Origin: Bolinopsis microptera
Lineage: Eukaryota; Ctenophora; Tentaculata; Lobata; Bolinopsidae
NCBI RefSeq assembly: GCF_026151205.1
Contig: NC_087075.1
Span: 16,196,752 to 16,260,751 of the forward strand
Length of the DNA: 64,000 nt
Reading direction: 5' to 3'
Below the pieces are notes generated by a model. That model saw nothing but the letters and a program-made list of their open reading frames with translations. It was not told the origin of the DNA and searched no databases. Position 1 is the first letter of the stretch; every line of letters begins with the position of its first letter. Below are positions 1 to 64,000 of the stretch, piece after piece. The position numbers and the translations under genes were made by a program.

Positions 1-814
1 AAAAAGGGCCAAAGCGCGACTTTCCAACTTATTCTCTGAATTTTTCCTTCAAATTTTTTTAAATTGGGCCCCCAAATTTTTTTCCCAATAAATTTTAAAA
101 ACGCCTTTTCCCAAAAGTGGGAAAAACCCCATTTGAGTTATTCCGTTTTTAAAAGGAAAAATTTTTTTAAAAAGATTGATTATTTTAAATTTTTTTGAAA
201 TTTTAAATTTGCAATAAGTCGGAAATTTTGGGTTAAAATTTTTGGCATATTTTAAAGGGAAAATGGGGGGTGGTGCCCCCCGGGGGGAAGGGTTGGGGGG
301 GTTGGGGGCGCCCCCTCAAAAAACTCCTTGGGCCCCGGTTTGGGGGGTCAACGGGTACCGAAATCAAGTTTTTCCAAAAAAAAAACCCATTGGTCCTTTT
401 CCCGAATTCCCCCTTTCCCTTTTTTTGGGCCCAACTTGGGTACATAAAACTCGGCTATCAAAATTAAACTAAAAACACCTCAAAATTCCCTTTGGGGCCT
501 TTAAAAGGGTCTGACAATGTTCTTTTATCGTTTTAAAAAATATTGTTTTTGGGGCGTGCAAAACCCGTAACTTTAAATTTTTGACGCTTTCCGATTTTTT
601 TAAAGCAACATTAGTTTAAAATATAAAAAAACTTTAAAAACCCCCCGAAACCCTTTTTGCTGAATTTAAAAGTGTATTTTTTTTATTGAATGGGAAATCG
701 GGGGTTTTAAGGAATTTTTTCCGGACGGGGACCTCGTTTAGTTTAAATAAGGGACTTTAAATTGGGGAGAAAAAATTGAAACCCCCAAATGCTCAAGCCG
801 GGGCAAAATTCCCG

Positions 815-3315
815 CTGCGTTTCGACACCTTTTGCATATCCTCCGGATTTGGGGCCCCGGGGGAGCCCCGGCTCCGCGGGTCCCGGAGGGCCCCGGGCTC
901 CGGGGGTGCTTTCCCCAAAAAGTATTTTCAGGGACCCCAGTACATTTTTGGCGGGCCCGACGGGCTTTAAAGTCCGCCGGCTCCCCACGGCGGCTCGGCG
1001 GAAGGGCCCCGCGGGCAAGCCACTACACCCGGTCCGGGCCCCGGACTCCGGGGAGGCCCCTTTGGGGACTCCGCCGGACCCTTTTGGGGGCCCGACTTAA
1101 TCCGCGGCCCTTGGGGGAGTCCGCCACTCCGGGCTCCGCCGGAGTCCGCCGGCCCAACAAGGCCCACTCTCCGACCTCCTTTTTCCGACCCTCCCGGGTA
1201 AATTTTTCACTGACATACAACATAGCATTTGCAATAATTTTGGTCAGATGAAAAGGTCCTAGTGATAAACCTTTAAACCTTTCCCTCATTTTAAAACCCA
1301 TAATGTATATAACGTTTACCCCAAACCCCCACCAAACCCTCCGCACGAAAAATAACAATGTCATTTAATGGAAAGTGCCCCAAAAAAATTTTTTTTCATA
1401 TTATCTCCTTTGGGGAAGCGTTTTTTGTTTTCCCACAATTTTCATGTGGCGTCCCTTTGGGGGATCCCAGCAAGCAAAAAAAACTTCGACCATCACAGGG
1501 AAAAGACGCCCGCCCCACTCTCACCCTTTGAGCTCCCCATCGTCCCCGTTTACGAAGTAAGGCGAAGCCTGAGGTTTCCCCAGTAACATCGGGCCACCGA
1601 TTAAAAATTTAAAAATTTTTTTTAAATAAAGGTCAAATGTAAAACCCAAAAAATTAGTTATTTATGACGACGCAAATTTTTTAGCCCCAGCGCGAGCGCA
1701 TGCCGGGAAAAGGGCCGCTACTTCAAATTTTGATAAATATTTTTCCCTTGGGGGATTGTTCTCTAACAAAAGACCCTCGCTTTCAGTAGCGCGCGAACCG
1801 CCCAAATGACTTGTGGGAAAAAGAGCGCCCGCACGGCGCGAAAGCTCCTGGTTTCTAAAAAGAACCGATGTCCTTGCATTGTAGGGTAAATCCAAAAAAA
1901 AAATAAACACGCCACTCGCACTGGGGGATGTTCGCGGACCTCGGATTTTTTTAAAACGGGGTTTCACCCCCTTAAATTTGCCCCCGACGCCCAAACCCCT
2001 TTTTTTTGGGCCTCGGGGAAAGCCACCCCTCATTAAATTTTGGGGGAAAATTTGCTCGCCAAAATTTTTTGGGCCAGAAATGTCCTACCTGCACTCATTC
2101 CCGCGCGCAACGAGCTCGTTTTTTCGTCGACTGCGACAGCACAAAAAAAAATTGTGTGGCGCTCGATGGGACATTTTTAAAGGGGGGTACCGTATTAAAT
2201 TTTGATCGCTGAATACAACGAGACAACTGCAAGGGGTCATAGTAGGGTTTCATCCTTCAAGGGCCTCGGTTTTCCTACTAACCAGGGGGGTTTTCCCCTC
2301 CGGCGCGCGCGCTACTCAAACGGAGGGGATATTAAGCAAAACCCTCCCCCACAACCAAATTTTTCAAAATCTTGACACTACCGGGCCCTTTTCTGCAATA
2401 TCCTCGCCTGTGCTCCCAAAAATTTACTCCTCAATTTAACAACATCAAATTTTAGTTTTACATTTTAAATTTTTTCAAAAAACTTTAATTTTTTAAACGG
2501 GCGTTACCCAGGGCCTCACTTCGTCCTTTTCTTCGGCACAGCATCGGGCTCGAAAAAAATTTCGGGGCCCGCTCACCGTCCTCCGCCAAACTTTACTTTA
2601 TTATAGTTTTAAAGAACATAAAACCTGGGGCCCCATAACTCGAAAAACGTAGAGAGCGGCGGGGTCTCCCTTAAGGCGACAAAATTTTTCTTGCAAAAAC
2701 CTTCCCCCAAAAAGAAAATATACAAAAATTTTTTTTGGTCCCCGTGAATTTAAGGAAAAGATTTTTCGCCGGGCTTTGGGGGGTTAGGGGGCAAATTTTA
2801 TACATTTAGGGTCCAAAATTTGGGCCCAGAGTTTTACCTAAGGGGGAATTTTTAGGGAAAAGGTTAAGGTTTATTTTACACGATCTTTTTATCTGACCCA
2901 ATTTGCAAAATGCTATTTTAAATTTACGACAAAATTTAGCCAGGGGGAAGACGGGGTCGAAGTCATGGACCTGTTGGATTTCCCCGGGCCCGCCAACTCC
3001 CCGGGCTCCGCCGGGTTCATTCGGGGGAGAGCCGGCCCATCCGCCCAACACTCCCGGGGCCCCCGTCCCCCGGCGGACCGGAGTCCCTAGTGGGGTTTAG
3101 TCCCCGGGGGACAAATCCCCGACCCCCGGGGCCGCTCGGAGCCGCGGGGGCCTTTTAAAATCCCCTCGGATTTCCCCTCGCTCCGCTCGGGGTCCGCCCA
3201 AAAAGTACTCCCATCCAATGTAAATAAATTTTGGGGGAACACCCCCCGGGGTCCCACGGGTCCGCCCGGGGTCCGGGGGCTCCACCGCGACTGGGCTCCC
3301 ACGGGGAAAATGGGC
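815..3315. mobile_element. short, internally deleted relative of the large 8-bp-TSD transposon
   Basis: About 815-1700 matches, through heavy noise, the left inverted repeat of the large element (compare 21,860-22,740), including the GC-rich CGGACTCC-type repeats and the segment with CATACAACATAGCA. About 2430-3315 matches the same repeat inverted. The GC-rich ends point outward, as in the full element. Between them, 2090-2220 matches the reverse complement of about 30,950-31,065 of the large element. It therefore looks like a non-autonomous copy of about 2.5 kb lacking the long gene. Exact ends and target duplication cannot be read because of the noise. Confidence 0.6.
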
Positions 3316-4739
3316 CCACACTTTAATTTTTTTTAACAATTAACGGAGACTTTAAAAATAAAACAGGGTTTTTCCACTTGGTTTTTTCAATACAATATAA
3401 GGAATACAAAAAACCCAAAAAAAACAACCCAAAAACAACTATAAAAAACAAATAAAAACCCCTGTTGAATGTTCCATGGGTTTTTTCCCCCTTATTTTGT
3501 TTAAAAATAAAGAAGTTTTCACCTAAAAACCCTTTTCGCGAATGGGGATGGTTTAAAAATTTTTGATATTAAGAAACCCAAAAGGTTGAACCCCTGTAAA
3601 CCCATGAATGCCCCTTCTCCCAACCTATGTTAAAAATAATTTGAAAAAAAAAAATTGGCTGCCCGAAGATAACCATCTTTTATTTGATTTTACATTAATT
3701 TAAAACATCACCAAAAAGGTTTTCCTCAGCTTAAATTTTTTTTGTTTTTCGGGATATTTTATTGATCGGGGGAAATACTACTTTTTGTTAATAAAAGTCC
3801 CTTTTTTCAAAACTCCTAGCAACCAACCGGCTTTTATTTATATTCAGCACTTTCGCCGCGGGAAAAAAATGCATTTTTTAAAAAACCACCGGCCCCCTTC
3901 CAAGGGTTTTTCAAAAAACTGTCTTAGCAAATTTTAAATTTCTGGGCCCCCCCAAAACGGTTTCCTCAAAAAATTTTAAAACAGCCCCGTTTCAAACTAG
4001 ACAAAAAATTTAAACTTGGGTGAACGTTTTAAATCTTGAAATTTGCACTTTCCTAAAAATTTCATAATAAAAAAATTTGGGCCACCACCCTTCTTAAAAA
4101 TCAAAATAAGCTTTATTTTTCTATGACATACTATATTTTGAATCCCCCCACAAACAAAAAAATTTAAATTTTGGGAAACCCGACCAAAAATCCCCGGGTT
4201 TCCCCAAATTGGCAAAAATTTTCGGTTTCCCCCCTTTTGGGGGCCCCAAAATCGGGGTTTCCCCAAAACAAATTGCCATCTTTTGATCCCATTTTGTGTA
4301 AAAAATTTTTTGTATTGCCACGACCCAACTTTTTTTTCAAATTTTTAAATTTTTATTGCTTTAAAAAACCCTTTTAAAATTTTCAAATACAACCAAAATT
4401 TAAAAATTAAACCCAAAATCCCGGGGAATTTAGAAAAAATTTTTCCCGGGCGGGAATTTTCCCCACTGAAAATTTCGGGGAAAACCGGGGTTCATACCCC
4501 CCTCGGGTTGACTTCAAATAATTCATGTTTTTTAACATAGTACCCCAGCCCCCTTGCTTAAAAGCTACTTTGTTTAACTTGTTACTATAAAAAATTAAAC
4601 CTACCCTTTTCTTGAAAACACTATGGGTTCTAATTACACACTATGGAACCCTTTACAGAAAATCTTTTCTCCCACTGTTTAAGTTAAAAATAAATGATAT
4701 ACAAAATAACCATTTAAACCCAAACCCAAACAAAGGTTT

Positions 4740-5070
4740 AAAAATTAGCAAAATGAAACAAAGCAACATGATTTAAATATAACAACATATAACAAAAACA
4801 ATATAAACTATAGCAAAAAGGGAAAATATAGCAACAGAAACTAAGCAAAAGGGTTACTTAGCAACAATAAACTATACAACTTTACTATACAAAAGGGATC
4901 TATAGCAACCCTGTAATTTTTACAGCAAAAGTGGGAACTATACAAAGGGTTTAAATAAACAAATTGGGGATTAAAAGCAAAAATGGGTTTTACCAACGTG
5001 GTAACTATTGCAAAAGGGTTTTAAGCAAAATGGTATCTATAAACAAAAATTTTTTACAGCAACTGGTTTA
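4740..5070. repeat. degenerate AT-rich tandem repeat
   Basis: Loose repetition of units resembling ACTATAGCAACA or AACTATAGCAAAAGGG, about 20 bp apart. It recalls the GTTACCATAGTAAC arrays near 46 kb but is too noisy for a unit consensus. Confidence 0.4.
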
Positions 5071-6709
5071 ACCCTTTGAAAAGGGTAACTAGATATTGTT
5101 TTCACCCCTTTTCCCCATACCTGGGAAATTTTTGTTAAGTTTCCCATCCTTTTCCCTCAAACCCCCTTCTTTCACATCCTCCCAAAAAGACAAAAACAAT
5201 TTTAAAACACCCCAGGGCAAAACCCCCAAAAAGAATAAAGGGACACCCCCCCCGAATAGGTAACCCGTCCCCACTGGAAAACTTGGGCCGCCGCGGCATC
5301 CTGGGAAAAGTAAACACGTCCCCGTAACAACACCAAATTTACCTAATCCCCTCTGTCCACCAACCCCCTGGGAAAACTCTTGGGTTTTCCCCGTGCCCAG
5401 AAAATGCTTGGTTCCGTTTGCCCCTGCAGGGAGAAAAGCGTTTCCTTTTTGGAGTGTACTATATAACATTTCCTTAATTTTATATGTAGTGCTACAAATA
5501 AAATTAAACCCTTTTTATATGTGGGATTTTACTATGGACTGTGGTTAATGGTAAAACTACCCACAAACAATTATATTCTTGGGGGGTTGGGGGTTTTCCT
5601 CTTTTTCTGGGTGTACTTTAATAAAATGAAATTTTTTTCTAAAACCTTCCCGTCCCCCAAAAAACCCTAAAAAAAGTTATTAAACGTCACAGTAATTTGT
5701 TAAAACAACCGATACTATCTTTTGTTTACTGCGGTCCCAATGTTTTGGTTTAAAAAAGGGGGAAAAATAAAAAACTTTACTTTTTGTTGAATTTTTTTTT
5801 TTTTTTTTGCCAGTAATGGGGGGCGCTCCCCTTGCATTAACCAGGGAAAAATAGGCCATAAAAGACGGGTTTCCGAGGAAAGGTTTTAGAAAACCCTGGT
5901 AACTTTTTTTGTGGGGGGGTCTTACCTCGCATTTCCCATGTTATTTGAGGGAAACAGTGCCCCCCCGCACTTGCCCATCTGTACCAGTTTTTCGCGCAAT
6001 TTTCCTCCCAAAAAAAAAAATATTAACATTTTAAAGATTTTATAAAATTTTTTAATGGCCGATTTGCACAGCACACGGCTAGCCAACTAGTCTAACCAGT
6101 CGATAAACACATATATGTAGGGTAACCTGTTCTAAATCAAGGGAGAAAACACCTATCGTATAAAACTAATTTGGCTTATTTTTCATTCATCAGCACATTT
6201 TAAAATGATCCTGGACTTTAAAAAGAACAGAATAAAAAAAACCGATATGATCTAAAAATAGGGTTATTGTAATATAAATTTATTTTATCTTTTTCCGCAA
6301 AAGGGGAACCTTTTAAACAAACATGAGAAAAGAATTTGGAACTCAAAGTTGTCATTTTATTCTTTCATGAAAAATCCGCATAAAAAAATTTACAAGAATC
6401 TATAGGGAAACTGCAAAAAAGCTTTTCCACAGCTAAAATCGATTAAAAGATCAGACCCAAATTCACAATTTCCCCCAACCCCAATTTTTTCTGCCTTACA
6501 AAACTGAATAAAAAACCTTTTTTAAAATTTCGAAATAATAAACATTGATTCAGTATAATTCAACTAAAAAGATAAAAGCAAAAGTTATTGCGATTTTAAA
6601 TAAAAAGGCCAAGGGGGAGCCTTTCCATTACGTAAAACTTGGGGACTTACTTATTTTTAATTTTTAACTTATTACTCCTTTATGAAAAAAGCAAACAAGT
6701 TTAATTTAA

Positions 6710-9700
6710 AAAGGGGGAAAAAATGGCTTCCGTTGGTTTTAATGTTCACAAGGTTTTCCAAAAGGAATATTAGTTAACCCCTACGAACATAATTGACTTG
6801 TTGCCCAATTTTTATCTCAACAAAACCCCACTTTTTTCCAAATTTTTTCCACCTTTTTACCCCCTTCTTGGGTTTTCCAAAAATTTTTTAAAATGAAAGT
6901 CGTAAAACTGCAAATTAAAATGAAAAGGGTTTTTTTTTATCAAGGGGAAAACTTTTTTATGAAAAAATTTTTGACATTTGACAATTTCCCAAAAGGATAA
7001 TTACCAAATTTGGTTTAAACACCAAAAAAAAGGAAAAATTTTTTTTTGGGTCAAAAAAATGGGAAAACGTTTAAAAACGGGGAAAAAAGAAGGGGTTTTT
7101 AAAACTTCAAAAATTGTTTTACATTAAAAATTTTTTTTCGAGACTTGGAAAAAAGTTTGAAAATTTTTTAAAAAAATTTTTTTTTCCCCCAAAAGTGAAC
7201 GTTTTCATGAAACTGGGTAAAATGCTTTTAAAAAAATTTTTTAAAATTTTTTGATTGGGGAATACTAAAATCACCCTATTTGAAGTTGGGGTTCGTAAAA
7301 CCCCACAATTTGAAATTTTTTGTAATTAGGGAAAACTTAGCCCGGGAAAGGGCGGGAACCCAAAAAGGGTTAACCCACAATATTAAGTTTCATAACTAAA
7401 TTTCAATACACTTTTTTCAAATTCCCCCTTAAAGGGAAAAAGCACAAAAGGACCATTTTTAAATCGAAACCCATTTTACCCCCTGTTTTATCATTTTTTT
7501 TGATTTCAATGTCAAAACCTCTGTACCGGAATCTTTGCCAAACCCCTTTACCGGGGATCTAATGTACCCACCTCTTTTTTACCTCTATAATTTTAAACCC
7601 CGTTTTAAAAAATGGCATTTCTACAGGGGTTTTTTAACTGTGCACTTTTTTTCACCTCGCAAAACCCGGGTTTATAGGGGGTTGGAAAAAAGGTTAATAC
7701 CTTTTTATCACCACTGTGCTTTTTTGTTTTGAAAGCCTTTCCCTTTTTTGCTAGCCCAAAAAAATCCCAAAAAACCCCCCTATCTCATTGCCAGGGGCCG
7801 GGGTAGACTGAAATAGGAAACGAGGTTGCCCAGAAATAATTAAATTTTGAGTAAATGGAACTGGGTGCTACTTTGGGTGTACAAACGTAGCTACACGAGG
7901 TTTTCAGGATTGGTTATTTTAAAAGGCCAAAGGGGGGCCGGAATAAAGTTAATTTTAAAAATTTCATTGAGGCAGTGTAAAACCCCGGTTTTAATCAGGC
8001 TAGAACTAAAAGTGCAATACTGCCCAAAGAACAGTCAAGGGTACATCCCGCAACAGTAAAACCCGAAGAAGGAGATAAGATTGTGACTGCAAGAGGAAGG
8101 AGGGAACCTGATTGTGTTTGGGTTAAAGAAGAGGGAGGAAAAGGTTCCTGCCTGGTAACTGCATTTTGGAAAAAGGGGGATGAGAAACCTTTTTTTCCAC
8201 GAAAGGGGGGTTGAAAGCAACCTTTTCACTCCGCCTATTTAAAAACACCGTCCCCGAGCTTTAAAAGCCTTTCTCAAAACATGAAAACAAAGACGACCCA
8301 CCCCTTTTTTGATCCAACAAACCCTTTAATAAATCGACTTTAAACCCCAAGAATTACTTCATTTTCTTTTAAAGGGGACAACCCTTCCGTACCGGGTTTA
8401 TTGATCAAAGTGTTTTCTTTAATTCCCCTTCTTTTTAGAGCTTTAGGTTTTGATCAAAACCCTTTCCAAATCCTCTTCACGGGAAACTATCCCCAAAAGA
8501 TTTACACGTTTTTGGTCTCCCCAAAACCCCCAAAATTTTCCCCGTTTTTTACATGGGTACGGGGCGGGTACCTCCATTTTTGCACCCACCCAATTTCCCC
8601 ATTAAATCTAATCAAACTTCCCCCGTTTTTTCTGGTTCAGACGGGTTTACTTTCACGGTTTTTTTTTTGCAACTCCCCGCAAATTTCTGTTCCCTGACTA
8701 CACCGTGGTTTTAAAGGGCCCCCCCAATCTTAAGTAACTTTTTTGTTCCCACCCCTTTTCCCTTAAAATAAACCCAAATCCAATGAAACCCCGTAGCAAA
8801 TTTTGCTACATCCATTGCCCCACCACCCTCTACCACCATTTTTTTCCAAAATTTTAGCTATTTTTACAACCCTCGAGCTATCTCCAGCTCTAACCCACCC
8901 GGCAAAGAGAAGGGGGTTTTTTGAGGGATCTGGAAAAGAAAAAAGTGCGCATGCGCATTCCCAAAACAAAAAAGGGGCCCCATGGGTATGAAAATTATTA
9001 AAACCCCTCTTCCTATTTCCCCCCCATTTTAACCCGGGCCTCTTGCGAGAGTGACAAAAAATGCACATTTAAAAAAAATCCCTGGGGAAAAACGCTTTTT
9101 TTGCTTTAAATTGGGGCAAAAAATAGAGGAAAAAGAGTCCGTCATTCAAAACCCTTTGAGATTGGGGAAGGGTTTTTATCATTGAAATTTTAATAAAATG
9201 ATAGTACAGCAAAAATCGGTTTTGATCTAAAAAATCCTTTTAAGCTGTTTCCTTTTTGTGGAAATTTAAAAACTGTATTGTAATTAAATTTTGAAACTCA
9301 AAAATTTTTTGGGGGTTAAACCCTTTTTTTGGTTCCCCCCTTTCCCAAGCTATTCCCCAATTCTAAAAAAATTTAAATTTGTCGAATTTCTACTCCAACC
9401 AAATAAATTTATGATTTTATATTCCCCAATCTAAAAATCTTCGGGTTTTTTGCCAAAAAATTTATCCACGTTTCAAACAATTCATCACTTTTGGCGGAAA
9501 AAATTTTAAAATTTTCAAACTTTTTTTCAATCTTTGAAAAAAATTTTTAAATGAACAATTTTTTTGGGTTTTTTTTAAAAAAATACATTTTTCCGTGTTT
9601 CAAACATTTTTAAACATTTTTACCAATAAAAAATTTTTTACTTTTTTTGGTGATTAACTAATTGGGAAATTATCCAATTAGCTGATTGTCAAATGTCAAA

Positions 9701-9968
9701 ATTTTTCATACAAAGTTTTCTCCTTGATAATTAAACATTCTAGGTAATTTGCGCCTTCTACGACGTTCACAACTAAAGATATTGGCAAACCAGAAAGGTG
9801 GTACAAAGGTGGTAAAAAGTGGTAAAAGTGGTGTTTTCTGTTGAGATAAAAAATTGGCAACAAGTCTAATTATGTTCGTAGGGGGTCCTAACTACCATAT
9901 TCCGTTGAGAAATCCTTGTGAACATTCAAATCCAACAACCCTTAAAATCGACCAATTTTCCCCTTTAC
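6710..9968. mobile_element. 3.3-kb element with long inverted repeats
   Basis: About 6710-7375 is the reverse complement of about 9310-9968. Matching blocks in order include AATGTTCACAAGG (6740) against CCTTGTGAACATT (9918), TACGAACATAAT against ATTATGTTCGTA, TTGACATTTGACAAT against GATTGTCAAATGTCAA, and GATTGGGGAATA against TATTCCCCAATC. The repeats are about 0.6 kb each and enclose about 1.9 kb. No transposase frame can be trusted at this sequence quality, and the termini and target duplication are not readable. It is a different family from the large element at 21.8 kb. Confidence 0.55.
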
Positions 9969-10010
9969 ATATTGTAATAATTGAAAATATTTTCACAAGA
10001 TGTTGCATAC

Positions 10011-10082
10011 ACGTCGGGGGTTGAGTGGTACAATTCTCGCCTGCACGCGGGGGGCCCGGGGTTCGATTTCCCGGCCGACGCA
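10011..10082 (+). tRNA. tRNA-Gly (GCC), with small defects
   Basis: The segment has the tRNA-Gly layout: the D-arm stretch GTTGAGTGGTACAATTCTCG, then CCTGC at the anticodon loop, and the T-arm GGGGTTCGATTTCCC followed by the closing acceptor strand CCGACGC and discriminator A. CGTCGG at the start pairs with CCGACG at the end. The anticodon loop has lost one C compared with CTGCCAC, the T arm carries an extra base on each side, and the first acceptor pair is A-C. Because it borders the low-accuracy region, sequencing error and a decayed gene are both possible. No intron is seen. Confidence 0.8.
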
Positions 10083-11400
10083 GTATTTTTACTGCAAATT
10101 TTTAAACATTTGTTATCACTTAATTGTTATGCAAATGGTTACCAGAGGGTTACGATCTGTACCCCTGCTTCTCAGCCCTAAATTTGCCTTGATTAATAGT
10201 TTAAGAGTAGAAGAGGTCGTATCAGAATTTTTATTCAACTTATATAATCCGACAACGACCTTATTCTAGTTCTACTTCTAAGATTTAAGCCTAAGAAATG
10301 TCGAGGACCTCTTTAAACTTAGATATTTTGCTTTAAAAAGGAACAATTGCCAAGTGATGAGCACTTAAAGTATAAAACTGTGCATGTGAACAACTCTTTT
10401 GTTTATAAATATTTTTGGCAGCTATTAAGGGAAATTAAATACTAAACTCTTGCACGTGAAAACAGTCTTTAACTTTCGTTTTAAAATAACCTCCAACTAA
10501 AAGTAATAGAGGTAAGGTAAAACTTTCTTCTATAGTTTTAATCGGGTCAGCACAATTCGGAATATTGATTATTAGTATGACGTAGAAATGGGCGATCATC
10601 TATTTACCTTTCCCCATAAACATTTTCATTTGCGGAATTTATTCAGAAAAAAACCGGAAATTTTCTTGAAAGTCACAAACCTCGGTCAGTAAGTTAAAAC
10701 CTGTGCCCCGTTTGAGCATCCTTCTCCGAACCCTGCTACATCACGGTGAACGTAACAAAACTCTGACTGCTTCTCCATGGCATCAACCCGCTGTTTTTAC
10801 TTTTTGGAGTGGGTTACTTAGTTTGCTATCACTTTTGGTATTACATTCGCTTTCGTTTTTCACTTTTACTCTAACATATTTGTATGATGGAATAATTTAA
10901 GGCTTCTTAGAAAATATGCTTTTCGAATTAAATTTGGGTGGGTAATCGATCATATAAAAAGTAAAAATGGAGCCGGGAATATCTTTTAAAAAAACCCCTC
11001 TGCACAAAATTAAAAAGTGAAATACACGCTTTAACTCCTGAAAAAGTATATTATCTCATTTCTGCAGGTATTAAGGCACAGCTCTATTATAGAGCCACTA
11101 ACTCACTAGGGTATAAGTTATAACCTCACTAATTATATTGACTTGTTTGAGCTCCACCTAAACCTCTTAACCCATCCTACTATAATTAGGCATCGAAGTC
11201 GTCCCATTTAACACGATCCTTCTGGGCGGCGCTCAGTCTGCCGAATCTTTATTATGTTTATGAACATTATAGGTGAACACGGTCTCTAGGTAAACACGAT
11301 CCCCAAAATTCCCTCCCCCTGTTTGCTTCTAGTCAAGGAACAGGGTCCCCCATACCCTCCCCCTGTTAATTTCTAGTCAAGGCAGGCCCCCAACGCTGCA
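10083..11400. other. no gene recognised
   Basis: AT-rich sequence without a convincing coding frame. The last 100 bases before the gap contain a stretch of about 50 bp (CCCTCCCCCTGTT followed by TTCTAGTCAAGG) present twice. Confidence 0.5.
11222..11292 (+). repeat. recurrent GGCGGCGCTCAG motif, copy 1 (diverged)
   Basis: Contains CTGGGCGGCGCTCAG, then CCGAATCTTTATTATG, then a diverged end with TCTCTAGGTAAA. It is the most diverged of the longer copies. See the finding on this motif. Confidence 0.6.
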
Positions 11401-11500
11401 NNNNNNNNNNNNNNNNNNNNNNNNNNNNNNNNNNNNNNNNNNNNNNNNNNNNNNNNNNNNNNNNNNNNNNNNNNNNNNNNNNNNNNNNNNNNNNNNNNNN
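11401..11500. other. assembly gap (100 N)
   Basis: Exactly 100 N, a conventional scaffold-join length. The true gap size is unknown. Confidence 1.
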
Positions 11501-12339
11501 TGGGTTTCATTAACAAATGGTATTGGTTCCTTCTTCACAAGATTACATCTATTGTATAAATCCTGGGTCTTTATTTGACCTATACTTTGATCTTGATTTG
11601 TCCGTGTCCCTTTAGTCTATGAACTGGGCAATTTTAAATGTGAGTCTCACATTGAGTAGAACTTATATCACCTATCGTGTCAGTTATTATTAATTTGGAA
11701 TATTGAAGTTGTACTTGTAGAATTTAGATGTACTTTGTACTATAAGTATATTTTAATCTTATTTCATCATTTTTGAAATAGAATGAGGATTTAAATTTTA
11801 ATCGTCTTCAAGTTTTTAAACGTTAAATTTTCCTTTTTCTCCAGCCCACTGAATTTCTTAGAACTTTAGAAGTAGCGCGCGTTACCTAGCTTGTTATTGC
11901 TATTGCTAATCTACTGACCCGGCTAGGCGGCTAATCTACTGACCCGGCGCGCTGTAAATTGTTCTGTTCAACATTTTAAAGTATCATCCGACTTAACGGG
12001 TGATACTCGTATAATATCTGTTCCATCCAACTCGGCGCGCGTCCTGGTAGGTTGTAAACCTACAACATCCGACAAGTCAATGTAGATTGTTATAGTTGAA
12101 GCTTATCGGTTAGTTGCTATCAGTATCACTTGTCAAAAAGTATATCATATATGCTCCCCCCCTCCCCCCGTATTTCTCCGTGAAAAGCACAATAGCGTGA
12201 GTAGCTTTTTGTCGAGGTGCCTCGAAGTCAAAAGTGATCTTAAAAACAAAGTTAAACGATTCCCCGTTAAATTTTTGTCGTAAAACATCAACTTAGTGCA
12301 GTGCAGAATCAAACAAGTTAAAGACATATTTCAGGTAAC

Positions 12340-12690
12340 ACGACTCCTGTCCGACAGCGACATCTGTCCGACACTCCGACAGCGACATCTGTCCGACTTA
12401 GGGTACCAGAAAAAAACGACATCTGTCCGAAATTGTGAACTGATTTCAATACGACACATTTCCAATTAGAGACATGATCTGAACTGTTACTTGCTAAGTT
12501 GTATACGTAACATTTCCGATTTGAGATATGATCTGAGCCATAGTGATAGTTTACTATGGTCCGAAATTCGGACACATCGCCAAAAACGACTCCTAGCTAT
12601 CCGACAGCGACATCTGTCCGAAATCCCTAATAGTAATTCGGCTGTCGCCGTCGGACAGATGTCGCTGTCGGACAGATGTCGCTCAATCGG
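12340..12690. repeat. foldback cluster of ACATCTGTCCGA motifs
   Basis: CCGACAGCGACATCTGTCCG and shortened forms occur about four times in forward orientation between 12,350 and 12,620 and as TCGGACAGATGTCGC at least twice near 12,650-12,682. The right part can pair with the left part over several tens of bases. It may be a foldback or decayed transposon end. No clear target duplication was found. Confidence 0.6.
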
Positions 12691-12867
12691 GGCTGATAGA
12701 TCCGTCGTTAATTTTAGTTGAGATTACTTCTTTAGCTCGGAACAGGTACTGAAAGATAAAATTAGTTGAGTAATTATGTTTAAATAATAATAAAAAGTGG
12801 AACTAGCCGCTCTCGTGCCGAAACAAACGACAAAAAACGTGTGAGGATCGGTTTAATCCTTTACCCT

Positions 12868-12943
12868 TGTACATTGTACATTGTACATTGTACATTGTAC
12901 ATTGTACATTGTACATTGTACATTGTACATTGTACATTGTACA
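12868..12943. repeat. (TGTACAT)n microsatellite
   Basis: About eleven uninterrupted 7-bp units. Each unit contains the palindrome TGTACA. Confidence 0.95.
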
Positions 12944-14223
12944 ACAGACCCTGCAGGTGGCGAACAGTTCACCCTGTTAAACTCTGATTAAGTTGTCCAT
13001 CATTTATATTTAATTATCAAACCAGTCCCACGCTGCTTTTCAAAATAATATTTCGTTTGAAGTTACCATGGCGAAAGTAAACTAAACAAAATTTTGAAAA
13101 TATCTTATCTCATAAATATACGCAACGGTAATGCTAATGGCATATCATGCGTCTCTGAACTCATCTGATTTTCTGTATATAATAGGTATGGTATTTCTAT
13201 TGATGCTCATAAGGGCATATATGCGTATCCGCTCTATTGAATTAGCGATCCATAAATCATGATCCCAGAGATAAATGGGCGGGAGCCAAGGCAACCAAAC
13301 AAAAATATTCCCCTCGTTTTGGGATTGCACCATGACAACAAACAAGCAGCTTTGCAGCGGACCAACTACATAAGTGATGGATGTTGCTAGGGAATCTCAT
13401 TCGACTTTTATTATTAATGGCAGTTGGGACTCTCAGGAAATCCACTGCTATACTAAACTGCTGTATTACTAGTGTGTAGGCTTGGTTTTAGTAAATCAGT
13501 ATTTATTTTGAGAGGATCTATAATACTATTCAACGTAAAGTTGAATAAGCTTCTTGGAGGAGTGCATTTGATCGGTTAATTTTTGCTAGGTTTTAATCGT
13601 AGTTATTTTCCAAAAAACTCAAGCAGTACAGCAAGCTATCCGAAAATTTAACTCAAATCAGTCATGTTGTCATGGTGATGGTGCAATCTCAAATCAGTCC
13701 ATTGTTTTTGTAGTATTAAATCATGTTTACACTTATATTATATTTACTGGGCGGCGCTCAGCCTGTCATTCCGCCGAATCTTTATTGAACATAATTGATA
13801 ATAGCCTAGGATCCCCAGGTAAATATTTTATATTATTACAGAGATTGCAAGACTTGTGTCCAAATTTGAATTTTCATTTTATAAATGAGCAGATTGGTTT
13901 CGATCGGTTTAAAGATGCTTGGCTGTAGGTCTTAAATTTTAGTTTTTCGAACCACCCCTCCTTTAAGTAGACTTACGTTATATTTTTACGGTCCCATACG
14001 CGAATTTAATAGTTTTCCTACTAATTGCTATTATATTCTTAGTTAAATACTATTCAGTATAACTATAACTTGAATACGATCTGATTCACACTCATTTGAA
14101 TTAACCCACACTTCCGTTCTTCAAGACAAGGTTGTTAAATACGTCAAATTTTCGTGAAATAATACGTATTCGTATTCCAATACGTATTTAACAACCTTGC
14201 TTCAAGACGAACCACAACCAACA
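12944..14223. other. upstream region of the first four-TM gene
   Basis: AT-rich, with one copy of the recurrent GGCGGCGCTCAG motif at 13,744. The segment 14,135-14,200 contains an inverted pair around AATACGTATT (TTGTTAAATACG against CGTATTTAACAA). No other gene was recognised. Confidence 0.5.
13744..13822 (+). repeat. recurrent GGCGGCGCTCAG motif, copy 2
   Basis: Reads ACTGGGCGGCGCTCAGCCTG, then TCATTCCGCCGAATCTTTATT, a short spacer, and AGCCTAGGATCCCCAGGTAA. GGCGG and CCGCC can pair around the first block, and the second block is a near-palindrome. Similarity between copies stops just after GGTAA. Confidence 0.75.
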
Positions 14224-15412
14224 ATGGCTGACATGTTGAGAATATTTGGCTGGCTGATGGCCGGGGGTGGAGCTCTAGCGCATCTCATTATTATTTGTCT
14301 TGGTTTCTCCACGGACTGGGGGCTTATCATGGTGAGTGGGACTTTTTCTATCTAACTTTTAGTAAAAAGAGTAAAAGTTTTATAAAATCCAGGGTTTGAA
14401 GCCACAGCTAATTTGTTGTTATAGCTTTCGCCGGAGAACTAATGGAAATTACATTGAACATACGGCATGCCAAATAATAGAGTAATAGCTCTGTCCTAGT
14501 TTTAAAACTAATCAGATATGTCTTTACCAGTAAGGAATTAATTTACATTTAAAGTAAATTTTTCAGATTTTGATGGCGATGCTATCAGGTGGCCTTTGCT
14601 GGATCATACGATCGGTAGAACTTCTGAACAACCATGGTTAGTACACTGTGATTCGATACTAAAACATAACTTTTACTGGTTAATCGGTCCGCATTTTCTT
14701 CGCACGATTTTCAGAATATTCCGACTTGTTTATCTTATTATAATGTTTTTTGGCAAAACGTTAGTTGATAAGCAAGTTAAGACATAATCGTAAGAACATG
14801 TATCACTGTCACTGTTAAATACTGACGAGTACAATTTCAGGGACAATCAACATGAGCTTCTTCAGTGACAGTGAGTAATATATCAATTCAACAATCATCC
14901 TAACTGGATGTCCTGTTTCAGTTTAAAGATTTGCCTTCTCTTTACAACACTTTCTTGATTTGTCTTATTGGGATGTCTTTTGATTTGCACCAACAAAATA
15001 ATGATATAACAGAAATTAGAAATCTAATCTAAAAATACGTTTACTTTCAGAGAGACAATTGGTCGCCATTGTTATCATGCTCACCGGAGGAGGAGGATGT
15101 GAGTTTATTCAAGCTAGTTTTTTATTACAAATGGAAAATGGCGAATATTTTAACTCCCTAAGTGGAATTCACAACCCCTTATAAACTACCAAACCCATTA
15201 CAAACTCCCCCACAGTTTTGTTCGGAGTATGTGGTCTAGCCCGGTATATCCAGCTCGTGGAACTTGTCATCACTTTATCTGGGGGGGACATAGGGTGGCT
15301 GAACTCAGCCTTCGGAGGACAATTTATATGTGCTATCATCGGGGTGGCAGCTACAGGTATCAATAGTCTCATCGCTATTGTGCAGATGAAGAAGAGTGAG
15401 CAGGTCGAGTAG
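14224..15412 (+). CDS. small four-TM membrane protein, paralog A (five exons)
   Basis: I read five coding exons: 14224-14331, 14567-14636, 14841-14870, 15051-15098 and 15216-15412 (108, 70, 30, 48 and 197 nt). All introns are GT-AG, and the product is 150 residues. Four hydrophobic stretches lie near residues 8-28, 37-54, 72-95 and 114-138: the first starts WLMAGGGALAHL, the second holds GGLCWIIRSVE, the third VAIVIMLTGGGG, the fourth FICAIIGVAATG. A short charged loop (SDKRQ) precedes the third. There is no signal peptide apart from the first TM helix and no known catalytic motif. Small proteins of this shape include claudin-like, MARVEL and tetraspan families, but I see no diagnostic motif of any of them, so the function is unknown. 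The closest relative is the gene at 17,183, and more distant ones lie at 35,936 and 42,090. Exon borders rest on reading frame, splice consensus and agreement among the four genes. Confidence 0.85.
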
Positions 15413-15535
15413 GGACCTTATTTGGTCATGTTACCATGGTTACACACGGGACATTGTTAAGTTGTTACTTTTTATAAGATTGTGCACCTCTGGTCAGTAA
15501 ATCCAGAGAAATGTGTTCGTTAGAAATTATTGTTT

Positions 15536-15541
15536 AATAAA
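15536..15541 (+). terminator. candidate polyadenylation signal of paralog A
   Basis: AATAAA lies 124 bp after the stop codon. A second AATAAA is at 15,639-15,644. Confidence 0.6.
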
Positions 15542-15565
15542 CAGATGCGCGAGAAATGTTTTTAG

Positions 15566-15718
15566 TTGCAGTTTAAACTTTAAGATTTATGTTTCTTGTA
15601 CAGCATTGTAGATTTGGTTTAGTTTTTATTTGAATGTAAATAAATCTTGCAGTTTAAGATTTATGTTTCTTGTACAGTATGTAGATTTGGTTTAGTTTTT
15701 ATTTGAATGTAAATATGA
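15566..15718 (+). repeat. two-copy tandem duplication in the 3' flank
   Basis: A unit of about 75-80 bp (CAGTTTAAGATTTATGTTTC through TTATTTGAATGTAAAT) occurs twice in a row. The matching 3' flank of paralog B near 18,570-18,630 has it once. Confidence 0.8.
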
Positions 15719-17182
15719 AATGTAAGTTTTGCTATTTTAGCGCGAGTTTATAATTTGATAGATAACAATGTATTATACATATCGCATAATGCATATACAT
15801 ACATATAATAATAATATATTTTACAATTTTTCGATAACCCAATGCTGAATTGATTTGAAACTTTTACAAAATAATACAGAAATATACAACATGGAAACTG
15901 AAATAAAATCAAATGGCGAGAATGTTAAGGCCGGTAAAATGCTCGGACTGGTTAGGGCAGGCACAAGTAAAGCAGAATTCAATTACACAATAATCACCAT
16001 CAAAGACATGGCGTCCAACTTCTGCGATGGGCCGTGGAACTAGACCAGTTCGCTCAAAAACACTGCGACTTTCTGGGTCTAAACTCGTTGTTTCAGCATA
16101 AGAAGGGCAGTGTTAACGGAGACAATTTGTTCTGTGTGTTGGGTTTGAAACCGGAGGGAACTGGAAGCAGGGTTGGGAACTCGTGGTATAACGAAATTGA
16201 TAAAAAAGGGAGAACCCTGGAACATTTTACTGTTATTATTATTATTATATTTTTCGTTTGGAAAATTGAAAATATAATAATCTGAATTTGAATCTACCAT
16301 CATGTCTGGACCATTAAGTTCTAAAAATGATCATCATAAAGATCCTGCCATATGGGCATCTGATATGGCTCATCTATCCACATCAAGAAAGACGGCGGAT
16401 CGGCAGATAATTTGTAAGGAAATTTTGTGTCAAAGAGAAAATTTTTAGATGACTTGTAAATTTTTATTTTTTAAAGCATAAAATAATTACTATCTGCGAG
16501 GAAATTTAAAAGTTTTTGAATGTGGGCAGCTCATCTAATAAATCCAGGTTGTCTCGAAAAACACAGAGACGCTCGGCTGCCGTGATGACGATTCCTAACA
16601 TAATCCATATCATAAACATGAAGATATAGCGGAGTGACAGAGCTGAGCGCCGCCCAGTAAATTCCAAATTAATAGATGTGGATACTGGTGGGGAGGTCAT
16701 AATTAATATGGGATTTGATTATCATATTTTGTGAAAATCGATTTTATTTCTATGCAATCTTATGCTCATTGCTAACAGTAACACAAGTTTGAAGCTGACA
16801 CAGATCTGTGCATAATCAGTAATAGTAATACTAACTCGAAATAAAGTGCAAAATATTTGCATGTCTGCCATACATAATGCGATCCGTCATCCGCGCATGA
16901 TGGAAATTAACGATTTTCTTGACCAGTTTACAGTTTCGCGCCGCGCACCAACAACAACTCAATCCAGAATATTGTGTAAAAACTCTTCAAAAATAACTTG
17001 CAAAGGAAGCAACTAAGCGACATTTGTGCCGATGCTGTACGTGCGCCGATGCAAGCTGCCATAAACAAAAACACCTCGTTCACTTGACATACGTTGCATG
17101 CCACTTTTCACTTACTCTTGACCTTGTACTTGAATCTTTTGTGCCTATTGATCGTCATTTCTGTTTTTCAAGACGAATCATA
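15719..17182. other. intergenic DNA between the two tandem paralogs
   Basis: The segment 15,833-15,980 is similar to 19,440-19,590 behind paralog B (shared AATAATACAGAAATATACAA, ATGGAAACT and AAAATCAAATGGCGAGAA), so the duplication extended well past the genes. A 62-codon frame at 15,855 lies in this shared part but is broken in the second copy, so I do not call it. Nothing else is recognised apart from the motif at 16,608. Confidence 0.6.
16608..16664 (-). repeat. recurrent GGCGGCGCTCAG motif, partial minus-strand copy
   Basis: The reverse complement reads ACTGGGCGGCGCTCAGC, then TGTCACTCCGC and TATATCTTCATG. Only the first block is present. It lies inside a 64-codon open frame (16,506-16,700, minus) with one hydrophobic stretch (YIFMFMIWIMLGIVITAA). 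I do not recognise that frame. Confidence 0.55.
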
Positions 17183-18472
17183 ATGTCGATCAGTATCAGA
17201 ATATGTGGACAGGGGTTTTTTCTCCATGATAAGTTGAGAAAATTGGGCTGGCTGATGGCCGGGGATGGGGCTGTATCGTATTTCGCTAATATCTCTATCG
17301 GTTTCACTACCGCGGACTTGGCACCTATTATGGTGAGTGGGATTTTTGGCTCGTATAAAATTCTTTTGAAGACACAGCTTATCTTTTTGTTATATCTTTC
17401 AGCTGAGTACTAATGGAAATGACATTGACCATACGGCATGTCAAATGATAGCTCTGCCCTTGCTTTTAAAACTAATTAGCTGAGTTTTTCCCATCTAGTC
17501 ATTAATTTAGATTTAAAGTAAATTTTTCAGATGTTGATGGCGGCGCTGTCATGTGCACTTTGCTTTATCATACGATCGTTAGAACTTCTTCATAAACATG
17601 GTTAGTTAACTGTGATTCGATAATAAAACATAATTTATTCTAACTAACTAATTAACTTTTATATAGTTAATTGGTCTGCATTTTCTTCACATGATTTTCA
17701 GAATACTCCAAATTTTGGACCTTAAGTTCTTATACAAGAAAAGCAGTCTAAACCAGTAAGAATGATGGTATAATTTAGTCCAATTAATGTTCGTTCAAAT
17801 AAGGTCCGATAAGGTATGTAACACGTAATAAATACTTTGTACTGACGAGTACGATTTCAGGGAAGATCAAGTTCAGCCTTTTTAGTGACAGTGAGTAAGA
17901 TATCAATTCAACAATCATCCTAACTGGATGTCCTGTTCGAAGATTTGCCTTCTCTTCATAACACTTTCTTGATTTGTCTTATTGGGATGTCTTTTGATTT
18001 GTAACGAGAAAAAATAATTTAACATAAATTAGAAATCTAATCTAAAAATACGTTTACTTTCAGAGAGACAATTAGTCGCCATTGTTATCTTTCTCACCGG
18101 AGGTGGAGGATGTGAGTTTATTTATGCTATTTTGTCATTACAAAGGGAGAATTTTATTCCACAGACCTTTTGGGTCTGTATATTCATTCGTTTATTGTCT
18201 CTACTCAGAGGCCGGAATTCACAGCCTCTTATAAACAATAAACCCCCACAATTTCAGTTGTGTTCGGAGTATGTGGTCTAGTCCGGTACATCATTGTCCT
18301 TGAACCAATCTTCGCTAATCCATATTTATTTACTTTGTGGCAAAAAACAGATTCCGCACAACAATTCTATTGGGCTATCAACGGGGTGATAGCTACAGCT
18401 ATCAATACTGTCGTCGCTATTGTGCAGATCAAGAGGAGTGGCCAGGTACAGGTCGAGCAAGGACATGGTTAA
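17183..18472 (+). CDS. small four-TM membrane protein, paralog B (five exons)
   Basis: Five coding exons: 17183-17332, 17531-17600, 17861-17890, 18064-18111 and 18258-18472 (150, 70, 30, 48 and 215 nt), giving 170 residues. Exons 2 to 4 have exactly the lengths and phases of paralog A, and introns are GT-AG. The first exon adds a 14-residue N-terminal stretch before KLGWLMAGDGAV. The last exon has a longer loop between the third and fourth TM helices (ANPYLFTLWQKTDSAQQ) and a C-terminal tail. Shared landmarks are ALCFIIRSLE in TM2, SDKRQLVAIVI before TM3, GVCGLVRYI after it, and VAIVQIKRSG at the end. Introns and 3' flank are also similar to paralog A, so this is a fairly recent tandem duplication. 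The molecular role is not recognised. An earlier in-frame ATG exists at 17,024, but the homologous start in paralog A favours 17,183. Confidence 0.85.
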
Positions 18473-18839
18473 ATTGTTACTTTTTATAAGATTGTGCACT
18501 TCTGATCAGTAAATCCAGAGAAATGTAATGTTTTCGTTAGAAACTTTGCGTTAGAAATGATTTTTGTAGCAGTTTAAGTGTCTAGTACAGTATTTTAGTT
18601 TTGGTTTAGATTTTTATTTGAATGTAAATGTTTGCTATTTTAGCGCGAGTTTATAATTTGATAGATAACAATGTATTATATTATGTATAATAACAAACTG
18701 TATACACCATTTAAATATTCAAAACCCCACGAAGGAAATAAGACATCCTAATATGGTGATCACTATCAGTGCAGACCAAACAGCAAAATAGTTAAGATTT
18801 ATTCCTCCAAGCAACTCTGATTTGCTAATATCTTTAGCT

Positions 18840-19378
18840 TATTAAGCTCTTTCAAAGGGTTAAGTTTTAAACCTCTACGGGTCAAATCATTCACAATAAT
18901 CTTGGAGCGAGAAAAACATGGGTGAATTCTGTTTTATCTGTATTGATGAACATGTTGAACTCCTTGACGACTTCCTTGGCTATTGAGTATTGGGAGGATA
19001 GCTTCTAGCGATTCTTTCTCTACATTCATGAAATTACGGTCGTCAGAGTACGCTTACTCAAGTGGCATTCCTCCTTTGGATATAGGAGGGATGGGTATGT
19101 GTGGGGGAGACTCTACTAATCTCTGGCGAAATTCAATAAGAGCTCCTGCTAAGACAAGAGTGAAGAGCTTACCAGAAAGGCTATCACCCTGAAATGACCG
19201 GAGAAGGCTCTAAAACACTGCAGATAGTTATCCTTCCACTCTAACCTTGGGCATAGAGTTGGCTAAGAGGAGTCTTACCAGCCTGACATCGTCGTCTGTG
19301 GATCCAGCTTTGACAAGAAGATCTAAAATAGTCTGGTGTTTGATTGTATCGAACGCTCGAGAGTCGAGACATGTCTAA
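18840..19378 (-). pseudogene. non-LTR retrotransposon reverse transcriptase fragment
   Basis: Read on the minus strand, the segment carries reverse-transcriptase landmarks in order: RAFDTIKHQTILDLL (19,370-19,320; palm motif with F-D), LVRLLLANSMPKVRVEG, FQGDSLSGKLFTLVLAG (about 19,190-19,140), and a YSDD box (about 19,040) for the catalytic aspartates. Stop codons and at least one frameshift interrupt it; for example, TAA falls just before the YSDD box. The piece lies in the 3' flank of paralog B where paralog A has none, so it was inserted after or during the tandem duplication. It is a dead fragment; ends and clade cannot be set by eye. Confidence 0.75.
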
Positions 19379-19390
19379 TAGCTAATTAAT

Positions 19391-19431
19391 AGATGGGTTG
19401 GGTATAGACATTGTCAATACCCAACCCATCT
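19391..19431. repeat. perfect 15-bp hairpin
   Basis: AGATGGGTTGGGTAT and its exact reverse complement are separated by 11 bases. It sits beside the reverse-transcriptase fragment. Confidence 0.9.
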
Positions 19432-19599
19432 TGTTACAATCTTTCGATAAAGTCAACCGATGCTGATTTGATACTTTCAACAAATAATACAGAAATATAC
19501 AACATGGAAACTTTAATAAAATCAAATGGCGAGAAAGAATGTTTAGGCTGGGAAAATGCTCGGACTGATTGGGGAAGGCACAAGTAAACAGGATTTGAC

Positions 19600-20138
19600 T
19601 GTACTATATGATTGGGAAACCAGTTATATCCATGTTAGAGCAGACGTGCTCTGGACTTTTACTCTGGCCCCCAAGATCTTGTTACAATTTGTAAAATACC
19701 TTAGTTTGTATATTTATGGCGGGTAATACTAATATTATGGTGGGTAAAAATAATGGCGGGTAAAAATATGGCGGATTTTCCGAAAATTATTATGCCTTGT
19801 ACCCTGTCAGAACTCCAAAAATTTACTCGGCGGGTTTTATTATTGCGGGTAAAAATAAAAATATGTTGTAATTTCCGAAAAACCGATGAGCATCATTTAT
19901 TATTCCACATTTTATTGCTCCTTTGCTTTATTATATTTCTAGAAAGCCCGTGGTAACAGGGAGGAAGCTAGTAGTATTCTTTGAAATAAAATTGTAATCA
20001 CATACACATACAGAAATATTCATCCAACTGAAAATACAGCCGATTTAAATGTAAAACAATTTAAACACAAAGTAATTATCACAAAACTGATCAAAATGAC
20101 GTTAATTGCACGTGCGCGTTTCAACACCGTTACCATGG
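19600..20138. other. no gene recognised
   Basis: AT-rich sequence with short scattered ATGGCGGGTAA repeats (19,717-19,860). No supported coding frame. Confidence 0.5.
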
Positions 20139-20141
20139 TTA

Positions 20142-20657
20142 GGGGTCGTTCACATATTACGTAATCAGCCGAGGGGGGGGGGGGTTTCAAATGCTTACGG
20201 TTGATTACGGGGGGGGGGGGGGGGTTTTAGTCGTTGATTACGTAATCAAAATTTAAATTTTTTACCGATTTTCGAAATGCAATTTTCGTTTAGTAAGTGC
20301 TTTGCGATTATTTCATTCATTAATCCGTTGTGATAGCTTTTAATAAATAAATGGCTTAATATGAACATGTAATAGATCTATTACATGTTCATGTTAAGCC
20401 ATTACATGTTATCTATAGTAATAAAATTGAATTAGTAATAAAAATTAAATCAGTAATAAAATTAAATCAACGACAAAATTACATTGTAGGAGGGGGGTTG
20501 GGTCTTGATTACAAGGGGGGGGGGGGGGGGGGGGGGTGGGTCAAACCTTGATTACGTAATATAGGGGGGGGGGGTTCGGTCTTGATTACGGTTGATTACG
20601 GCGGGGGGGGGGGTAAAAATTGCCAAAATATTGATTACGTAATATGTGAACGACCCC
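20142..20657. mobile_element. PIF/Harbinger-like MITE with TTA target duplication
   Basis: The ends are inverted copies of GGGGTCGTTCACATATTACG, and the match continues to TAATC. TTA flanks both sides (20,139-20,141 and 20,658-20,660), the three-base duplication typical of PIF/Harbinger elements. Inside are several runs of G up to about 18 long, repeated GATTACGTAAT or GATTACGGTTGATTACGG motifs, and a 52-bp palindrome. It has no coding capacity. Confidence 0.8.
20351..20402. repeat. 52-bp near-perfect palindrome inside the MITE
   Basis: ATGGCTTAATATGAACATGT runs into its reverse complement with centre AGATCT and a single mismatched pair. It would extrude a long hairpin. Confidence 0.9.
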
Positions 20658-20660
20658 TTA

Positions 20661-21702
20661 CTTTGCAACTTTCTGTTTCTCATCTGAATTGCAAACAAAT
20701 CTTTAAGTTCATCTGCATGGCCTAGAAACTTTTCTCATATACATCTGATGACCCACCATAATATTTGATAACAATGATTATAAATTATTAATTACCTTAA
20801 ACTGTCTGAATCTTGAGCCATAATGAACGAGGGAAAGTCTGACATAAATCTTCAACTTTACCAAAAATTGAAGAGTTATCTTGGAAAGCAACGAGCAGAT
20901 TTCCTCCAAATTTCACTGCGCAGCCTTATTTGTCTATCTACTAAAGTACTCAAAATTTCAAGGATTCACGTCAATAACTTTGGTTGTATCCAGCAAAAAT
21001 AAACCCCTTTATTATTTTCCTTCATAAAATGAATTAGCAAATGATCATTTGTCCTGTCCCTTTACGAAAACAAGGCCCTTGTAGAATAGAATTACGCAGT
21101 AAATCAGACTTATGAGCTTTAAAACAATTGATGAAATTATTCAAGGTATGTATACATATAAATTCCTTCACGAGATCGGTTAGTTGTTCGGTACGAGAGT
21201 GTATTGTGTGATGTAATGTATATTGTATGTGGTGCTGAAACTAGTATTATCTGTAATAAATATACGTATAGTAACTCTGGGGCGTAAATTTGAAACGTAA
21301 ACTTGGGGCGTAAACTTTATTTTTCTTTTTTCAACTATTGAAATGGCAGTAACAATGCTGTACACATCAACTCTTTCCATTCTTACCATAAACTCATAAG
21401 TCATATCAGGGATTTTCAACCAGAAATAAACACCATGTTTTAGAGACATGCAAGTAGAAAATGAAATCAGAAATAAACTTAGATCGTAAATGATCATAGC
21501 TATTATAGACGGTCGTTAATTCAACACGAAATGGAATCTTCGTTTTAACTAGAAGGTACTTTCGGTCACGCTGAAGACGACTAACACATTTTTAAAAAAA
21601 CTCGTGCTATTATTACCACAAACTCTCGTATCACTTACATCTTTCAAGACTTCCCGTGTCTTGTTTTAGATTTTAGTCAGCATTTCATGTAAAACTTTTA
21701 AA
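20661..21702. other. no gene recognised
   Basis: AT-rich. A 105-codon minus-strand frame (21,180-21,497) has no recognised feature and no neighbouring exon signals I trust. Confidence 0.45.
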
Positions 21703-21745
21703 CTTGTAACTTGTAAACTTGTAAACTTGTAAACTTGTAAACTTT
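21703..21745 (+). repeat. (CTTGTAAA)n microsatellite
   Basis: About five 8-bp units, immediately outside the left target duplication of the large transposon. Confidence 0.85.
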
Positions 21746-21759
21746 TAACCACATTTTGT

Positions 21760-22676
21760 GGCACTATCCGTCGCGGAGTAGAGTCCGCGGCGGAGCCGCC
21801 GGACTCCGAGCGGACTCCGAGCGGACTCCGAGCGGACTCCGAGCGGACTCCGGCGGTGCTCCGCCAAAATGTATTTACACTGGACTCGAGTACATTTTGG
21901 CGGACTCCGAGCGGAGCCGAGCGGACTTTAAAGTCCGCCGCGGACTCCGAGCGGCTCCGCGGCGGCTCGGCGGAGTGTCCGCCGCGGACTAAGCCACTAG
22001 GCGGACTCCGGTCCGCCGCGGACTCCGGCGGAGTGCTTGGCGGACTCCGCCGGACCTCTCCGCCAGACTTGAATCCGGCGGAGTCCGGCGGAGCTTGGAC
22101 TCCGCTCGGAGTCCGCCGGACTCCAACAGAGTCCACTGACTTCCGACCTCCGACTTCCGACCCTCGGCTAAATTTGTCACGTGACATACAACATAGCCAA
22201 TAGCATTTTGCGATATTGTGGTCAGATGAAAAGGTCGCTAGTGATAAACCTTAACCATTACCCTCACAATGTCAATAGTGTACAACTCTAGTCCTAACTT
22301 TGACCCTATAATGTATAAACGTTGACCCTAACCCTCCACCAAACCGCCAGCAGCGAAATATCAATGTCATTGACTGGTCACGTGACCAAAACAATTTTTG
22401 TCATATTATCTCATATAGGGAAGCGTTTTTAGTTTTACACTACACGTTGCATGTGGCGTCATTCGGCCGGATCCCAGCAAGCAAAAATACGTCGACCATC
22501 ACAGGACGACGCCAGCACTCTCTACGCTCGTCGAGCTCCGATCGTCCTGTGACGAAGTAAGGACGAAGCGAAGCCTGAGGTCCTCAGGTAACATCGACCA
22601 CCGATTGAAAATTCAGAGATTTTTTGACATAAAGGTCAAATGTAAAACTAAAATCTTGATGTTAATTGATTGACGA
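21760..22676 (+). repeat. left terminal inverted repeat of the large transposon
   Basis: About 917 bp, matching 31,493-33,023 in reverse. The outer part has four or more tandem 11-bp GGACTCCGAGC units (about 21,800-21,850) and many inverted CGGACT/AGTCCG pairs, then CCAAAATGTATTTACACTGG. The inner part is ordinary sequence and ends near TTGATTGACGACG. The clustered short repeats are what subterminal transposase-binding sites look like in other families; that role is inferred. Confidence 0.9.
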
Positions 22677-23166
22677 CGTTGGACGTGACGTCAATTTTTG
22701 AGCACAGCGCGAGCGCATGCGGAAAAGGACCGCGTAGCTAGTCAAGATCCCAGGAAAAGTTACCGGCCAGCGGGCGCGCCACCAATATGATAGTTTCGAT
22801 ACAGCTGAAGACACCGCGCGTGTCTGTCAAGTAATTAGCCATTACAATTCATGTTTAGATTGCGCGCGCATAGGAATTCTGTCAAGAATAGTTAAATTTG
22901 ACCACAAAATGCCATAAATATATTCACAATGATTGGATAATGATGGTAAAAATTTAATCTTTAAAAGAATTTTTGAATTTTTAGTTTTCGTTCAACAAAA
23001 CCGATTTTACAGTTCAAAAGCAGAATTTTCAACTTTTTAATAACAATCCCTTCACGCCGCGCCGATATGTGTTTCTGTACTAATTTGCGCTCTTATTTCG
23101 CGTTGGATACTTTTACCTATAGATATGTCATTCTATAATTAGGATTGTTTCTGGGGCTCGCTTGCA

Positions 23167-23176
23167 ATATATATAT
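23167..23176 (+). promoter_or_regulatory. TATA-like box upstream of the transposon gene
   Basis: ATATATATAT about 73 bp before the start codon. The following pyrimidine-rich stretch would fit a transcription start. Prediction only. Confidence 0.45.
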
Positions 23177-23248
23177 TCAACATTTTCTTTCCTATTTCCG
23201 TACATTTTGTATTTTCCTCGTTCGTGGTAATTAGTTTTTATTAGCACA

Positions 23249-26200
23249 ATGAGCAAACGATCACGTACCGAAATAGAAGTTCAATTTCTTAGCGACTGTG
23301 TATACTCTGCGTTAGTCAAATCTGGATACTCAAAGCTTCCTTTCTGTAAGTACATTTTGGCACATTTTGTATTGTCAGAATTTGACGGACGCGTAGAAGA
23401 CCATGTGAATCAATTTCCCCATTATTTTGGTTACGTTCGTAATTACTTGGATTCGCGAAATTTTCGTCGAATTATTGGTCAAGCCAAGTGTATCGCCGAT
23501 AATAAAGAGGTTTTAGATTCTCTTAAGCAGACTTATAGGAGTGATCAAATTCGCATTTCACATGAAAACAGTAGGCCACAAGTAGAAGGCGTCCCTTGTA
23601 GTGTTTGTTTTAATTTGTCAAACAATGACGGAGGTGATAATTTGAAAAGTAGATGCAACAAAATTTTATCCGGATTTGCTAATAACGAGTTAGGTCGTGG
23701 AAAGAGTTTTAAGGAAATCCATGAATGCATTTGCAGGACTTCCTACGAAATTCTTTCTAGCTACGATAAAAGTGTCGAAAATTTCGAAATATCTTTGAGC
23801 GAATTAAAAGTGGAATTTGAGCGGTACAAATCGGAACTAACCATCAATGTTGCAAAATTCAATGATCATTTAACCGAGGCTAGTGCGCTTATCCACTATG
23901 GCAGTGGTCTTTCAGGAAGTCAGGTCGAGAATTTAGACCGTACTATATTTTGCACTGAATTTTCTAAAACAGACATCGAGCAACATCTGTCTAATCTACC
24001 AGATTATCGCCACATTAAGTCATCCGATCCAAATATTGAGCTTGGGGACCTGTTTAATGAATACTGTTCGCACGTCCTTACGTACCATTTCGAACCAAGT
24101 TTCTTTAAACTGGGTACAAAATATAGTTTAACTGGCCCTAAAGGAGGGAAAAGATTGTCCGATTATGCACAATCTGTCTGCTTAAATTACCTTTTACTTC
24201 CGAGAAATCATGGTATTTACAGTGAGTTAAGACCCATACTTGCTGTCCACAGTAATGCTCGGACACGCTACAAGCCCCACCCTCTAGTTGACGATCTTTA
24301 TATCCCAAGAATTCCTCCAGCTAGTGTCGCTGATGAAAAAGTTGAAATACTAAGAGAACTCCAATCAATTTTGCTGGGGACTCCCCAGATACCACTTTTG
24401 TATGAAGGTTGGGATTTGGTTAAATCATGTCCTAAACAGGTAGCAGCTAACTCACGATTAGTTGACCTTATGTCAATTAGAGAACATTCCCTAAGTTTCC
24501 AGTCTGGTAATAATTTCTTGAAGGCCAAACCAAAAGAGCATTACCAAAATTTGTCGATTGACGAGGTGAAATGCACCTTAAAGAGTTATAGTTTGATTTG
24601 TGAGAGCGACTTCCAAAAATACGACGAAAGTTTTCTTAGAAAAAAACTTGAAGAAGCTGAGTCTACAAGGAGCTTTGCAATGTGGTATGATCACGCCGTT
24701 ATTTTAAACAGAAGTTACATCCTTTTTGTCGTTTGGCCTTTATACAGCAAGTCCCTTTACCAATCAAATGATCTATGTGAAGGGGATTTACAAAAAGCTG
24801 TCGAGCAAATTTACATCCATTACATAGCTATGTCTCCTTCGACAACCAAAAGCGAAGAGGCATTACAAGAATTTAGAACTAACCAGTTAGCTGCCTTTAA
24901 AGTTACAATTAAAACAAACTGCGGAATCGAATTCACGGACAGATTAAAATTTGTGAATGGCGATGCGCCTGTAAGGAGTGTTGAGAATGGTTCAAACAAG
25001 AGTGGACCGTATCGTAATCCTACCTTATTAGAATGCTTCCCTATAGATCATTATGAATATTACGAAATTGTAAAATTTGAACACATGACATTCGACAAAA
25101 CTACAAAACATGCTAATAAAGGTGGGTTCTTCGAAAATCCTGAAAATCGCGGAAAATCGCTACAAGATTTAAAAGATAAACCCGCCTCAGCATTAGAACT
25201 AATGAAAATAAGATGGCCACATAAGCGTCTTGATAATATGAATAGCGAACAGATAAAAGAGTTTTTGAAAAATGACTTAGGGGGTATAAGGCGACCCCCT
25301 ATTCTATTCATGGCTACTCCTGATAAATCACCTGAAGAAATTGGTCTTGAAGGGGCTGAACTTTTGGGAAATGAATGTCTTCATGGTCTCAGAGGCGAAA
25401 CCCTCAAATCATTCAAACACATTCCAGGACCTCAAGGTGACGGACCATTAAAATTAGTACATGAGATTATATCCAATTGTTGTAATTTTGATTACGGATC
25501 AAAACACGAAAAATCTGGCGAGTCAGTTTTTAAGAATTTAATTGAAATTGTCCAGAAACTAGAAATGAAATTATTTCCAGACGGGTTGTCCTGTAATATT
25601 TGCGGGGATATTTTTACTTTGTCAATTGTGACCAAATGTCCTAAATGCCTTTATTATACTTACTTCAGAGCACTTCTAGAAATTCATATATTTGGATACA
25701 AAGATGAGTCTAAACGGTCAGGTGCCTCCACATTGCTGCTTCATAATATAATTTTTGTATGGTTTAAAACTTTGAAAGAAATACAGATTACGATACCTAC
25801 TGCTCTTAAAGTTATTAATTCTATTTACTTCCTCGGCATAGTTTACTACATGGGTCCAACATTCGAACTTACTAACTTTTTGTCAGTGCATGCCGGACGC
25901 ATGGAAGATATTTTTCGGCAACTGAAGGTCTCTGCTCACAGTTTTACCAATCGAAAACACTTTCAAGAGAGTTTCCTGCTTAATGTCCTAAAACGTCAAG
26001 AAATCTCCAGATACTTTAAAACTGCAAACAATTTCAAAACTTATCGTAGCACAGTTTCTTCTGCCATCACTGCATTTCATCAAAGAAGTCCTATTCCTGA
26101 CATTGTTTTTACCAAAGAATTTATAACGTCCAACATCCAAGACTTTGCAGGACACGTTTATCGCATTTCAAATTTTGTCGTTTCCAATACTAATGAACGA

Positions 26201-27034
26201 TATATGAGTTTGTCCTCGGAAAACGACCTTAAATTCTTTTCCTCTAGAGAATGTCGCTCAGAAAACTGTCTGTCATCATGCCCACCATGTTTATCAAAGT
26301 TATTTCCTGATTTCCCAATCCACAATATATTGACATCAACGATTGAGATAATTCTAAATACCAAAGCTGCTATCTATCAGAAATTTGCTTGCAACATTTT
26401 TGTCAATGGTGGGGTAGATTTCTCCAATTTGCGTAAACTATTAGGTCAGGGCCCACTATTAACACCTGATATCATAACGTCAAGCGAAATAATAGAAAAT
26501 ATTAACATTGATAGGGAAAATCCTAGCAGACAAAAGCTGCCAGCAAACTTTTCGTCAATGTTGAAATTATTGATTGAAATGTTTCCCTCTGATCCTGAAA
26601 AATACGATAAGCTTAAACACAGCAACATGGCTAAATGTATTTCCAAAATTCTTAACGCAGTCCCAGATGAAATTATTCACTTAGACAGTAGTAGTCGCAG
26701 ATTAGCCTTGGCATCATCTAGTTGTATTAAGGATCCAAAAGACAGTAATAATAATAGACAGCATAATGAATTAGCATACTATACAAGTAGGATTACGGAC
26801 TCAATTGAACTCATAAGCACCAAATTGTTATCTTACCAAAAAGACATCGACAAACTATCAGGTGCCGTAGATAAATTAATTACTAATAGGCAATCAACCG
26901 ATTCCATTGAGGACAATCAGTTTGTCAAGAAACTTAGAGAAAAACAAAAATTAAAGCTCATAGCTCTCGAAGTCTTGAACAAGCTCACCTATGAAATTAA
27001 TACTCACAATTATTTTATGTACAGATCACTATAA
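23249..27034 (+). CDS. 1261-residue transposon protein, putative transposase
   Basis: A single uninterrupted frame of 1261 codons, the only large one in the element, starting at ACAATGAGC. What can be seen in order: a basic start (KRSRTE); a CxxC pair at residues 117/120; a charged helical stretch around 165-215; FAMWYDHAVIL with W479-Y480-D481-H482; NGDAPVR at 570-576; NECLHGLRGE with H712; a CxxC-x11-CxxC zinc site at 782/785 and 797/800; a cysteine cluster at 1002, 1007, 1011 and 1014; and a likely coiled coil at about 1170-1240. In some DDE transposases a D-x-P-x-R motif surrounds the first catalytic aspartate, so D572 is a candidate; this is a weak analogy. WxDH plus LHxxxG resembles large uncharacterised proteins I recall from marine invertebrates. 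Its position inside long inverted repeats makes transposase the best guess, presumably nuclear. The frame is intact, so it may still work. Confidence 0.9.
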   Translation: MSKRSRTEIEVQFLSDCVYSALVKSGYSKLPFCKYILAHFVLSEFDGRVEDHVNQFPHYFGYVRNYLDSRNFRRIIGQAKCIADNKEVLDSLKQTYRSDQIRISHENSRPQVEGVPCSVCFNLSNNDGGDNLKSRCNKILSGFANNELGRGKSFKEIHECICRTSYEILSSYDKSVENFEISLSELKVEFERYKSELTINVAKFNDHLTEASALIHYGSGLSGSQVENLDRTIFCTEFSKTDIEQHLSNLPDYRHIKSSDPNIELGDLFNEYCSHVLTYHFEPSFFKLGTKYSLTGPKGGKRLSDYAQSVCLNYLLLPRNHGIYSELRPILAVHSNARTRYKPHPLVDDLYIPRIPPASVADEKVEILRELQSILLGTPQIPLLYEGWDLVKSCPKQVAANSRLVDLMSIREHSLSFQSGNNFLKAKPKEHYQNLSIDEVKCTLKSYSLICESDFQKYDESFLRKKLEEAESTRSFAMWYDHAVILNRSYILFVVWPLYSKSLYQSNDLCEGDLQKAVEQIYIHYIAMSPSTTKSEEALQEFRTNQLAAFKVTIKTNCGIEFTDRLKFVNGDAPVRSVENGSNKSGPYRNPTLLECFPIDHYEYYEIVKFEHMTFDKTTKHANKGGFFENPENRGKSLQDLKDKPASALELMKIRWPHKRLDNMNSEQIKEFLKNDLGGIRRPPILFMATPDKSPEEIGLEGAELLGNECLHGLRGETLKSFKHIPGPQGDGPLKLVHEIISNCCNFDYGSKHEKSGESVFKNLIEIVQKLEMKLFPDGLSCNICGDIFTLSIVTKCPKCLYYTYFRALLEIHIFGYKDESKRSGASTLLLHNIIFVWFKTLKEIQITIPTALKVINSIYFLGIVYYMGPTFELTNFLSVHAGRMEDIFRQLKVSAHSFTNRKHFQESFLLNVLKRQEISRYFKTANNFKTYRSTVSSAITAFHQRSPIPDIVFTKEFITSNIQDFAGHVYRISNFVVSNTNERYMSLSSENDLKFFSSRECRSENCLSSCPPCLSKLFPDFPIHNILTSTIEIILNTKAAIYQKFACNIFVNGGVDFSNLRKLLGQGPLLTPDIITSSEIIENINIDRENPSRQKLPANFSSMLKLLIEMFPSDPEKYDKLKHSNMAKCISKILNAVPDEIIHLDSSSRRLALASSSCIKDPKDSNNNRQHNELAYYTSRITDSIELISTKLLSYQKDIDKLSGAVDKLITNRQSTDSIEDNQFVKKLREKQKLKLIALEVLNKLTYEINTHNYFMYRSL

Positions 27035-28020
27035 ATATTAGAGCAAGCAAGTCCTTGTAACCTATTTTGTATCATTCAGTATGATTTATTTTGTGTCGAT
27101 TTCAAGTATTATTTATTTTGTGTCAATTGTTCGGTGTAAGTATTAAATAAGTCAGATTGATTCTATTGCAGTTATTTTATGTATCGTGACAAATTTATTT
27201 TATGATTGATTTATTCCAAGTTAAGTCATTGCATTTATATTATTTTTATTACATATTTTTATCTTGACTAAATTCAACAAAATTCAACGAAAATTTGTCG
27301 AGCAAAACATGTTTACATGTTTTTGAATCCAAAAAGAGTAGTTGCGAAAATTATTTGTTTATTATATACATTTTTAACATTATTTTTGAGAGAAAGATTG
27401 AGAAATTGACTGTTGTGTGAGGAGCCATGAAGTACTCATTGAGTTAAGATCCCCTATTCGATCCTGCTAGTTGTGTGGTTGAAAAACACTGCATTAGGCT
27501 AGATTGTGGATCATAGTGTTGAGCTGGCTCAATGACTGCCTTGGAATTCACACCAGGAAGGAAATGAGCTACCAAATTTAGTTATGAAAGATAGGGAAGG
27601 GATTTGATGTAGTAACTTACATTTTTACAAAGTAGTTGGGAAGTAGTTGCTAAATAAATGCAGGGTAAAGTTTAGTTGGTGTAGTAAAAGTATCATGTTA
27701 AGCTTGTTTTCTTCTGGAAAAGGTCAGTGTCTCGTTTTATTATTATTTTATCGTCTGTTATTGTAATTATAAGAATCATAATTTTGTAACGTTTTAAATC
27801 ATTTGTAAAAACATAACAAATATCTGATGCTGCTTTAATAGGTAAGACCTCCTCGTTGGTAAGCAGTGGGTGATGCAGATTTTGTTGGCTATGATTAACC
27901 GTTTGTGGGATAATGGCAGGGAGTTTATCCTTATTTTCACGTTTCACAGTAATCGAATTAACATTTTGCTCTTAGAACATTCGCTCGAGAAATATATTCC
28001 CTGCCATTGCTCATTTAATG

Positions 28021-28056
28021 CTGTAAAACATCATCTACAAGCTTGATGTTTTACAG
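28021..28056. repeat. 13-bp perfect hairpin
   Basis: CTGTAAAACATCA and its exact reverse complement, with a 10-base loop, about 1 kb after the transposon gene. Confidence 0.85.
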
Positions 28057-28487
28057 TATGTTATTTTTCCAGCTACAATTTTTGTATTAGCAGACTATAC
28101 CTTATTTTATTTTAAAATATTTTAACTGTATTTTAAGTGTGAGTGCAGAATTGAACTGTGTTGATATGTTCCTACAAGATTACAACTGGTTGTACTGTAA
28201 GTCTTCTGAGTACCAGCTCAGTACCCCTCACCTTCCTGGTTATATCGTAGAGAAAATCTGACTTTGCCACAACTACGTTCATATTTTGTACAATACAAGG
28301 TGATTTTCATTCAGTTTTAAGTCTGTTTAGTAACATTTTAACGTGAATATGACATCACCTGACTATCAGCTCTGTTCTATGCTCATTGAGAACGTTCAAA
28401 TCAAATTACAACAAAATTGTCATTTTTTCCGATTCTTGGAATATAGTTTAATATTTCATATCCCTTTTTGAATGGTGATTATGTTAT

Positions 28488-28862
28488 TTAAAATAATCTT
28501 ATCTTAACTTCAGACAGTGTTTCGGAGGGTGACAGTTCCTTCGCTTAAGTACACCAAGACTTCTTTTGAGATGAGGATAAGAATTAGGACCGGTGTCCAG
28601 CTTTCCCTGTACGAAAGGTAAGTTATGTCTATCTCTGAGAGCACGTTTCCTTGATGTGTGTAGTGGATTTTTGTTCCGGGGTAGGTGAGACATGTTTTGG
28701 TGGTTTAATAGTTAGCACCTGTCCCAAATGGTGATTATGTTATTTATAATAATGTTATCTTAACTTCAGACAGAAATTCGAAGGGTGACAGTTCCATCTC
28801 TTAAATACACCAAAACTTCATTTGAGATGAGGATAAGAATTTCATTTTGGACCGGTGTCCGA
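28488..28862 (+). repeat. direct repeat of about 125 bp, two copies
   Basis: About 28,475-28,598 and 28,730-28,860 share GTGATTATGTTATTTA, CTTAACTTCAGACAG, GGGTGACAGTTCC, TTTGAGATGAGGATAAGAAT and GACCGGTGTCC in the same order, with about 10-15% difference by eye. Confidence 0.8.
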
Positions 28863-29399
28863 TGGAAGGGAAGTTATGTTTCTCTGTCAGCTTGCCAAAT
28901 GTTTTCTATCCTTCACTGCAATCGTCAAAAACACGTAAGTATTAATATGATCTTAAATTAAGAATTCTATAACAGACGCGCGCGGCCCTGAATCTTACAG
29001 TGCCTCTATGTCAAGGTGACACCCTTTTCCAGCCATTCCATATAAAAAGAGATAGCTTAATTCACATTCTTCTACTGTTCTAGCAAGTTTTTGACTACTT
29101 ATGATGTATAAAGCAAATAGTGTCAGTTAAGTAAAACAGAAAGCGCGCGCACATACGCGCATATTTTCTTTTTGATTGTATTGTCGATATTATGTATTAT
29201 TTATGTCTACCCAAATTTTTTCAGGGAGTCTACTTAAAGATCATGAACATTTTCAACATTCGTCTGAAGGAACTGTAGCGTAAATATATCTGCAAAGACA
29301 GAACATTCTAACTTACTCACCGGATTGGATCGAGCTGTTTTGAAATGTGAAACAAATGAGTAACCTATAAATATTTGTTTTATTAGAATTGGTTTAACC

Positions 29400-29678
29400 C
29401 CCCAGTTCCATGGCCAGATATTATGCCAAATTATTAGACGGAGGTCCATTTCCCGTAGATCATCTCCGGAGATGATTCTCCGGCTCCGTCAACTGTATTA
29501 GACGGAGATTAAGCTCTGAGCTCTCCGGGAATTTCTCGGAGATTAATTCATACATAATCATACAGAATCAACAAAATTACCGTAGATGGTCTCCGGTCAT
29601 GGAACTGCAAACCGGAGAAATATCAGTAGACGATCTCCGTCTAATAATTTGGCATAATATCCGGCCGTGGAACTGGGG
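29400..29678. mobile_element. 280-bp MITE with 44-bp inverted ends
   Basis: CCCCAGTTCCATGGCCAGAT continues through ATTATGCCAAATTATTAGACGGAG, and the inverse is at 29,635-29,678 with three mismatches. The middle is rich in CTCCGG/CCGGAG palindromes. No clear target duplication; the ends may extend a few bases. It lies inside the large transposon. Confidence 0.7.
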
Positions 29679-29697
29679 TGTAAGGAATTGCTTTCTT

Positions 29698-30085
29698 ATG
29701 ATTTAAATTATTTATAGCGTTGTAGGGCCCTGAAAGTAGATGTTTGGGGCCGTTCACATTACGTAATCGGAGCCCACTCGGAGAGAGAGGCGGTGTTTAT
29801 ATGATAACGTTTGTGTAATTTTAACACAATAACTAACTTGTAACTGTAAAACTGGTTATATAGGGAGTAAGGGAGCTAAAATAGGCTGAAAAGTGATGTC
29901 TTAACATATGATCGGAACGACTCTCAGCTGTTTTATTGTAATTGGTGCATCTTGCTCTTATTATTTAAATTTTAGCGTTGTCATGTAGGCCCTGAAAGCA
30001 GATGTTTGGGGCCTCGGGCCATTTACATTACGTAATCATTGCGAAGAGAGAGGCGGTCTTCATATGATGTTTGTTTGTGTAATTT
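29698..30085 (+). repeat. diverged direct repeat of about 125 bp, two copies
   Basis: About 29,698-29,824 and 29,958-30,085 share TAGGCCCTGAAAG or TAGGGCCCTGAAAG, AGATGTTTGGGGCC, CACATTACGTAATC or TACATTACGTAATC, GAGAGAGGCGGT and TTTGTGTAATTTTA. The CACATTACGTAATC part resembles the ends of the MITE at 20,142. Confidence 0.7.
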
Positions 30086-30757
30086 TACGAGCCAGATGTT
30101 TTGTGTTTGAGTCAAAAGTTCTAAATATTCTGTTACTGCAGTGCACAGCAAGTTCATCGAGTGTAGTATGAACTTTCAGCACATAAGATAAGAACTACTG
30201 AGCAGCTGGATAGTTACTCATTCAGATGTGAAATCATTGTACATTTGTTTAATCGAAAGACGCTTTCAATTTTGTTCAAAACAGTGTTCACTTCAATTAA
30301 AATTAATGGGATCCACTTGATTATCCCAAAGCAACAAAATGGACAGAAAAGACTATAACAGTTTTGGAAACTACTTCGTAATAAGTGCTGCAGGCGATCG
30401 GCAAAATACGTACTCTTATCACTTATCTTCACGCGCATTTCCAAATATGGTCATGCATGATGACGTCACACGCATAACAACGGGTTTATTTTGCAAAGTT
30501 ATTTTTCTAGCTTGTTGCGCGCAGCATCAAAAACAGTTTTTCTGTAATAACTTTTTAAAATGAGAAGCCCCAATTTTCCTCCTGGGGAGGTAACGTTATT
30601 TTTACAAGACGAACATTTTGCAAAAAACCGGAAGTCTCTATCTTTTTTACTTCCGAAGTTAGGCCCCTAACGGTTAGGTTTCCTGGGATGTTGATAAATA
30701 TTCGGCTTGTGGCGCGATGTGTTGCTCTAAGTCTAACTATAGCCCTCTCGCTTGCAG

Positions 30758-30831
30758 TTACTGGGCCGCGCTCAGCCTGTCATTCTGCCTAATCTCTATT
30801 AACAACATTAAAGCCTGGGGTCCTCAGGTAA
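30758..30831 (+). repeat. recurrent GGCGGCGCTCAG motif, copy inside the large transposon
   Basis: ACTGGGCCGCGCTCAGCCTG, TCATTCTGCC, AATCTCTATT, then AGCCTGGGGTCCTCAGGTAA. Confidence 0.75.
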
Positions 30832-31492
30832 GCTTGCAGTAGCGCGCGACCGCCGGAGGCGGAAATGACCTGGTTAGCTAGGTAAACGCGATGTGCCTTG
30901 TAGGATGAAATCCTACTAGCTGACGCCACTCACAGCTGTGCTGCTCGCTGTACGTCAGCGATCGAAATTTATACGCGTATCCCCCGTTAAGATGTGCCAC
31001 CCGACGTGCCACACAATTTTTCTCGTTGCTCGTCGCACGTCGACGAACAACGAAGCTCGTTGCGACGCGCAATGAGCTGCCAGGCTAGGACATCGTCCTG
31101 GTCCAACAAATTTTGGCGAGCGATTTTCTCCAAAAATTTAATGAGGGCGCCGACTTCCACTCTGGCTAGGTTTCTTTTTACCCAGCGCGCGTTCCTTAAT
31201 GGGATGAGGTAAAATTAGGTAAAAAGAATCCACTGACTTGGCCAGAGTGCTTTCATAAAACTCTATTACTAGCTTGGCGTTGTAGGATTATATACTTTAA
31301 TTTCGGATCGAGTGAAGCGAGTGATACACATTACTTTGATTAAACTCATGCTGATCACAATACAGTACAGGGAAATGGGTAACACGGCTTGCAGTCGCAG
31401 CTGCGGCTCCTCGCTGGCGGTAATATTTCAATGAACAAGAATTAAGAAAGAGAGAATTTAAGAAAAAGAGAATTTTATTTGCCAAAGAAATT

Positions 31493-33023
31493 GACGCCGT
31501 CAATCAATCAACATCAAGATTTTAGTTTTACATTTGACCTTTATGTCAAAAAATCTTTGAATTTTCAATCGGTGGTCGATGTTACCTGAGGACCTCAGGC
31601 TTCGTCCTTACTTCGTCACAGGACGATCGGAGCTCGAAGAGCGTAGAGAGTGCTGGCTGGCGTCGTCCTGTGATGGTCGACGTATTTTTGCTTGCTGGGA
31701 TCCGGCCGAATGACGCCACATGCAACGTGTAGGGTAAAACTAAAAACGCTTCCCTATATGAGATAATATGACAAAAATTGTTTTGGTCACGTGACCAGTC
31801 AATGACATTGATATTTCGCTGCGGACGGTTTGGTGGAGGGTTAGGGTCAACGTTTATACATTATAGGGTCAAAGTTAGGACTAGAGTTGTACACTATTGA
31901 CATTGTGAGGGTAATGGTTAAGTAGGTAGTGCGCCATCGACAGTGAGCCGCGCGTGCCGACTGTAGGATGGTTTTTTAGCGCTAATTTCGGCCAGCACAA
32001 TTTTCTTCAAACAAATAAATATTGAGTATCCTTCCCGACCTCCAATTGCAACAAAAATTGGTAAGCTTACTCATAGACTTACAAGGAAAGTGTCCGAAAA
32101 ATTTAAAGCATATCCAATTAACAGACATTATGCTAAAAGCAGCGTATTTTGCCCCATTTTGATCACTATATCAACTGCGATATCCACCAAATTTTTCGGA
32201 CAGTTGTAAAAGCCCTATTGGAAGGTCGTCGCCAATTTTCAGAATGATCTCATTTAAGGAACTGAAGATAAATCCGAATAATACGACAAAAATGGTCAAA
32301 TTTGGACGAATTTGGTCAAATTACGCGACTTTTACAGCTACTTTTGCTCCAAAAGCCGCGCACCATCAAATATGGCACTTAGGCGAAATTCACTGATCTT
32401 TCCAAAAAGGTATGACAAATTTGGTATTGTGAAAATTCTCACAGTCTCTAGAAAACACTGGTACAAAATTTTTTAAAATCCGAGCAAGTTTATTTTTATC
32501 GTGCACCTCCTAGGTTAAGGTTTATCACTAGCGACCTTTTCATCTGACCACAATATTGCAAAATGCTATGTTGTATGTCACGTGACAAATTTAGCCGAGG
32601 GTTGGAAGTCGGATTTCGGAAGTCAGTGGACTCTGTTGGAGTCCGGCGGACTCCGAGCGGAGTCCGCCGAGCTGGCGGAGTCCGCCAAGCTCCGCCGGAC
32701 TCCGCCGGATTCAAGTCTGGCGGAGAGGTCCGGCGGAGTCCGCCAAGCACTCCGCCGGAGTCCGCGGCGGACCGGAGTCCGCCTAGTGGCTTAGTCCGCG
32801 GCGGACACTCCGCCGAGCCGCCGCGGAGCCGCTCGGAGTCCGCGGCGGACTTTAAAGTCCGCTCGGAGTCCGCTCGGCTCCGCTCGGAGTCCGCCAAAAT
32901 GTACTCGAGTCCAGTGTAAATACATTTTGGCGGAGCACCGCCGGAGTCCGCTCGGAGTCCGCTCGGAGTCCGCTCGGAGTCCGGCGGCTCCGCCGCGGAC
33001 TCTACTCCGCGACGGATAGTGCC
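31493..33023 (-). repeat. right terminal inverted repeat, interrupted by a MITE
   Basis: Reverse complement of the left repeat. Removing the 590-bp insertion and one 7-bp target copy leaves about 934 bp. Differences from the left copy are few: single bases and small indels in the GC-rich part, including a 12-bp unit around GAGCTGGCGGAG that the left copy lacks. The high similarity argues for a fairly young insertion. Confidence 0.9.
31923..32512. mobile_element. 590-bp MITE nested in the right inverted repeat
   Basis: The uninterrupted sequence is visible in the left repeat (reverse complement of 22,241-22,263), so the insertion is exact: GGTTAAG occurs once there and twice here (31,916-31,922 and 32,513-32,519). 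The element starts TAGGTAGTGCGCCAT and ends with the inverse of TAGGAGGTGCACGAT, an imperfect inverted terminus (11 of 17). It has no coding frame. The duplication is 7 bp; because TTAA lies within it, a TTAA-targeting element with matching flanks cannot be fully excluded. Confidence 0.85.
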
Positions 33024-33031
33024 CATTTTGT

Positions 33032-35935
33032 CTCCATAGATCGTATACATTTCATAACCCACTGCATCCATTTACAGATGATACCCGTAAATATCTGTTT
33101 CAACACAGCTCGGTGCGATATAAACCTACATCCAACACTAAACAAAATGTATAATTATCCTCATGTTATGTTGAATATCTTGACCACAACTCGTTCGAGA
33201 CGTTGAAGAGTCATTAGGCAGTCTCGCCACTGCTTCATATTTCTCATGGGGTCAAGTTATGTGTTGTTATATGTATGTAAACCCCATTGTTAGTGTGGAA
33301 TTGTTTGAATTTGTAGACGCGCGGAGTAAATATTTTTACATTCCTCGTTTCGTAAAACATTAATATAGGGAGAGTGACAGTCAACATGAAATTGCTTAAA
33401 TCTTAAATAGCAAAAATCTTGATAATGTTTAAATATATAGGTCCCAAAAATGATCTCTGGAGATAATTAACAGTTCGAAATCGATATGTCAGATTGTCAG
33501 AATAGTTGTATTAAGCATCAATTAAATAAATTAAATTAAACAGCAACAGAGTGAGTTGATAATGCTGTTCTGGGATTAACATATTCCAATCAGTACACAT
33601 TTACCAATAGTTTTTATATCTTCATACATCAGTGATGTTGTAGGTTTACTACCTACTGATGTGGACTTTGGCGAAGTATATTTTTGACACGTGACAGTTC
33701 GGACGCAACATTTTAGGTGCGGTAATATTTTGCAAATAGTGCGAATCTGCATCTGTCTAAACTCTAAATGTTTTTATGTGCGGCAAATTTTGAGACAAAA
33801 ACACCGCAATTGAGCTCAGAGCTGACCAATTCGTCAAATTTGCAAACTTTAGGCACTCTCAGGTTTGATTATTCAACAGCGTAGCTGAAATTGTTCAGGA
33901 AGAAGGGTCGGTTTTTGGTCAAATTTTAGTGTTTTTTGCCGGGGGCCGGGATCAGGTACTAAGTTCTGTAAATCTGTACGTGACGTCGACTAAGTGTAAT
34001 TTTGGAATTTTTCAAAAGACCCACCCATCCCCTGGCCTTTGCACTTGCAGTACCAACTTTTTTTCAGATAATAATTCAGACACCCACCCCCTTAAGAGAA
34101 ATTACGGTACTAACTGTGTCTTGGTATATAAAATAAGATACCCCCTAAGTACCATGTACTAACTGTTTTTCTGGGAAATGAGCAGCAGACCCACCACTTA
34201 GTACAAAAGTACTAACTGTGTTTTGAAAGAAAATATGACCCACCACCCCAACGTCACGTCCAGTACTAAGTGCATGATCCCCCTGTAAAGTCGAACTTAA
34301 GGGTTTTTTACAATACGTGTTGAACTAGGGGTACCTTTCTGAAAATTTTAGATTTATAATTTTAGATTTAAGATTTTATTTAATTTAATATATTAATATT
34401 TAATTTAATTCTAGAATTACCATCACAGAAGGTTTTACATTTAGATGGATAAATGGGGCTAGTTGACGAGCATAATTTATGCAGAGTATTCAATAGTGTG
34501 TAGAAGCTAAAACTAAGTCCGGAAAACTGTAATATTTTCTAACTATAAATATAATTACATTATTATATAAGATCATTCGGCCTCTTTACCCTCTTTTGTT
34601 TCTTCATAAAATATCGATAATATTAAAAGTTGCTGCATTAATTACGGTGGATCTTGTCATCTGATTTGTAAAAGTAATCCTTATTTCCGATGTTACGTCA
34701 TGAAAATCGTTTGACCCTAACCATAGTAATTGTAGGCATTTCGATCTTATCTCATTATAAACAACGGTACCAATTACACAAATATAATGGAACAAATATC
34801 AGCTGATGGTGCGAAAAATTGCGGTCAATAGTGCGATTCCGTATCCACCGCACATGTTTAATGTTGCTCAACAATATAGTCTATTTTGTATAGCCTTCAT
34901 GTCTTAGAGGTCAAATTCCACTCGTTATTTAGAAAACAAGCTTTGGAAAACATATCATTTACATTTTCTTCGCTGACAAGTCTGTCTAGAACAATTTAAA
35001 AATTCCTCGCCAAGTTCTTTAGTATTTTAACATTTATCATAATTCAATCACTTTCAACATAACCTTCGTTTAGAATGAGGTTAACTTGGTTAGCAGTTCC
35101 AACTACAGTTGAAGTAGATACCAGATAAGATGTGGGATGCTGATAGCCAGGTTTGCTTGCTCGCCGTGGTGCATTTAGAAAACTAAAAATTCTTAAGAAT
35201 TTCTTCAAGATCTTAATTTTGTGACCCATCGGCATCTATTTATGACTTAACCTATCATGATTATGTAATTGGTTTTTGGAGAAAATTCTCAATTTGTCGA
35301 CATATTCAAATTTTGAGTGTAAGACGCACAGATCTTTTTATGGAAAATACCCTAACCATAGATCTATTTAATTTCATTATTATGGAATGCTGGAATGCTA
35401 GATTTCTGCAGGAAACGTACAAAATACCGCCTGATCATTGGGCCTACGCCGTACTTTACTCTTGTCTCTTTTCCATAAACCCGTCCCCAAACTCTTTTGA
35501 TTTTTCCTAGTTTGATTTTTCGCATGTTGTTGGTTGGTTTAACGACCCTAAGATAATGATATTTCATATTACTCTAGAGTCTAGTCTCTAATATGTTTAT
35601 GTTTTTTACATGAGTTCCGATGATTATCTAAGTCGAGTTGAGCTGCTTGTTAAAAATACTTTCGTGATAGCCACAATTTAGTTTGTTTACCAACGAAAAC
35701 GGATTAAGTATATTAGTGCACGTGACAGCGGACCAGCGGTAAGGAAATCAGCTGACACGTGTCAACACATGCACATTGCACATGTCAATTAGTTCCACCT
35801 CCGCACTACACCCAATAAAGTTACTTTCACATTTTGATTTAATAAAGGTGGTCGACCATCATGCGGGGCATCAGTCATCCAACTTTGGAAGACGCATTAA
35901 CGATATTAACCCCAAAATCAATGTAGAAACATAAG
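33032..35935. other. intergenic DNA upstream of the third four-TM gene
   Basis: Mostly AT-rich. About 33,065-33,130 resembles 11,995-12,085 (GATACCCGTA or GATACTCGTA, ATATCTGTT, AGCTCGG or ACTCGG, AAACCTACA), an old dispersed repeat beside which the large element inserted. No gene recognised. Confidence 0.5.
33948..34282. mobile_element. possible MITE with GGGATCA termini
   Basis: The left end GGGATCAGGTACTAAGT and the inverse of the right end, GGGATCATGCACTTAGTACT, are similar and followed on both sides by a GTGACGT block. The body repeats GTACTAACTGT and GACCCACC motifs. No clear target duplication. Confidence 0.5.
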
Positions 35936-37263
35936 ATGGCTGAAAGAAGCGTGCCCGGATTGATTTTATCAGTGGTTGCGACTATCCTTCTCCTTATCCC
36001 GCTATGTCTGTGGAATGTTAAAGAATCTGTCGTCCTTGTGAGTTATTTAAAAAAGCAAAATCAGATTGAGTTTTGAAATTCCTCCATGTCACATAGTACT
36101 AAACCATTTTTTGATACCTTAAGAAGAGCGTGTTCATTGTTAAAAGATAATGAAATTCCTAAGGTCCTTATAGCATTCCTGGCTGTTGGACTGTGTTCTA
36201 TCATTAGACTACTCGTCGTACTCAACGCAAATGGCAAGTACTCTTTTATAACATCATGTATAAGATAGATTTAGACATGTCTTTCTATATTTAAAGTATA
36301 GCTTTACATACTAATTACGAACTGTTAACCTAATAAATTAACAACTTTTAACTTAATAAATTGACAATGCTTATTTCCTGTCAGGCACGGAGATAGGAGT
36401 CATCAATGACAGTGAGAACTTTCATAATATTATAATGATTAGAACTAAAATATAGCTCAGCCAGGAGTGGAATCGTTCTATTCATACTAATTCCAATAGA
36501 CTACAGCTCACGTTGTTCAAATATACGATGAATGAAAATAAATTAATAAATTATTGTTGTTAATAATAATACATATTTGTTACATGTTTGTTATTTCAGA
36601 TAAGAAGATGGTTAACATGCTCGTCGTTGCAATCGCGGCAATTTCTGGTAAGTTTACCTGACTTAACAGTGTAAAAGTTTAGGGCAGAAATAAAAAGAAT
36701 GAACAAGGATTGAAGTTTAACCAACTACTTGATCAACTACTTGATCAGACCGATTCACCGATACATGTGCATACGTCATCTGGGAGCCGCCAGTTGAGCA
36801 ATTGCTCTCTGACTCGTGGGTTGAAAACATCGTGTACAGCACTTCGTGAGTAGTACAGTACTTCACAACGATAATCCGCCTCCCCAACCAAATATCTTAG
36901 AATTGAAAATTGGTATGTACCTATACAGCTATACGGACACCACACACCTTCTGTTTTCTTTTTCACAATTTCTAATTATCGGTATTTAGTAATATACAGT
37001 ATTCACTAAATACTAATAAAAAATTACTAATTATTAATTACTGATTACTAATTACTAATTACTAATTTCTGCTAATTTCAGGTTTGTGTGCCTTTATTGC
37101 CTTCATCTGGTTGACTGTTGATATAGCGGAATACAATAGCAGCCCATACTCTAGTTTCTTTAGCTACAATGCGACATTCTATTTCGGATACGGGTGTGTA
37201 GTTGCCTCTGTTGTTGCAAGCATTGGTAACATTGGGCTAGGATTTCTTGATACGCGTGTGTAG
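35936..37263 (+). CDS. small four-TM membrane protein, paralog C (five exons)
   Basis: Five coding exons: 35936-36037, 36164-36233, 36385-36411, 36600-36647 and 37082-37263 (102, 70, 27, 48 and 182 nt), giving 142 residues. Exons 2 and 4 have the same lengths and phases as in paralogs A and B. Four hydrophobic segments: LILSVVATILLLIPLCL; VLIAFLAVGLCSIIRLLVVL; MLVVAIAAISGLCAFIAFIW; and CVVASVVASIGNIGLGFL. The loop before TM4 has two possible N-glycosylation sites (NSS, NAT). LCSIIR in TM2 and the NDNKK loop before TM3 are the family landmarks. The second intron begins GC instead of GT (ATG|GCAAGT), a permitted minor donor. The last 62 bp of coding sequence is the first of four tandem copies that run on past the stop codon. 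Function unknown. Confidence 0.8.
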
Positions 37264-37441
37264 TTGCTTCTGTTGTTGCAAGCATTGGTAACATTGGGCT
37301 AGGATTTCTTGATACGCGTGTGTAGTTGCTTCTGTTGTTGCAAGCATTGGTAACATTGGGCTAGGATTTCTTGATACGCGTGTGTAGTTGCTTCTGTTGT
37401 TGCAAGCATTGGTAACATTGGGCTAGGATTTCTTGATACGC
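37194..37441 (+). repeat. four-copy 62-bp tandem repeat spanning the stop codon of paralog C
   Basis: Copies start at 37,194, 37,256, 37,318 and 37,380. The first differs by one base (GCCTCTG for GCTTCTG) plus GGG for GCG; the others look identical. Copy 1 codes for the end of TM4, and the stop codon falls at the start of copy 2. Confidence 0.95.
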
Positions 37442-37469
37442 GTGAATAGTACAATGCTTCCTGCGATTC

Positions 37470-37713
37470 CTGGAACACGTGCTGAAACACGTGCTGAAAC
37501 ACGTGCTGGAACACGTGCTGGAACACGTGCTGGAACACGTGCTGGAACACGTGCTGGAACACGTGCTGGAACACGTGCTGGAACACGTGCTGGAACGCGT
37601 GCTGGAACACGTGCTGGAACACGTGCTGGAACACGTGCTGGAACACGTGCTGGAACACGTGCTGCAACACGTGCTGGAACACGTGCTGGAACACGTGCTG
37701 AAACACGTGTTGT
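37470..37713. repeat. 12-bp CACGTG minisatellite
   Basis: About 20 units of GGAACACGTGCT with rare variants (GAAACACGTGCT, GGAACGCGTGCT, GCAACACGTG). Each unit carries the palindrome CACGTG, the core E-box. The period of 12 leaves several frames open, which explains the long repetitive frames there. Not coding. Confidence 0.95.
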
Positions 37714-40043
37714 GGAATCCTGTAATATGCTCAATTTAACTTGTAATAATAGCATGGACAAACTCTTTACTTTTAGTTAGGATAGGATGACTATTAGGTT
37801 TATAATTATATTACTATCGTATTTAAATAACATAGTGGGGTAGTCAGACATACTATGTTACATAGTGAAACATCACGTGGGGTTCTGTTTATATGTTGGG
37901 TAATAACAATAGAATTTATAAACAGTATGTTTTTTGTAGGTTTCGAATTTTTATGCTTTACTGAGTTTGTGTTGCAAAAGAATAATACATTTTGAATATA
38001 TCTTGAATTTCTTAAATACATCTCTGTCGTGAATTTATAAATATTTGATTAAATATTGTGTGTTTATGTTTAGTATTAGTAGAAGTATATTTACTGTTTA
38101 GTTGTATGAGTGACATTATGTCGAAATTAGTTCTTTTAAAATCAGAAGGCTGTTTTTGTAATTTTATGTAATCGAATTGAAATGATAGACTCGGAAATTG
38201 AGTAGAGCGATGTTGATGTTTAAGCTCAAGGTATCAAAGTTGTGCGGTCACTTTCGAATTATGCAAATAAAGTGTATACCTGGGATAAAATCTAATATGT
38301 AATGTATTTCAGATTCATTAATTAGAGTCACACCAACTATTTTCTCTCGGATATAATAAACTAAACGCTCCATCTTAAAACAATCCTGAACAAGCCCTGT
38401 AGGGAGGACAAGATTTTACGCTCGTTGTGTACTTGTGTAGTTTCTTTTATCGGCCGGCAGGCGCGGGCACGCTTTAGGAACCAGGGACAAAAGAAAATCG
38501 CGATCATTTTGCCCAAAAATCTCGATACCGCGATTTTTAACAGACTAAACATAAGACTATACATAAAATTTGTCGCAAATAATAGGAAAAATCGAAATTC
38601 CGCACATGCTGCGATTTCCTTTTGTCTCTGTTAGGAACCCGTGTTTCTCTAAAGTGGTGTCGAATGCTTTACTGACCAAAAGGCCGTTATAAAACATTCG
38701 ACCCAACCAAAAAAGTTTCAAAAGCACGCTTTATGAACGATAGTAGATTTTGGCAAAATAGCGAAAATAGTACTCCAACAGTTCAAGCGTTTCAGTTAAA
38801 ACTTAAAATTGTATATAGATGGCATTCGTATGTTTCGTATGTTTCGTCGCCAGTTTATACTCAAGTTTCAATACCGTTGGCAAGGGTGAAACACAATTTT
38901 CCTTCAGTAATAGCGCCAAGAAGAGAGCTCGTAGAACACGTGACCACATCAGCCGCCCACTCATGTCACGTGATCTGTATGATATAGTAATACCAACCAG
39001 TTTCAGGGTTATCCGGTTTCAGGGTCGTTACTCAGACGAAGGACAAAACGTGGCCATCTGTTACAATCCTAGCAACGTAGACACGTGGTATCCTAGTAAC
39101 GTGGTAAATACAAACAATAAGTTAGAAACGTAACTTTACACATAAAGTTCATTATCTATATTTCAGATGATCTAACTACATAATATAATGAAGTAGGTAA
39201 ATGTAATCCTCATCCAAAAACAGTAAAGTGCAAAAAATACAAACCAACTTGCAACTGTTAATTTTATAGATACCTATAATAGAGTTAGTGTCACGTGATA
39301 CAAACCAAAATATACCACGTGGTCCCCCGTGAAGATCACGTGACCTGCACCTGGAACTGTTCTTATACACTCAAACTGTCCGACTGAGCAATATGATCAC
39401 TCAATATTTCAGGTTTTAATTTAGATCTCGCCAGTCGCCACATCTATTGGTTCCAGTAGTTCTTTGATTTGATAATGGAATTTTCAAATGTTCGATTCAT
39501 GTCTACAATGTTATAAGCAGACGTGGGTTGGTTCATTTAATAAATCGCTCAGAAAACTCACTAGCAGCCTCACGAAAATGTCTCACTTACTTTTATACGG
39601 AACTTTGTTCGTTGCGATTACATTATTTAACGATATTTTAATGTTTTTACTTTTACCAGTTACTACCGCCCTTTTTCATGGTCTCAATTATTTACACGCG
39701 CTTAAGTTGTTAGGTTTAATTGGTCATTCCTAATAATTGATAAGATCTATTATCTCCCCTACTGTTATGTGTCGACGAAGCTATTAAGGGTCCTGACCCA
39801 GTAATATTTCAACACCGTTGAGAAGTTGGGTCATGACTCAAATGAGGGAATTAACTTGTAATTTAAGAATTTAATGATCTAATAGTCTGCTGAACAGTCG
39901 AATATGTTTGATCGTCGTTTTTATTTATTATTCACTTTGCTAAATCCATACCTCGTTGAATTAATATGTACATCTCCTGATAAAACCGAAAAACAACTTA
40001 AGAGAAAAAATCAACCCCAAATAGTGGAAAGGTCAAGTACCGA
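37714..40043. other. intergenic DNA with a small hAT MITE
   Basis: AT-rich. Several CACGTGA or TCACGTGA sites between 38,935 and 39,345. An 81-codon frame at 39,488-39,733 has a hydrophobic run (LLYGTLFVAITLF), and a 104-codon frame lies at 38,819. Neither has recognisable homology or splice context, so I do not call them as genes. Confidence 0.5.
38482..38630. mobile_element. 149-bp hAT-type MITE
   Basis: Starts CAGGGACAAAAGAAAATCGC and ends with the inverse of CAGAGACAAAAGGAAATCGC. The exact octamer TTAGGAAC flanks it at 38,474-38,481 and 38,631-38,638. CAGGG termini with an 8-bp duplication are the hAT signature. It is a short relative of the element at 40,052. Confidence 0.92.
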
Positions 40044-40394
40044 GTAGTGACCAGGGACAAAAGGATTTCGCGGCATGTACGAAACCGCGAAATTTCCCTT
40101 TCTCCGCGACAAATCGCGATTTTTTACGTTTTCCGCGACAGACCGCGAAATCTCCCATTCTCCGCGACAAATCGCGATTTTTTCAGTTTTTCGCGAAAAA
40201 TCGCGCATTTTCCTTTAAATCTGAAGACCAAATTTGTGCATTATCTTTTAAATCTGGGGACCAAATTTGCGCATTTTCCTTAAAATCTGAGGACCAAGTT
40301 TGCGTATTTTCCATAAAATCTGCGGGCCAAATGTCACGTTTTCTACAAGTATATGAAACCAATCACATTTTCAGCCTTCCGTGAGTTCTGATTG

Positions 40395-41020
40395 TAGGTA
40401 CATTCTCGATACATATAACATACCTCTGAAAGTGAAGGCGGAGCTCCCGCTTCCGAGCTCATATTGCGAAAGGCCAGGGAGGCCTGTCTTCCGAGATCGC
40501 ATTACAAGGGGAGCCCTCGAGTCCAATATCGTGTATCGAAGGGTATGTGTGACCTTTGAAAAACGAAAAAAATTTTTCGGCTCATAATGATCAGGGTAGC
40601 ATGAAACATGAACAAAAGTAGTTTCCAGAAAAACTTTGAAAAAATTTTGACTTAGAAAATTTTCGGTCCGAGTCATTCTCGATACATACATCTGAAGGCG
40701 GATCTCCCGCTTCCGAGCTCATATTGCGAAGGGGAGGCCTGCCTTCTGAGATCGCATTACAAGGGGAGCCCTCGAGTCCAATATCGTGTATCGAAGGGTA
40801 TGTGTGACTTTTGAAAACCGAAAAAATATTTTTGGGTCATAATGATCAGGGTAGCATGAAACATGAACAAAAGTAGTTTCCAGAAAAACTTTGAAAAAAT
40901 TTTGACTTAGAAAATTTTCTGTCCGAGTCATTCTCGATACGTACATCTGAAGGCGGAGCTCCCGCTTCCGAGCTCGTATTAATGCGAAGGGGAGGTCTGA
41001 CTTCCGAGATCGTATATGGA
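40395..41020 (+). repeat. direct repeats of about 265 bp inside the hAT element
   Basis: Two full copies start near 40,401 and 40,677, and a partial third near 40,931. Shared landmarks are ATTCTCGATACATA, TCCCGCTTCCGAGCTC, GAGCCCTCGAGTCCAATATC, ATAATGATCAGGGTAGCATG and ACTTAGAAAATTTTC. The third copy diverges after the CCGAGATCG block. Confidence 0.9.
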
Positions 41021-41024
41021 AGTT

Positions 41025-41222
41025 GACCAGTAGACATATAAAACTTGACCAGACGACATAAAGTTGACCAGTAGACATATAAAACTTGACCAGACGACAT
41101 AAAGTTGACCAAACGACATATAAAACTTGACCAAACGACATAAAGTTGACCAGACGACATAAAGTTGACCAGTAGACATAAAAAACTTGACCAAACGACA
41201 TAAAGTTGACCAGAAGACATAC
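41025..41222 (+). repeat. about 20-bp tandem repeat (AAAGTTGACCAGACGACAT)
   Basis: About ten units alternating AAAGTTGACCAG-type (19-20 bp) and ATAAAACTTGACCAG-type (about 22 bp) forms. This produces the repetitive minus-strand frames there, which I do not regard as genes. Confidence 0.9.
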
Positions 41223-41248
41223 AATGGATTAGGAAATCGAACAGTAGG

Positions 41249-41811
41249 TTAAATCAGTGTTGTTATTGAATCGTCACTTGTCAGATATTTCGTCATCGAT
41301 AACGTCATCGTTATTTGCTTGGTATTGTAAGTGACGTGCAGCCGATGTCTTTTCTTATGTTTCTCTAGACTGTTAGGGCTTCTGTCCGGATGGTTGTGGG
41401 GCCGTTGAAACTTAGAAGAAGACTTCTGTTCTTGTCTGTGGTAATGGTGGCAGGACAATTTCCATTCCTCGCGTGGTATTGGTTACATCTGTAACTGATG
41501 TTGTTTTTCAGCTCCGATCGTTGCTGAAACAGGTTGTCTTCGTGAACAACCATGGGCTTACCACGGGATGTGGTTAAAACTTCAAGAAGGTTCGTGCAAG
41601 GGACTGGGGAAAGGATGTCGTCAAGGTTTATATAAACTTCGAGGGGTAGAGGTTCGATGCTAGGTAGGGATAGAGGAATAGGATTGAGAAGGTCGTAGTA
41701 TTCCATTGCTATCGTTGTGAATTGCAGATGGTCGAATGATGATGTCTCCTGTCGTCTGTTGAAAGTTATATAGTATTGATAACGAGATTCGTCATACAGT
41801 ACGTATGACAT
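41249..41811 (-). pseudogene. FLYWCH-type zinc-finger gene fragment, frameshifted
   Basis: A minus-strand frame from 41,811 has an acidic/hydrophobic N-terminal part of about 80 residues, then TSRGKPMVVHEDNLF, NISYRCNQYHARNGNCPA and TITTDKNRSLL. This is the spacing of a FLYWCH zinc finger: G-K-P, an aromatic/C pair, then C-P-A. The closing histidines (RPHNHPD) are present only in the next frame, which continues to a stop at 41,249. So a frameshift lies at about 41,405-41,425, in a CTTCTT-rich stretch. FLYWCH domains bind DNA and are common in transposon proteins and genes derived from them. It sits inside the hAT element and was probably captured. It may be a broken gene or a consensus error; the surrounding sequence looks clean, so I favour broken. 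Confidence 0.65.
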
Positions 41812-42089
41812 CCTGTATCACATCATATGATGATATCACATCCTCATGGGACATGAGCCGATCAAATAGAATAGTCAAAGAATATGTGAACTCTAACTAA
41901 GCACTGTAAATACATTATTTTTTGCCGCGAATTCGCCGCGATTTTTCGATTTGTTGCCGCGAATATGCCGCGATTTTCGGAATTCCCGCCGCGAAATAGC
42001 CGCGAATTAGCCTAGTTTGGCTTGTCGCGGTGCCGCGATTTTTGGCCAAAATTACCGCGAAATCCTTTTGTCCCTGGTAGTGACTAGTG

Positions 42090-44348
42090 ATGGAAATTTC
42101 TAAGAACATATTGGGATTTATTGCTGCGGCGGTAGCCACTTTCCTTCTTTTCCTCTGTGTGTGCATAATCGGCGTTCATAGTGCTACACCCTTTACTGTC
42201 ATGGTAAGAAATTACAAATTATTTTATAAATTTAACTCGTTGGGTAATGAAGAAAGTTTTAGTTAAAAACCAGACATTAGCAGAAATAACTAAAATTGAT
42301 GATTTATTAATTAAAGGATATGGTTACCATGGTTACCATGGTTACCATGGTAACCAAATATTTGCTAATAACCATGGTAACCAAATACTTGCTCGTAACC
42401 ATGGTAACCAAATACTTGCTCATAACATGGTAACCAAATACTTGCTCGTAACCATGGTAACCAAATACTTGCTCGTAACCATGGTAACCAAATACGTGCT
42501 CATAACATGGTAACCAAATACTTTCTCCTAACCATGGTAACCAAATACTTGCTCGTAACCATGGTAACCACACACTTGCTCAGATCTTGTTGGGTTTCCT
42601 GGCCGGGGGGTTGTGCTCGTTCATGAGATTGGTTGATGTGGTCAGCTCTACTGGTAAGTCTTATTTTACTGAATTTATACACTTTTTTTACATCGAGCAG
42701 TTATATAATGTTATATAAAGTAAGGAATGAATTCAAATCATCCCCTTAAATAACTTAAAACGACTAAGTAATTCCCGACTATAAATTTACCCTCACTAGC
42801 ATGTTGCACATAACTAGCATGTTGCACATATTATGTATGGTACAGTAAAACACCAATTTGTCGGAAACCGATTTACCGCGAATCCCGATTTAACACGGAT
42901 GTTTCCTTTTCCCCAAACTCCGCTGTAAATCGGGATTTTACTGTACATATTTTTTCAGGTATGATGACGCTAGGCTTTCTCAAAGATAGTAAGTTAAGAT
43001 AAGCCTACATTTATAGTATCTACGCTATATTTGTTTATTAGTAGAGATTTTTTTTTTTTAGATTTGAAAAATTTTCAAAACGGTATATACAAATCAACAG
43101 GATTATAAAACATAAAAATAAAAACCGCTTTGTCGGCAAATGCCAGGGCCCTAACAATCCACTCAAAAAAATTCAAAACAGGACCCAGAAGCTTGTAAGC
43201 CACTGGTCAAAAAAAAAGTGAAATCTAATTAAATAAAGATTTTGTTCAAAAATCAAATAAAATCAAAATTACGCGACCAAAATTCAAAAACTCTCATAAA
43301 TGTGAAAATCTTAGTATCAATCAATATCCATGATCAGAATAAATGAGGAAAAACGCGAAAATCACATACATTACTGTATTACAACAGATGTCAAAAATTG
43401 TTATTAACAGAGATCCAATGTGTCCATAATAAAATAATAAAGTTCAACTAGCTTCCCAATCAAAAGGTAGTCAAGACAGGGTAACTAGAGTAGTAGGCAG
43501 TAACTTAGTAGTAATAGCAGAGTAGGGATAAATTTGCTATCAGTGAGAAAGATGAGGGAATAGTCAGCATCAGGATGCAGAGAGTTTTCCCGTATGTGTC
43601 CATGCTTTAGTTGTAGTGTCAAAGTTGTGACTTCCAGTAAGATCAGGTAATCTGGTGATCTTAAACCCGAAAAAGTATATAAACACAAACATTGAATGTC
43701 ATTCATAATCATTTTGATTCACAATATTTTCGATTTTGACATAATTCAATTTACTCACCTATAATAATTTTCAGACAAGAAGCTATTTGTCTTATTGATT
43801 GTCGGCGCCGGACTTATCTCGGGTTAGTAAGACAGATTTAAAATATATAAACTTTGACGGGTAGTCTATTTCTGAGATTGTTAGTCTATCGTATTTCTGG
43901 GGACGAAATGACAGTCTCCACTCACTGTTTACTCCCATTTACTCCCCAACAATCTATCATGATCCACTTAAGAGAGCAAAAAGGAACAATTTCCACAATA
44001 TAAACATTGTAAATCTAACTATTATTCATCTTTTCAGGCGGATTCACTTTAATCGCATTCATCTGGTGGACTTCAGAAGGAGTGAAATTGAATAAATACT
44101 TGAATGATAATGAAGAATACTTGCCTGAAGACATAAACATAAAGAACCTTTATTTTTCCGGTAAACTCTTTTTCCCTACGTGTGTGTTATTCTCTCTGGA
44201 ATCGCTGGTCTTGCTAATGTTCTCTTGGGATTCCTTCAATTCCGCAACCCAAGTGTACCAGCAAGTTAGAAAGGACATGGTAACCAGGGTGGTCAAACAC
44301 TTGCTCATAACCATGGTGACAAAATGCTCAAGTGCACCAGCGAGTTAG
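42090..44348 (+). CDS. small four-TM membrane protein, paralog D (five exons)
   Basis: Five coding exons: 42090-42203, 42584-42653, 42959-42988, 43775-43822 and 44038-44348 (114, 70, 30, 48 and 311 nt), giving 190 residues. Exons 2 to 4 repeat the 70-30-48 plan with the same phases. Hydrophobic segments: ILGFIAAAVATFLLFLCVCI; ILLGFLAGGLCSFMRLVDVV; LFVLLIVGAGLISGGFTLIA; and LFFPTCVLFSLESLVLLMFS. A long acidic loop (LNDNEEYLPED) precedes TM4. GGLCSFMR and the KDNKK loop are family landmarks. In-frame TAG and TGA just upstream fix the start. Those stops lie in the target duplication of the hAT element, so promoter and 5' UTR must be in or beyond it. Intron 1 and the C-terminus contain the same minisatellite. 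Function unknown. Confidence 0.8.
42320..42583 (+). repeat. 27-bp minisatellite in intron 1 of paralog D, up to the splice acceptor
   Basis: About ten units of GGTAACCAAATACTTGCTCG plus TAACCAT, preceded by GGTTACCATGG units. The last unit (CACACTTGCTCAG) forms the acceptor itself, so the pyrimidine-rich CTTGCTC of the repeat does splice-site duty. Confidence 0.92.
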
Positions 44349-44533
44349 TTAAGCAGTGCTACTGCCGAACATTTGTTTGTGTTCAATTTTCATTACTTTA
44401 TTACAGCGATTAAGTAGATTAAGTTTATTTCAGTAAATTAAGTTCATAACAGTATATTATATTCATATAAAATTCATATCATTATCAGTAGAATCAGTTT
44501 AAAGATTTATTTCATATGTATTATATGGCTCTT

Positions 44534-44739
44534 ACTAAATCGCTCGCCCAAACCATGCCAACAATTTCAACTTTTGCGCCAATGCCATAAGAGACACTGC
44601 TGCTTTCTTCCTCCGAGAAGCAAAGTGTAAAGACGTAATTAGGATAGAACCAGCACTCCTGACAGTCAGACCAATTTTGCAATTTATCCAATGCGAAAAT
44701 TACCAGTAAAATGAAAAAAGTTTGGGCGAGCGATTTAGT
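44534..44739. mobile_element. 206-bp MITE with 20-bp perfect inverted ends
   Basis: ACTAAATCGCTCGCCCAAAC and its exact inverse bound 206 bp. The right end reads CACTAAATC inward if one more base is counted, reminiscent of CACTA elements, but the left end has T there and no target duplication is evident. Confidence 0.7.
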
Positions 44740-45979
44740 GAGCGCGGATAATCATAGAGAATGTGTAGTATAGGCTTACCTTCCATATTAATATAAAGTT
44801 GGTTTCATTCAAAAATATTAATATTTTACCAATTTATGGGCAAAAATCGATCAAATTTGGTGCGTATGCCCAAATATGGGCATATGGTTTTTGGCTCATA
44901 ACTCAGTCATTTTTTTGTTTTTGCTTTGTCCAATCTTGATAAAAATTCATATACGAGTTCAAAATCAAGGGACTACTAGCCGGTCACCGGTCCTAGTTTG
45001 TTGCTATCTCGAAATCAAGTTTCACAAAAAAATCAGGGTGAACCCCCCCCCCCCCCCCCCCTTAACAAAAGCATATGCTGAAACCTTAACCCTAACGAGA
45101 AATTAGACCAATTTCCTTATACGGTCATATCACGTGATCGAGACAGTTTTCGTCAATATTTCGTCAGGGAGCATTTTAACCATATTATATATGTTATGGG
45201 GGGTGATCCGGAATCAGCGTCCGAAAAATACATTTTAGAACAATCTCGAAGATCGACTGTAGAGTGATTTAGCACGCTCGCTGTCGAACGGCGCCACACA
45301 TTACACAGGGTACTGAAGTCAATCCCGATCAAAATATTTAGGGGGGGGGGATACGTATTACGTTGACCTTTATAGCTCAGTCACTGATTGCCCGATTGAG
45401 ATAATTCTTTTTGGCATGGCTTACTATCAGTATAACCAATTATTCGAGGAATATATTAAATCAAAGAATATTCACATTTTTTTTCGAATGAAGGTTCGTT
45501 ATCGTACCGTGGTCAACGGCCAAGTTTTCAGGAGCCAGTTTGGGACACACTTTTAAAATAAAGCGATCTACTATTACCAAAGATATATGAGTCAGTTTGT
45601 TAATAATAATACGAATTAGGTTCGTTTTTTGAACAAAATAATAGTTACGATATTTTGGAAAATTTAAATAGTAGGCAAAAAGTTTCATTAACAATAAGAA
45701 AATTAATCAAAACAGAAATCAAAATTATTGGCTGCATTGGGAATTTATAACGGATTGAAATGTACGTAAAATTTACGTTTATGCGCTGATGTAATAGACG
45801 GATGTATTATTAGTCAATCGACATAAAGTAACGGACGGCCTCAGGGCAGTCACAAAACCGAACATGGAGCAAACCTATATTGCAATTCAAAAAATAATAC
45901 AACATAATAATTAATATACGCAATATATCTCAAAACACTGAAAGCAACCCTTACACGGCTGTTCTTGACTCGTGATCAC
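44740..45979. other. no gene recognised
   Basis: AT-rich with a run of 18 C (45,043-45,061) and a run of 10 G near 45,341. The 21-bp string TAGAGTGATTTAGCACGCTC (45,260 region) recurs at about 48,553, marking a dispersed repeat. Confidence 0.5.
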
Positions 45980-46221
45980 CATTGTAACACTACTAGTTAC
46001 TAAGTTACCATAGTAACAATACTAGCTACCATAGTAACACTACTAGTTACCATAGTAACACTACTAGTTACCATAGTAACACTAATAGTTACCATTGTAA
46101 CACTACTAGTTACCATAGTAACACTACTAGTTACCATAGTAACACTACTAGTTACCATAGTAACACTACTAGTTACCATAGTAACACTACTAGTTACCAT
46201 AGTAACACTACTAGTTACCAT
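45980..46221. repeat. 21-bp minisatellite (GTTACCATAGTAACACTACT)
   Basis: About eleven units of GTTACCATAGTAACACTACTA. Each contains the near-palindrome GTTACCATAGTAAC. The array ends just at the stop codon of the GPCR exon. Confidence 0.93.
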
Positions 46222-46761
46222 TAATTTTAAATATCACACTCATATAGTCAGATCTCCCTACTGTCCTCATGGTGGCCCCTCTTTTAGAATCGGTTATTGC
46301 TACGGTTTTCTTGCTGCCAGTTAGTCTCAGTGTTCTAATTATCTTACTTTGGATGTTTTTAAGCTGTCTCTTGAAGCCGGCGGACCGGGAAAAGTGGACC
46401 ATGGGAAGAAAGGTAGAGTTTATAAAAGTACAGTAATCTACCACGAGGAAGATCCAGAGGTTGTTGTTACCTTTAGCCATGTCGTAGATACCCGGCACTA
46501 TGAAACAAATGAAACTCGGCGTATAGGTGATGATAAAAAAACGCTATCACCGTCACCATGGTGATGATGGCATGACGCTCAGCTTGACGTTTCTTCTTGC
46601 CTACTTTTTTGGTGTTTTGGCCCGAATCCAGACTGTCGTCCATGTCGTTGCCGATTGTTTTCTCCTCGTCTCTGATGGTAACTGAGAGGTCTCCTGCTGC
46701 AGAGTTGTCATCTGGTGAAGGGTGGAAGTGGCGGACCCCTCCTCTTTTTACACTTGATTTC
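46211..46761 (-). pseudogene. last coding exon of a class A (rhodopsin-like) GPCR, one frameshift
   Basis: Read on the minus strand from a CAG acceptor at about 46,762, the frame gives a hydrophilic third intracellular loop (RHFHPSPDD, DSLDSGQNTKKVGKKKRQAE), TM6 (IITMVTVIAF, then IITYTPSFICFIVPGIYD), TM7 (LWIFLVVDYCTFINSTFLPM), then VHFSRSAGFKRQLKNI as helix 8 and a basic tail to the stop at 46,211. The NPxxY position reads LPMVH. A run of seven A (46,535-46,541) shifts the frame in TM6; one base less restores the pattern. Since the sequence here looks clean, this is either a young pseudogene or a homopolymer error. Upstream exons would lie above 47 kb and I did not find them. The ligand class cannot be told. 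Confidence 0.7.
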
Positions 46762-47008
46762 CTGCCGGAGATTGGGTTAGTTACTATGGTAACTGAGGGT
46801 TAGTTACTATGGTTACTATGGTTACTATAGAAGTGGCGGACCCCCCTCTTTTTACACTTGATTTCCTGCCGGAGATTGGTTTAGTTACTATGGTTACTGA
46901 GGGTTAGTTACTATGGTTACTGAGGGTTAGTTACTATGGTTACTATGGTTACTATGGAAGTGGCGGACCCCCCCCTCTTTTTACACTTGATTTCCTGCAG
47001 GAGGTTGG
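46723..47008. repeat. three copies of the GPCR splice-acceptor region
   Basis: A block starting GAAGTGGCGGACCC, with CTCTTTTTACACTTGATTTC and CTGCCGGAGATTGG, occurs at about 46,723, 46,830 and 46,957, separated by runs of GTTACTATGG units. On the minus strand every copy has a CAG acceptor followed by the first about 35 bases of the exon. Confidence 0.9.
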
Positions 47009-47123
47009 ATTCGTTATATTTTATTCTCTACTGTTTTTATCGTTACTTTAAGGCTATCAGTGTATTGCTGATAATTTGATATTTCCTGATAATTTGGTTG
47101 TAAGACTCAGACTCTGTAGGATC

Positions 47124-47237
47124 GCCTTAATGTGTAAAAATCAGCTGCCTTAATGTGTAAAAATCAGCAGCCTTAATGTGTAAAAATCAGCAGCCTTAAT
47201 GTGTAAAAATCAACAGCCTTAATGTGTAAAAATCAGC
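47124..47237 (+). repeat. 23-bp tandem repeat, five copies
   Basis: Units of GCCTTAATGTGTAAAAATCA plus GCA, nearly identical. Confidence 0.95.
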
Positions 47238-47273
47238 CGCTGTTGTTGTGATAACCATTATAAAGTCAGCTTA

Positions 47274-48074
47274 CCTTACTCGGGATAATTACGACGGGTT
47301 TATTAACGACCGGTTAAAATATGGTTCGGGAAAAATATGGCGAAATTGCTCAAAACCCACCACATTTTCCCGGTCGCCATTTTACCGGTGTCCAACCTTT
47401 CAATTTTAGATTCAAAAATTTTGTCTCAGATGTAAATTTCCTTATTAGAGATAAGCAAGTTTAGAAATTTTCGCATTGCTAAAACTTGTGAAACAAGTCG
47501 AATTATCAATAATTGTTGAAAGTAGACAGAAATAATGACTCGTGGTTAATCAAACTAGATGGAAAATAATTTTTAACATTTGAAGCGTAACAACCAGATC
47601 GATATTAAGATAAAGGGAGAGCTGTTTAGTCTTCCAATAAGTTGTAATCATCTTCGTTATCTTCATCTGGATCATCCCTTTCATCAGTTTTAATTAATTA
47701 AAGTTTTAATTTAACTGTTACTTTTACTTTGAGTCCTATTTCATTATGTAGAGATAGTCAATACCTAAGAAATTAAAAATTGGCCTATTTAAATCAAATT
47801 TGACAATAAGGATATATGACAAGAATTGGGCAAAAAGGTGAATTTTTTGCAATTTTAGCCAAATGAAGTCGAAAAACCTACAACAAGTGTCCCAATAGTC
47901 TTCTTTAGTGAATATAAGACAACGATTAAAATATGAGCACCCATACCCCTTGGGAACCCTAAAAGCTGAGTAGGCGGGTTTATTAACGACCGGTGAAAAG
48001 GTGGTTCGGGAAAAATATGGCGAAATTACCCTAAACCCACCACTTTATCCCGGTCATAATAATCCCGAGTAAGG
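47274..48074. mobile_element. 801-bp MITE with TA target duplication
   Basis: CCTTACTCGGGATAATTA on the left and the inverse of CCTTACTCGGGATTATTA on the right, with TA on both outer sides. About 100 bp inside each end (GGTTTATTAACGACCGG, GGTTCGGGAAAAATATGGCG, AAACCCACCAC) is repeated in direct orientation at 47,300 and 47,975. No coding frame. A TA duplication suggests Tc1/mariner mobilisation, but the termini alone do not prove it. Confidence 0.75.
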
Positions 48075-48628
48075 TAGTTAAAAATATCAACGACTATTTC
48101 ATTGAAAATTGATTGTTTCATTGACTTCTCAAGGTTTAAATAAATTTGTTGATCGACATTCTCTCGATCTGATAAACGGAAAAGAAGTAAAGTGTTTACT
48201 CAGTTGTGCTAAGAGTTGAAAATGTTGTTGGTGTCTCACTGATTTACTGATACTATTGACGATCAAACAGTGTTAATGAACAAAGGTTCAATTCTATATG
48301 ATTACGAAAAAATGTGTATTGACTTGTTAATTTAAATCAAAAGTAAGGAGTAAAACTGTGCTAGATGTGGGGTAGAGTTCACATGTTCTGTAAATCATAG
48401 CTGGTGGATCATATCACTAATTAAACGTCACATCACTAATTATACGTCATATGATCTGACCCCTAATAATAGGGGGGCCTGGAAGTCGTGCAGAAACCAA
48501 CATCGATCCCAGTTGGTTTCAGCTGTCGGAGGCCCTTTTGGAAAAATCGAACGTAGAGTGATTTAGCACGCTCGATAAGTTACATTTTGATACAAGCTAG
48601 TTAAGACTAAGTAAGGTATCTTGATGCA

Positions 48629-48688
48629 ATCCTGTTTGATCCTGTTTGATCCTGTTTGATCCTGTTTGATCCTGTTTGATCCTGTTTA
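48629..48688 (+). repeat. 10-bp tandem repeat (ATCCTGTTTG)
   Basis: Six nearly perfect copies. Confidence 0.95.
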
Positions 48689-49210
48689 TGGTGGTTCAAA
48701 ATATAGAAAACGGAGTTCTCTGGGGTTTAGTGTATACTAAGTCAAGCTCTGGTCACGTAACACGAACGGTAGGGCGTACCGAAAAGATAGAAAGGAAACA
48801 AGTATATTAAAAGGAGAAACTAATTAAATATAAATGTAATACAAAGTGAACAACAAACGAGAAATACTTCTTAGTCCGCTCCAAACAGTTTGGCGTGAAT
48901 ATAGACGGGTGAATATAGATCTCGATAGGATCTATCACGGGGTCTATCACAATTTAGGGCAGCTCAAGAAGAAGTCACAACTTCACTCCTGTCCCTCGGG
49001 CATATTCTCAAACAAAACTGTCACGCAATAATGCGTGACGGAACAACGCATCTGCTTGTCCCACGTGACTAGCAGTCTCGCCAATGAACACTCTGCTAGT
49101 TAGTCACTCTGCAGTCGCAAGAACCAACCACAGGCCACTCTGCCAGTTAAGTGCAAACATGAGCGGACAACTCTTATCTGAATAAAGATAAGCTCGCTTA
49201 AACCGATATT
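48689..49210. other. no gene recognised
   Basis: A 61-codon frame at 48,846 has no recognised feature. AT-rich otherwise. Confidence 0.5.
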
Positions 49211-51395
49211 TACAACAAACGCGTGTAAAATAGAGATAAGCTAAATCAAACTTTACTCGCGGAAATCCTTATCATTAAATTCAACTAGCCTAATTCCAAA
49301 ATTACTAATATAAATCCTAAATTAAATGAAATAAGAACACGTACCTGACTAATACAAGATGCGCTGATTTACACATTTAAACTTGGAGAAATCTGCTGAT
49401 TCTCCCTTTCAACAAAAAACCCTATCACGCTTATTGAGGTAAAATACATTTTCCATTTTGCCCCTATATATGAGTACAACGTCCAAATGGGGCTCTGAGA
49501 GTAATAGTACTTTAGTCAAATAATATATTTTTTCAAAGCATCCACTAGTCAAAATTTAATTTTAATTTTTTTCCCTGCTCTTGCCGAAGGCAAAAATATC
49601 GTAGGGAATAAGTAATCGGGTTTGGATATATGAGGTGGCCCGACGGTCCTACGATGATGACAAAAGTCTGCTCCTTCGCAATATAGACCACTCCCCTATA
49701 ATTATGTGTATAAAAGGAGTCTATTTTGCGCGCGCGACGCCAGTTATGTGTTAATTAATTACAGCCATAGCATTAGCAACAAAATTTTGGTGCTTGACGA
49801 CTGTTACACAGGTTTCCATCGGGTTACAATTCACTCTAATTCATTAATATAGCATATTAGTCATCTGAGCGGATCAATCATCAACATAAATGTTATTTTG
49901 GTGAAACAAGCTTAATATATTACCGAGTGATAATATTCAGCAAGTCAAAACAAATTAAATTATGATATCAGCTGATAAACTCGTGGCTGATTATTTAACA
50001 GTTGATTGACACTTAATGGTAAAAAGCGAAAACATATAGTTGAGAAAAGATGTTACTTTACATTTACATTCAAGAAGCAACTAAGATCAAGATTGTGGTA
50101 TGCTTTTAAAGAATCCTATATCAAATCAAAGGCTCGATAATCGATGGTGCTGTAGATGTGTCGAGTATTCGAGTAAGCATCAAAATGTATTAGTTTATGT
50201 TAGATAATAATTAAGATGATACAGACTATTTTATAACAGTCATTAAAGTTGGCATACGATGCAATAATATGACGTGACATGATTGATGATACGCATCGTT
50301 AACACGTAACAAAATTGCGCAAAATATGAAATGATCTACAACCAAACCACATACAGATCGACGGCGACACCTCAGATGCGCGCAGAATTTTTCAAGTTCT
50401 GCACGCCTAATATAATATACACGATTATCACGTTCGCAAAACACAACTCTGGGATAACAATAAAGTAGAACAATTACATTGTAGGCAGTAGGGAAATTTG
50501 ATCGTGCGTGGTGTTACCGCGGCGAAATTCTTGTTAAAGTTATATGATTGTCATGCGATATTAAACTTACAGCTGCTCGCAATGCACTATGAAATTATTA
50601 AATATGCTCGCTATACACTTTTAGATACCGCATGTATTTGTACATATTAGCTCATAATTCCAAATACCAATAACGAATAAAGTATAGGCAAGAGGTCCAA
50701 AACCAATTCAAGCATGACACCAGACTAAGACCAACATTGAACACATTGTCATGGAAGTCTGCAAGCTTATTATCGTGTGATTCCACTTTGATCCGTTATT
50801 ATGCAATCACCTTCTTACTAGACGGCGCTCAGCCTGTCATTCCGCCGAATATATACTAAAACTATTAACATGATAGCCTGGGGTCCCCAGGTAATCACCT
50901 TCAGGCGGTGTCGATGGATCATGCGAAAAGCGTTATTGTGTGAATGCCCTTACCATAATTACACCGAACTGAATGACAGGTATCACTCCACCACATCTCT
51001 AAACATTCAGCAGTTACAAATAATAACGAACAAACTAACAAACAAGACATAACTCTGCAACACGGTGGTTTATACAATGAGCGGCATACTGATGGAGGAG
51101 GGCCTCTTGTTCTACAACTATAATAACAAGTGTATTAATTAATGAAGCTGTATCGAGTATCTGTAACGTCGTCCGGCATGTTATCAAGGTTTATGGGAAG
51201 TCTAGCTTCCCTCATTCTAATTTGTATCACGTATTAAATGTAAAAGAGTTTCACCTCGCTTCCAGCATCGTGTCACTTATACGTATATAAAACTCATTGC
51301 TCCGAATGATTTGTCAAGTTTTTGCTTTGTCACTAAAAATCCTTAGATTGTCAATGTATAATACGATATAAGCAGCTCAACTACCCACAAATTTC
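49211..51395 (+). repeat. segmental duplication, copy 1
   Basis: 49,211-49,570 and 50,536-51,395 match 62,770-63,140 and 63,141-64,000 with about 1% difference. The intervening 965 bp (49,571-50,535) is present only here. No gene is recognised; the 60-codon frame at 50,870, also in copy 2, overlaps the GGCGGCGCTCAG motif and is not supported as coding. The matching part may extend further, since copy 2 runs off the window. Confidence 0.95.
50819..50894 (+). repeat. recurrent GGCGGCGCTCAG motif, copy in segmental duplication 1
   Basis: AGACGGCGCTCAGCCTG, TCATTCCGCCGAATATATAC, then AGCCTGGGGTCCCCAGGTAA. The second block is a perfect palindrome (CCTGGGG/CCCCAGG around T). Confidence 0.8.
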
Positions 51396-51882
51396 AGGGC
51401 TCAATTCTGGGCTGCTACTCACCAGCTAGATAAATGTTGAGTACTGATTCTTTTACGTGTAGGTAGGTAATATAATACCGCCGTGATCTAATGAAATGTC
51501 ACGTTACCTTACCTGCTGACATTAAACTCGGTATTCTGAGCTCTCGGACGGGTCACGTTAAGTGCACGTGACGCATTTAATCATGTTCCTGTACTCTGGA
51601 ATGCCTGTAATCTACATCCGAATAATTTGGTTCGTCGGCTCGTTGTGACTTGTGACTCATTTCTAATTCTTGATTTCGTGTCTTTGTAAGCTTACACTAA
51701 ACCTGGCCTGTTTTATTAGCTTGTTTAAATCGACGCATCTTTGTTGACGAGACACTTATACTTCTTGGCAGGTACGTGGAAGATTTATAGTAAAGAGGAT
51801 TTCTTAAGTTATAAAAATCAGATAAATTCAGCTTAACCCAGCTAAACTTAGCCCAATTCTTATCATGAAATAGTGTAAGAAG

Positions 51883-52618
51883 CTCCCTCTTCCCTCTTCC
51901 CTCTTCCCTCTTCCCTCTTCCCTCTTCCCTCTTCCCTCTTCCCTCTTCCCTCTTCCCTCTTCCCTCTTCCCTCTTCCCTCTTCCCTCTTCCCTCTTCCCT
52001 CTTCCCTCTTCCCTCTTCCCTCTTCCCTCTTCCCTCTTCCCTCTTCCCTCTTCCCTCTTCCCTCTTCCCTCTTCCCTCTTCCCTCTTCCCTCTTCCCTCT
52101 TCCCTCTTCCCTCTTCCCTCTTCCCTCTTCCCTCTTCCCTCTTCCCTCTTCCCTCTTCCCTCTTCCCTCTTCCCTCTTCCCTCTTCCCTCTTCCCTCTTC
52201 CCTCTTCCCTCTTCCCTCTTCCCTCTTCCCTCTTCCCTCTTCCCTCTTCCCTCTTCCCTCTTCCCTCTTCCCTCTTCCCTCTTCCCTCTTCCCTCTTCCC
52301 TCTTCCCTCTTCCCTCTTCCCTCTTCCCTCTTCCCTCTTCCCTCTTCCCTCTTCCCTCTTCCCTCTTCCCTCTTCCCTCTTCCCTCTTCCCTCTTCCCTC
52401 TTCCCTCTTCCCTCTTCCCTCTTCCCTCTTCCCTCTTCCCTCTTCCCTCTTCCCTCTTCCCTCTTCCCTCTTCCCTCTTCCCTCTTCCCTCTCCCATCTT
52501 CCATCTCCATCTCCCTCTCTCCCTCTTCCCTCTTCCCTCTTCCCTCTCCCATCTTCCATCTCCATCTCCCTCTCTCCCTCCCCCTCTCTCTCTCTCTCCC
52601 TCTCTCCCTCTCTCCCTT
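51883..52618. repeat. (CCCTCTT)n heptamer array
   Basis: Eighty or more almost perfect 7-bp units to 52,493, then a degenerate tail of CCATCTCC and CTCTCC forms. The pyrimidine strand is the plus strand; the purine strand is (AAGAGGG)n. Long minus-strand frames across it are a product of the period and are not genes. Confidence 0.97.
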
Positions 52619-53242
52619 TAGCAGGATTACTTCTTTTGACTTAACACGCTCAGCAAGAATGAATAATTCTTCGCGCGTTACGTAGTTTATATAGGTGCAG
52701 CGGAAAATGGAGGTTTTTACACCAGTGCAAGCTCCAGTGTAGTGTAATATGTATGTACTACGGCTTTAAGTACGTCATTTTATAGTGATAAGATACAGAA
52801 ACTCACGCGGAGTATTCAAATTTCAGTGATAAGAAGTACAGGATAAAAACAAATTATTCCAGCAACTACTTTCTAACTGGTATCAATCTTGTGAAGACTC
52901 TCTCCTACACCCAAGTTATCAGGTTTGTAAACGTTTTATAGAATTTAGAAGACAAAATCTTCCTTCTCAAATTATTTGTCGTAGATAACATTCATTTTTT
53001 TGCCCTAATCGCTCCTTGTGCCTTACTCTGCTTAGTGCTGTATTCGACCTTGGCTAACTGTGAGAAATTTCCGGGCATTGACTGTTTATTAGTGTATTGG
53101 TAGGCAGTATTGCTACTGTTAGTTCAATTGCTTTGAAAGGACTGACATTTTTTCAATTCCTAGAATTGCAGGATTTTTCGAGAATTGTAGCATATACAAT
53201 GACCTTTTTTCATGTCCATATGGGATTGTTCCTTAATTCCTT
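52619..53242. other. no gene recognised
   Basis: AT-rich spacer between two satellite arrays. Confidence 0.6.
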
Positions 53243-55137
53243 ATTACACACCCTCCTAGCTTCCCCTTAGATGTGACAATAAGTTACCCGGCACACCCTC
53301 CTAGCCTCCCCCTAGATGTGACAATAAGTTGCCCGGAACACCCCCCTAGCCTCCCCCTAGATGTGACAATAAGTTACCCGGCACACCCTCCTAGCCTCCC
53401 CCTAGATGTGACAATAAGTTGCCCGGAACACCCTCCTAGCCTCCCCTAGATGTGACAATAAGTTGCCCGGTACACCCCCCCTAGCCTCCCCCTAGATGTG
53501 ACAATAAGTTGCCCGGCACACCCCTCTAGCCTCCCCCTAGATGTGACAATAAGTTACCCGGCACACCCTCCTAGCCTCCCCTAGATGTGACAATAAGTTA
53601 CCCGGTACACCCTCCTAGCCTCCCCCTAGATGTGACAATAAGTTACCCGGCACACCCTCCTAGCCTCCCCCTAGATGTGACAATAATTTACCCGGCACAC
53701 CCTCCTAGCCTCCCCCTAGATGTGACAATAAGTTACCCGGCACACCCTCCCAGCCTCCCCCTAGATGTGACAATAAGTTACCTAGCACACCCTCCTAGCC
53801 TCCCCCTAGATGTGACAATAAGTTACCCGGCACACCCTCCTAGCCTCCCCCTAGATGTGACAATAAGTTACCCGGAACACCCTCCTAGCCTCCCCCTAGA
53901 TGTGACAATAAGTTACCCAGCACACCCTCCTAGCCTCCCCTAGATGTGACAATAAGTTACCCGGTACACCCTCCTAGCCTCCCCCTAGATGTGACAATAA
54001 GTTACCCGGCACACCCTCCTAGCCTCCCCCTAGATGTGACAATAAGTTACCCAGCACACCCTCCTAGCCTCCCCCTAGATGTGACAATAAGTTACCCGGC
54101 ACACCCTCCTAGCCTCCCCCTAGATGTGACAATAAGTTACCCGGCACACCCTCCTAGCCTCCCCCTAGATGTGACAATAAGTTGCCCGGAACACCCCCCT
54201 AGCCTCCCCCTAGATGTGACAATAAGTTACCCGGCACACCCTCCTAGCCTCCCCCTAGATGTGACAATAAGTTGCCCGGAACACCCTCCTAGCCTCCCCC
54301 TAGATGTGACAATAAGTTGCCCGGTACACCCCCCCTAGCCTCCCCCTAGATGTGACAATAAGTTGCCCGGCACACCCCTCTAGCCTCCCCCTAGATGTGA
54401 CAATAAGTTACCCGGCACACCCTCCTAGCCTCCCCTAGATGTGACAATAAGTTACCCGGTACACCCTCCTAGCCTCCCCCTAGATGTGACAATAAGTTAC
54501 CCGGCACACCCTCCTAGCCTCCCCCTAGATGTGACAATAATTTACCCGGCACACCCTCCTAGCCTCCCCCTAGATGTGACAATAAGTTACCCGGCACACC
54601 CTCCCAGCCTCCCCCTAGATGTGACAATAAGTTACCTAGCACACCCTCCTAGCCTCCCCCTAGATGTGACAATAAGTTACCCGGCACACCCTCCTAGCCT
54701 CCCCCTAGATGTGACAATAAGTTACCGGAACACCCTCCTAGCCTCCCCCTAGATGTGACAATAAGTTACCCAGCACACCCTCCTAGCCTCCCCTAGATGT
54801 GACAATAAGTTACCCGGTACACCCTCCTAGCCTCCCCCTAGATGTGACAATAAGTTACCCGGCACACCCTCCTAGCCTCCCCCTAGATGTGACAATAAGT
54901 TACCCAGCACACCCTCCTAGCCTCCCCCTAGATGTGACAATAAGTTACCCGGCACACCCTCCTAGCCTCCCCCTAGATGTGACAATAAGTTACCCGGCAC
55001 ACACTCCTAGCCTCCCCCTAGATGTGACAATAAGTTAACAGGCACACCCTCCTAGCCTCCCCCTAGATGTGACAATAAGTTACCCGGTACACCCTCCTAG
55101 CCTCCCCCTAGATGTGACAATAAGTTGCCCGCCCCAC
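53243..55137 (+). repeat. 45-bp minisatellite with higher-order structure
   Basis: About 42 clean units containing ACACCCTCCTAGCCTCCCCC, TAGATGTGACAATAAG and TTACCCGG. Variants (TTGCCCGGAACA, AATTTACCC, ACCTAGCAC, a missing C in CTCCCCTAG) recur in the same order 854 bp apart (53,587 and 54,441 begin matching blocks), showing a higher-order unit of about 19 monomers. The period is a multiple of three, so repetitive frames stay open. Not a coding gene. Confidence 0.95.
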
Positions 55138-57900
55138 CCCCTACCCCCCCCTAAGTGACAATAAGTTCCCGCCCCCCCCCCTACCCCCCCCCCCTAAGTG
55201 CCCAAAATTTCCCCCGGGGAAAAACCCCTCCAAAAACCCCCCCCCCCCCAAGTAAACAATAAGTTAAAAACACCCCCCCTCTAAACCCCCCCCCAAATTT
55301 AACCTTTAAATTTTACCCCCACCTCCCCCCCCCCTTTTTTCCCCCTAGATGGCCCAAATTTACCCCCCCCCCCCCCTTTTAACCCCCCCCCAATTGAAAA
55401 TTTAAATTCCCCTTCCCCCCCCCCAAAAAGGCCCCCCCCAAGATGGGGAACAATAAGTTTCCCCCGACACCCCTTCCCTACCTCCCCCCTAAAATTCCCC
55501 CCCAATAAATTCCGGGGCCACACTGCCCAAAGCCCCCCAATTTTAAAAAATTTTTTCCCCCATTAAAAACCTCCCCCTAATTAAACAAAAGTTTCCCCCC
55601 CCTCCTAAAGCCTCCCCCCCCCCAAATTTGAAATTTTAAGTTCCCCCTCTTCTCCCTCCTAGCCTCCCCCTTTTAGGGGCCCAAAAAATTTAAACCCCCC
55701 CAAACCCCCCCCCTCCCAAACCCTCCCCCTAAATGGAAAAATAATTAAACCGGCCCCCCCCTCCTAGCCCCCCCCCCAAGATGTGACAATAATTTCCCCC
55801 CGACAAAACACCCCCCCCTTCCCTCCCCCTTAATGTGAAAATAAGTTCCCGGGAACCCCCCCCTAGCCCTCCCCCTAAAAAATTGTGAAAAAAAAAAGTT
55901 ACCCGAAACACCCTCCACCCTTTCCCCTAGATTGCAAAAATTTTCCCGGTACACCCCTCCTACCTTTCCCCCCCCCCTTTCCCATTAAGTTTTCCCAGCC
56001 CACCCCCTAGCCCCCCCCCTTTTTTTCCCCCCCAAAAATTTCCCAAAAAGGGCCCCCTTCCACCTCCCCCTAATTGAAAATAATTTCCCCAACAAAAACC
56101 CCACCACCCCCCCAATAGCCTTTTCCCACAAACCCCCCCCTTAGCCTCCCCCTAATTGTGCCCTATTTTTTAAACCCGCCCAACCCTCCCTGCCCCCCCC
56201 CCCCCTAATTGACAATAATTAAAACCCGGGCCACCCCCTCCTAGCCCCCCCCCAAATTTGGACAAAAAATTAACCCCGGGAACCCCCCCCTAGGTCCCCC
56301 CAAAGTGCCCCAATTTTAAGTTTCCCTTTTTTTCTCCCCCCTTTTAGCCCCCCCCCCAAAATGTGACAATAAGTTCCCCCGGCAACACCCTTCCTTTAAA
56401 AGCCTCCCCCCTTTCCTTTTTTTCCCCCCCCCCCTTTTTCCTCCCCCAGATGTGACAATAATTCCCGGGCACCCCCCTACCCTCCCCCAATTTTTGTTAA
56501 ACAATAAGTTACCCCACACCCTCCTAGTTTCCCCTTCTTTAGTTAAACCCCACCCCCCCCTACCCTTTCCCCCTAGAGGTGACAATAATTCCCCCACACC
56601 CCCCCCCTCCTGGGCCCCCCCCTAGTTTGGGGACAAAAATTTTCCCGGAAAAACCACCCTCCTACCCCCCCTCCCCCCTAAATGTGACAATAATTCCCCG
56701 GCCAAAAACCCCCCTAGCCCCCCTAATGTTAAAACAATAATTACCCGGCAAAACCCCCCTTCCCAAACCTTTCCCCCAAAGGGGGAAACAATAATTTATT
56801 CCAACACCTTTCCTCCCCCCCTAGTTTAAGACAATAATTTTCCCCGGCACACCCCCCTGGGGCCCCCCTTTGCCCAAAAAGGGTTTCCCAGAATCCTTTC
56901 CCTTTCCCCCTAGATTGACAATAATTTTGGCCCCCTCACCCCCTCCTTTTAAAGCCCCCCCCCCTAGATTTGACAAAAAGTTCCCCGGGCAAAACCCCCC
57001 CTTTAAACCCCTCCCCCTAGATGGGGCCCAATAATTTTCCCCCGGCCACCCCCCCTCCCCCCTCCCCCCTAGTTTAAACAATAATTCCCCGGCAAAACCC
57101 CCAGCCCCCCCCTTATGGACAATAATTTAAACCCCCCCCCCCCTACCCCCCCCCCCTTTTAGCCTCCCCCCCTAGATGGAAAATAAGTTCCCCGGGCACA
57201 AACCCTCCACCTCCCCCTAGAGTGACAAAAATTTACCCCCCAAAAACACCCCCCTACCCCCCCCCCCCTGGATGTGACAATAATTCCCCCGGCAAAAACC
57301 CCCCTAGCCCCCCCTAAAAGGCCTTTTTTTCCCCCCCCCCCCTTTTGCCCCCCCAAGCCCCTTTTTCCCAAAGTACCCCCTTCCCCCACCCCCTTTTGCC
57401 CTCCCCCCCTAATGTGACAAAAAGGGTTACCCACAAAAACCCTCCAACCCTCCCCCCCAGGGATGTACAAAAATTTTTACCCGGCACCCCCTCCTAAGCC
57501 CCCCCCCTAAAATTTTTGAAAAATATTCCAACCCCCCCCACCCCTTTTTCCCCGGGCCTTTTCCCCCAGATGTGACAATAAGTTCCCCCCGGCCCCCCCC
57601 CCTTTCCCCCTCCCCCTAGAATAAATTCCCCAAAATAAGTTTCCCGGCCCCCAACCCCAAAAACCCCTCCCCCTAGATTGCAATAACCCCCGGGCCCACA
57701 CCCCCCCCTACCCTTCCCCCTTTCCTAAGTTTCCCCGCCCCCCCCCCCCCCCCCCCTAGATTTTGCCAATAAGTTCCCGGCAAAAACCCTCCAACCTTTT
57801 CCCCTAGTTTTCCAAAAAGTTCCCCTTTCCCCCCCCCTAGCCCCCCCCCTAGATTGACAAAATTTTACCCGGCACACCCTCCAAACCCCAACCCCCTTAT
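55138..57900 (+). repeat. continuation of the 45-bp array, low-accuracy consensus
   Basis: The same landmarks (CTCCCCCTAG, ATGTGACAATAA, CACACCCTCC) recur throughout but with swollen C and A runs and lost bases. This is the previous array in unpolished form. Frames predicted on the minus strand here are artefacts. Confidence 0.85.
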
Positions 57901-58582
57901 ACCGGGGGCCGTTTTAAACCCAAATAAAGCTTTTAAAAAAAAGGGTTAGAATGTGGTTTTAAAGCAAATATAAAATTTATATTTTAAAACAGGGGGTGGG
58001 GTTTAAAGGGATAATGAAAAAACCTCCCAGGGGGTTTAAAATTTAAGGTTAAAAGGGAATTTCCCCTCCGCTTTTTTAACGGGCGGGGCAAAAACCTTAA
58101 ACCAAATCGGGAAAAATTTGGTTCTTGTAAGGGGGGAAAATTGAAAGTTTACCCCCGCATTCCTCGTAAAGTGATAATACTTTGTATTAAATACTGTTTT
58201 ACAGCTTATCACAAAAAGAAAACTATAACCGTCCCTAAAAAAGAACATTTTAGAACTTTTATATTTCTTTTAAAATTTTTCATTAGTCGTTTTCTTTTGC
58301 GTTTTCATGGGGCAACCTGCCTTTTGTTCGCCCAGGGGGGAATTTCTGATACGTTTTTTAAATTTCATGTGTGGATTTTTCAGAAGATAAAAGGGCCACA
58401 CCACAAAAAGAAAAACAAAAGGAGATACAGCTTGCAGTTTGCGCCTGTATAATTTCTGACCCTGTGGTGCTTTTTTCCTGCAAAAAGGGATTTGGGGGTT
58501 TTTCATTAAAAAAACCAAAGCCCCGGGAGCACTCTAGTCTCAGAAAATAACCCACACTCAGCTTAGGGATAATGTTCCTCGC
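57901..58582. other. spacer between satellite arrays, partly noisy
   Basis: Non-repetitive. 58,130-58,460 looks cleaner than its surroundings but no coding or repeat family is recognised. Confidence 0.5.
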
Positions 58583-61500
58583 CCTAGCTTACGGGGGTTC
58601 CCCTACCCTTTCGGGTTTACCTAGTTTACGGGTTACCTAGCTTACGGGTTCCCTATTTCCCCCTGGTTACCTACCCTTTACGGGTTACCTACTTACGGGT
58701 TTTCCCTTTAGTTTACATTACCTATTTACATTTGGTTACCGGGGCTTACTGGTTACCCTTAGCTTACAGTTAAAAACTTACGGGGTTACCCCAAAAAGCT
58801 TAAAACGGGGTTACCCCTAGCTTACGGTTTACCTACTTACAAATTTTACCTTAGGCTTCCCCTGGGTTATTGGGGCTTACTATTTTCCCTTTTTAACTTA
58901 CTGGTTTTACCTGGGGGCTTCTGGTTAACCTATTTAAATGGTTACCTGTTACGGGTTAACCTACTTACGGTTACCTAGTTTAAACGGGTTTCCCAAAGTT
59001 TTAAGGGTTTTACCTACTTACTGGTTACCTACTTACTCTTTTACCTAGTTTACGGGGTTACCTAGCTTACTGTTACCTAGCTTACTGTTACCTAGCTTAC
59101 TGTTACCTAGCTTACTGGTAACCTAGCTTACTGGTAACCTAACGTACTAGGTTACTAGCTTTACTGGTTACCTAGCTTACGGTTAGCTAGCTTACTGGTT
59201 ACCTAGCTTACTGTTACCTAGCTTACTGGTTATCTAGCTTACTGGTAACCTAGGCTTACTGTTACCTAGCTTACTGGGTACCTAGCTTACTGGTTACCTA
59301 GCTTACTGGTTACCAAACTTCCCGGGTTTTACCTAGCTTATTTGGTTACCTACTTCCCTGTTCCCCTAGTTTAACGGGTTTACCAAAGCTTACTATTAAA
59401 ACCTACTTATTTTTTACCAAGTTTACTGGTTACCTAGCAAAAAGGGTTTACCTAGTTTTCCTGGTTACCTATTTAAACCGGGTTAACCTAACAAACTGGT
59501 TACCAACCCTTACGGGGTTTTACCTACCTTACGGGTTTTACCTAGCTTACGGGTTACCAAATTTACGGGTTACCAAAAGGCTTATTTGGTTACCTAGTTT
59601 TAACTGGTTACCTACTTACGGGTTCCCCTAGCCCCCCGGTTCCTACCCTTACGGGTTTTAACTAGCTTACTGGTTACCCTATTTACGGGTTACCTAGCTC
59701 CCGGGTTACCTAGTTAAACGGGTTTTTACCTACTTACTGGTTACCTACTTACTTTTTTCCCTTTAGCTTACGGGAAACCAAGCTTCCCGGTTTAAACCTA
59801 GCTTAGGGTATACCTAGCTTACGGGTTTAAACCTACTTACGGGTTCCCTTTAGCTTACGGGTTTACCTAATTACTATTTACCTAGCTTCCCCGGGGTTAC
59901 CTAGCTTACGGGGTTAGCTACCCTTACGGGTTACCTACTTACGGTTACCTAGCTTCCCGGTTCCCTAGCTTACTGGTTACCCAGCTTACGGTTACAGCTT
60001 ACGGGGTTACCTAGCTTACGGGGTTAAACCTAGCTTACGGGTTTTCCCAATATTACTGGGTTATTTTATTTTTAAAAGGGTTTACCTAGCTTACGGGTTA
60101 CCTAGCTTATTTTTTTTACCCTACTTACTTTTTTACCTACTTACTTTTTAAACCTAACTTACGGGGTTTACCTTTCTTACTGGTTTTACCCATTATTTGT
60201 TCCCCTAGCTTCGGGTTTTACCTAGCTTACTGGTTCCCTATTTACGGGTTTACCTACTTACGGGTTACCTAACTTACTGGAAAACCTACTTACGGGTTTT
60301 AACCTAGCTTACGGGTTCCCTATTTCCCGGGTTACCTATTTTACTTTTTTTTAACCCCCTTTAGCTACTGGTTACCAAATTACTGGTTACTTAGCTTAAA
60401 GGGGTTACCTAGTTTACGGGTTTCCCAATGTTTACGGGTTTTACCTAGCTTAATGGTTACCTATTTTACGGGTTTACCTACAAACGGGGTAACCAAACTT
60501 ACGGTTTTAACCCCTTACGGGTTTACTTAGCTTACTGGTTACCAAGCTTACTATTTACCTGGGTACGGTTACTTAGCTTACGGGTTACCTCCTTCCCTGG
60601 TTCCCAGCTTCCCTGGTTACCTACTTCCCGGGTTTTACCCTACTTACGGGTTTTACCGGGTTTACGGTTACCACTTCCCTGGTTACCTTTTTTTACTGGT
60701 TACCTAGTTTTAGGGGGTTTTCCCTAGTTTTACGGGTTTACCTACTTACTGTTATTTAAAGCAAAAAGGGTTTCCCCCTAGCTTACGGGTTTTACATAGT
60801 TTACGGGTTACCTACTTAATGGTTTACCTAGTTTACTGGTTACCTATTTTCCTGGTAACCTAGCTTACGGGGTTAAAAAAAAAAAAACCTAGCAAAAGGG
60901 TTACCTAGCTTACTGTTACCTAGCTTACTGGTAACCTAGCTTTACTGGTAACCTGCTTACTGTTACTTAGCTTTACTGTTAGCCTACTTACTAGTTACCT
61001 AGCTTACTGGTTACTTAGCTTACTGGTTACCTAGCTTACTAGTTACCTAGCGTACTGGTTACTTAGCTTACTGGTTACCTAGCTACTGGTTACCCTAGCT
61101 TACTGGTTACCTAGCTTATGGTTACCTAGCTTACTGGTTACCTAGCTTACTGGTTACATAGCTTACTGGTTACTTAGCTTACTGGTTACCTAGCTTACTG
61201 GTTACCTAGCTTAAATGGTTACCTAGCTTACTGGTTACCTAGCTTACTGGTTACCTAGCTTACTGGTTACCTAGCTTACTGGTTACCTAGCTTACTGGTT
61301 ACCTAGCTTACTGGTTACCTTGCTTACTGTTACCTAGCTTACTGGTTACCTAGCTTACTGGTTACCTAGCTTACTGGTTACCTAACTTACTGGTTACCTA
61401 GCTTACTGGTTACCTAGCTTACTGGTTACCTAGCTTACTGGTTACCTAGCTTACTGGTTACCTAACTTACTGGTTACCTAGCTTACTGGTTACCTAGCTT

Positions 61501-62606
61501 ACTGGTTAGCTAGCTTACTGGTTACCTAGCTTACTGGTTACCTAGCTTACTGGTTACATAGCTTACTGGTTACTTAGCTTACTGGTTACCTAGCTTACTG
61601 GTTACCTAGCTTACTGGTTACCTAGCTTACCTGGTTACCTAGCTTACTGGTTACTTGCTTACTGTTACCTAACTTCTGTTGTTACCTATCTTTACTGGTT
61701 ACCTATCTTACTGTTACCTAGCTTACTGGTTACCTAGCTTACTGGTTACCTAGCTTACTGGTTACCTAGCTTACTGGTTACCTAGCTTACTGGTAACCTA
61801 GCTTACTGGTTACCTAGCTTACTGGTTACCTAGCTTATTGGTTACCTAGCTTACTGGTTACCTAGCTTACTGGTTACCTAGCTTACTGGTTACCTAGCTT
61901 ACTGGTTACCTAGCTTACTGGTTTACCTAGCTTACTGGTTACCTAGCTTACTGGTTACCTAGCTTACTGGGTACCTAGCTTACTGGTTACCTAGCTTACT
62001 GGTTACCTAACTGTACCTGTTACCTCGCTTACTGGTTACCTAGCTTTACTGGTTACCTAGTTTACTGGTTACCTAGCTTACTGTTACCTAGCTTACTGTT
62101 ACCTAGCTTACTGGTTACTTAGCTTACTGGTTACCTAGCTTAAGGGTTACCTAGCTTACTGGTTACCTAGCTTAATGGTTACCTAGCTTACTGGTTACCT
62201 AGCTTACTGGTAACCTAGCTTACTGGTTACCCTAGCTTACTGGTTACCTAGCTACTGGTTACCTAGCTTACTGGTTACCTAGCTTACTGGTAACCTAGCT
62301 TACTGGTTACCTAGCTTACTGGTTACCTAGCTTACTGGTAACCTAGCTTACTGGTTACCTAGCTTACTGGTTACCTAGCTTACTGGTTACCTAGCTTACT
62401 GGTAACCTAGCTTACTGGTTACCTAGCTTACTGGTTACCTAGCTTACTGGTTACCTAGCTTACTGGTAACCTAGCTTACTGGTTACCTAGCTTACTGGTT
62501 ACCTAGCTTACTAGTTACCTAGCTTACTGGTTACTTAGCTTATTGGTGACCTAGCTTACTGGTGACCTAGCTTACTGGTTACCTAGCTTACTGGTTACCT
62601 AGCTTA
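58583..62606 (+). repeat. 16-bp satellite (TTACCTAGCTTACTGG)
   Basis: About 4 kb of 16-bp units. Roughly 58,583-60,890 is mostly low-accuracy consensus with cleaner islands, for example 59,050-59,310. From 60,900 the array is clean. Near 62,190-62,500 the variant GGTAACC returns every 64 bp, a four-unit higher-order period. No gene. Confidence 0.95.
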
Positions 62607-62769
62607 CTCTGACTCTTGCTCAGTGTTCCGTCAGAGAGATACGTCCATAGTTTACCGGGACGTTTCTGGAATCGGTGGTTAGTTGCCTCAAGGTTTCCCT
62701 CCAACAAAAGTATCCCTGAGAAGCGATCCGTTTCTGTTGGATACTCGATGCCAGTACCAACCTGACGCG
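62607..62769. other. short unique spacer
   Basis: Unique-looking sequence between the 16-bp satellite and the second copy of the segmental duplication. Nothing recognised. Confidence 0.6.
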
Positions 62770-64000
62770 TACAACAAACGCGTGTAAAATAGAGATAAGC
62801 TAAATCAAACTTTACCCGCGGAAATCCTTATCATTAAATTCAACTAGCCTAATTCCAAATACTAATATAAATCCTAAATTAAATGAAATAAGAACACGTA
62901 CCTGACTAATACAAGATGCGCTGATTCACACATTTAAACTTGAAGAAATCTGCTGATTCTCCCTTTCAACAAAAAACCCTATCACGCTTATTGCTTTATT
63001 GAGGTAAAATACATTTTCCATTTTTGCCCCTATATATAAGTACAACGTCCAAATGGGACTCTGGGAGTAATAGTACTTTAGTCAAATATATAATATATTT
63101 TTTCAAAGCATTCACTAGTCAAAATTTAATTTTAATTTTTAAAGTTATATGATTGTCATGCGATATTAAACTTACAGCTGCTCGCAATGCACTATGAAAT
63201 TATTAAATATGCTCGCTATACACTTTTAGATACCGCATGTATTTGTACATATTAGCTCATAATTCCAAATACCAATAACGAATAAAGTATAGGCAAGAGG
63301 TCCAAAACCAATTCAAGCATGACACCAGACTGAGACCAACATTGAACACATTGTCATGGAAGTCTGCAAGCTTATTATCGTGTGATTCCACTTTGATCCG
63401 TTATTATGCAATCACCTTCTTACTAGACTGCGCTCAGCCTGTCATTCCGCCGAATATATACTAATACTATTAACATGATAGCCTGGGGTCCCCAGGTAAT
63501 CACCTTCAGGCGGTGTCGATGGATCATGCGAAAAGCGTTATTGTGTGAATGCCCTTACCATAATTACACCGAACTGAATGACAGGTATCACTCCACCACA
63601 TCTCTAAACATTCAGCAGTTACAAATAATAACGAACAAACTAACAAACAAGACATAACTCTGCAACACGGTGGTTTATACAATGAGCGGCATACTGATGG
63701 AGGAGGGCCTCTGGTTCTACAACTGTAATAACAAGTGTATTAATTAATGAAGCTGTATCGAGTATCTGTAACGTCGTCCGGCATGTTATCAAGGTTTATG
63801 GGAAGTCTAGCTTCCCTCATTCTAATTTGTATCACGTATTAAATGTAAAAGAGTTTCACCTTGCTTCCAGTATCGTGTCACTTATACGTATATAAAACTC
63901 ATTGCTCCGAATGATTTGTCAAGTTTTTGCTTTGTCACTAAAAATCCTTAGATTGTCAATGTATAATACGATATAAGCAGCTCAACTACCCACAAATTTC
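62770..64000 (+). repeat. segmental duplication, copy 2 (runs off the window)
   Basis: Direct copy of 49,211-49,570 joined to 50,536-51,395. The junction near 63,140 lacks the 965 bp present in copy 1. Differences are scattered single bases and a few indels. Confidence 0.95.
63423..63500 (+). repeat. recurrent GGCGGCGCTCAG motif, copy in segmental duplication 2
   Basis: As at 50,819 but with CTGCGCTCAG, which breaks the GGCGG/CCGCC pairing. The palindrome CCTGGGGTCCCCAGGTAA is intact. Confidence 0.8.

Follow-up and report, generated by a model that had tools for sequence, protein, structure and literature searches.

The 64,000-nucleotide stretch of Bolinopsis microptera DNA analysed here (hereafter the window; NC_087075.1 positions 16,196,752 to 16,260,751, assembly GCF_026151205.1) probably contains two nested transposons, an outer one devoid of genes and an inner one carrying the gene for a 1261-residue protein, plus a 590-bp miniature element in the outer right inverted repeat. 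The nesting can be read directly, with both sets of ends and their duplications in place. It would have been built in steps: a non-autonomous outer element, with GGCACTATCC ends, an 8-bp duplication and inverted repeats of about 0.9 kb, would have landed at CATTTTGT, and a 7.9-kb cut-and-paste element with CCCAGGAAA ends and a 2-bp duplication would then have landed inside it. A further insertion would have brought the 590-bp miniature element into the right inverted repeat of the outer element. Copies of both families were sought in the 264.65-Mb genome (232 contigs, of which C1 to C13 appear chromosome-sized).

The outer element and its copies

An exact 8-bp target duplication, CATTTTGT, is found at 21752-21759 and 33024-33031, as the first-pass annotation had reported. 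Between these sites lie the left part (21760-22748, forward strand) and the right part (30688-33023, forward strand) of the outer element, whose 20-bp ends, GGCACTATCC, are identical at 21760 and 33023. The near-identical 0.9-kb inverted repeats described earlier hold up with some amendment. They measure about 0.92 kb (21760-22680 versus 31494-33023) and are 96% identical at positions 491-920 and 90% identical at positions 1-497, the latter value reflecting chiefly gaps, at 50 positions against 4 mismatches, and the right repeat is split by the 590-bp miniature element at 31923-32512, which is flanked by 7-bp GGTTAAG repeats. Over 132 bp the right end of this miniature element has 95% identity with part of locus L028, the end of another nested element, which itself lies within a 25.3-kb outer-element copy. 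Leaving out the inner element, the outer copy in the window is 3325 bp long, with the 590-bp insertion and the second AT counted in.

The 30-bp outer terminus occurs 231 times in the genome (116 + 115, with at most 3 mismatches), against 0 + 0 for the reversed control, so that the other copies which a transposon reading called for do exist. Twelve pairs of neighbouring opposite ends, paired by us and including that of the window, were examined, and an exact 8-bp duplication was present in 10 of them. The two remaining pairs (L048/L049 and L055/L056) have no 8-bp duplication, and in each of them one flank repeats the other in inverted orientation, exactly over 20 nt in one case and approximately in the other. 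At positions 978-3275 of the window the outer element has an older relative, with piecewise identity of 73-81%. Separately, repeat units of 7, 45 and 16 bp make up long tandem arrays at 51884-52617, 53247-55192 and 59010-62608, respectively.

In its 8-bp duplications (10 of 12 pairs) and its inverted repeats the outer element resembles hAT, P and Zisupton/KDZ elements; the duplications are given as 8 bp for Zisupton and usually 8 bp for hAT in PMC12730594. However, it is gene-less and no partner transposase was found in six partly read copies, and it is therefore not assignable to any of these groups. In the partial reads of these six larger outer copies no gene was shown to be the outer family's own: the copy on C1 at 12.87 Mb has no open reading frame (ORF) of at least 110 residues, that on C12 at 12.49 Mb has two of 138 residues, and by eye the 221-residue ORF on C7 at 5.43 Mb is gag-like, while those of 386 residues on C8 at 17.48 Mb and 879 residues on C1 at 6.96 Mb are reverse-transcriptase-like. 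One candidate for the outer transposase, the 1341-codon ORF P0006 in the 25.3-kb GGCACTATCC copy on C1 (L065:415-4437, C1:8335652-8339674), was rejected. In the C12 and C13 copies of this ORF the shared DNA begins only at locus positions 2837 and 2832, well inside the outer element and near TAGGGGGTGCAC, so that P0006 belongs to another nested element. The C13 copy is intact and 99% identical, and the C12 copy has one stop. P0006 contains DGAS, TDLGG, CNAH and CEH motifs, hAT-like by eye, and gave no Pfam match above the cut-off.

Boundaries and relatives of the inner element

The inner element, an autonomous-looking transposon of 7939 bp on the forward strand, extends from 22749 to 30687 and has ends CCCAGGAAA..TTTCCTGGG (at greater length, CCCAGGAAAAGTTACCGG and CCCAGGAAACCTAACCGT); these boundaries are common to other gene-bearing loci. 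It lies between GTCAAGAT on the left and ATGTTG on the right, and the dinucleotide AT is read directly on both sides, at 22747-22748 and 30688-30689. Among the 28 other outer-end loci fetched, 18, coming from 11 elements, carry the unbroken sequence GTCAAGATGTTGATAA, which sets the inner duplication at 2 bp, AT. The empty sites to be looked for thus exist, as paralogous uninterrupted sites.

When gene-bearing loci were compared with the window element by BLAST (pieces longer than 150 bp counted), the left limit of similarity fell at most 4 bp from 22749 at five other loci (C11, C7, C9 at 8.86 Mb, C9 at 14.9 Mb and C12 at 5.49 Mb), and none of them had a match of such length to 21760-22748; this comparison leaves out the rearranged C9 locus at 8.63 Mb and older fragments on C5. 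An intact CCCAGGAAAAGTTACC start is present at four of the five. The C7 copy has a damaged left end, lacking the first few bases, and its duplication is unreadable. On C11, C7 and C9 (14.9 Mb), where the right end was read, the similarity ends at 30687 in each case. Each of the three gene-family copies with both ends intact is flanked by a 2-bp duplication: AT in the window, GA on C11 and TT on C9 at 14.9 Mb.

The first-pass annotation had taken the GGCACTATCC ends, the 8-bp duplication and the gene together for a single complete element, and in the window the gene is indeed located between two such ends. We consider this reading to have almost no chance of being right, since the other five gene loci begin at or next to CCCAGG, the outer copies run uninterrupted across the inner insertion site, and short members of the inner family produce 2-bp duplications; an element carrying its own gene between GGCACTATCC ends is ruled out by the shared inner boundaries and the uninterrupted outer sites. 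The suggestion that the gene itself is of hAT, P or Zisupton/KDZ type falls as well, because its own element makes duplications of 2 bp and not of 7-8 bp. As the 8-bp duplication belongs to the gene-less outer element, what remains for the gene is the CACTA-like lead.

Relatives of the inner element are numerous. The pattern CCCAGGAAAMSTWAMCG, with at most 1 mismatch, occurs 673 times in the genome (362 + 311), against 1 + 2 for the reversed control. Eighteen short-element regions were fetched, and a readable end pair was found in 16. A 2-bp duplication is seen in 10 of these 16, none of the 10 showing a 3-bp one; L073, L079 and L088 offered more than one pair, and there the pair with a duplication was counted, which favours the 2-bp reading. 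L074 and L085 share flanks and probably go back to a single insertion within duplicated DNA, which brings the number with a duplication to 9. Five of the six without duplication adjoin array spacer, and the remaining one, L090, has a right end unlike that of the family. Across gene copies and short elements the duplicated dinucleotides are AT, GA, TT, AC, CA, TA and TC. The 1261-residue protein would presumably mobilise the short CCCAGG elements as well as its own.

Some of the short elements form arrays, observed at L063, L091-L099 and places in the genome pattern listing. Taking 100 listed places out of the 673 termini, and step cut-offs of 640-760 bp, 42 belong to 15 arrays whose members share a strand and follow one another in steps of 677-737 bp. 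The arrays are head-to-tail with units of about 700 bp, and in the C2 array a unit comprises a short element and a 338-bp spacer. The array copy examined shares with the 7.9-kb element its first 19 bp and last 116 bp (84%). Both outer ends could be read in four of the five arrays tried, the right end of the fifth not being reached. The whole array is flanked by a 2-bp duplication in three of these four, a 2-mer (AA), a 3-mer (AT) and a 4-mer (AG) whose right end, read by eye, is mutated to TCTGGG; the 10-mer has no flanking duplication (AA/AT). The composites L077 and L079 (749 and 804 bp) are also flanked by a 2-bp duplication. The simplest account would be that composites move as units and that unequal exchange alters the number of units.

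The 1261-residue protein and its possible affinities

The intact gene noted at first pass is an uninterrupted ORF of 1261 codons at 23249-27034 on the forward strand, and its product is probably the transposase of the inner element. This protein has 26 matches in the genome, and three (window, C11 and C7) are full-length and uninterrupted. The ORF on C11 differs from that of the window by 2 nucleotides and no amino acid, and the ORF on C7 by 5 nucleotides and 3 amino acids. The element had been thought possibly still active; the near-identical copies are signs of recent activity. Two divergent lineages, 28-36% identical to the window protein, are also present: that of C12 has a 1365-residue open frame and a broken copy on C10 (pieces 93-99% identical), and that of C5 has two overlapping frames. 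For the elements of these divergent lineages, the L010 lineage included, the ends were sought and not found.

The view that the protein has no clear place in a named superfamily was borne out: neither it nor its relatives matched Pfam above a curated cut-off (best E-value 0.0012, to an unrelated family). The window protein found nothing convincing in NCBIfam, PHROGs or PDB, nor did the core profile in PDB, and no match in these libraries supports a transposase fold. A search for relatives in viral contigs, phages and prokaryote genome contigs found none. The CACTA profile PF02992 had no match in the genome, which is uninformative because 14 control genomes gave none either.

The three lineages were aligned with a separate block for each C5 frame, and 80 of the 379 ungapped columns in one block and 143 of the 590 in the other are invariant. 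The putative catalytic set is D481-D572-E886: D481 (WYDHA; codon 24689-24691), D572 (GDAPVR; 24962-24964) and E886 (GRMED; 25904-25906), all on the forward strand, are invariant in the three lineages, where the latter two motifs take the forms GDxPVR and GRxED (E886/D887). This choice is not unique, because invariance extends to numerous further acidic residues, such as E471, E519, E536, D564, E579, D731, E811, E873 and D887. D572 had been proposed to lie in the first strand of an RNase H fold; its conservation is confirmed, and to judge from the alignment the first catalytic residue is more likely D481, which would make D572 the second. The basis for placing it second is the D-x-P motif of CACTA transposases. 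Also invariant are E709 and H712 (ExLH) and a CxxC..CxxC module, C782-C785-C797-C800 (25592-25648, forward strand). The only invariant histidines between D572 and E886 are H612, H712 and H832, no two of them 3-4 residues apart.

With these features the protein fits best a DDE transposase resembling the CACTA/EnSpm (CMC) group, and the inner element may work in a CMC-type manner, a CACTA/EnSpm-like mechanism being the one we infer. The CMCT clade, as characterised in PMC12730594, has target duplications of 2-5 bp, C(2)C and H(3-4)H between the second D and the last E, and in most cases 5'-CA..TG-3' ends. The 2-bp duplication of the inner element falls within this range, the protein is large with a plausible D-D-E set and a long stretch from second D to E, and, given the proposed catalytic residues, C(2)C pairs lie in that stretch. 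However, H(3-4)H is not conserved, CxxC..CxxC being found there instead, the ends are CCCAGG..CCTGGG (CCC..GGG) and not the usual CA..TG, and no transposase profile of the group appears among the Pfam matches. Membership is not claimed because H(3-4)H and CA..TG ends are lacking.

Even if the nesting is right, the protein could be a DDE transposase of another group, such as PIF/Harbinger-ISL2EU-Spy (PHIS), whose relatives make duplications of 0, 2 or 3 bp according to PMC12730594. The 2-bp duplication of the inner element matches some members of that group too, and no profile links the protein to CMC; we nevertheless regard this as rather unlikely, for the duplications of the inner family are not restricted to one dinucleotide and the Pfam scans list no PHIS profile for the protein. 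The D-x-P-x-R and ExLH motifs, which we take to be CACTA-like, also speak against PHIS. That the protein is an accessory or passenger of the CCCAGG element, with the transposase encoded elsewhere, would agree with the absence of a Pfam-recognised transposase domain, but it seems very improbable given that this is the sole ORF of at least 100 residues in the inner element, that it is intact in three copies, and that D, D and E are invariant among lineages about 30% identical.

Returning to a CACTA/EnSpm-like transposase, we put forward, as a tentative idea more doubtful than the nesting, that the protein and its two divergent relatives form a superfamily not yet described, or else branch off deeply next to CMC/Transib. 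It would be marked by CCCAGG ends, 2-bp sequence-unspecific duplications, CxxC..CxxC in place of the C2/H2 zinc site of CMC, and miniature members spreading as tandem arrays bounded by a single end pair. Such ends are not described in the portions covered by a general, untargeted survey of the transposon literature, including PMC12730594 and PMC11075540. Similar motifs are widespread in uncharacterised proteins of animals and of Rhizophagus, which would lower the novelty.

Separating the two elements prevents the wrong ends and the wrong duplication length from being assigned to the 1261-residue protein. The outcome is an apparently complete young transposon whose ends and 2-bp duplication are defined and whose gene is intact. 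The protein belongs to a family unrecognised by the profile libraries searched, and the place of this family among DDE transposases is testable with a mini-element.
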